This document shows, one piece after another, positions 1 to 35,653 of a stretch of 35,653 nt of DNA. Origin of the DNA: Erysipelotrichales bacterium. Lineage in GTDB: Bacteria > Bacillota_I > Bacilli_A > RF39 > UBA660. The notes under the pieces are model-generated. The model was given only the letters and a program-made list of their open reading frames with translations. It ran no database searches and was not told where the DNA came from. Positions within the stretch are counted from its first letter, which is position 1. Every line of letters starts with the position of its first letter. The stretch is from assembly GCA_022508565.1 (NCBI GenBank), contig JAFLUY010000012.1, positions 1-35,653 on the forward strand, read 5' to 3'. A program made the translations under genes and the position numbers.

Positions 1-55
1 AAATCTCTTGTGCGTCTTCTAATTTCTCTTTTCTTATATCTGGTATTACCTTCAT
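1..55 (-). CDS. 5' end of an unknown gene, cut by the window edge
   Basis: Only the first 18 codons are present (MKVIPDIRKEKLEDAQEI), running off the left edge. The ATG at 55-53 is preceded by a good ribosome binding site (AAGGAG, about 8 bases upstream). The peptide is charged, without a signal peptide or membrane segment in the visible part. No family can be named from so few residues. Its interest lies in its promoter: a nine-G run sits between the -35 and -10 boxes (see promoter entry). It lies directly downstream of the secretion operon but behind a terminator, so it is a separate transcription unit on the same strand. Confidence 0.6.
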   Translation of the reverse strand, partial: MKVIPDIRKEKLEDAQEI

Positions 56-108
56 GTTTATTGTCTCCTTTTTGATTGTTCACTACTCCTGTATTTTTAC
101 CTATTTAT

Positions 109-137
109 AAGATAACATACCCCCCCCCGTTTTGCAA
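109..137 (-). promoter_or_regulatory. Promoter with G9 homopolymer in the spacer (putative phase-variable switch)
   Basis: On the minus strand the -35 box TTGCAA (137-132) is followed by a 17-base spacer made of AAC, nine G (128-120) and TATGT, then an extended -10 (TG-T-TATCTT, box at 114-109). The 17-base spacing is optimal as sequenced. Gain or loss of one or two G by slipped-strand mispairing would change the spacer and so the promoter strength, as known for phase-variable promoters elsewhere. A G9 run is very unlikely by chance in DNA this AT-rich. Confidence 0.6.
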
Positions 138-181
138 GTTTCTATTGTCGAAAAATCAAGAAATTGAAAATTTTTGAAAAC

Positions 182-208
182 AAAAAAAACAGTTAAAAAC
201 TGTTTTTT
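182..208 (-). terminator. Intrinsic terminator of the secretion operon
   Basis: A 6-bp stem ACAGTT/AACTGT with a 3-base loop (189-203), extended by flanking A and T runs, begins at the VirD4 stop codon and ends in a T tract on the minus strand. It separates the secretion operon from the truncated gene at 1-55. Confidence 0.75.
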
Positions 209-2963
209 AATCATCTTCAAAGAAATCATCAAAGAACGCATCATTAGATGTTTGATTTATAACCGTATTATTTGGTTGATTATTCATCTCTTGATTTGTT
301 ATTTGAGGTCTTGTATCAATTATTTCTGGTTGTTTTATTTCAACACTTTGAACTGATGGTTCCGTTTGTTTTTCAACTTCAACTTTTTCTTCAGTTACAG
401 CATTGTTTTCAACTTCTTCCTCTACTTGAGGCACAATAATTGGAGATTTTGGTATATTAGGTACTTCTGTACTAATATCTATTGGATTTTCAATCATTAC
501 ACTTGGTTCGTGTGAAGTTTCTTCATGTTTTTTTAAAAGATCAGCAAAATTTTCTATTTGTGTTGAGTCTTCTTTCTTAGGTTCCTCTTTAACATCTTCA
601 ATTACTGGTGCAGTAATTGGGGTTGTTTCAATTGGAGGATTTTCAACATCAGTTTTAATAATATCTTTATCGTTAAAAGTATTTTCAGTAACTGATGGTT
701 CTAAATTAAATGGATTAAAACCAATATCTGAAACAGGTTCAGCTTTTACTTCTTGAACAGTTGATGAATTATCAACTTTAACAACTGGTTCGTCACTTGA
801 CTCTTTAGTTTCATTAGTACCTAAAATATCACTTGAAGTTTCAATTGGTGTTTTAGGTAATGTTTGTTCCTCTGTATTTGGTTTTGCATCCGTATTTTCT
901 TGAGTTTTTCCACCATTTTTCTTTGCCTCTTCTTCGGCCTTTTCTTGTGCTTCAAGTTCAGCAATCTTAGCATCAATTCTCTTAACTAAATCATCAACAT
1001 CAAATGATGGTAATTTAGGTTTAACTGGTTGCTGTGCAGGATTAATACTTGGATTAATTCCTGGGTTGATGCTAGCATTTTGATTAGCTTGTTGTTCTGC
1101 TGCTTTTTGAGCATTTCTTGCGGCCATAAACTCTTCAAATGTTGGTATTTTGGGTGGTGTACCCATACCACCAAATCCACTACTTGCAAGGGCACCAAAA
1201 TTTGGAGCACCTCCACCAAATGGGTTTGCAGGGTTTTTATCATCAATTCCCATTTTACTACGTTTGCGAACTTTAACAAATTCTAAAACATCGAACAACT
1301 GAATTTCTTTTTTCTCTCTTGTCATTAGCTCTGCTTTAGGATATTTAGTACCCCAGTCAACTGTGTAAGCTTGTACTAATTGAGTTTTAAATGGATGTTG
1401 ACGACTTCTTAAAATGATAACCTCATTCATTTTCATCTTTTGTAAATCAGATACCGTTACTAATGGACGGGATTCTGTTTTATCTTCTTTTTTACTCTTA
1501 ACTTCACCGCATAGTTTAGAAATCTCTTCTAAGGCTGCTAATTCAGTTGTTAAGATATAAATTAAGTTACCACAGTTTGAACGAATAGTTTCTGCATCTT
1601 CTTTTCCATAAACTTCATTTAATTGAGCAAAGTTTTGAATAATAAATGTAAATCTAATTAGTCTTGAACGAGCAGCAGTAACCATTGTTGTAACGTCTTT
1701 TAAAGCTGGCATATTTGCAAACTCATCAAGAATAAAGTTTGTTCTAACTGGTAGTTTTCCGCCATTTTCTTGAGCAACAGATATTAATGTTTCGTAACAT
1801 TGCTTAATGAATATTGTTGCTAAGGCATGATATGTCGTTTTTTCATCGTGAATAATCATAAATACTGCTGTTTTTTCACGACCTATATCACGCATGTTAA
1901 AGTCTGAATATGAAAGCATCTCTGATAGATTTTCACGAGATGAGAAAATACGTATCTTTTGACGGAATGTTGAAAGAATACCACCTTTTGTTTCAGTTGG
2001 TGAATTAATAGTGTTACTTGCAAAAGTATAAGCACTTGATTGTTCACCTTTCATTTTAAAGTATTCTTGAATATAAGTAGATCCTGCACCGAATTTTTCT
2101 TCTCCAACCGTTGTCATATAACCAATTGAATTGATATTAACTTCTTCTTCTTTTGCATCTTCAAGTAATCCTAATGTACATCCTGCAAAGTAGTCTGATG
2201 AAGAGTTTTGCCAGAATGGGTCACTTGGAGCTGTTTTATCCTTAACAATGTTATTAGCAACGTCATCGATAAGTTCAATTGCTTTATCAACATTACCATC
2301 TTTATAAAGTTGATATGGTAAAGTTAATGGATTCCAAGCATTACCCATTTGAGGATCACGGAAGTTAAGAACAATTATCTTATACCCTCTTGCTTTTAAA
2401 AGTTCACCATGGTCTTTATAGATTTCACCTTTAGGATCAGTAAATACCATACTTTCACCATGTTTTACTAAACTATATGTTAGTGGGTCAACAACAGCAC
2501 TAGTTTTACCAGACCCAGTAACTCCGATAACAAGTGTATGATATTCTGAATCATCAACCCACATGTTTTTTCCATCATTAATTAAAACAATTCCACCAGT
2601 TGCAGCTGTTTCATCTTTTACGCCTACTCTAAATACTTTGTAGGCTTTTTTCATTTCTTTTTCTTTTAACCATCTTGAGTATCCTTTTTCTTCCTTTTGT
2701 CCTATTTCTAAACCAATTCCGCCTTTTCTTTCAAAAATTGAAGAGGACACACTAAAGAATATTGCAATAATAACTGCAAAGAATACTAATAAAGTTCCTA
2801 AAATATATTTTCCTGTAAAAGCTTCAAATGGTGATAATCCATAGAATTCACCATCATTTAAAAGGGTAAAAACGTTAAGAACTGCTATTGCACTAAAGTA
2901 TAATAAAAATAAGCAAAAAACACTAAAAATTGCTAAATCTTTGCCTGAAACTTTTAATTTCAT
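207..2963 (-). CDS. virD4: VirD4/TraG-family type IV secretion coupling ATPase
   Basis: A 918-residue coupling protein, the membrane-bound ATPase that recruits substrates to a type IV secretion channel. Two N-terminal membrane helices (about 11-33 and 52-73) are followed by the motor domain with Walker A GVTGSGKT (147-154) and Walker B ILDEFANMP (411-419), both typical of the VirD4/TraG family. From about residue 575 the protein becomes an acidic, Pro/Glu/Thr/Asn-rich, probably disordered tail of over 300 residues with short repeats such as INPGINPSINP. The family is usually 500-650 residues, so this tail is an extra. Start ATG has a GGGAAGGG site. It is the last gene of the operon. The tail may be a docking region; that is inference. 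Confidence 0.93.
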   Translation of the reverse strand: MKLKVSGKDLAIFSVFCLFLLYFSAIAVLNVFTLLNDGEFYGLSPFEAFTGKYILGTLLVFFAVIIAIFFSVSSSIFERKGGIGLEIGQKEEKGYSRWLKEKEMKKAYKVFRVGVKDETAATGGIVLINDGKNMWVDDSEYHTLVIGVTGSGKTSAVVDPLTYSLVKHGESMVFTDPKGEIYKDHGELLKARGYKIIVLNFRDPQMGNAWNPLTLPYQLYKDGNVDKAIELIDDVANNIVKDKTAPSDPFWQNSSSDYFAGCTLGLLEDAKEEEVNINSIGYMTTVGEEKFGAGSTYIQEYFKMKGEQSSAYTFASNTINSPTETKGGILSTFRQKIRIFSSRENLSEMLSYSDFNMRDIGREKTAVFMIIHDEKTTYHALATIFIKQCYETLISVAQENGGKLPVRTNFILDEFANMPALKDVTTMVTAARSRLIRFTFIIQNFAQLNEVYGKEDAETIRSNCGNLIYILTTELAALEEISKLCGEVKSKKEDKTESRPLVTVSDLQKMKMNEVIILRSRQHPFKTQLVQAYTVDWGTKYPKAELMTREKKEIQLFDVLEFVKVRKRSKMGIDDKNPANPFGGGAPNFGALASSGFGGMGTPPKIPTFEEFMAARNAQKAAEQQANQNASINPGINPSINPAQQPVKPKLPSFDVDDLVKRIDAKIAELEAQEKAEEEAKKNGGKTQENTDAKPNTEEQTLPKTPIETSSDILGTNETKESSDEPVVKVDNSSTVQEVKAEPVSDIGFNPFNLEPSVTENTFNDKDIIKTDVENPPIETTPITAPVIEDVKEEPKKEDSTQIENFADLLKKHEETSHEPSVMIENPIDISTEVPNIPKSPIIVPQVEEEVENNAVTEEKVEVEKQTEPSVQSVEIKQPEIIDTRPQITNQEMNNQPNNTVINQTSNDAFFDDFFEDD

Positions 2964-3023
2964 AGTAGCCCTTCCCTTCTTCTTTTAATATTATAACCTA
3001 ATTAGTCACTTTTTTCTATATTT

Positions 3024-3737
3024 TTATTTATTTGCGACACTTATTTTATATGCTACAAACAACCCACCAATAAGTAAAACAAGACCAATTATTGAGAATA
3101 ATATTTTCCCAATTAAACTATTTCTTTTTCTTTTTTTTGCTTTTTCTATTTCAAGTTGTTCTTTTTCTCTTTCTTGTACTATATAATCTGTTAATTTTTC
3201 TTCATCATTTGCTGTTTGTTCTGAATTTTCTTCTTCATCATCGCCAATGATTACCTCATTTTCCTCATCTTCATTAACTGCAGAATTATTGTTATTGTTA
3301 GTAGTATTATTTCCAACTATATTAGAAACTTCATCATTATTTAAAGTAACTTTTGTGTGTGTTTCATTATTTTGTAATGTAACTAAGATAGTGACATCAA
3401 CAATATTAGTTTCTTCATTTATAACAATGTCTGAGGAAACCTTATAATAACCTATTTGATCATCATTTACAACACCATATCGGAAATTATATGGTCCAAC
3501 CGGAACATTTTCCAAACTTAGTGTAAAGTTTTTATCTTTTTCAAGATAATATTCTTTAGAATATTCAGTTGAGTCTTCTAAATGAACTTCAATCCATTCA
3601 ATACGTTCAATATCTACATCTTCACTAAATGCTGTTTTAATATTAACTGAACTATAATAATTAATTGCATAAGTATTTGGAATAAAGATAAAAGAAAAAA
3701 TAATTAATACTAAAAAGCTTAATAATAACTTTTTCAT
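3024..3737 (-). CDS. Exported, C-terminally anchored protein in the secretion operon
   Basis: A 237-residue protein with an N-terminal signal peptide (about 1-24), an extracellular part rich in beta-type sequence (25-130), an Asn/Glu/Asp-rich linker (about 135-185), a basic KKRKR patch and one C-terminal membrane helix (about 210-232). The layout is of a type I membrane protein whose ectodomain faces the wall. I do not recognise a family. Its ATG follows the stop codon of the NlpC/P60 gene directly, with the ribosome binding site AAGGAG inside that gene, so the two are translationally linked. Position suggests a surface or pilus-like accessory of the secretion channel, which is inference. Confidence 0.8.
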   Translation of the reverse strand: MKKLLLSFLVLIIFSFIFIPNTYAINYYSSVNIKTAFSEDVDIERIEWIEVHLEDSTEYSKEYYLEKDKNFTLSLENVPVGPYNFRYGVVNDDQIGYYKVSSDIVINEETNIVDVTILVTLQNNETHTKVTLNNDEVSNIVGNNTTNNNNNSAVNEDEENEVIIGDDEEENSEQTANDEEKLTDYIVQEREKEQLEIEKAKKRKRNSLIGKILFSIIGLVLLIGGLFVAYKISVANK

Positions 3738-5024
3738 CTACTCAACTCCTTTATATCTTAAGAATATTGTAAAACCACTGTAATTTCCTCTTACAACACC
3801 AGTTTTACTACCGGCAGCATGGAACCATTGTCCATTTCCAGCATATATTCCTGTATGGTTATAATTATCACCATCACTTCCCCCTGTTCTTTTTAAACCA
3901 ATATCACCAGGTTGAAGTTCGGATTCACTAATTTGAATAAAATCAGTACCTATTTTGTTGGAAATAGATGCTGTAGTTAAATATCCTGGGTTGCCACCTA
4001 ATCCAGTCCATAATGCCCATTGAACAAAACCAGCACAGTCAAGTCCAGAGGTAGGAATTCCCATAAGACCTGCTGCATGTGGGTGTGATCCATAACTATA
4101 TTTAACTTTAGCAGCAACAGCTGAAGCGGCTGCAGCTATGATTTTTTGTCTAGCACCACTTAAATTTTCAAAGCCACTAATTTCTCCGATTATTTGGCCA
4201 GTTACTTCTTGATCTTCATTATCGAAGAAAAATTCATTAACACCATCTTCTTCAAGTTCAGCTACTTCATCACTGTCGGATTCAACTACATCTAAAAATC
4301 CACCTAACACTGGTGCAAATATACCCATAAAAATCGCTGATAAGAAGAAAAGTAAAGCTGCTACCGGAATTATGACTTTCATTGCCTTTTTCTTAGCATA
4401 ACTTTTTGTTTTTTCAACATCTTTTAAGGCATTTTTACCAGATTCTATTGTACCGCCTATATCACCATTTTTAGCATTACCAACAGTATCTAATACATCA
4501 TTAACTCCATCAGCTAGACCAGCTTCATCAAGTTCTTTTGATACTTCTTCAACTCCTGGTACTTTATCTAGAGAATCAGATACAACACCTAGAGTTTTAT
4601 CAACTGGTTTAAAATTAGCTACATCTTTATCTCTACCAATTGATTGTCCACCAGTAAAGTATGCTGCTGCTCCTCTACCAACGGCTTTTAAAGTCTTTTT
4701 AGTACTTGAATCTTCAACATTACCATCTTCATCAATCTGTTTACCATCGCCAACCTTATCTCCTGGTTTTGGTTCACTTTCTTGAGATTCATTAAAACCA
4801 TTTGGAATACTTTCGTTATTAGACGATTCTCTAGCATCATTTGGATTAAATTGATTATTTTCATTTATTGATTCTGTGTATAGTGCATTATTATTTTCAT
4901 CAATTTCTGGAGTATTTGTTTTTGGTGCATTATTAAGAGATGGATTTACATTGTTAGTTAATCCATTCGCACTAGGTAAACTAGGACCATTAGTTATATT
5001 ATTTGTTAACTTACTTGGATCCAT
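3738..5024 (-). CDS. Membrane-anchored NlpC/P60 peptidoglycan endopeptidase
   Basis: 428 residues. The first 110 are Asn/Pro/Ser/Glu-rich and likely disordered, then a Gly/Asp-rich region, one membrane helix (about 215-243), an acidic stretch, and a C-terminal NlpC/P60 domain (about 295-425). The catalytic Cys is in SGLDCAGFVQW (C330), the His in NHTGIY (H390), with a further His at 402 in WFHAAG. Such enzymes cut stem peptides of the wall; in Gram-positive conjugation systems they open the wall for the channel. The large soluble N-terminal half lies on the inner side of the membrane if the catalytic domain is outside. It is one of two wall hydrolases in the operon. Confidence 0.88.
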   Translation of the reverse strand: MDPSKLTNNITNGPSLPSANGLTNNVNPSLNNAPKTNTPEIDENNNALYTESINENNQFNPNDARESSNNESIPNGFNESQESEPKPGDKVGDGKQIDEDGNVEDSSTKKTLKAVGRGAAAYFTGGQSIGRDKDVANFKPVDKTLGVVSDSLDKVPGVEEVSKELDEAGLADGVNDVLDTVGNAKNGDIGGTIESGKNALKDVEKTKSYAKKKAMKVIIPVAALLFFLSAIFMGIFAPVLGGFLDVVESDSDEVAELEEDGVNEFFFDNEDQEVTGQIIGEISGFENLSGARQKIIAAAASAVAAKVKYSYGSHPHAAGLMGIPTSGLDCAGFVQWALWTGLGGNPGYLTTASISNKIGTDFIQISESELQPGDIGLKRTGGSDGDNYNHTGIYAGNGQWFHAAGSKTGVVRGNYSGFTIFLRYKGVE

Positions 5025-5055
5025 AAAAATACTCCTTCCTAATTTAATTCAAATT

Positions 5056-5556
5056 TTATTCTTTGCCATCAAGACTTATTTTAAAATCCCAAACAGAATT
5101 TTCATAAATTGTAAATTTATAACCTTCTGAATCGACAATTTCTATAACGTGTTCATTCTTGTTAACAAGTCGATATTTTTCAACTTGATTATTTATGGTC
5201 TTAATTGTATTTATCTTATTTATATATTTTTTATATTCTTCTATGTCATTGTTGAATGATTCTTTTGTTTCGTCAGTTAATAATTCATATGCTTTATCAG
5301 CATCCTTAACTTGATACTTTATATAATATGAATAGTATTCATTTAATAAGTCAATTAGTTCAATTGTTACTGGGCTATATTGATTTTCTTCATAAGTATT
5401 TTGTATATATTCAACGTCGGTTGGATTTCCTGGCTTATATTCGATACCCAATTTCCTATTGTGGTATATATATAAGAAGCAGCAAAGACCAACGATAATT
5501 GTTCCGACAATTAAGAATATTTTATTTTCAACAATAAAATCTTTAAGCTTTTTCAT
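5056..5556 (-). CDS. Small bitopic membrane protein, VirB8/NTF2-like
   Basis: 166 residues from the ATG at 5556 (MKKLKDF), which follows a strong AGGAGG site six bases away; an upstream in-frame start at 5586 lacks such a site. One membrane helix near the N terminus (about 11-32) is followed by a soluble domain of about 130 residues with helix-then-strand character. Size, topology and operon position match VirB8/TcpC-like scaffold subunits, whose soluble part has an NTF2-like fold. Sequence similarity is too weak to be certain. It overlaps the end of the preceding, similarly built gene by 14 bases, and the two could be diverged duplicates. Confidence 0.65.
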   Translation of the reverse strand: MKKLKDFIVENKIFLIVGTIIVGLCCFLYIYHNRKLGIEYKPGNPTDVEYIQNTYEENQYSPVTIELIDLLNEYYSYYIKYQVKDADKAYELLTDETKESFNNDIEEYKKYINKINTIKTINNQVEKYRLVNKNEHVIEIVDSEGYKFTIYENSVWDFKISLDGKE

Positions 5557-6079
5557 TACACACCTCCTGATAAGTAGATTTATCAATAGGCATTAAACTA
5601 AATAATGAAGTATTACCATTCATTGTTATTTGATAGTATTTGTCTCCTATTTTATCGCCTGTGTTACTTGCTATTTCAGTTCCTTCTGTAACAAAAGTAT
5701 AAACTCCTTTTTTGATACTTTTTAAACACATAACTTTTGATTCATATGATAGTTGCTTATCTGTATCAGTTAAATAATTTTTTAGATTATTTTTTGTAAT
5801 ATTATTTTTATCTTTATAATTTTCATCTAATATTTTTAAGACAGCATCATAGTCTTTCATATTTAAATAAGAATAATATTTAGTTATAGCAGACTTAATT
5901 GTGTAATATCTATTTCTATCAATTAATTCATTAGAGTTCTTGGCAGTTATACTTTCATATACGTTTTCTTTTTCGCGTTTTACCGTAATTGCCAAAAGAA
6001 TAACTAGTGCAAAAATTAAACATGCAATAATCGCCCAAATACTCAAAACTTTTTTTTGTGATTCACTTATATTAAACAT
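5543..6079 (-). CDS. Bitopic membrane protein, VirB8/NTF2-like scaffold candidate
   Basis: 178 residues: a short cytoplasmic start, one membrane helix (about 13-33) and a soluble domain. That domain has a helical stretch containing YYSYLNMKDYDAVLKIL, then beta-rich sequence ending near QITMNGNTSLFSLMPID. This is the layout of NTF2-like VirB8 subunits that link inner parts of type IV secretion channels. It lies between the wall hydrolase gene and the second VirB8-like gene. Assignment rests on topology and context more than on motifs. Confidence 0.65.
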   Translation of the reverse strand: MFNISESQKKVLSIWAIIACLIFALVILLAITVKREKENVYESITAKNSNELIDRNRYYTIKSAITKYYSYLNMKDYDAVLKILDENYKDKNNITKNNLKNYLTDTDKQLSYESKVMCLKSIKKGVYTFVTEGTEIASNTGDKIGDKYYQITMNGNTSLFSLMPIDKSTYQEVCNEKA

Positions 6080-6090
6080 ATAAAATCCTC

Positions 6091-8421
6091 CTATAGGCCA
6101 AATATGACATAACGTGAATTAACCATACTGCTTGCATTATACATAGCATAAGCCGATTGGTCTTCTGCGTTAGTTGGTGTACAAGATGCTTGTCCCTTTG
6201 TTGAACAACTTGGTCCCGAATTACACACTCTAGATACAAAACTTGCTCTTGTACTACTCATGTACTGACTTATATATGGTAAATATTTACATCCCCCTAA
6301 ACTCCAACTTCCTGGATTATACCAAACTGCACCTATGTAAGCATACTTGCTCATCATTTGTGATACAGTATCATAAGATGAAACAGCATTAGCAAATCCT
6401 CTTATTCCTTCAGCAAGAGATGAATATGTACGGCAGGCTTTTACACCAGCTCCATTTGCACACCCAATACCCCAATAATTGTTGGTACTTCCACCAGGAC
6501 TCATACCTTCTTTTAAACCACGAATTACAACTAATTCTGGATTTACACCATTCTTTATCGACTCATCATATATTAATTCTGCATTAGCAACAAAAACATT
6601 TAAGAATGTTGATGAACATGAATTGCTAATACAATAAGCTCTTAATTTAGCAACAAATTCTTCTTTGTTTAAAGATGTTTCATGAACTGAAAAATCTCCC
6701 GATGGTACACTAGGACGTGGATTAGATGGGTCAGTTGATTCTAATGGATCTACAGCATGTAAAACGTCATTTCCACCTTTTCTAAGTTCGTAGTGTAAGC
6801 ATGGAACATCAGTATTACCAGTAGAACCCACTTTACCGATAAGTTGTCCTTTATCAACACTTACTCCGACACTTACACTTGGATCAATACTAGCAAGATG
6901 AGCATAAACCGTATAGTCATTATTAGGGTGCGCAATAATTATTGTATTTCCATAACCTTCATTACAAGTGTAATCTCCAACTGTACAGTTATCAACAACG
7001 CTTATTACTTCACCACGGTATACTGCTATTACATTAGTTACTCCATCAACACCGGCAATATCAATTCCATAGTGCTCTTCTATTTCGCCAGTTATTGGAT
7101 TTTCTCTTGTTCCAAATCCTGAAATTACATCAGTACTAGCTGGTTCTCCATCAGCATAAATTACTCCATTACGTTCTTCAGTTTCATCGCTACCAATTGG
7201 CCAATAGAAACTTTTTCTAGCTGCCGTTTGCCCTTCTATTACATTATAATCATTTCCATTTATAGGTTGATAAGTAATTTCAAAACCATAGTTTTCTAAA
7301 ATAGTTAAAATATCTTCAATTATTTCTCTTCTTATTTCAATAGCTGTTCCTTCATAACTATTATAAACATCTTCACCTAATGATTCTAAGGAATTTTCAC
7401 AAACCTCATTAGTCATACAATCTACACCGGCAGGGTCTAATATATCTTCTTTAAACTTAATTTGTAAATGTGGTTTATTATCAAAGTATTTATTATAACT
7501 TAAAAAGTCAAAGTATCTATCCGTATTTAGTTGTGGATCATCATTATAAACATACATTGTTTCTTCATTATATAAGCTATCAAAAGTTTTACATGTGTTA
7601 TAGTTTTCATCTATTGGATTTCTTCCTAAGAAAAGTGCCATAATTCCTTTTTCAAACCATGGTAATGTTTCATCATATTGAACTTTACTTATGAAATATT
7701 GCCAAAAACCTAGGCTATTATTAGATATATGATCTACACATTTTTCTCCTCTTTTTGGTAATGTTAAAACCGAACCTTCATCACATTTAGCATATTTATT
7801 ACCATCATCAGTTTCAACATAAATTGGATCTCCGTAAATACCATAACAATCAGTTGTATAAGCAATTAAGTTTTGCACTAATGTTTTAATTGTGTCTGTT
7901 TCATTTTGAAAATATGTTATAATACTTTCATCATTATAATCAATATCTACTTCTGGATCTTCTAAATCAGTTTCATCTATTGTATAAAGTCCTTTATTCT
8001 CACTCGGCTCATATTCACCAATATATTCTTCTCCGGAATCCGAAAACTGAGATGGAGTCATCTCATAAAATACAGTTTCTAATATAATATCATCAACATA
8101 TTCATACTCAGTTGTCCCAGGTATAAAAATACCTTTTTTCTCATATTTAGCCATTAATCTATAAAATTTTTTATAGAATTTTTCTTGGGCTTTCATTATA
8201 GTAAATTCGCAGCTCTCATCTACATTACCTTGTCCATCTTCACAAGATGATTCCCAGAATCCTTTTTTTGTTTCATAGAAACTATCCCAATCGAATTCTG
8301 AAAATTTAAATTGGTAAGCAAAAGTTGAAGCTGTATTAAATAAAAATATCATTGCAAAAAAGGTACAAATTCTTATACCTTTATGCAATAACATTCTTAA
8401 TTTATTTGAGCTTTTTTTCAT
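6091..8421 (-). CDS. Two-domain cell wall hydrolase: M23 peptidase plus glucosaminidase-like domain
   Basis: 776 residues starting at the ATG at 8421, eight bases after AGGCGG. A signal or anchor helix (about 15-36) precedes a 370-residue region of unknown fold with several Cys. The M23/LytM domain (about 425-560) has the HxxxD pair (H450, D454) and YAHL (H508), but the usual HLH motif reads CLHYE: the first, catalytic His is Cys541 while the zinc ligand H543 remains. A C-terminal glucosaminidase-like domain (about 590-745) shows NPELVVIRGLKEGMSP and NNYWGIGC. It plays the part of the VirB1-type hydrolase, opening peptidoglycan for the channel. Whether the M23 domain is active is uncertain. 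Confidence 0.88.
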   Translation of the reverse strand: MKKSSNKLRMLLHKGIRICTFFAMIFLFNTASTFAYQFKFSEFDWDSFYETKKGFWESSCEDGQGNVDESCEFTIMKAQEKFYKKFYRLMAKYEKKGIFIPGTTEYEYVDDIILETVFYEMTPSQFSDSGEEYIGEYEPSENKGLYTIDETDLEDPEVDIDYNDESIITYFQNETDTIKTLVQNLIAYTTDCYGIYGDPIYVETDDGNKYAKCDEGSVLTLPKRGEKCVDHISNNSLGFWQYFISKVQYDETLPWFEKGIMALFLGRNPIDENYNTCKTFDSLYNEETMYVYNDDPQLNTDRYFDFLSYNKYFDNKPHLQIKFKEDILDPAGVDCMTNEVCENSLESLGEDVYNSYEGTAIEIRREIIEDILTILENYGFEITYQPINGNDYNVIEGQTAARKSFYWPIGSDETEERNGVIYADGEPASTDVISGFGTRENPITGEIEEHYGIDIAGVDGVTNVIAVYRGEVISVVDNCTVGDYTCNEGYGNTIIIAHPNNDYTVYAHLASIDPSVSVGVSVDKGQLIGKVGSTGNTDVPCLHYELRKGGNDVLHAVDPLESTDPSNPRPSVPSGDFSVHETSLNKEEFVAKLRAYCISNSCSSTFLNVFVANAELIYDESIKNGVNPELVVIRGLKEGMSPGGSTNNYWGIGCANGAGVKACRTYSSLAEGIRGFANAVSSYDTVSQMMSKYAYIGAVWYNPGSWSLGGCKYLPYISQYMSSTRASFVSRVCNSGPSCSTKGQASCTPTNAEDQSAYAMYNASSMVNSRYVIFGL

Positions 8422-8439
8422 GTTATTCACCGCCTAGTT

Positions 8440-10233
8440 CTATAGACCTCCACCAGAACCAAACGAATCTAATTCGTCTTGAGTTAATATAACGTTAATA
8501 TTCATACGTCGAGATCCACAGATAAATAATGCTTGTCCTTGTGTATATTGTTTAATTGCCTCTTTTTCATTATCATTTAAGTCAACTAGTAATGCTAAAT
8601 CTTCAACAGCCTGTTTACGAAGCCCCATAATTAAGTAGTATGAAGCATTGTCGAAAATTGCTTTACCATGCATGATAACTCTTTCATCAGCAAAGTCTGT
8701 TGGTTGTTGAGTAATAATAATTGTACCAGTGTTGTATTTTCTTGCACGTCTTTGCATTTGTGCTAAATATTCAGCACCTAATTCATTATTGCCTGCAAGC
8801 AAGATGTGTGCTTCATCAACCATCATAACTGTATTTTTATTTTTATCTAAACATAATCCCCAAGCATATTTTAAAATGTTAAAGAATAGTGCATTACGTA
8901 TATTAGCATCACTGTTCATAACTTCTTTGATATTAAATACAATGAAGTCTGTATCAGGATTAACTGTTGTATGACCATTGAAATAATATCTTAATTCATT
9001 AACGAATGGTCTTACACGTAGCTCTAATCTTTCCATTACATCTCTTTCACGAGTTGCCTCAGGCATTGATAGAAGTTTTCCTTTAATAGTTGTATAAACA
9101 TCATCGAATGTTGGATAATTTTCAGGAGTAAAGTTTGCAAAGTTTGTATCAAAATCTATTCCAAAGCGTTTATATGTTTCTTGAACTATTTCTGAAAACA
9201 TAGCTAGAACATCTTCTTCAATAGAAGGTGTATAGTATTTCATAAATGCTTTTATTGATTGTAAGGCTCTAGTTAAAACTGTATAACCTAAACCTTGTGA
9301 TAATTCTTCTTCATCAGAGTCAACAATTACTTCAAGTGGATTTATTAAACCAAATGAGCCACCTTTACCTAAATCAACATTTGTTCCGCCATTAGTACGA
9401 CAAATATGTTCAAGTTCACCTTCAGGATCAATTGCGACAATTTGATAACCATTACGTATATGATTTCTTAAAAGCAACTTAGCTGCAGTTGATTTACCTG
9501 AACCAGATGTACCAAGAATAATCATATTAGCATTGTTTCTATTGTGTTCTTTTCTTATTTGATATAAGAATTGGTTGAATAAAACAACTCCACCAGAATT
9601 ATCTAAACCAAATAGAGTTGATAATCCAGGGTCTTTAATGCTATCAAAAACAAATGGATACATTGCAGCTATTGTTGGAGCTGGAATTGGTATACCAATA
9701 CGCTCTTCAACATCTTGTTTAGGAAATATTGGAAGCATACTTTTTAATACTTTTTCTTGTTCAAACATCATTGGAATTGCTCTCATATTTAATGATGTTA
9801 AGAAGTTTTTAATTTGTAATTTTTTAGAATCAAGTTCATCTTTTGAATCAGCAGTAATCATGATATGTAATTGAAAATCATAAATCTTTGATTGAGTAGC
9901 TGCTAACATATTAACGAAATCTTCCATTGATTCATAATCAAGTCTTAATCTTTCTTTTAAGGTATGATCATTTTCTTTTTGATAAGCTTCTTTTAATTCT
10001 GCTATTTCTTTATTGATAGTCTTAGTCATTGTTGAAAAAGCAATTGGTATATGTTTAACAACAACTTTTGCACCAGGTATATTAGAAATATTACTTAAGA
10101 AACCATAACCTATAGCTTTAGGATATTCTAAAACTGTTAGAATTGTAGCATATTTATCACTTATCATAAACTCATTAATTTTGAAATTAAGTCCTTTTGG
10201 AGCAATTTCTGATTTTAAATTCATCTTAGACAT
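8440..10233 (-). CDS. virB4: VirB4/TraC-type secretion ATPase, motor part
   Basis: 597 residues. Walker A GTSGSGKST (241-249) and Walker B VMMVDEAH (469-476) are typical of VirB4, the conserved ATPase that energises type IV secretion assembly. The first 230 residues match the second half of the usual VirB4 N-terminal region. Its ATG overlaps the stop of the preceding 197-residue gene by 8 bases (ATGTCTAA), with only a weak ribosome binding site, so it is probably translated by coupling. Together the two products add up to about the normal VirB4 length of 800, suggesting a split gene. Confidence 0.93.
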   Translation of the reverse strand: MSKMNLKSEIAPKGLNFKINEFMISDKYATILTVLEYPKAIGYGFLSNISNIPGAKVVVKHIPIAFSTMTKTINKEIAELKEAYQKENDHTLKERLRLDYESMEDFVNMLAATQSKIYDFQLHIMITADSKDELDSKKLQIKNFLTSLNMRAIPMMFEQEKVLKSMLPIFPKQDVEERIGIPIPAPTIAAMYPFVFDSIKDPGLSTLFGLDNSGGVVLFNQFLYQIRKEHNRNNANMIILGTSGSGKSTAAKLLLRNHIRNGYQIVAIDPEGELEHICRTNGGTNVDLGKGGSFGLINPLEVIVDSDEEELSQGLGYTVLTRALQSIKAFMKYYTPSIEEDVLAMFSEIVQETYKRFGIDFDTNFANFTPENYPTFDDVYTTIKGKLLSMPEATRERDVMERLELRVRPFVNELRYYFNGHTTVNPDTDFIVFNIKEVMNSDANIRNALFFNILKYAWGLCLDKNKNTVMMVDEAHILLAGNNELGAEYLAQMQRRARKYNTGTIIITQQPTDFADERVIMHGKAIFDNASYYLIMGLRKQAVEDLALLVDLNDNEKEAIKQYTQGQALFICGSRRMNINVILTQDELDSFGSGGGL

Positions 10234-10819
10234 CAGTCATCACCGTCCCAAACTCTGTTCTCTTAGAATCATTAAAGAAACTATCGAGTAATACTCTTGC
10301 ATCATCTTCTGTAATTTGTCTGGCATTTAGTCCAGAGGCAGCAAAACCACCAATTATATTGTGAATTCTTTTTTGAATTCTTTCTTTATTTTTGGCATCA
10401 TCTTTAAATAATAGATAAAATTCTGTATCAACAGCATTTATTTCTGGGCCAATAAATAAATCTATTTTATTTAAATCTTGCAAAATTAATTTTCTAATTT
10501 GTTGAGTTGGTGCATCATTATATTTGATTTCAAGTTCAGATCGATATAGATTAATATCCACAGGTCTATCACAACAAATCAACCAGAATTCATAATCGAT
10601 TGTATTATAAAAATTTCTTAAAGCAGTTATAGTCATGTTTTGTGTTTCCATGTCTGATATAAAAATATTTTTTGGTTCAATCCTTACACCAGTAACAATT
10701 TGATCACCTTCTAAAGCACGCCCAGGTACAGTTATGTATCCTCCTTGCATACTTTTTATAGGTAACCAATCTTCACTATACTTACTTGTTTCACTTTTCA
10801 CTACTTGCTTCTTCGCCAC
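10226..10819 (-). CDS. TraC-like N-terminal part of a split VirB4
   Basis: 197 residues, apparently starting at GTG (10819) inside the end of the PrgI gene. The protein has no membrane helix. It contains the pattern seen at the N terminus of Gram-positive VirB4/TraC proteins: a short strand region with WLPIKSMQGGYITV, then EPKNIFISDMETQNMTITALRNFY and a conserved-looking RQITEDDARVLLDSFFN end. The next gene is the VirB4 motor and overlaps it by 8 bases. I infer that this is the VirB4 N-terminal domain encoded separately. A distinct accessory protein is the alternative. Confidence 0.68.
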   Translation of the reverse strand: MAKKQVVKSETSKYSEDWLPIKSMQGGYITVPGRALEGDQIVTGVRIEPKNIFISDMETQNMTITALRNFYNTIDYEFWLICCDRPVDINLYRSELEIKYNDAPTQQIRKLILQDLNKIDLFIGPEINAVDTEFYLLFKDDAKNKERIQKRIHNIIGGFAASGLNARQITEDDARVLLDSFFNDSKRTEFGTVMTDV

Positions 10820-11114
10820 TTGTCATACACCATCCTTTCCAATAATAGGTTCTTCTTCTGCTAAGATAATGATAAATATTAGCAGTTAGATTCCAAACAT
10901 TTCTATGATTAGGTACGGGAGCCACCATTGCTGCTGAGATCAAAAGTGGCGTTAATATAATACCTATATCTTGGATTGTTTCAGCGTCAACTATAAACAT
11001 CATCATTAATGTTATAAACCCGCCAATACCGACTATTATTAAGTCTACTGGTGTAAACAAGCCCAGTATCAACATTGACCTTTTAGAGTTTGCGGGAATC
11101 AAATATTGATTCAT
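10791..11114 (-). CDS. PrgI-family membrane protein (VirB3-like)
   Basis: 107 residues with two membrane helices (about 14-41 and 49-67) and a conserved-looking C-terminal segment with HYLSRRRTYYWKG. These are the features of the PrgI family, the small inner-membrane component that precedes VirB4 in Gram-positive conjugation operons and corresponds to VirB3. It starts 21 bases after the VirB6-like gene and ends in TGA, overlapping the next gene by 29 bases. Confidence 0.85.
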   Translation of the reverse strand: MNQYLIPANSKRSMLILGLFTPVDLIIVGIGGFITLMMMFIVDAETIQDIGIILTPLLISAAMVAPVPNHRNVWNLTANIYHYLSRRRTYYWKGWCMTSGEEASSEK

Positions 11115-11135
11115 GTTAACTCCTCCTTTTTATTC

Positions 11136-13526
11136 TTATTTAGCTTTATCTCCAGATGAAGATCCTGAATCTCCACTTCCACCACTGCTAGATTGTGATG
11201 AGAAACTACTAGCTGAATCTTGTTGTTGTTGTTTTAATGCGCTAGTCATTGTTCTAGTATCAGTTAATTGAGTGATAATATCGTTCATTGCTTTGATATC
11301 AGCACCAGATAATTGTGGATCTAAATTTCCATTTGCATCTTTGTGAGATGCTTTTGTAAGTAAAGATTGGATAGTATCTTTCATATCCACACCATTTTTA
11401 TCAATTAAATCCATTGGAGATTTTTGCATTTGCTCTAATGCTTTATTTAAAGCATTAATTGTATATTGTTGACCAGCAGGTGTACCCATTAGTACGCTAG
11501 CAACTTTATCATTTCTTTGAGACTTAGCTTGATCAATTAACTTCTTAGCTTGATCATATTTGTTAAATGCTTCTTTGTTCTTTTGGAATTCTTCAAATTG
11601 TTTATTATAAGATTCCATAGCTCGATCATAAGCATCTTTATTTGCATAATTACCAATTTTTGGTCGTTGTACATTGAATGTGCCTGGGTCAGTACGAACT
11701 GTTGATGTATTAACAATTTTTTGTAAGTCTTCAATTTGTGTAGTTAAATCTTTAGTTTTATCTTTAGTAGTATCCTTAAGATTTTTAAGTACATTGATAA
11801 TTGAAGTTAATGACTCATCAGTTTGATTATTGGCAGCACTGTCAGTATAAATAATATTTTTGAAATCTTTTCTTTCTTTGCTAGCATCTTTAATATTACC
11901 AACAACATCATCTTTAAATGATCCTACATTGCTTCCAACATATGACAATGTATTAAGTGCTTGATTTTTAGCTCTTTCTGGTAAGCTACTACCAGATTTT
12001 CCGATAAGAGCTTTATTCTTCAAGTATTCAACTGTATTTTCGCTGTATTCTTTTAACTTATCATTATCATTAAAGTTTTTATTTGCTGCATTAGCACCAG
12101 TAATTTGTGCTTGTCTTATTGCATCAAGAGATACGTCAGTTAATGCTGTTTTCTTTTGTTTAGCAGCAGCGACAACCCCTCTTAAGGCAAAAGGCATAGC
12201 TTTTAATCCACTTCTTATTGCATGAGGATCGTTAGTTGCATCCAGCTGTGCATGTCTATTAGCTTGATTTTGACGATGGAATTCACTTTTCCATGCACCA
12301 ACCATTGCATTTGCTTTTCCAGCACTCCACATTAATGCTTTATTTTCCGTTAAACGATCTTTAGCATGATTAGGTAGTGGATTAAGTTTAACTCCAGATA
12401 GCAAGTTTCCACCAACTGAGAACAATTCTTTAAATAGCGCTGGTGCATCTTGACCAAATTTTAAAATACCTAAAATTAGAATAACTGTTGCAACACATTT
12501 AGTAAATGGTCCAGCGACACTGCTATTTTGAGAACTGAAGATAATACCAATAAATACTGGAATTAGTTTTACTATTTCTAACGCAAAGAAGATAATTGCA
12601 ATACGAATAAATAATTCTAAATATGTTTTCTTCATTTGGTTAATCCAAGCTTCATATGATTTCTTTGTATTTGGGAAAATTCGTAAAATTACTGGAATTG
12701 GTGAAATAAGTTGTAATACACCAAGTTTTACAGCACGAACACCAATATCAATTGCATATAGGAAGAATACCCAAGCAACTGCTAAAGCTGCTACTGATGA
12801 GATAACCCATGTATAAGTCATAGTATCTCCAACCCAGTGTCTTAATTTCTTTTCATTCCATGTTAATGCTTTTACCCCTGCTTTTCCTTTTATATCGGCA
12901 AGAGATTCAACATACAAATTACATGTTTTATCGTGAGATTTACCATCTTCTTCTTCTGTTTCTTGGTTACATAGTTCGACTGCGTCTCCCCTAATATCTC
13001 CATTTTCATCAAAGAATGTATTATAAGTTGTTCCATTTGGATGAAAAAACGAGATTAAAACCATAATTGCAACATTTTTTCCTGGATTATCGTTTTCGGA
13101 ATCTTGTCCGTTATTACCTAAAATAATTGCTGGAATTGTATTATTTTCAAGTACATGGAATTGGAACATTGCCATATATCTAAAAATAAGCGGCATAACA
13201 ATTAATAAAATAATTGAGAAAAGTGTATCTTTAACTACTTGAGACGATGCTCCTTTACCTTTTCCGTCCGGATCAATTACGAGCATTATTAACTGATATG
13301 CAAATACAAACACCATTATTATTGATATAATCATATATAGTCTTTTTGTAATTTCAGTATATAGAGTTTGACCAGCTGTTCCTCCGCCAAATAAATCTAT
13401 TTGAGCAACAGCATAAAAAATATTGTAAGCAACTGTAAGTAATCCATAGCAAACTGTATCTAATAAACCAATGAAAAGATCAGTCATCGTATTGAAAAAC
13501 CAGCTACCAATCATCGGGAAAACCAT
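11136..13526 (-). CDS. TrbL/VirB6-like polytopic channel protein
   Basis: 796 residues, first gene of the secretion operon. The N-terminal 385 residues hold six or more membrane helices with a roughly 80-residue soluble loop (about 140-220) and a segment containing RAVKLGVLQLISPIPVI typical of TrbL/VirB6 channel subunits. The remaining 400 residues are hydrophilic, largely helical, and end in a Gln/Ser/Gly-rich tail. The long soluble C-terminal half resembles the extended VirB6 proteins of Gram-positive systems. ATG at 13526 has a clear AAGGAG site. Promoter and palindrome lie just upstream. Confidence 0.87.
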   Translation of the reverse strand: MVFPMIGSWFFNTMTDLFIGLLDTVCYGLLTVAYNIFYAVAQIDLFGGGTAGQTLYTEITKRLYMIISIIMVFVFAYQLIMLVIDPDGKGKGASSQVVKDTLFSIILLIVMPLIFRYMAMFQFHVLENNTIPAIILGNNGQDSENDNPGKNVAIMVLISFFHPNGTTYNTFFDENGDIRGDAVELCNQETEEEDGKSHDKTCNLYVESLADIKGKAGVKALTWNEKKLRHWVGDTMTYTWVISSVAALAVAWVFFLYAIDIGVRAVKLGVLQLISPIPVILRIFPNTKKSYEAWINQMKKTYLELFIRIAIIFFALEIVKLIPVFIGIIFSSQNSSVAGPFTKCVATVILILGILKFGQDAPALFKELFSVGGNLLSGVKLNPLPNHAKDRLTENKALMWSAGKANAMVGAWKSEFHRQNQANRHAQLDATNDPHAIRSGLKAMPFALRGVVAAAKQKKTALTDVSLDAIRQAQITGANAANKNFNDNDKLKEYSENTVEYLKNKALIGKSGSSLPERAKNQALNTLSYVGSNVGSFKDDVVGNIKDASKERKDFKNIIYTDSAANNQTDESLTSIINVLKNLKDTTKDKTKDLTTQIEDLQKIVNTSTVRTDPGTFNVQRPKIGNYANKDAYDRAMESYNKQFEEFQKNKEAFNKYDQAKKLIDQAKSQRNDKVASVLMGTPAGQQYTINALNKALEQMQKSPMDLIDKNGVDMKDTIQSLLTKASHKDANGNLDPQLSGADIKAMNDIITQLTDTRTMTSALKQQQQDSASSFSSQSSSGGSGDSGSSSGDKAK

Positions 13527-13545
13527 ACTCTCACTCCTTACTATT

Positions 13546-13565
13546 ACATTAATTGTGATTAATGT
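13546..13565. promoter_or_regulatory. Perfect palindrome in the secretion operon leader
   Basis: ACATTAAT and ATTAATGT (8-bp arms) flank the four bases TGTG. The site lies between the predicted transcription start (near 13588) and the ribosome binding site, a usual place for a repressor operator. A similar palindrome (ACATTAT-AAGT-ATAATGT) overlaps the -10 box of the nucleotide-kinase operon at 16834-16851. A common regulator is possible. Confidence 0.45.
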
Positions 13566-13594
13566 GCAGCATTAGACTATAATACACTACTTTA

Positions 13595-13623
13595 ATTATA
13601 AAATAAAGTACTTTTTTTTACAA
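13595..13623 (-). promoter_or_regulatory. Sigma-A promoter of the secretion operon
   Basis: TTGTAA (13623-13618), 17-base spacer, perfect TATAAT (13600-13595) on the minus strand, about 70 bases upstream of the VirB6-like start codon. No other promoter this good is seen within the operon, so it likely drives all nine genes. Confidence 0.7.
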
Positions 13624-13655
13624 TAGTATCTAGTCTTTTTAACACTTTTTTCGTC

Positions 13656-13693
13656 AAAAAAAGATAATCAATGATTATTTTATTGATTATCTT
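13656..13693 (-). terminator. Terminator of the nucleotide-kinase operon
   Basis: A perfect 12-bp stem (AAGATAATCAAT, 13661-13672, with its complement at 13682-13693), 9-base loop and a T run on the minus strand. The stem begins within the tmk stop codon. Confidence 0.85.
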
Positions 13694-14570
13694 AACGTAA
13701 TGTTAATTTACGTGTAACTACGTCAAATACTTCTTTACTAATTTCATCTGGTGTTTTGATATCTGATTTAGATATCGGATTTGAGCGATTACCTACACAT
13801 TCTATAGTTGTAAAGTCAAATAACGAAGCTACTTCTAGATATGCTGTTTCAGCATCTTGTAGATGTTTTGTATTTCTTTCATGTTCATCTAAAGCTTCTT
13901 TTCTTCTCGTTTTTAATATTGCTGAATATTCAGTTGGCATATGTAAGAATATGCATATATCTGCTGGAGGCAATTCATACATCTCTAATTCTAATTTACG
14001 ATCCCATTCATAAAGCGCAAGTCTAGCTTCACGATTTTCTTCTTTGCCACCTTGATGTGCCATATTTGAGTATATATAACGATCAATTACTAAATTTTCA
14101 CCAGATTCTATTATCGATTCAATTATTGGTTTATTATAATATCTATCTCCTGCATATAAGCCAGATGCATATTTTGGAGGAACATTTGGTGCTCCTTCAG
14201 GAAACCATCCTACACCCATTTCTTCAGCTAGAAACTCGTATGCTTGATTTATTAATTCTTCATTAAAAACCCATTTAAATAAATCTTCATTATAACCGTT
14301 TTTATATTTTTCTTTTAGTTTTTTTCGAACTTCTTCTTCAAGTCTTCTTTTAGCCTCAGGCACATGTTGATCTACTAATTCTTGTGCTAAATATGGTTTT
14401 CCTAAGTAAGAAAGGCCAACTATTTTGCCAGATGGCGATTTATAATGTGGAAAATCAATATAACCTGTGCGTAATCCTTGTTTATTTAAATTGTCAATTA
14501 GGATTTTTGATTGCGTTTCCTTCCCTGAGCAATCTGTGCCCTCTACTACTATTATTTTGCCCTTTTCCAT
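13692..14570 (-). CDS. tmk: Thymidylate kinase with an internal insert
   Basis: Phosphorylates dTMP to dTDP. 292 residues from ATG 14570 (MEKGKII), which has a GAAGGAAG site; the frame stays open further upstream only because it overlaps the preceding gene. P-loop EGTDCSGKE (10-18), the DRYIYSNMAHQGG motif (from D163) replacing the usual DRYxxSxxAYQG, and the lid region rich in Arg (KTRRKEALDEHERN) fit the family. Ordinary thymidylate kinases have about 210 residues; the excess is mainly an insert at about 62-133, between the substrate-binding helix and the ASGLYAGDR segment. Its first 25 codons overlap the end of the upstream gene by 77 bases. Confidence 0.85.
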   Translation of the reverse strand: MEKGKIIVVEGTDCSGKETQSKILIDNLNKQGLRTGYIDFPHYKSPSGKIVGLSYLGKPYLAQELVDQHVPEAKRRLEEEVRKKLKEKYKNGYNEDLFKWVFNEELINQAYEFLAEEMGVGWFPEGAPNVPPKYASGLYAGDRYYNKPIIESIIESGENLVIDRYIYSNMAHQGGKEENREARLALYEWDRKLELEMYELPPADICIFLHMPTEYSAILKTRRKEALDEHERNTKHLQDAETAYLEVASLFDFTTIECVGNRSNPISKSDIKTPDEISKEVFDVVTRKLTLR

Positions 14571-15645
14571 AAACTTCCTTCTTTCTTCGTGCAATATTAA
14601 TGTTTGTGTATTCGGAGTTATTTGTGACATCATCTAATACTGATACAAATTCTGGTATTGTCAATTCTGGATTTTCTTTAGTCAAATTAACTTCTAACAT
14701 CATTAATCCATCTTCAAAAATATCAAGTTTAAAATATTGCTTATTATGAACAAAGGAATAGCGACTTTTTCTTATTGTTTCTATAGATTCAGATTTAGTT
14801 AACAATAATTTTTCGTAAGCCTTTTTAGAAATAATTTCTTCTTTGATAATTTCTCTTTTCCCATTTTCGCCCTTTTTAAGTACTGCGAAGTGATATGAAG
14901 AACTTCCTTTTTGACTCATACATCTTAAACGATATTCATAATTATCAGATGAATTTAAATAATCTTGGGTAATATCAACCTTGCTAGCAACACCTGCTAA
15001 AGTTTCGACATCAAGACTTTCAACCAAGAATTTTCTTTGATTTCTAATACGTGTTGGGTTTCCTAACATATTAGCAATTATGTTGTTTACTTCTTCTTGT
15101 TTATCTTTCATTTCTTCTCTAGGTTGTATTACTCTTAGATTATCATGACCGATGTAAGATTTCAAGACTTTTTCACCTTTTTCTCTTGCTTCATCAGCTC
15201 CACTTTCATATCTAGCCGCATTATTTTCTGTAGTAAAGAATTTAGGTGAACCCTCTAAATAAAGGACTGCATCATAATTTAGAAGTAGGTCTCTATAATT
15301 AACATTACATTTTTGTAAAACTTGATTCCAAGTTTCTGGATCTACATAAGCATAACCATCTAAACAACCACGGTCATAAATAAGTATTGTATTATCACCC
15401 ATAAGAGATGCTGCATATTTAGCAAGTTTTTCTTTATTTAACTGAGTTCTTAAAACTATTTCTTGAAATTCAACGGGTGGTAAAGCATTATCACCAAAAG
15501 GTTTAATTCCCGAATTAATTAATTCTGTAGCAGTTTCTGGAACAACTATAACATTGTATCCAAGTTCACTAAATCTTTCTTTAATACTATTTAATACTGA
15601 AGTTTTGCCGCCACTTGGCCAGCCAGTTAACACTATATTTAACAT
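14494..15645 (-). CDS. P-loop kinase-like (AAA_28) domain fused to a CYTH/triphosphate-tunnel domain
   Basis: 383 residues. N-terminal P-loop GWPSGGKTS (8-16), DRG (91-93) and a lid-like basic region indicate a nucleoside or NadR-like kinase/ATPase fold (AAA_28 type). From about residue 203 the sequence follows the CYTH pattern: RKFLVE, then ITQDYL, YRLR, HFAVLKK, IIKEEI, IRKSRYSF and FKLDIFEDGLMMLEVNL, the alternating charged strands of triphosphate tunnel enzymes. It probably acts on a phosphorylated nucleotide or polyphosphate, but the substrate is unknown. The last 30 residues overlap tmk and are probably not conserved. One base separates it from the phosphatase gene upstream. Confidence 0.75.
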   Translation of the reverse strand: MLNIVLTGWPSGGKTSVLNSIKERFSELGYNVIVVPETATELINSGIKPFGDNALPPVEFQEIVLRTQLNKEKLAKYAASLMGDNTILIYDRGCLDGYAYVDPETWNQVLQKCNVNYRDLLLNYDAVLYLEGSPKFFTTENNAARYESGADEAREKGEKVLKSYIGHDNLRVIQPREEMKDKQEEVNNIIANMLGNPTRIRNQRKFLVESLDVETLAGVASKVDITQDYLNSSDNYEYRLRCMSQKGSSSYHFAVLKKGENGKREIIKEEIISKKAYEKLLLTKSESIETIRKSRYSFVHNKQYFKLDIFEDGLMMLEVNLTKENPELTIPEFVSVLDDVTNNSEYTNINIARRKKEVYGKGQNNSSRGHRLLREGNAIKNPN

Positions 15646-15646
15646 T

Positions 15647-16216
15647 TTATAATACCTTTCTTATCGACTTATTTTTTCTATCAAATTCATGTAGTGTTGC
15701 ATGATCAACACCAAATCTTCTTTTATCCATATCAAGCGGAATATCATTAAGTATGTAATAAAGCATATTTATAACTCCTCTGTGTGTTATTAAAAGTGTA
15801 TTGTCATTTAATGACGATAAAAACTCTAGATTATTTTTAATTCTAATATATAGATCTTTTAAACTTTCACCCTCGGGATAAATCGTATCAATTGTAAGGT
15901 TTTCACCAAAATAATTAGGATATTTATCTTCTGCAAGAGTTTTTATCATTCCATTCAACTTGCCCTTATTTTGTTCTCTTAAAAATTCACTTACTTGATA
16001 ATTGTTTATTTCCAAAATTCTCGAAACTATATTAGCTGTTTCAATTGCTCTTTTGATATCTGATGTAATGATGTTATTAATTGTTATTGAGTCACTGTTT
16101 TTGATTTTGTTAGCTGTTTCAACCACTTGTTTTATACCTAACTCAGTTAACGAAACATCACTCCAACCACCAATGTAAGTTTCATCATCAAGTCCATGTC
16201 TTAATAAATAGATCAT
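15647..16216 (-). CDS. Histidine phosphatase (phosphoglycerate mutase-like)
   Basis: 189 residues from ATG 16216; its A is shared with the TGA stop of the thymidine kinase gene (TGATG), a sign of coupled translation, and AAGGAG lies six bases upstream. The catalytic RHG is at the N terminus (IYLLRHG), followed by SDIKRAIETA with the second Arg, and the second catalytic His is in LLITHRGVINML. The family removes phosphates from sugars, nucleotides or proteins. Among nucleotide kinases it may dephosphorylate a nucleotide, but the substrate cannot be read from sequence. Confidence 0.87.
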   Translation of the reverse strand: MIYLLRHGLDDETYIGGWSDVSLTELGIKQVVETANKIKNSDSITINNIITSDIKRAIETANIVSRILEINNYQVSEFLREQNKGKLNGMIKTLAEDKYPNYFGENLTIDTIYPEGESLKDLYIRIKNNLEFLSSLNDNTLLITHRGVINMLYYILNDIPLDMDKRRFGVDHATLHEFDRKNKSIRKVL

Positions 16217-16785
16217 CACATGCTCCTTAAAGTTAATCTTTGTCCATTTTTAGAAAGCATTCTTCTTTTAAAACACTCAGGACATAGAGATATATAGTTA
16301 TCACCAACACCTGCTTCTTCGTTAGCACCACCTAAAAAATAACTATAGTAGGATGGCTTGTTGCAATCTTGACAATAACCTCTAATATGAGTTATTTCAT
16401 CGGATACTGCAAGCAGGTCTGCCATTATACCGAATGGGCTTAATTCACTTGTCATATTTAAACCAGCTATATAAAAATCAACGTTCAGTATAACTGATAA
16501 ATCAACAAGTTCTCTCACATCTCCTTTTAAAAATTCTGCTTCGTCAATAAATACCGTTCGGAAATTACCATTAATTATGGATTCCTTAATTTCTTCTGTT
16601 GTATCAACAAATATTGCTGGTATTTCAATATTTGGATACTTTTTTGATTTGATTACAGATCCATCACGAGTATCATGTCTAGGTTTAAATGCTGCCACAA
16701 TGTCTTTATTCCAAATACATCTATAGATGTCAATTAAACTAGCACTTTTGTCGCTGAACATTGGACCTGTGTATGTTCTAATCAT
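16216..16785 (-). CDS. tdk: Class II thymidine kinase homologue with altered P-loop
   Basis: 189 residues from ATG 16785 (MIRTYTG), five bases after GGAGG; an upstream TTG at 16800 is less likely. Overall pattern is that of bacterial type II thymidine kinase (thymidine to dTMP): P-loop region, the catalytic-Glu motif FIDEAEF (about 79-85), and zinc site CQDC (138/141) with CPEC (168/171). The P-loop reads GPMFSDKSA (7-15) instead of GPMFSGKST: the Gly before the key Lys is Asp and the Thr is Ala. The Lys is kept. Activity may be changed or lost. It is the first gene of a four-gene operon. Confidence 0.8.
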   Translation of the reverse strand: MIRTYTGPMFSDKSASLIDIYRCIWNKDIVAAFKPRHDTRDGSVIKSKKYPNIEIPAIFVDTTEEIKESIINGNFRTVFIDEAEFLKGDVRELVDLSVILNVDFYIAGLNMTSELSPFGIMADLLAVSDEITHIRGYCQDCNKPSYYSYFLGGANEEAGVGDNYISLCPECFKRRMLSKNGQRLTLRSM

Positions 16786-16826
16786 ATCTACCTCCTCCAA
16801 AAAATAAATTAGTAAGTGTTATTATT

Positions 16827-16853
16827 ACACATTACATTATAAGTATAATGTGT
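16827..16853. promoter_or_regulatory. Nested palindromes over the -10 region of the tdk operon
   Basis: Outer arms ACACATTA (16827-16834) and TAATGTGT (16846-16853); inner arms ACATTAT and ATAATGT (16834-16851) around AAGT. They cover the -10 box of the tdk promoter, as an operator would. The half-site ACATTA/TAATGT also occurs in the leader of the secretion operon. Confidence 0.45.
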
Positions 16854-16871
16854 CTATAATACACTTGTCAA
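16842..16871 (-). promoter_or_regulatory. Promoter of the tdk operon
   Basis: Perfect -35 TTGACA (16871-16866), 18-base spacer, -10 TATACT (16847-16842), upstream of tdk on the minus strand and just after the terminator of the mTERF-like gene. Confidence 0.7.
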
Positions 16872-16875
16872 TATA

Positions 16876-16910
16876 ATAAAAAAAATATTACAAAAAAGTT
16901 TGTAATATTT
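16876..16910 (-). terminator. Terminator of the mTERF-like gene
   Basis: Perfect 12-bp stem (16883-16894 with 16899-16910), loop of four, followed on the minus strand by a run of eight T. Lies directly after the stop codon at 16919. Confidence 0.85.
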
Positions 16911-16918
16911 ACATTTTG

Positions 16919-18097
16919 TTAATACATAAGTTTTTTTAATTGTTCGTTAGTTTTATTATATTTTTGAGCGAAGTTTTTTTCACTTTCATAAACATCTTTT
17001 GCAAGTTCTATTTCGTCTAAGTATGAATGATGAAGACGTAAATACAAGGCGCGATCTTCCGTAACTCTACCACTTTGAATTAAGTTTTTTGGATGTTTAA
17101 TTATAAACCACAATATTCCAAATCTAAAAGCAGCATCTAACCTATCAATGATTTTCTTAGGACTTAATGCTAAATAATAAGGAAAATCACTAATAACCTC
17201 TAAAGCTGTATTTTCATCATGAGTATAATTTTCTAATATCGACTTTTTATATTCAAGAGTATTCTTATTCATTGTTATTACATATGCATAATCACTAATA
17301 ATATTGCATGTTTGTTCTTCACTAAAATTTAAACTCATTAAATTATTATACCCATTGATAAATCTTTTTTTTGTACAATTTTCTGTTTTTATGCTCTTTA
17401 AAATACTTTGTCCAAATCTTTTATAATCTAATTTTTTTGTTTTAGCCACTTGTAACATAGCAATGAAATCAGTTGTATTAATTATTTTGTTGTTATGTGC
17501 AGACTTTGTAATTAATTTAACAAGTCCTGATTGATTTAGGCCAAAAAATTCTATTTCTTTTAGTAATTCAGCATAATATTCTTCGCCAACTTCTAATACT
17601 TGTAAAGTATTATTAACACAAAATTTTAATTCCCTAAGTGTCATACCGCAATTTAAATAAAATCTTATATTATCGCTAACAGTTTTTGGATTCATAGAAA
17701 TAATTTTATGATTATCATTAAATGCCATATCCATTATTTCTTGTTCAACTTCTAAGTTTTCAAGAATCTCCCTAATTGATGAACACTCAAAATTAAAACT
17801 CTCTTCTTCTTTTGAAGATTCAAGACATTTTTTATATTTATCTGACATTCCTTTTAATTGAAAATTATAAAAAATAGCATTTGGATATTCTGTTACTAGT
17901 AAACAAGCCTCTTGTTTGTTATAACCTAATTCCTTCATACTTGTAAAATAGTTTTTTAAAGTTGATTCAACTTCAGAAATATTTTTAAAACTATATTCAT
18001 AATTTGAAAAAATACTTTCTGTTTGTTCTTCACTAAAACCAAATCTTACATATATCTTTTTAACAACTTTTTCAAATTCTTTTTTAATATTTTCCAT
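16919..18097 (-). CDS. mTERF-like helical-repeat protein
   Basis: 392 residues, no signal peptide, no membrane segment, no catalytic motif. It is built of about eight repeats of 33-40 residues, each with the pattern of a short helix start (GFSEEQT, GYNKQEA, GMTLREL, GLNQSGL, LNFSEEQT), then a helix ending in a Pro or polar turn (LLVTEYPNAI, VISDFPYYLAL), then a third helix with Leu and Lys (LKGMSDKYK, PKKIIDRLDAAFRFG). This is the layout of mTERF repeats, known from mitochondrial and plastid nucleic-acid-binding proteins. A role in RNA or DNA binding is inference. It is a single-gene unit between rplT and tdk, with GAGGGG before its ATG. Confidence 0.6.
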   Translation of the reverse strand: MENIKKEFEKVVKKIYVRFGFSEEQTESIFSNYEYSFKNISEVESTLKNYFTSMKELGYNKQEACLLVTEYPNAIFYNFQLKGMSDKYKKCLESSKEEESFNFECSSIREILENLEVEQEIMDMAFNDNHKIISMNPKTVSDNIRFYLNCGMTLRELKFCVNNTLQVLEVGEEYYAELLKEIEFFGLNQSGLVKLITKSAHNNKIINTTDFIAMLQVAKTKKLDYKRFGQSILKSIKTENCTKKRFINGYNNLMSLNFSEEQTCNIISDYAYVITMNKNTLEYKKSILENYTHDENTALEVISDFPYYLALSPKKIIDRLDAAFRFGILWFIIKHPKNLIQSGRVTEDRALYLRLHHSYLDEIELAKDVYESEKNFAQKYNKTNEQLKKLMY

Positions 18098-18161
18098 ATT
18101 AACCCCTCTTCAAAAGTTTTAATTAGATAGTATTGTAACATAATTTTAAAAAAATACAAAC

Positions 18162-18184
18162 AAAAAAAGGATTAAATCCTTTTT
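18162..18184 (-). terminator. Terminator of infC-rpmI-rplT
   Basis: Stem AAAAGGAT/ATCCTTTT with a 3-base loop (18165-18183), followed by a T run on the minus strand. Overlaps the rplT stop codon. Confidence 0.8.
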
Positions 18185-18719
18185 ATTTGCTTAATGCTTC
18201 AATTAATTCAGCTTTTTTCATTGAAGTATATCCTTCAATATTATTAGCCTTAGCCATTTCTTTTAATTCAGCTACTGTTAATTTAGAAATATCAGCAGTT
18301 TCTTCTTTTGGACTATTTGCTACTTCGATATTAGCTTTTTCTACTTCTTTCTTAACAGTTTTTCCATTAAGTGCATCTTTTGCAATATTAACAAATGATG
18401 TAAATAATGCTGGATTGTCGATAGCTACTTCTGAAAGCATTTTTCTGTTGATTTCAACACCAGCTTTTGATAAACCATTAATGAATTTTGAATAAGAAAT
18501 ATCATTCATACGGCAAGCAGCGTTGATTCTTGTGATCCATAATTTTCTGAAATTTCTCTTATTTTGTTTTCTATCTCTGTAAGCATAAGCTCCACTATGG
18601 AATAATTGTTCTTGAGCTGTTTTATATAATCTATGCTTAGAACCAAAATATCCCTTAGCTCTTTTTAAAACTTTTCTTCTTCTGTTTTTAGAAACAGTTC
18701 CACCTTTAACTCTTGTCAT
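18183..18719 (-). CDS. rplT: Ribosomal protein L20 with C-terminal Rho_N/SAP-like extension
   Basis: Residues 1-118 are a complete L20 ([18 protein letters not shown] at the start, [10 protein letters not shown] near 61-70), the early-assembly protein of the 50S subunit that in related bacteria also represses its own operon. Normal length is about 118. Here the protein runs to 178: a charged linker (119-144) and a 33-residue module (145-177) with [19 protein letters not shown] and [12 protein letters not shown]. That module matches the Rho N-terminal or SAP/HeH helix pattern known to contact nucleic acid. No frameshift separates the two parts. The extension may bind RNA, which is inference. 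Confidence 0.93.
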
Positions 18720-18728
18720 AATCTCACC

Positions 18729-18917
18729 CTAGATGACTTTCTTTAGTCTGTCAGCTATTCCTTTCGCTAATTGTCCTTTTTTTCTTCTTTGTCTAACTTG
18801 TTTAGTTGAATCCTTTGCTGTTTGATGGTTTCCACCACTCTTTTTGTAAGTTATTAAGCCACTTTTATGTTTCTTTAGTACTTTTGCTGTAGCTTTATGT
18901 GTTTTTTGTTTTGGCAT
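18729..18917 (-). CDS. rpmI: Ribosomal protein L35
   Basis: 62 residues beginning MPKQKTHKATAKVLKKHKSG, highly basic, normal length for L35 of the 50S subunit. It lies between infC (12 bases) and rplT (9 bases) in the classical infC-rpmI-rplT operon. Confidence 0.95.
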   Translation of the reverse strand: MPKQKTHKATAKVLKKHKSGLITYKKSGGNHQTAKDSTKQVRQRRKKGQLAKGIADRLKKVI

Positions 18918-18929
18918 ATAAATTCCCTC

Positions 18930-19472
18930 CTATATATCTTTCTTTGGTGCAAGCATCATCATCATATTTCTTCCTTCAAGTTTTGGATCGCTTTCAATAT
19001 CAGCATAATCACTTAAACTTTCCGCAAATCTAAGCATTGTTTCCTTACCCAAATCAGTGTGAGCAAGTTCCCTACCTCTAAAACGAATAGTAACTTTAAT
19101 TTTATGACCTTTTTCAAGATAATTTTGAGCATTTTTACGACGAGTTTCGAAATCATGAATATCAATATTATAAGATAATTGATATTCTTTTGTTTCTTTC
19201 ATATTTTCTCTTTGTCTTTTTAATGCTTCTTTTTGTTTTTTAGTTTTTTCATACTTATATTTATTGTAATCCATAATTTTAGCAACCGGACGTTCTGCTC
19301 CTGGGTTCATTAAAACTAAATCCAAACCAGCAAAGTTAGCAATAGTTAAAGCATCATCTAACTTCTTTGTTCCCATTTGTTCTCCATTTGGACCAATAAC
19401 CATAAGTTCTGGTACTCTTATTTGGTCATTAATTACTAAATCATCGTTTTTTTTGTTTACGTTTCCTATGAT
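18930..19472 (-). CDS. infC: Translation initiation factor IF-3, non-canonical start codon
   Basis: IF-3 keeps 30S subunits free and checks start codons. The conserved frame contains DQIRVPELMVIGPNGEQ and the C-terminal MMMMLAPKK. The first ATG (19403) falls inside that conserved N-terminal region, so it cannot be the true start. Between it and the upstream in-frame TGA there is no ATG, GTG or TTG. The best start is ATC at 19472, six bases after GGAGG; the next codon, ATA, is the alternative. That gives 180 residues, the usual family length. Rare AUU/AUC/AUA starts are known in infC and allow IF-3 to limit its own synthesis. Confidence 0.92.
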   Translation of the reverse strand: MIGNVNKKNDDLVINDQIRVPELMVIGPNGEQMGTKKLDDALTIANFAGLDLVLMNPGAERPVAKIMDYNKYKYEKTKKQKEALKRQRENMKETKEYQLSYNIDIHDFETRRKNAQNYLEKGHKIKVTIRFRGRELAHTDLGKETMLRFAESLSDYADIESDPKLEGRNMMMMLAPKKDI

Positions 19473-19643
19473 AACGCACCTCCATCAATTTATAATAAAA
19501 AGTGAATACATATGCATCCACTTAAAAACCTTTATAAATAACTTTATTTATACATTATAAAACTTATTATATTCTTGGCTTTTGTTACCTAGTGCTACTC
19601 GCTACTCAGGTGGATGTGGATACATCGCTTTCCTTTTTAAAAC
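19473..19643 (-). promoter_or_regulatory. L20-type leader RNA of the infC operon with terminator and antiterminator
   Basis: About 170 bases of transcribed leader. Near its 3' end, an 11-bp stem (19513-19523 with 19500-19510) followed by five T forms an intrinsic terminator before the infC ribosome binding site. Its 5' arm contains GTGGATG (19521-19515), which is also fully complementary to CATCCAC at 19616-19610 in the early leader, so an antiterminator can form instead. This is the design of L20-controlled leaders in Firmicutes, where L20 binding favours termination. Confidence 0.65.
19494..19523 (-). terminator. Attenuator hairpin in the infC leader
   Basis: Stem 19513-19523/19500-19510, eleven pairs including three G-T pairs, then TTTTTAT on the minus strand. 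It ends about 20 bases before the infC start, so readthrough is needed for expression. Confidence 0.75.
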
Positions 19644-19649
19644 AATATG

Positions 19650-19677
19650 ATTATATCATATATTTATGAACTGTCAA
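19650..19677 (-). promoter_or_regulatory. Promoter of infC-rpmI-rplT
   Basis: Perfect -35 TTGACA (19677-19672), 16-base spacer, perfect -10 TATAAT (19655-19650) on the minus strand. Confidence 0.8.
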
Positions 19678-19704
19678 GTATTTTTATGCGAATTTATGTT
19701 AGTT

Positions 19705-19885
19705 ATTTCAAATACTGAAGTACTAGAAAAATCCTTACGTTATTATGAATTTCTGCTAGAATACTTTCGTTTAGTATTATTTTTTGTAATCTTTAGATAG
19801 AACAAGTACCTAACTAAGCATAGTTAGGTGCAACACAATTTTTGTGGTAGCACTCAACACTAGCAATTAAGTGTTTCCTTTTTTT
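19705..19885. other. Structured gene-free stretch, possibly a T-box-like RNA on the plus strand
   Basis: No open reading frame of note. Read on the plus strand it shows, in order: outer arms AATACT/AGTATT enclosing a stem closed by CTAG/CTAG, with AGTA on the 5' side and GAA on the 3' side; a perfect stem CCTAACTA/TAGTTAGG around AGCA (about 19809-19828); GTGGTAGCAC, similar to the T-box core TGGNACC; then a stem AACACT/AGTGTT and a TTTTTTT run. This order resembles a T-box leader, but a proper antiterminator helix is not convincing and no plus-strand gene follows. Most hairpins read equally on the minus strand. Confidence 0.3.
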
Positions 19886-19921
19886 ATTTTATGAAGTTTC
19901 CTTCATCTATATACATAATAG

Positions 19922-19950
19922 TATAAAAATACGCGTTTATCAAGCGCGTT
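19922..19950 (-). terminator. Probable terminator of the P-type ATPase gene
   Basis: Stem ACGCG/CGCGT (19931-19935, 19945-19949) with a 9-base loop, GC-rich against its surroundings, followed by ATTTTTAT on the minus strand. Confidence 0.6.
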
Positions 19951-19958
19951 TCCTATGT

Positions 19959-22547
19959 TTAATCTTCAAAGAAGCGTCGTAAAACAATTTTTAATAGTTC
20001 ATATATTAAGAAGCTTAGCAAATTTAACACTACAACTATAGCTAAAAGATTCATACTAACTATTTCAACACTTATCAAATGACCTAATGGTGTTGTAAAT
20101 ACTAAAAGCTCAATTATTGCAATTATTAACAATCCAATATTTAATTGTTTATTTGAAAATAATCCTTGTTTTATAACTAATTCCTTTAAGTTACGGCATG
20201 CAACTGCATATATTATTTCTTGCATAACTAAGGAAAGTAACGCAAGCGAACATGCTATACCTAATGAATAATATTTCAATGTTATAAAATATGTTGCTAT
20301 AACAAAAATCGTTTCAACTGCTGCTGAAAGAATTATTGATGCATAGACGAACGGTGTAAACAATGGTTTATTAATACCTCGTGGATTATTATTCATTATG
20401 TTATTTTCTGCACGTTCAAATGAAAGGCAAATACTAGGTATCGAATCTGTTACTAAATCTATAAATAAAATATGTATTGGAATTAAAATTGTATTGCCAG
20501 TAAGCATACCAATTAAAACAATAAATATTTCTGCAAAATTACTAGATAATGAATACACAACATTATTCCTAATGTTTGAATAAATTCTTCTTCCCTCTTC
20601 GACTGCAACGACAATTGTTGAAAATGAATCATCTAAAAGAATCACATCTGCAACTGATTTTGTTACTTCTGTCCCAGTTATACCCATACCAACGCCAACA
20701 TGGGCATCTTTAATTGCTGGAGCATCATTAACTCCATCGCCTGTCATGGCAACCACTTTACCAATACTCTGCCATGCTTTAACGATACGAAGTTTATGCT
20801 CAGGACTTACTCTAGCATAAACATTATATTTTTTTACAACATCTACTAATTCTTCATCAGTATATTTATCCAATTCAGACCCAAGTAGTCCTTCTTTTTC
20901 GCTTTTAATAATTCCTACTTCTTTGGCTATTGCACAAGCAGTAATAAGAGAGTCGCCAGTAATCATGATTGGTCTAATACCAGCACTTTTACATTGTAAA
21001 ACTGAAGATTTAACTGATTCTCTTGGCGGATCAATAATTCCAACCATGCCAACAAATATTAACTCACTTTCTTCTTTTAAAACTGCACTGCTAGTTTTTG
21101 GAACATTTGTTAATTCTTTATAAGCAAAACCAATTACTCTTAATGCTTCTGTTGCAAATTTCTTTTCTTCTTTTTTTACATCATCAATATCTTTTTTTGT
21201 TATTTTTATTTTTTTATTATCCTTTATTATATATGAACAATTTGTAATTAAGTTTTCTAAACTGCCTTTTGTTAATATATAGCTTTTACCATCTATTTTA
21301 TTAACTGATGACATCATTTTTCTTTCAGAATCAAATGGTGCGTCGAGAATTCTTGAATTATTTTGTTTTAATTTTTCAATATCAACATCTTTATTCTTAA
21401 AATACTCATAAAGACACGTTTCTGTTGGATCACCAACAAAATCATCGTCATCAATTATTGTTTCATTTGCAAGGATGGAAATATATTTAAACATTTCTTC
21501 ATCTAAAATTGAAACTTTGCTTACAGTCATTTTATTTTGGGTAATTGTTCCTGTTTTGTCTGAACAAATTATATCAGTCGAACCAAGTGTTTCAACAGCG
21601 TTCATTTGTTTAACTATCGTTTTTTTATGAGCTAGTACACCAGCTCCTGTTGATAAAGTAATAGTTATTACTGCTGGCAGTCCTTCTGGTATTGCTGCTA
21701 CTGCAAGTGAGACACATAACATGATTATTTCTAGTAGTTCATAACCTTTAATTAATCCATAAAGAAATATAAATATTAATATTAAAAAAATAAGTACTGT
21801 AATTTTTTTAGATATTTCTTTAATTTTTAATTGTAATGGTGTTTCAACTTCATATGGAGTATTTAATGAAACAGCAATCAACCCCAGTTCCGTTAACATT
21901 CCAGTTTTTGTTACTATTGCTTCAACTCTTCCATTAGTGATGCTAGATCCAGAAAAAATCATATTATATTGATCTTGTATTTGAAGTTTTTCGGATTTTA
22001 TAATATTTTCTGATTTTTTAACAGGAACCGATTCACCAGTTAATGGCGCTTCATCAACTAAAAGATTACTTTCAGTAATAACTCTAGCATCTGCTGGAAC
22101 TTTATCTCCTGCTTCTAAAATAATAATATCTCCAGGAACTAAATATTTAGAATCAATTGTTTTAATTTTACCTTTTCTTCTAACTTTAGTAGTTGTTACT
22201 GAATATTTTTTTAAACCTTCTAATGTTACTTCTGCTTTAACCTCTTGAATATATCCAACAAGTGCATTTATTAATATTACAACTGAAATTACAATAGTGT
22301 CTGTATATTCATGTGAATATAAAAATCCATATACAGCCATTATTAGAGCGACTATTATTAAAATAATAATCATCATATCGTTAAACTGATTTAAAAATAT
22401 TTTTAATTTGCTTTTACCTTTTTTTTCTACTAAAACATTCATTCCATATTTACTAATTCTATTGTTAGCATCTATTTCACTTATACCATCAATTGAAGAA
22501 TTAAGTTCTTTATAAAGGGACTTTATATCTTTCGAATAATAATTCAT
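19959..22547 (-). CDS. P-type cation ATPase, calcium-pump type
   Basis: 862 residues, complete. Actuator motif TGES (170-173), PEGLP in helix M4 (287-291), phosphorylation site DKTGT (330-334), and a later TGDGVNDAPAIK hinge. Ten membrane helices are expected. The ion-site signatures are of the type II (SERCA/PMR1-like) group: PEGLP in M4, SSNFAEI in M5 and IDLVTDSIP in M6. The last has Asp where SERCA has Asn (NLVTDG). Calcium export is most likely; another cation is possible. It is a single-gene unit facing the infC region tail-on, with a weak GGTGAT ribosome binding site. Confidence 0.9.
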   Translation of the reverse strand: MNYYSKDIKSLYKELNSSIDGISEIDANNRISKYGMNVLVEKKGKSKLKIFLNQFNDMMIIILIIVALIMAVYGFLYSHEYTDTIVISVVILINALVGYIQEVKAEVTLEGLKKYSVTTTKVRRKGKIKTIDSKYLVPGDIIILEAGDKVPADARVITESNLLVDEAPLTGESVPVKKSENIIKSEKLQIQDQYNMIFSGSSITNGRVEAIVTKTGMLTELGLIAVSLNTPYEVETPLQLKIKEISKKITVLIFLILIFIFLYGLIKGYELLEIIMLCVSLAVAAIPEGLPAVITITLSTGAGVLAHKKTIVKQMNAVETLGSTDIICSDKTGTITQNKMTVSKVSILDEEMFKYISILANETIIDDDDFVGDPTETCLYEYFKNKDVDIEKLKQNNSRILDAPFDSERKMMSSVNKIDGKSYILTKGSLENLITNCSYIIKDNKKIKITKKDIDDVKKEEKKFATEALRVIGFAYKELTNVPKTSSAVLKEESELIFVGMVGIIDPPRESVKSSVLQCKSAGIRPIMITGDSLITACAIAKEVGIIKSEKEGLLGSELDKYTDEELVDVVKKYNVYARVSPEHKLRIVKAWQSIGKVVAMTGDGVNDAPAIKDAHVGVGMGITGTEVTKSVADVILLDDSFSTIVVAVEEGRRIYSNIRNNVVYSLSSNFAEIFIVLIGMLTGNTILIPIHILFIDLVTDSIPSICLSFERAENNIMNNNPRGINKPLFTPFVYASIILSAAVETIFVIATYFITLKYYSLGIACSLALLSLVMQEIIYAVACRNLKELVIKQGLFSNKQLNIGLLIIAIIELLVFTTPLGHLISVEIVSMNLLAIVVVLNLLSFLIYELLKIVLRRFFED

Positions 22548-22622
22548 ATTATCACCATTATAATTTTAACATAATTTTTTATGTTTTATCCTTTAACCAA
22601 AAAGATAACTAAATTGTTTACA

Positions 22623-22666
22623 CAAAAAAAGGATTAATCTTTATTGATTTTGATTAATCCTTTTTC
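22623..22666 (-). terminator. Terminator overlapping the end of rpoZ
   Basis: Perfect 14-bp stem (22626-22639 with 22652-22665), loop of 12, T run on the minus strand. The stem includes the rpoZ stop codon, so the last codons of the gene are part of the hairpin. Confidence 0.85.
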
Positions 22667-22834
22667 AATTTCTTCTAGTGCTCTTCCGATTTCTCTTTTA
22701 GATACATAATCAGACTCTTTCATTTGATAATGATTTGTATCATGCATTTGTTTACTACGAGTACTTGCAATATGAACTAGAATGTATTTAGATCCAACTG
22801 TATTTAAGATCTTATCGATTGATGGATAAATCAT
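22634..22834 (-). CDS. rpoZ: RNA polymerase omega subunit
   Basis: 66 residues from ATG 22834 (MIYPSID), about ten bases after AGGAG; a GTG three codons upstream is too close to that site. Residues YPSIDKIL, SKYILVHIASTRSKQ and IGRALEEIEKGLI match omega, which binds and stabilises the beta-prime subunit. In many Firmicutes it follows gmk; here it stands alone as a single-gene unit between the P-type ATPase and the surface protein. Confidence 0.85.
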   Translation of the reverse strand: MIYPSIDKILNTVGSKYILVHIASTRSKQMHDTNHYQMKESDYVSKREIGRALEEIEKGLIKINKD

Positions 22835-22940
22835 TTTATTCACTCTCCTATAGTAATAATATACTATAATTTACGATTTAGATAAATACATTCGACATTA
22901 TGTTTACATATTTTTATTTACATCGCAGTTTTATTAATAA

Positions 22941-24728
22941 TTATTTAATAAACTTAATGCTTAATAAACCAATAGCAGATAATATGTAAAAAAGAAGTGA
23001 CAAAAACTTTCTATTTGAAGTATCATTTACAATTTCTTCTGTTCCATTTAAATAATTAATATTATCTATAGTTGTTAAATTTGACTCTCCAAAATCACTT
23101 GAATTTTCTTTTTCTAATGCTAAATAGCTATTAACATTATTATCTGATAATTTGGTTGATGTTTTTGTTTTGGTATTATTTACTTGTGAGCTAGCCACAT
23201 TATTTATATCAACAATATCATTAATTTGATTATTGTTTTCTTTTGTGCTAGTCTCAGGAAATTTATTATTACTTTGTAAATTGTTTTCAACTTCATCAAA
23301 AGAATTTGTTTCTTCATCATTATTATTAGGGCAATGGCATGTCCCATGATTATTTGATTCTAAATCTTGATCATCTTTTTTATCTGTTTCATTATTATTT
23401 GGTGGTTCATCATCAGATTTATCTTCTATATCAAGTTCATCATCTTCCTGATCATTTGTTGATTTATCATCTTCATCATTATTTTGAGTTTTATCATTGA
23501 ATTTTGAATCTTCTTCTGCATTATCTTCTTGCTTTTCATCAAGAGCTCCTTGGTCTTCTTGATTATCAGTTGCATCTTCATTAGGCTCAGATTCCGAATT
23601 ATTATTTTCTTTATCATTAGTTTCATTTGAAGTTTTATTGTCCTCTTCTTTTTCAGAATCTTTATTTTTTTCTTCATATTCTTTTGAATCATCTATTGAA
23701 CCCTCATTCTCTTTTTGATTTATATCATCATTTTTTTCTCTTTCATCTGCTTCATTTTTTGGACAGTTACAATCATTTGAATTTGGTTCATCTCCCTGAT
23801 TTTCATTTTCATGATTATCCTCTTGTTCTTCCCTAGATTCATTTTCATTATCTATTTCTGGATCTTGCGGATTTTCATCATCACGATTGTGGGAGTTATC
23901 TTCTTCACTACCATCTAATTTGCCACCAGAACTTTTATCTTCACAATCATCTTGAGTATTTGATTCAACATCTTCATTTTCAGCATTTTCTGAATCATCT
24001 GGTACTTCAATCTTAGTAAATGTGAAAGACATATTCATTCCACTAATCTTTATTTTGATAAAAACCTCTTCACCTTTATTACTTAAAATTGAACCATCAC
24101 CTTTTAAGTAATATATCGCATATGGCAAATATACCTCTATTTTACCGAGTTTATTTGTTATAAACTCTGTCAGTTCTTTTTCCTTATCATTTAAAAGTTT
24201 AACTTTTATTCCCTCTAATTTTTCAGAAGTGATTGCATCAGAAACAAAAATTAGAACTTTGCTTTTTAGCAAATCAATATAAAAATCATAAAGTTTTCCT
24301 AAATTGTTCACTTCATTATTTTCATCTTTTTGAAATTCAAAATAATATTTATTTGTATCTTGTTTATAGTTAGTAATTGAGGAAGATTGTTTAAAATAAT
24401 ATTTTCCTGGTTCTAATATATCTTTATAATAAATATGTCCATTTGTATCACTAGTAAGTAGAGATATTAGTTGATTATTTTCACTATAAAGGCCATAAGA
24501 AATATTTTCCTTAGACGCATAATAATAATTTATATTATTATTTTCAAAGTTATAGTTTTCTAAATATACGTTTAATTCAAATTCAACAATTTGATTATCA
24601 TATTCTATATTAATTTGTTGTTCTTCATTTGTATTAATAATAGAAAAATCGTTTTGATAAGCTTTTACTTCTACACTAAAAAGAAGTGTTAATATAATGG
24701 CTAGTAAGCCTAATTTTTTTATTTTCAT
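22941..24728 (-). CDS. Acidic surface protein with SpaA-like domains
   Basis: 595 residues. Signal peptide (about 1-23), then two beta-rich modules: the first (about 40-150) has the SpaA/Cna-B pattern of ISYGLYSENNQLI, TSDTNGHIYYKDILEPGKYYF; the second (about 155-240) is similar (VLIFVSDAITSEKLEGIKVKLL, NKLGKIEVYLP). Residues about 245-480 are a very acidic Asp/Glu/Asn-rich region broken by two Cys pairs, CNCPKNE and CHCPNNN. A last membrane helix (about 575-593) ends at IKFIK; no LPxTG is present. It should be anchored by this helix with the acidic region outside. The acid-rich part could bind cations or act as a spacer. A terminator lies in its leader. Confidence 0.75.
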   Translation of the reverse strand: MKIKKLGLLAIILTLLFSVEVKAYQNDFSIINTNEEQQINIEYDNQIVEFELNVYLENYNFENNNINYYYASKENISYGLYSENNQLISLLTSDTNGHIYYKDILEPGKYYFKQSSSITNYKQDTNKYYFEFQKDENNEVNNLGKLYDFYIDLLKSKVLIFVSDAITSEKLEGIKVKLLNDKEKELTEFITNKLGKIEVYLPYAIYYLKGDGSILSNKGEEVFIKIKISGMNMSFTFTKIEVPDDSENAENEDVESNTQDDCEDKSSGGKLDGSEEDNSHNRDDENPQDPEIDNENESREEQEDNHENENQGDEPNSNDCNCPKNEADEREKNDDINQKENEGSIDDSKEYEEKNKDSEKEEDNKTSNETNDKENNNSESEPNEDATDNQEDQGALDEKQEDNAEEDSKFNDKTQNNDEDDKSTNDQEDDELDIEDKSDDEPPNNNETDKKDDQDLESNNHGTCHCPNNNDEETNSFDEVENNLQSNNKFPETSTKENNNQINDIVDINNVASSQVNNTKTKTSTKLSDNNVNSYLALEKENSSDFGESNLTTIDNINYLNGTEEIVNDTSNRKFLSLLFYILSAIGLLSIKFIK

Positions 24729-24776
24729 ATTTTCCTTTCTATTTAAAACTTATCGCCAACAATTCCTTAAAAAAAG

Positions 24777-24810
24777 AAAAAGAGAAATATAACAACATAC
24801 TTCTCTTTTT
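24777..24810 (-). terminator. Terminator-like hairpin in the leader of the surface protein gene
   Basis: Ten-pair stem AAAAAGAGAA/TTCTCTTTTT (24777-24786, 24801-24810), loop of 14, followed on the minus strand by a T-rich run. It lies between a likely promoter (24825-24853) and the start codon at 24728, so it may attenuate the gene rather than end an upstream one; CotD-like has its own terminator further up. Confidence 0.55.
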
Positions 24811-24824
24811 TTACTACAATTTAT

Positions 24825-24853
24825 ATGTTAATAAAATATTATTCTATTGTCAA
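24825..24853 (-). promoter_or_regulatory. Likely promoter of the surface protein gene
   Basis: Perfect -35 TTGACA (24853-24848), 17-base spacer, -10 TAACAT (24830-24825) on the minus strand; a TATAAA lies just downstream. Confidence 0.5.
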
Positions 24854-24873
24854 TAGAATAGATTAAAATAATA

Positions 24874-24900
24874 AAAGAACTTCATCTTTAGAAGTTCTTT
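24874..24900 (-). terminator. Terminator after the CotD-like gene
   Basis: Stem AAAGAACTTC/GAAGTTCTTT (24874-24883, 24891-24900) with a 7-base loop and a short T run on the minus strand. It overlaps the last codons and stop of the gene. Confidence 0.7.
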
Positions 24901-25166
24901 GGACATGGATCATAAACGTTTTCACATGTATCACATTCACTCATTGTGTAACATGGTGTATATGTATGACGATAAATATGATGATTAATTATTTTTGTAT
25001 TTATTGGCATTACATGTGGAACTTCGTGAACTATGTATCTTTCACATACTCTTTCTTGTGGACATTCATATACTGGAGGACATGCACATCCTTCAGGCAT
25101 AGCCATCCCATTCATCATTTGTGGATCCATATTAGACATTTCATTTTCAATACATCTTGGGTTCAT
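24888..25166 (-). CDS. CotD-like Cys/His/Met-rich small protein
   Basis: 92 residues, rich in Cys (CACPP, ECPQERVC, CYTMSECDTCENVYDPC), His and Met, without signal peptide or membrane helix. The central HEVPHVMPINTKIINHHIY and RHTYTPCYT resemble the HVNHH...HYFPHT pattern of spore coat protein CotD. A coat or other disulfide-linked structural protein, or a metal-binding protein, are both possible. No other sporulation gene is visible in the window. Its ATG has AAAGGATG upstream, and its terminator overlaps its end. Confidence 0.6.
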   Translation of the reverse strand: MNPRCIENEMSNMDPQMMNGMAMPEGCACPPVYECPQERVCERYIVHEVPHVMPINTKIINHHIYRHTYTPCYTMSECDTCENVYDPCPKNF

Positions 25167-25245
25167 AATTTCATCCTTTCTATCTTATAGTATGCAAAAA
25201 AAAATAAAAGGAACTAAACAAAGTTCCTATTTTGAATATTTATAT

Positions 25246-25983
25246 TTACTTTAATTCTAATCTTTTATGATGTTTTTTAAGATAGTATGCTTGATCTTGT
25301 CTTGAATAAGGATTATAACTAGCTTCTGATATTACTTTGCCCTTACTATCAAATCTCCATGGATGATATTTCCCATTTTCATAAACTTGAAATCCATATT
25401 TGAAGCTTTCATCAGATCCAGCTCCATAAATAGGTTCTTCAGTTGGTATTTTTTTAATTTCTCCACCAATAGCATTGTTTTTTATTTCTATGCCATATAA
25501 TCCATCTCCAACTACTAATCCTTTAGATAGTTCAAAGCTTTCTCCTTTGAATTCAATATGATTATCTTTTGGATTTTCTTCAATTACTAAGGTAATAGTT
25601 TTCTCACTAATCTTTTTATCTGATTCAATTTCAGTTACTGAAGCCACATAATTACTAAAATCAATAGTTGGTTTATTTTCTTCTATAAGCGCGCCATTAA
25701 GACTAAATCTCCATGGCTTATTAACATTTCTTTCATAAATAGTAATTGTATTATTACTAATACCAATATCACTTATTTCATTATCAGTTCGATAAGTCTC
25801 TTCTATTTGATTATTTCCATCATCTACTATAATGACAAAACCAAAGTGGCTTGTCCCTTCTAAAAAAGTAACTCCTTCCTTAAGTGGTAATTCCACGTCA
25901 ATTCCATTTATTGGTAAAACCACACCACCTAAGTTACTTAATCTAATTACTAGTGGTTGCGATATTTTTCCTAATTTTTCTAT
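25246..25983 (-). CDS. Unknown two-repeat beta protein, apparent AUA start
   Basis: 245 residues if translation begins at ATA (25983), which stands six bases after GAGG within a near-perfect GAGGTGA site. In-frame TGA lies just upstream. The only ordinary start in the region, GTG 25923, is one base from its AGGTGG and would cut off the plausible segment KISQPLVIRLSNLGG. The protein has two similar halves, each ending in a Trp-Arg-Phe unit: NKPWRFSLNGALIEE and YHPWRFDSKGKVISE. No signal peptide, membrane helix or known motif is seen. Function unknown. It is divergent from the paralogue array at 26157. Confidence 0.65.
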   Translation of the reverse strand: MEKLGKISQPLVIRLSNLGGVVLPINGIDVELPLKEGVTFLEGTSHFGFVIIVDDGNNQIEETYRTDNEISDIGISNNTITIYERNVNKPWRFSLNGALIEENKPTIDFSNYVASVTEIESDKKISEKTITLVIEENPKDNHIEFKGESFELSKGLVVGDGLYGIEIKNNAIGGEIKKIPTEEPIYGAGSDESFKYGFQVYENGKYHPWRFDSKGKVISEASYNPYSRQDQAYYLKKHHKRLELK

Positions 25984-26085
25984 AGTTCACCTCATTTTTT
26001 TATGATATCACAAAAAATGATAAATAAAAATAATTATTACATTTATTTTAATATTTTAATTATTAATTAATGAGACTATAGTAAA

Positions 26086-26101
26086 AAACACGATGGTGTT
26101 T
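26086..26101. promoter_or_regulatory. Inverted repeat beside the paralogue-array promoter
   Basis: AAACAC-GATG-GTGTTT, perfect 6-bp arms, ending one base before the -35 box at 26103. Could be a regulator site for the array or for the divergent gene at 25983; no T run follows that would make it a terminator on the plus strand. Confidence 0.35.
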
Positions 26102-26102
26102 A

Positions 26103-26131
26103 TTGACTATGAATTATTCATAAGTTATAAT
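26103..26131 (+). promoter_or_regulatory. Promoter of the paralogue array
   Basis: TTGACT (26103-26108), 17-base spacer, TATAAT (26126-26131), 25 bases before the first start codon. Confidence 0.75.
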
Positions 26132-26156
26132 ACAAAACTAGAAACGAGGATTAAAT

Positions 26157-26813
26157 ATGAAGAATGTTGATTATGATGGGTCTTTAAAAGATGATTTAGA
26201 ATTAATCAATAACGAAGACGAAGAATATTCAAAATTACATAAAAAACATATTTTTAATATAGCTGTGACATTTATTCCATTATTTTTAATAACTGTTCTT
26301 TCATTTGTAGTAAAAAAAGCATGGATAATTGCAGTTTCTATGCCATCTATTAACAATTCTTATATTTCACGCGATGAAGAAATAAAAAAAGCTAAAAAAG
26401 AAAGAAAAGAAAGAAGAAAAAAAGCTAAAAAGAGAGTTAAAGAATTTATCCCAGAATTAATAGAAACTCTTGAAGATAATAAAAAATCAAGTTTTAGCAA
26501 AACTTACGATAATATTAAAGATGCAGTAATTATTGAAAGTACTGAAGTTAAAGAAAGACAAATAGAATTTGCTACCTATAATTTTAGTGATGAAGATATT
26601 GATAATTATATAAAATATATTATTAGCGATATATATTTCCTTGATGCACAGGATAAAATTCAAGTTTTAAGAGAAACAAAAAAAGTAGTCAAATTTACTG
26701 CTTATAATGACGCTTATATAAAAGAAACCAAGCTAGACTTATTTGAGGATGATGATTTTCCTCCTCAACTACCAGTAGAAAAGATGCTTGTTTTAAGAGA
26801 AAATGAAGATTAG
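26157..26813 (+). CDS. Tandem paralogue 1: membrane protein of unknown function
   Basis: 218 residues, first of four adjacent related genes. It begins MKNVDYDGSLKDDLELIN; the N-terminal MK(N/D)(V/I)(D/N)YxGS(L/I)xxD signature is shared by all four. A hydrophobic region (about 41-68) of one or two membrane helices is followed by a very basic KKAKKERKERRKKAKKR stretch and a soluble domain. The C-terminal part, with IDNYIKYIISDIYFLDAQDKIQVLRETKKV and DFPPQLPVEKMLVLRE, is the best conserved. No family recognised. Termini and basic loop are probably cytoplasmic. A separate promoter serves the following three genes. Confidence 0.8.
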   Translation: MKNVDYDGSLKDDLELINNEDEEYSKLHKKHIFNIAVTFIPLFLITVLSFVVKKAWIIAVSMPSINNSYISRDEEIKKAKKERKERRKKAKKRVKEFIPELIETLEDNKKSSFSKTYDNIKDAVIIESTEVKERQIEFATYNFSDEDIDNYIKYIISDIYFLDAQDKIQVLRETKKVVKFTAYNDAYIKETKLDLFEDDDFPPQLPVEKMLVLRENED

Positions 26814-26817
26814 TGTT

Positions 26818-26846
26818 TTGCTTATCTTATAAAAATAAAGTATAAT
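26818..26846 (+). promoter_or_regulatory. Second promoter, before paralogue 2
   Basis: TTGCTT (26818-26823), 17-base spacer, TATAAT (26841-26846), 25 bases before the start of paralogue 2. Same spacing to the start codon as the first promoter, consistent with duplication of promoter and gene together. Confidence 0.65.
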
Positions 26847-26870
26847 ACCAAACGAGAAAAGAGGAAAACT

Positions 26871-27542
26871 ATGAAAGATGTTGATTATAGAGGTTCAATT
26901 ACTGAAGATATAGCATTAACAAATGATACTGACGAATATCTTAGAGACATTAAAAAAAGTAAAAAAATAAATATTGCACTTTTGATATGTGGTGGTGTTA
27001 TATCAGCACTTTTATCAGTGAAATTTGGATATAATATCTTTACTAGCTTTGTAGCGGCTTTTGTTGGTGCTGGATTTGCAGTTAACACACTCAGAATAAG
27101 AGCAAAAGAAGCAGTTAGAAAAGTCAAAAAACAAAATGCTGAAGCTAATCTTCAAAACCTTACTTATAGCTTAAATAATGAAAAAACAAATTCTAAAATG
27201 TTGGCATCTTCTGTAAGTGTTGATAATTTAAAAAACTCCGTTGTAGTTATGACTGGTGGTGGAGAAATACCAGATATGGATGATGATTTAGAAGAAGTAT
27301 CAGAACAAGATATCGAAGAATATGCTAATATCATAATAAGAGATATCTACTTTTATGATATACATAGTTCTATAAAAGCATTAAGAGAATTTAAAAAGAT
27401 TGCTAATTTTAGATCTAAAAAAGATTCTTATGTTAAAAGTGTTAAAGTACAACAACTTGAACCAAATGATTTTCCAAAGGAATTGCCTGTAAAACAAGTT
27501 TTAAGATTAACTAACAACGAGGTTAGTCATGAAAGACGTTAA
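26871..27542 (+). CDS. Tandem paralogue 2: membrane protein of unknown function
   Basis: 223 residues, starting MKDVDYRGSITEDIALTNDTD. Two membrane helices (about 34-52 and 56-74: LLICGGVISALLSV, SFVAAFVGAGFAV), then a basic segment and the conserved C-terminal domain with EEYANIIIRDIYFYDIHSSIKALREFKKI and PNDFPKELPVKQVLRL. Closest to paralogue 3. Its last residues (NEVSHERR) are encoded by the ribosome binding site and first codons of the next gene, with a 14-base overlap. Confidence 0.8.
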   Translation: MKDVDYRGSITEDIALTNDTDEYLRDIKKSKKINIALLICGGVISALLSVKFGYNIFTSFVAAFVGAGFAVNTLRIRAKEAVRKVKKQNAEANLQNLTYSLNNEKTNSKMLASSVSVDNLKNSVVVMTGGGEIPDMDDDLEEVSEQDIEEYANIIIRDIYFYDIHSSIKALREFKKIANFRSKKDSYVKSVKVQQLEPNDFPKELPVKQVLRLTNNEVSHERR

Positions 27543-28209
27543 CTATGAGGGATCAATAACCGAAGATATTGCTTTAGTTAATGATACCGATAATTCTTTA
27601 AAAGAAATTAAAAAGAGTAAATCTTTAAATATTATTTTTTTTGCTGGCGGAAGTATTATTTCTTATATTGTGTCAACAACGTTTGGTGTAAGTGTAATTA
27701 CTGATATTTTATGGTCGTTTATCTTTTTTGGCAGTATTTTACTTGCGATTAGAACAAAAGTAAAAAATGCATTTAGAAAACTTGCAAAGGAAATTGCTGA
27801 ATTACACATTAAAAATTTTTGTTTTGATCTGGATAATGATAAAACAAATACTAAAATGTTAACTGAAACTGTTAGTTATGAAAATATAAAAAATGCTACT
27901 GTCGTTATAAACTCTCAATCTTCAGAAGATGCTATTATGGATAAAACTTTCCTTGGCATAATGCCCAATGAAGAAGACTTTCAAGAGTACATTGATATAA
28001 TTATAAGTGATATTTATTTTCTCGATTTAAATAATCGAATAAGAGCTTTAAGAGAAATCAAAAATATTGCTAAACTTAATTCTAAAAAAGAGTTTGGTAC
28101 AGAAAATAGTAAATTACAAGAATTTGAACCAAATGATTTTCCAAAAGAATTACCTGTGAAACAAGTTTTAAGACTAAGAAACAAGGAGGTCAGTCATGAA
28201 AAACATTGA
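27529..28209 (+). CDS. Tandem paralogue 3: membrane protein of unknown function
   Basis: 226 residues, starting MKDVNYEGSITEDIALVNDTD. Two membrane helices (about 34-52 and 56-73), basic segment, then the family domain with FQEYIDIIISDIYFLDLNNRIRALREIKNI and PNDFPKELPVKQVLRL, nearly the same as in paralogue 2. ATG is preceded by GAGGTTAGTC within paralogue 2. It ends KEVSHEKH, again coded by the next gene's start region; overlap 14 bases. Confidence 0.8.
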   Translation: MKDVNYEGSITEDIALVNDTDNSLKEIKKSKSLNIIFFAGGSIISYIVSTTFGVSVITDILWSFIFFGSILLAIRTKVKNAFRKLAKEIAELHIKNFCFDLDNDKTNTKMLTETVSYENIKNATVVINSQSSEDAIMDKTFLGIMPNEEDFQEYIDIIISDIYFLDLNNRIRALREIKNIAKLNSKKEFGTENSKLQEFEPNDFPKELPVKQVLRLRNKEVSHEKH

Positions 28210-28828
28210 TTATGAAGGATCATTGGTTGATGATATAAGAGTAATTCAACAACAACCTGATTCTTATGAAGATTTAGAAGCAAAAAATAAAGAAGGCCTT
28301 ATTATAGTTATTTTAGTTGATCTTTTTTGGCTAATTATATGTTTTCTAGCTAGAAACATAGCAACGTTTGCTTCACTAGTTTCTGCAACAACGGTTATAT
28401 ATGCTGTTCATAATTCTTCAATAATGAGAAAAAGAACTTTTAAACAAACCAATAGAATGAATATTATAACTAAGATTTTACAATTTGTTTTCCGAGATAA
28501 AATGAAAGAAACGAAAGAATTATTTGATAGCCTAACTTATGATAGTTTAGAAAACGCAGTATTAATTGAAGTAGAAAAAACTGAACCAAATAAAGATCCA
28601 AAGGAAGGAATAACAAGTAGAGATTTAGATGATTACATAAGATGTATAACAACTGATATCTACTACCTAGATATAAATAATCAAATAAAAGCTTTAAGAG
28701 AGGTTAAAAATGTTATGTGTATTCCTAATACAGAAGTCTCTTTTACAAAAGATGCAAAATTATTTGAATTTGAAGAACAAGATTATCCAGAAAAATTGCC
28801 AGTAGAGAAAGTTTTAGAACTAAAATAA
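28196..28828 (+). CDS. Tandem paralogue 4: membrane protein of unknown function
   Basis: 210 residues, starting MKNIDYEGSLVDDIRVIQQQPD. Hydrophobic region (about 34-70: LIIVILVDLFWLIICFLA, FASLVSATTVIYAV), basic RKRTFKQTNR, then the family domain with LDDYIRCITTDIYYLDINNQIKALREVKNV and EQDYPEKLPVEKVLELK. It lacks the VSHE tail because no gene follows; a terminator begins at its stop codon. In its N-terminal signature and C-terminal end it is as close to paralogue 1 as to 2 and 3. Confidence 0.8.
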   Translation: MKNIDYEGSLVDDIRVIQQQPDSYEDLEAKNKEGLIIVILVDLFWLIICFLARNIATFASLVSATTVIYAVHNSSIMRKRTFKQTNRMNIITKILQFVFRDKMKETKELFDSLTYDSLENAVLIEVEKTEPNKDPKEGITSRDLDDYIRCITTDIYYLDINNQIKALREVKNVMCIPNTEVSFTKDAKLFEFEEQDYPEKLPVEKVLELK

Positions 28829-28855
28829 AGTGGATTAGTTTTCTAATCCACTTTT
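28827..28855. terminator. Bidirectional terminator between convergent operons
   Basis: Perfect 12-bp stem AAAGTGGATTAG/CTAATCCACTTT (28827-28838, 28843-28854), loop TTTT, with short A and T runs on both sides. Serves the paralogue array (plus) and the six-gene operon (minus). Confidence 0.85.
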
Positions 28856-29593
28856 ATCTTGCTCTAAACTAGCAGTTGTTCTTTTTAATCTTTTTTCATT
28901 AAGACCACTATTAACAATTTTTACATTGCTAGAAAATCTTTCATGAGCATAATGTTCATAAGCATAGTTGACTAAACAATCATGACAATCATCATGAAAA
29001 GTATTACATCTATTACTTGCACTACCAATATGATCTCCAGGAGCACAAATATCCATGCTCTCCCATTCCTTAACTTTCTCAGCTGGAGTTAATAAGCCTT
29101 TTGAATGAATCTCTTCAATTTGAGCAGTAACTAAAGGCGTTACCATTCTTAAATTTATTATCTTATCTATAATTGCTTTTTTGATTAAAGGATGTAACTC
29201 TTTTACAGTTCTTTCCTTTGAGAACAACCCTATTCTTTTTACAGTACGAATTCGCAATGGATATTCTGTTGATACAGTAGGCATAGTTTTTTCAATACGT
29301 TCTACATTATCGTTTTCATCAACTAGATGTGTTAATTCAAAATCACCTGAGCAAATTAATTCTTCAATTGCTGAAAGATCTAAAGATAAAATTGTAGGTA
29401 AATACCTCATATCATAAATTGCTGATTTAAAATAAAGTTCTTCCATTAATCTCGAAGTTTTTTTATCTAAATCTACATAACCTTCTTCTATTACTCCAAC
29501 AGGTAAGATACCTTTCTTAATTAAATCTCTTAAATTTGAAGAATAAACTACACTTAAATATAATTTATATTTTCCAAAAATTTCCCCTGACAT
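28835..29593 (-). CDS. Unknown protein with a Cys/His cluster
   Basis: 252 residues from ATG 29593 (MSGEIFGKY), preceded by GACGAGG in the end of the MazG-like gene; an in-frame start further up lies inside that gene. No membrane helix. The C-terminal third has CAPGDH, CNTFHDDCHDC and YEHYAHERFSS, a spacing that could bind zinc. I recognise no family. Its start is two bases from the MazG-like stop, so it is very likely co-expressed with it. It is the last gene of the six-gene run. Confidence 0.75.
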   Translation of the reverse strand: MSGEIFGKYKLYLSVVYSSNLRDLIKKGILPVGVIEEGYVDLDKKTSRLMEELYFKSAIYDMRYLPTILSLDLSAIEELICSGDFELTHLVDENDNVERIEKTMPTVSTEYPLRIRTVKRIGLFSKERTVKELHPLIKKAIIDKIINLRMVTPLVTAQIEEIHSKGLLTPAEKVKEWESMDICAPGDHIGSASNRCNTFHDDCHDCLVNYAYEHYAHERFSSNVKIVNSGLNEKRLKRTTASLEQDKSGLEN

Positions 29594-29594
29594 A

Positions 29595-29927
29595 TTAAAC
29601 CTCGTCTTTTCTTGTAAATCTATTATTATCTCTGTTATATACTTTATCAAACTTTTTATTCATTGCGCTTTTTAGCGAAACACCTTGATCATTGGCCATG
29701 CAACAAATTGAGAATAATAAATCTCCTAATTCTTCTTCCAAATCCTTTATGTATTCTCCATCCTTTTTCTTTTTATCGCCATGTTTAGCATTTACAACAC
29801 GAGCAACTTCTCCTACTTCTTCAGTCATTGCTGCCATCATAGATAATGGACTAAAGTATGGTTTCTCAAATTGACTAGCCCATACATCTACTTCTTTTTG
29901 TAAACTATCAAGTGTAAATTCTTTCAT
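29595..29927 (-). CDS. MazG-like nucleotide pyrophosphohydrolase
   Basis: 110 residues, the usual size of a single MazG-type domain. The metal-binding pattern EEVGEVARVV (first ExxE) and DLEEELGDLLFSICCMAN (ExxD) is present. Such enzymes cut NTPs or dNTPs to NMP and pyrophosphate and clear aberrant nucleotides. Strong AAGAGGTG site before ATG. Lies between ttcA-like and the Cys/His protein. Confidence 0.87.
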   Translation of the reverse strand: MKEFTLDSLQKEVDVWASQFEKPYFSPLSMMAAMTEEVGEVARVVNAKHGDKKKKDGEYIKDLEEELGDLLFSICCMANDQGVSLKSAMNKKFDKVYNRDNNRFTRKDEV

Positions 29928-29982
29928 AAAACACCTCTTAAAATAAGTTTATATATATATTTTACCATAAATTATTAAAAAT

Positions 29983-30816
29983 CTATTTTTTATTATCGTA
30001 ATCACTTAAAAAGCTTGTGTAATTACCATCTTGTTTTGTACCTAAAACACAGTTTAGATTAACATTATCTAAAGCCTTAAAAATATTATTATCAATTTCT
30101 CGATTTACTTTTTTTAAGTTTTTAATTAATTCTTTCATTTCTTTTCTTTTACTTGTTCCATCATCATCTAATGCAATTTTTTCCGTAAAACGACAAGCAC
30201 AGTTAATAAATGTTAGATCATTGCTTTTCTTCCAAGCAAGTACTGCTTCTTCTTTAACTAAATACATTGGTCTGATAAGTTCAAGACCGGGAAAATTCTC
30301 ACTGTGAAGTTTTGGCATCATTGTTTTAATTTCAGAACCATAAAACATTGATAAAAGAGTTGTTTCAATGACATCATCAAAGTGATGTCCTAAAGCAATT
30401 TTATTACATCCAAGTTCTTGTGCTTTACTATAAAGGTATCCTCTACGCATTCTTGCACATAGATAACAAGGACTTTTTGAAGCAACACTATCAACTACTG
30501 AAAATATATCACTTTCAAATATCTCTATTGGAATGTTTAAAAGTTTAGCATTTTCAACAATCATATTTCTATTAATTTCTTTATAACCAGGGTCCATTAC
30601 AACATAATGAGCATCAAAATGAATTTTTCCATGGCGTTTAAGTTCTTGAATACATTTAGCTAGTAAAAATGAATCTTTACCACCACTAATACAAACCATT
30701 ATATTATCATTTTCTTTAATTAGTTCATATTCTTTTACTGTCTTAACAAATTTAGCCCATATTTCTTTACGATATTTTTTTATAATACTTTTCTCTATCT
30801 CTTTATATCTTTCCAT
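29983..30816 (-). CDS. ttcA: TtcA-family tRNA 2-thiolation enzyme
   Basis: 277 residues. PP-loop SGGKDS (44-49) activates a base with ATP; C117 and C120 in CYLCARMRRG and a third Cys pair region FINCACRF fit the Fe-S-dependent TtcA/TtuA type that thiolates tRNA bases. GHHFDDVIETTLLSMFYGSE is the family's central motif. Which base is modified (C32 in TtcA) is inferred from the family. It sits 33 bases after the Nudix gene. Confidence 0.82.
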   Translation of the reverse strand: MERYKEIEKSIIKKYRKEIWAKFVKTVKEYELIKENDNIMVCISGGKDSFLLAKCIQELKRHGKIHFDAHYVVMDPGYKEINRNMIVENAKLLNIPIEIFESDIFSVVDSVASKSPCYLCARMRRGYLYSKAQELGCNKIALGHHFDDVIETTLLSMFYGSEIKTMMPKLHSENFPGLELIRPMYLVKEEAVLAWKKSNDLTFINCACRFTEKIALDDDGTSKRKEMKELIKNLKKVNREIDNNIFKALDNVNLNCVLGTKQDGNYTSFLSDYDNKK

Positions 30817-30849
30817 ATCGATAATACTCCTTAAAACTAAATTATCATT

Positions 30850-31410
30850 TTATATAATATTTAATACATTAGCAATTTTTTCAGTAACAATTCCAAAAGA
30901 AAGACTTTTTAATTCATTAATATCAATCCATTTATAATCTGATGATTCGCTTGTATCTATTTTTACATTTTCTATGCTATCTATTGTAAAAAGATATCTA
31001 AAATCAAAGTGATAATGTTGAGGTAAATTTAATCTTTCATTAAATCCAATGAGATGAGTATCAATATCAATTGGAATATAATTATCCTCATTTATTGTTA
31101 CTTGATTTAGATTAGTTAACCCAGTTTCTTCTTTTATTTCTCTAATACATGCATCCAATACTAGCTCATTGGCATCAACATGCCCACCTGGGTAAAGATA
31201 TCTTTTTAAATCATTATGAAATAAAACTAGAAATTTGTTTTCTTGCTTTGCATAAACAAAACCGCTAGAAACAATATGGCCATTAAAATTATTCCAGTCA
31301 GTTCTTGCTTCATCTTTATTTTCTTTTAAATAATCTAAAAACTGAGATTGTCTTTCAGTTTCGTTAGGAAAAATTTCTAAATATTTATTCAAAATTGAAT
31401 TTACATCCAT
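30850..31410 (-). CDS. Nudix hydrolase
   Basis: 186 residues. The Nudix box is complete: GHVDANE followed by seven residues and REIKEETGL (GX5EX7REUXEEXGU). These magnesium-dependent enzymes hydrolyse nucleoside diphosphates linked to another group. The N-terminal 40 residues are extra relative to the minimal domain. Substrate unknown. AGGGG precedes the ATG. Followed by the TtcA-like gene. Confidence 0.87.
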   Translation of the reverse strand: MDVNSILNKYLEIFPNETERQSQFLDYLKENKDEARTDWNNFNGHIVSSGFVYAKQENKFLVLFHNDLKRYLYPGGHVDANELVLDACIREIKEETGLTNLNQVTINEDNYIPIDIDTHLIGFNERLNLPQHYHFDFRYLFTIDSIENVKIDTSESSDYKWIDINELKSLSFGIVTEKIANVLNII

Positions 31411-31451
31411 TATAGATATCCCCTTTTCTATAATACAATTATAACATAAAC

Positions 31452-32201
31452 TTATTTTAATATTATTTGTTTACCTTTCAAATATATATTTTCAATAGTT
31501 TCATCTTTTATATTACCTAGAGCATATTTATCCATCAAGTCATAGGATTGACATCCATCATTAACAACATTTCCATTTGCAGCAATGTATTGATACTCAA
31601 TTACTAGATAATCTACTCCATCATATTTTTTAACTTTAAAGTTTTTTTGATAATTAGTTAATTCTTCTAAATTTGGTTCTTGAACACTTAAACCATTTTC
31701 ATATGCTCTTCCGTATGGTAGTAAATCTTCATCTTTAATAATAGATTTTTCTGGTTTTGGAAAATAAGATAATTCGCTTAATTTCTTAATTACTTTAGGA
31801 TCAGCATCTTCGTGATATTGAGACTGTGACACAAGTAATAAACCTGGAACATAAATATGTCTATCACTTGTTGATAAAATGTAATCTCTTAGCTTAGTTA
31901 AAGCACTAACTAAGTCTTCACTATAAGTAAGTCCATTAATTGCAACCGTAAACATATCAACAGCAACTCTATAATCAATAAGCTTATCCACAAGATAATC
32001 TGCTATATGTCCATTTAATGATGGTTCGCCACCAGATAACATAAATCGTCCAATATGATGAATATTATTTTTCTCAAAGAATATATCAACTAATTCTTCT
32101 GTTAAATCAATATTTTGTGCATTTCCTCTACAACAATGTTTGCAATTGCCACTACAACGACGCGTAGATTCGAACTGTAAATCGTTATAACATATTTTCA
32201 T
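31452..32201 (-). CDS. Small radical SAM enzyme
   Basis: 249 residues. The [4Fe-4S] cluster motif CSGNCKHC (C16, C20, C23; CxxxCxxC) and the SAM-binding LSGGEP (55-60) are intact. The C-terminal part is short, with a Cys in NDGCQSYDLMDKYALGNIKDE that recalls the start of a SPASM region but lacks its several Cys. Such enzymes modify peptides, proteins, RNA or small molecules. The neighbour upstream encodes an HExxH protein 30 bases away. Ribosome binding site is weak (TAGGTAA). Confidence 0.83.
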   Translation of the reverse strand: MKICYNDLQFESTRRCSGNCKHCCRGNAQNIDLTEELVDIFFEKNNIHHIGRFMLSGGEPSLNGHIADYLVDKLIDYRVAVDMFTVAINGLTYSEDLVSALTKLRDYILSTSDRHIYVPGLLLVSQSQYHEDADPKVIKKLSELSYFPKPEKSIIKDEDLLPYGRAYENGLSVQEPNLEELTNYQKNFKVKKYDGVDYLVIEYQYIAANGNVVNDGCQSYDLMDKYALGNIKDETIENIYLKGKQIILK

Positions 32202-32231
32202 AATAATTTACCTATATTTTTTCAAGTAAAA

Positions 32232-33059
32232 TTATTTATTTCTTAGCATTTTGCTACATCCAATTTTGAATGCTTCTTCATTAACACAATTTAGTAAATC
32301 AAATTGATTTAACATCTTATAAGTTGTTAATCTTTGGTTTAATACTTCTCTTACTTCTTTAATTACTTCGCTTGGTGCATCAGATAAAAGCGAATAAAGT
32401 AAGATAGTATAATAATATGAAATGAAATATTGTTTTTCTGGTATTTGATAATATCTTAAGTCATCGCCTTTTAAAGTACTTTCTATTTCATCACTAAATG
32501 CATGATTATACATTTCTAACATTTTAGCAAGACGCCAAGATATTATTTTATCTCTTGTTTCGCTATCTTTTGTATCAGCTTCTAATAGTTCATATAACAT
32601 TGGAATTACGTCTGAATAAAGTAACATATAAATCCACTCATCATAATTATGGTCAACAGCTAAAATATGTGTTGCTTCGTGGCCAAGGAAAACATGTGAT
32701 GTTTCATCTATATCATAAGGAATGCTCATTACTGAAGGCATTTGTGGTCCTATAAAAGAAGTAACATAAACTCCTGGTGAAGTGCATTGTTTAATAAGCT
32801 TTCCATCAAGAATTATCTCTTTATAACGTCTATCTACTTTTTCATCATTAAAATGTTCAAATAGATGTTCTCTTACTTTTGGAAGTTCAATATCAAAAGA
32901 TGATTTGTTTAAAGTTGGAAGAATTCTATCTTCTTCTTTTATATATTTTGCTACTAAAAATGCTATTTCATCTTCTTTTTCTCCGGGGATAAATAAACTA
33001 TCTCTTTCAATTAAAGATTTTGTTGAATCTATTCTTGCTTTTATATTTGCATTTTGCAT
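32232..33059 (-). CDS. Putative zinc metallopeptidase-like protein (HEATH motif)
   Basis: 275 residues from ATG 33059 (MQNANIK), eight bases after AGGAGG; a GTG three codons upstream is too close to it. No signal peptide or membrane helix, so cytosolic. Contains VFLGHEATHILAVDH: HExxH at 127-131 is the usual zinc-peptidase core. The third ligand is not certain. Around it the chain is mainly helical. Family unknown. It is the first gene of the six-gene run and precedes the radical SAM gene, which would suit a peptide-processing role; that is inference. Confidence 0.7.
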   Translation of the reverse strand: MQNANIKARIDSTKSLIERDSLFIPGEKEDEIAFLVAKYIKEEDRILPTLNKSSFDIELPKVREHLFEHFNDEKVDRRYKEIILDGKLIKQCTSPGVYVTSFIGPQMPSVMSIPYDIDETSHVFLGHEATHILAVDHNYDEWIYMLLYSDVIPMLYELLEADTKDSETRDKIISWRLAKMLEMYNHAFSDEIESTLKGDDLRYYQIPEKQYFISYYYTILLYSLLSDAPSEVIKEVREVLNQRLTTYKMLNQFDLLNCVNEEAFKIGCSKMLRNK

Positions 33060-33146
33060 AACATACACCTCCTAAAATTCTTTTTATATAAATTAAATCT
33101 TTTAATATTCTATCATAAAAATAAATATATTAAAACAAAAAAAGTA

Positions 33147-33155
33147 TGCTATAAT
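33147..33155 (+). promoter_or_regulatory. Extended -10 promoter of the gene at 33179
   Basis: TGC-TATAAT (33147-33155), no convincing -35 box, 23 bases before the start codon with AAGGAG between. Confidence 0.6.
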
Positions 33156-33178
33156 AAATAACTACTAAGGAGATAATT

Positions 33179-34411
33179 ATGGAAAATACTGAACTACAAG
33201 ATTTAATAATAAACAGAGTTTTAAATGAAATGAATTTAGCTGAAGAGTTTGCTACTGCATGGAATGCTTCTTGGAGTGAACAACTAACGGATTGTTATAA
33301 TGAAGATCTATATCATTTGGGTGGAGAAAGAATTAAAAGACTTCAAGATAAATATGGTGCTCATTATATAATGCCAAATATCTATAATAAACCTGAAATA
33401 AATGGTCTACCTCTTAGAACAGAAACTTTAGCTGATGATGAAGGAAAGGAATTTATTTGTGAATTTAGACAAATTGATTGGGTTGGTATGAATTCACACA
33501 AAGCCGAAAGAGAATTTTCATTTAAAAATAATGGGGATATTCATTTTACAAAAACTATTAAAACAAGAAATACAAATTCAAACCGCACAAACGATAATGT
33601 TTCTAAAAAAAGAGAAAGAGAAATTTCATATAATTCAGTTTTTAATGTATTATCAGGTGATTTTTCTTTAGAAATTAATATGCAAGAATTAATACCTAGC
33701 ACTAAAAAGGCAATTTATCCCGGAAGTAGACCTCAATATAAAAGCACAATTTACCATATTTCTCTAACTGGAACATTGTTAAGAAAAAAAGTTGGTGATA
33801 TTGAAATTATTGAAGATTTAAGTTCAGGCTTTAAATCAATTAGTATTGCAAAAGGTCTAGAGAAAAAAGATAGACAAAATAATGCATCTGTTGTTTTCGA
33901 AGCAACATTAAATCCGGATAATAGTTTAGAAGCAGGGGCTGTTGCTATTAATACATATAAGAAAAATGGAAAGATTAATGGAAATTATAGATTTGATGTT
34001 AGTAGAAAAAAAGGTATTCGTGCTAATTTCTATTCTAGAAAAGGTGTTAAAATTGATTTAATGGAAAATCCTTCTTTATTAGAATCTGCAAAAAATCTAC
34101 TACCTGATCATATGAGTGAAAATACTAGCAATCAACTAATTAAAGGATTTGCTAGCTCAACTGAAACAACTATTGCTAAGAATTTGGCTAATAAAACTAT
34201 TAGTTTTGATACATCAGACTTTAATATGAGCGCTGTAATAGAAGCAGATAAAAAAATAATAGATTTAATCAAATGCATTAAGGGTGAAATACCATTATCT
34301 GGATTGCGTGATAGGATTGATTATTGTATCGAATTAATGAATAGAGAAAAGCGCGAAACAATAGTTGAAAAACCAAAGGTATTAACTCTAGAATCAACTA
34401 TTATAGAATAG
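33179..34411 (+). CDS. Unknown cytosolic protein, divergent from the HExxH/radical SAM run
   Basis: 410 residues, no signal peptide or membrane helix. N-terminal 70 residues are helical (LQDLIINRVLNEMNLAEEFATAWNAS is typical), the middle (about 90-300) is beta-rich with repeated Lys/Asn/Ser strands, and the C terminus is helical again. No catalytic motif or family recognised. It has its own promoter and a bidirectional terminator, so it forms a single-gene unit. Divergent pairing with the six-gene operon could mean a shared role or only proximity. Confidence 0.75.
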   Translation: MENTELQDLIINRVLNEMNLAEEFATAWNASWSEQLTDCYNEDLYHLGGERIKRLQDKYGAHYIMPNIYNKPEINGLPLRTETLADDEGKEFICEFRQIDWVGMNSHKAEREFSFKNNGDIHFTKTIKTRNTNSNRTNDNVSKKREREISYNSVFNVLSGDFSLEINMQELIPSTKKAIYPGSRPQYKSTIYHISLTGTLLRKKVGDIEIIEDLSSGFKSISIAKGLEKKDRQNNASVVFEATLNPDNSLEAGAVAINTYKKNGKINGNYRFDVSRKKGIRANFYSRKGVKIDLMENPSLLESAKNLLPDHMSENTSNQLIKGFASSTETTIAKNLANKTISFDTSDFNMSAVIEADKKIIDLIKCIKGEIPLSGLRDRIDYCIELMNREKRETIVEKPKVLTLESTIIE

Positions 34412-34413
34412 AA

Positions 34414-34444
34414 AAAAAACATTCTTATAAAAAGAATGTTTTTT
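34414..34444. terminator. Bidirectional terminator between convergent genes
   Basis: 13-bp stem (34414-34426 with 34432-34444) around ATAAA, flanked by A and T runs. Ends the gene at 33179 (plus) and the flavoprotein gene (minus). Confidence 0.85.
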
Positions 34445-34448
34445 ATTA

Positions 34449-35456
34449 TTATAATATTTTTTTTGCAAATAATCTTATAATCTTTTTAAAAATAATATTA
34501 TTATATCTAGCAAATAAATAATTTCTTATTTTATCATTATAAACATATTTTTTATAAAATAGCTCATTTTTAATTTTTCTTATAATTCTTTTCATTTTCT
34601 TAAAATATTTATTATTTAAATTTTCACTTAATATTTTTGCGGACGCTAAAGCATAGTAAATCCCCTCGCCTGTTATTGGAGAAATTAACCCAGCACTATC
34701 GCCAATAAAAAATACATTTTTATAATTAAGATAAATATCGTCTCCTGTTGGTAAAAATGCCCCTCTAATATTCTTAGTAGAAAAAACTCCAAATTTCTTA
34801 AAAAGGAGATTAAGTGTATCTTCTATGTTAGTCTTTCCACTAACTTCTCCTACACCTATCATAGCGTTCTTATTATTAGGAATTATCCAACCATATCCTT
34901 TAAAATTATTAAAGAAAAAAATTTCAAGGTTTAAATCTTGTTTTTCATATAATAATTCTAAAGCAAAATTTCTTCTTTGTACTTTTCCAGTTATTTCTTT
35001 CCTTAGACTACTAAAAACTCCGTCTGCTCCAATTAAATAGTCAAATTCGTATTTAATATTATCTATTTCTAAAGTGTTGTTGTCTAAATCAAGATTTTCA
35101 TATTGAGATTCTTCAATAAGTTCTCCGCCTTGATTTAAATATTTTTTCAAAATATAACTATCTAAATCTTTTCTATAAATTGAAAAAGTATCCACATCAA
35201 GATCAAGTAGAGTTTCGTTATTATGCATTAAACTCTTTTTGTTGTTTTTTATTGTTATATCATCATTATCAATATTAAAAATATCCTTTAGTAGGTAGTA
35301 AGACTTATCTGATAATAATCCTCCGCATAATTTATCTTTGCTAGATATTTTTGTTTTTTCTACAATTAATACTTTTTTATTTTTATTTCTCATTAAGTAT
35401 CCAAACGTTACCCCAGCTATACCGGCTCCAATTATTATTACATCATACTTCTTCAT
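34449..35456 (-). CDS. Geranylgeranyl reductase-family flavoprotein
   Basis: 335 residues. N-terminal FAD-binding GAGIAG (10-15) with the following VEK, CGGLLS (about 44-49), GADGVFSSLRKEITG, and the second FAD motif GDSAGLISPITGEGIYYAL (from about 253). These are the marks of the geranylgeranyl reductase/UbiH-like family, which reduces or oxidises isoprenoid chains and related lipids. The C-terminal 60 residues are Lys/Ile-rich, as in several small family members. Substrate unknown; no isoprenoid genes lie nearby. Confidence 0.83.
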   Translation of the reverse strand: MKKYDVIIIGAGIAGVTFGYLMRNKNKKVLIVEKTKISSKDKLCGGLLSDKSYYLLKDIFNIDNDDITIKNNKKSLMHNNETLLDLDVDTFSIYRKDLDSYILKKYLNQGGELIEESQYENLDLDNNTLEIDNIKYEFDYLIGADGVFSSLRKEITGKVQRRNFALELLYEKQDLNLEIFFFNNFKGYGWIIPNNKNAMIGVGEVSGKTNIEDTLNLLFKKFGVFSTKNIRGAFLPTGDDIYLNYKNVFFIGDSAGLISPITGEGIYYALASAKILSENLNNKYFKKMKRIIRKIKNELFYKKYVYNDKIRNYLFARYNNIIFKKIIRLFAKKIL

Positions 35457-35550
35457 CTTATCACCATATCCATTAAATATTGTAAATATATTTATTTATC
35501 GGCAAAAGCCAGTCTTGATCTACAATAATATTTTAGCAAAAATTTAATTA

Positions 35551-35584
35551 TTTTAAAACTCGAACTATAAAATGTTCGAGTTTT
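35551..35584 (-). terminator. Terminator of the tRNA gene
   Basis: 11-bp stem AAAACTCGAAC/GTTCGAGTTTT (35555-35565, 35574-35584), loop of 8, with T after the stem on the minus strand. Confidence 0.8.
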
Positions 35585-35593
35585 CTATCAATC

Positions 35594-35653
35594 TGGTGCC
35601 TACTGCCGGACTTGAACCAGCGACCTACGCGTTACGAGGGCGTTGCACTACCA
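35594..35653 (-). tRNA. tRNA-Thr(CGT), 5' end beyond the window
   Basis: The minus strand shows the 3' 60 bases of a tRNA: encoded CCA end (35596-35594), acceptor 3' strand AGTAGGC, T arm GCTGG-TTCAAGT-CCGGC, variable loop AGGTC and the anticodon loop CTCGTAA with anticodon CGT (35636-35634). The GTAGGTCGCTGGTTC section is typical of tRNA-Thr. The anticodon stem ACGCC/CGCGT pairs except for a C-C mismatch at 31-39. About 16 bases of the 5' end are missing because the window ends. Confidence 0.85.

Follow-up and report, generated by a model that had tools for sequence, protein, structure and literature searches.

The nine-G run close to one end of the window analysed here is best read, judging from its sequence context, as part of a candidate multi-locus slippage switch that adjusts the promoter spacing of surface genes. 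In other words, gaining or losing single G residues probably turns the coat proteins of these bacteria on and off. The window (35,653 nt) makes up all of contig C4 in a genome of 1.69 Mb assembled in 37 contigs. We consider it likely that this locus works like a promoter-spacer contingency locus, i.e. a phase-variable promoter tuned by slippage.

Promoter anatomy and copies of the element

The earlier note on this DNA had placed a nine-G run within a promoter spacer, and this is borne out by the bases themselves. On the minus strand, window positions 109-137 read TTGCAA-AAC-GGGGGGGGG-TATGT-TATCTT, so that the tract lies between putative -35 and -10 boxes, and TTGCAA, the 17 nt with G9, TATCTT, AGGAGA and ATG can all be read directly. 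The features, all on the minus strand, are as follows:

132..137, minus strand: -35 hexamer TTGCAA, the same in 6/6 genomic copies of the element
120..128, minus strand: G9 tract, G on the coding strand, within the promoter spacer (from the sequence; the G8+ runs of the genome are confined to this element)
115..131, minus strand: promoter spacer AAC-G9-TATGT, 17 nt (from the sequence)
109..114, minus strand: -10 hexamer TATCTT, with the extended -10 TG at 117..116 (from the sequence)
64..69, minus strand: ribosome binding site AGGAGA (from the sequence)
55..53, minus strand: start codon ATG, whose frame leaves the contig end (from the sequence)
1..55, minus strand: truncated gene, first 18 codons, with DNA identical to the start of the gene for a 2,751-aa protein on contig C3 (from sequence comparison)
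68..141, minus strand: dispersed promoter element, approximate extent, 82-83% identical to copies on C6, C9 and C23, with shorter matches at the starts of C18 and C23

The run had also been called exceptional in this AT-rich DNA, and the counts agree. All other G or C runs of the window are 1-5 long, the G9 being the sole longer one, and dinucleotide shuffles give an expectation of 0.07 G8 runs per window; the run is therefore exact, longer than chance would produce and not accidental. Genome-wide, an independent-base estimate predicts about 0.6 runs of G8 or longer in 1.69 Mb. They are observed in five places, all of them within the one ~65-bp promoter element. The -35 and -10 boxes of the window promoter match the consensus only moderately, and a consensus scan requiring 9/12 matches misses this promoter (shuffles gave a mean of 1.1). 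Since the scan made no call, the case for a promoter is built on the conserved copies and the relatives rather than on a consensus score.

When the first 240 bases of the window were used as a query, six further genomic matches were obtained, five of which are the promoter element (C6 at 22 kb, the end of C9, the starts of C18 and C23, and C23 at 171 kb) and the sixth the start of the C3 gene. A search with the pattern CTTGCAAAACGGGG(G/A)GGG yields six genomic copies, the window counted in. The window tract is 9 long, four other places have a tract of 8, and C6 has an interrupted 9 (GGGGAGGGG); judged from these sequences, the distance between -35 and -10 is 17 nt in the window, 16 nt in the G8 copies and 18 nt in the GGGGAGGGG copy. 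Because a single ~55-bp sequence, which is found inside C23 as well, is common to the end of C9 and the starts of C18 and C23, there are at least three distinct G8 loci. Related promoters also occur with no tract. At 49 kb of C12, a paralog promoter has an unchanged TTGCAA and a -10 box much like the others, but TGACTAATGG stands where the tract would be, and paralogs on C35 and C1 have related TTGAAA..TATCTT promoters from which the tract is absent. Judged by this conservation, the predicted promoter is present with or without the tract, and since the tract-less paralogs keep the same or related -35 and -10 boxes, the tract has the appearance of something inserted into a functioning promoter. 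The element in this genome is a ~65-bp promoter cassette ahead of several surface genes. Its exact form (TTGCAAAACGGGG..) was found in 0 of 97 relatives and in 0 viral contigs, and 13 matches in public genomes were all discarded as unrelated chance matches. Since the exact element was not found in relatives, its flanks are genome-specific and the architecture alone is common.

The genes that follow the copies on C6, C9 and C23 encode paralogous surface proteins with N-termini resembling MKKKNIIVLIVLLAIGFAAVTTTLLINGT; of these, the one from C6 contains a BspA-type LRR region and the one from C9 a Listeria-Bacteroides repeat. The first 55 nt of the window gene are those of C3:31334 (G000:C3:31334-31388). 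The gene there encodes a PASTA/Ig-like surface protein of 2,751 aa, in which a PASTA domain and a hydrophobic segment are accompanied by stretches rich in Asn and Thr and by weak fn3-like matches. This gene start thus stands at window 1-55 and at C3:31334-31388 behind two differing upstream regions, a contig fork that may represent either paralogs or alternative arrangements. Contigs break 55 nt into repeated gene starts in another case too (C35 versus C34), which suggests a k-mer fork between paralogs.

The earlier note had proposed a surface, effector or secretion-linked role for the truncated gene. The surface part stands, in that the gene start is common with that of the PASTA protein and the other copies precede surface proteins. 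The link to type IV secretion was rejected: the gene next to the element on its upstream side codes for a coupling protein of the ordinary conjugation type (PF02534), and the link is positional only, because elsewhere the element follows unrelated genes, namely ligA, a sigma factor gene and a lipoprotein-like gene. The neighbourhood itself, window 207-13526, is a conjugation-type operon with a VirD4/TraG coupling protein, NlpC/P60 and M23 peptidases and a TraG-like AAA ATPase. Further along, an ORF at 16919-18097 matches the mTERF family in Pfam (7.6e-14), which is unusual in a bacterium.

Poly-G promoters and their products across the family

Runs of G8 or longer are present in 84 of 117 family genomes. 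The strict pattern TTGACA-N0-12-G7-N0-8-TATNNT gave 562 matches in 98 of 386 family genomes, a number that counts some sites twice through alternative -10 boxes, and the reversed pattern gave 1. Some genomes of 1.4-1.7 Mb have about 50 strict-pattern matches, the maximum being 54 (G178). G runs fetched with no promoter selection also lie mostly between -35 and -10 boxes: a promoter score of at least 9 of 12 was reached by 34 of 56 runs on the G strand versus 3 on the complementary strand and 3 in reversed sequence, and a score of at least 10 by 24 versus 0 and 0. In these 56 runs G is almost always on the coding strand. Slippage alone does not demand such a strand preference; the G run might contribute to promoter function, or the birth of tracts might be biased.

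The trait is not confined to one family. In a class-wide sample the strict pattern was also present in families f7, f18, f19 and f21 (in f21, 11 of 21 genomes), it was rare in f12, f13 and f16, and it was not found in the sampled genomes of several other families. Within the genus of the window, two genomes (G002 and G006) carry tracts ahead of the same surface-protein family with differing flanks. The trait is nevertheless patchy, since G8 runs are absent from 5 of 9 genomes in the genus. In viral contigs, TTGACA..G8..TATAAT matched 6 times versus 1 for the mirrored pattern, too few to say that phages use it. As a separate observation, three G9 runs of G002 (L114, L129 and L130) seem to be intragenic or near acyltransferase-type membrane genes and are possibly frameshift tracts.

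The promoters with tracts almost always stand ahead of genes for surface or secreted proteins. A same-strand ORF of at least 100 aa starts within 200 nt in 76 of the 81 runs with enough sequence, and 65 of these 76 proteins have a hydrophobic N-terminal segment versus 12 of 30 window proteins; hydropathy was assessed only crudely, and the window proteins, which include those of the membrane secretion operon, are if anything a high control. Matches in Pfam and NCBIfam include camelysin, LRR_5, prepilin motifs, glycine-rich and Listeria-Bacteroides repeats and UDP-galactopyranose mutase, with BspA/LRR adhesins also among them, and any one named family covers few of the downstream proteins. In G342 (C6:7500-27400, L247), seven secreted-protein genes spaced by ~2 kb each have a nearly identical poly-G promoter with G8 or G9.

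Tract length, promoter spacing and competing explanations

The earlier note had taken the tract to be phase-variable, and in relatives the tracts of comparable promoters do differ in length. Across the 186 sites listed from 64 genomes, tracts are 7 to 16 long. Sites with identical flanks within one genome form 15 groups, and the G count differs in 13 of them, where the compared tracts are different loci of one genome rather than alleles and assembled homopolymer lengths may err by one. For example, one group has lengths of 9, 10, 11, 11, 13 and 14 (G020), another 9, 10, 10, 10, 11 and 11 (G359), a tandem array of three surface genes has G9, G11 and G10 (G143), and seven promoter copies in 20 kb have G8 or G9 (G342).

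The spacers point in the same direction. In tract-less promoters of the same loci the spacer is 17-18 nt in 18 of 32 cases, and in promoters with tracts it is 18-20 nt in 55 of 71, 16 nt in 8 and 17 nt in 1. The difference between the two classes, counted as 17-18 versus 19-20 nt, is significant (Fisher p = 6e-6), a value that is optimistic since the test pools related promoters. Our reading is that most assembled alleles miss the optimum by one or two bases, so that losing or gaining as many Gs would bring them to it. The window copy, with a spacer of 17 nt, would be predicted to be active.

These observations together suggest a simple mechanism. The G tract would be the variable part of the promoter, slippage would add or remove Gs, and the number of Gs would set the distance between the -35 and -10 boxes and thereby change expression. 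We infer that slippage occurs at a high rate, that spacing affects expression and that surface diversification is the purpose. What the sequences themselves show is the spacer position of the tract, its repetition, its exclusive location in this genome, the length variation, the off-optimum spacers and the surface products. Across the family, the same architecture recurs with differing flanks, and the surface or secreted proteins under such promoters, which number up to tens in a genome, would be governed by a multi-locus set of contingency switches. With less confidence, we are inclined to believe that this small-genome, AT-rich lineage uses poly-G spacers as a general switch module, its cassettes having been copied ahead of numerous genes for surface, pilin-like and secreted proteins that are unrelated to one another, and most loci being kept one or two bases off the optimum so that single slips switch them on.

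Part of the same evidence could be explained by a fixed operator or structural signal, in which a regulator or unusual DNA on the coding strand would coordinate a surface-protein regulon and length differences would reflect drift or assembly noise. The strong preference for G on the coding strand, the 55-bp identical copies within one genome and the tracts of the fetched G002 sample, which are 8 or 9 only, fit such a signal. However, lengths from 7 to 16 that differ at identical-flank sites inside single genomes do not, the flanks vary between genomes and genera, unlike those of an operator, and the tract-less paralogs retain the promoter. We therefore regard a fixed signal as unlikely.

Still less probable is that the element serves as a recombination site, with promoters and gene starts exchanged by site-specific or homologous recombination and the G run being incidental. 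It is true that contigs stop both at the 55-bp identical element (C9, C18 and C23) and at the common gene start (C3 and C4), and that the sequence preceding one gene start exists in two unlike versions. Nonetheless, breaks at 55-nt repeats, seen for C35 versus C34 as well, are the expected outcome of short-read assembly with paralogs, there is no inverted-repeat pair around 109-137, and the tandem arrays of relatives have one promoter per gene. An invertible promoter was considered separately and found no support: in window 1-400 the only inverted repeats are a terminator-like hairpin and a weak pair, which lie to the same side of the promoter. Finally, dark-cycle G runs of two-colour Illumina sequencing or an assembly error can hardly account for the tracts: one relative does have, at a contig end (G004:C15, L265), an adapter-like sequence followed by A10 and G22 that is probably a two-colour artefact and calls for caution when G runs are counted, but nothing like it was seen at the promoter tracts, whose runs have unique sequence on both sides and whose one promoter context recurs in hundreds of places in many genomes, the mirrored control being nearly empty.

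Known tract promoters and significance

The slippage switch proposed here has several partial counterparts. In porA and opc of Neisseria and in fim of Bordetella, poly-G or poly-C tracts between or close to the -35 and -10 boxes precede genes for surface proteins; such promoters occur once or a few times per proteobacterial pathogen and in both G and C orientations. The likeness is a G/C homopolymer at the promoter of surface genes, whereas here the G orientation is found almost always. In the vlp system of Mycoplasma hyorhinis, as described in PMC10502178, the length of a homopolymer in the promoter region sets the transcription of lipoprotein genes to ON or OFF (Citti and Wise 1995, cited therein). 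There too, surface-protein genes each have a promoter homopolymer; however, the tract is poly-A and serves a single gene family, whereas the poly-G tracts described here stand ahead of surface proteins with no relation to one another, a single genome having up to tens of such loci, and the lineage is not known as a group of pathogens. In the vmm system of Mycoplasma mycoides, the number of repeats in the promoter spacer controls a surface lipoprotein (Persson 2002, as described in PMC10502178); the repeat changes by dinucleotides at one gene, in contrast to single-G differences at many loci here. In the gut commensal Bifidobacterium breve, slippage of G tracts at pilus genes was measured directly (PMC9187656). 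The tracts studied there lie in coding sequence and switch the reading frame of two pilus clusters, unlike the promoter-spacer tracts described here; the same paper also mentions promoter-spacer tracts, giving no details. The mechanism of promoter slippage is thus known from vlp, and its scale here appears to be unreported in the open papers searched, none of which describes sets of poly-G promoters in these bacteria.

The family concerned is large, probably uncultured and apparently little-studied. A 2025 review of phase variation poses the question of why genomes rich in phase-variable loci seem to be restricted to pathogens, or whether this is a bias of the databases (PMC11868660). Many candidate phase-variable loci in such a family bear on that question. 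If our reading is true, these would be among the largest promoter-based sets of phase-variable genes known, in organisms not recognised as pathogens. If slippage is confirmed, the presence of a gene alone would not reveal which surface proteins are displayed to host or phage, and surface diversity would be measurable in existing metagenome reads through G counts per promoter.
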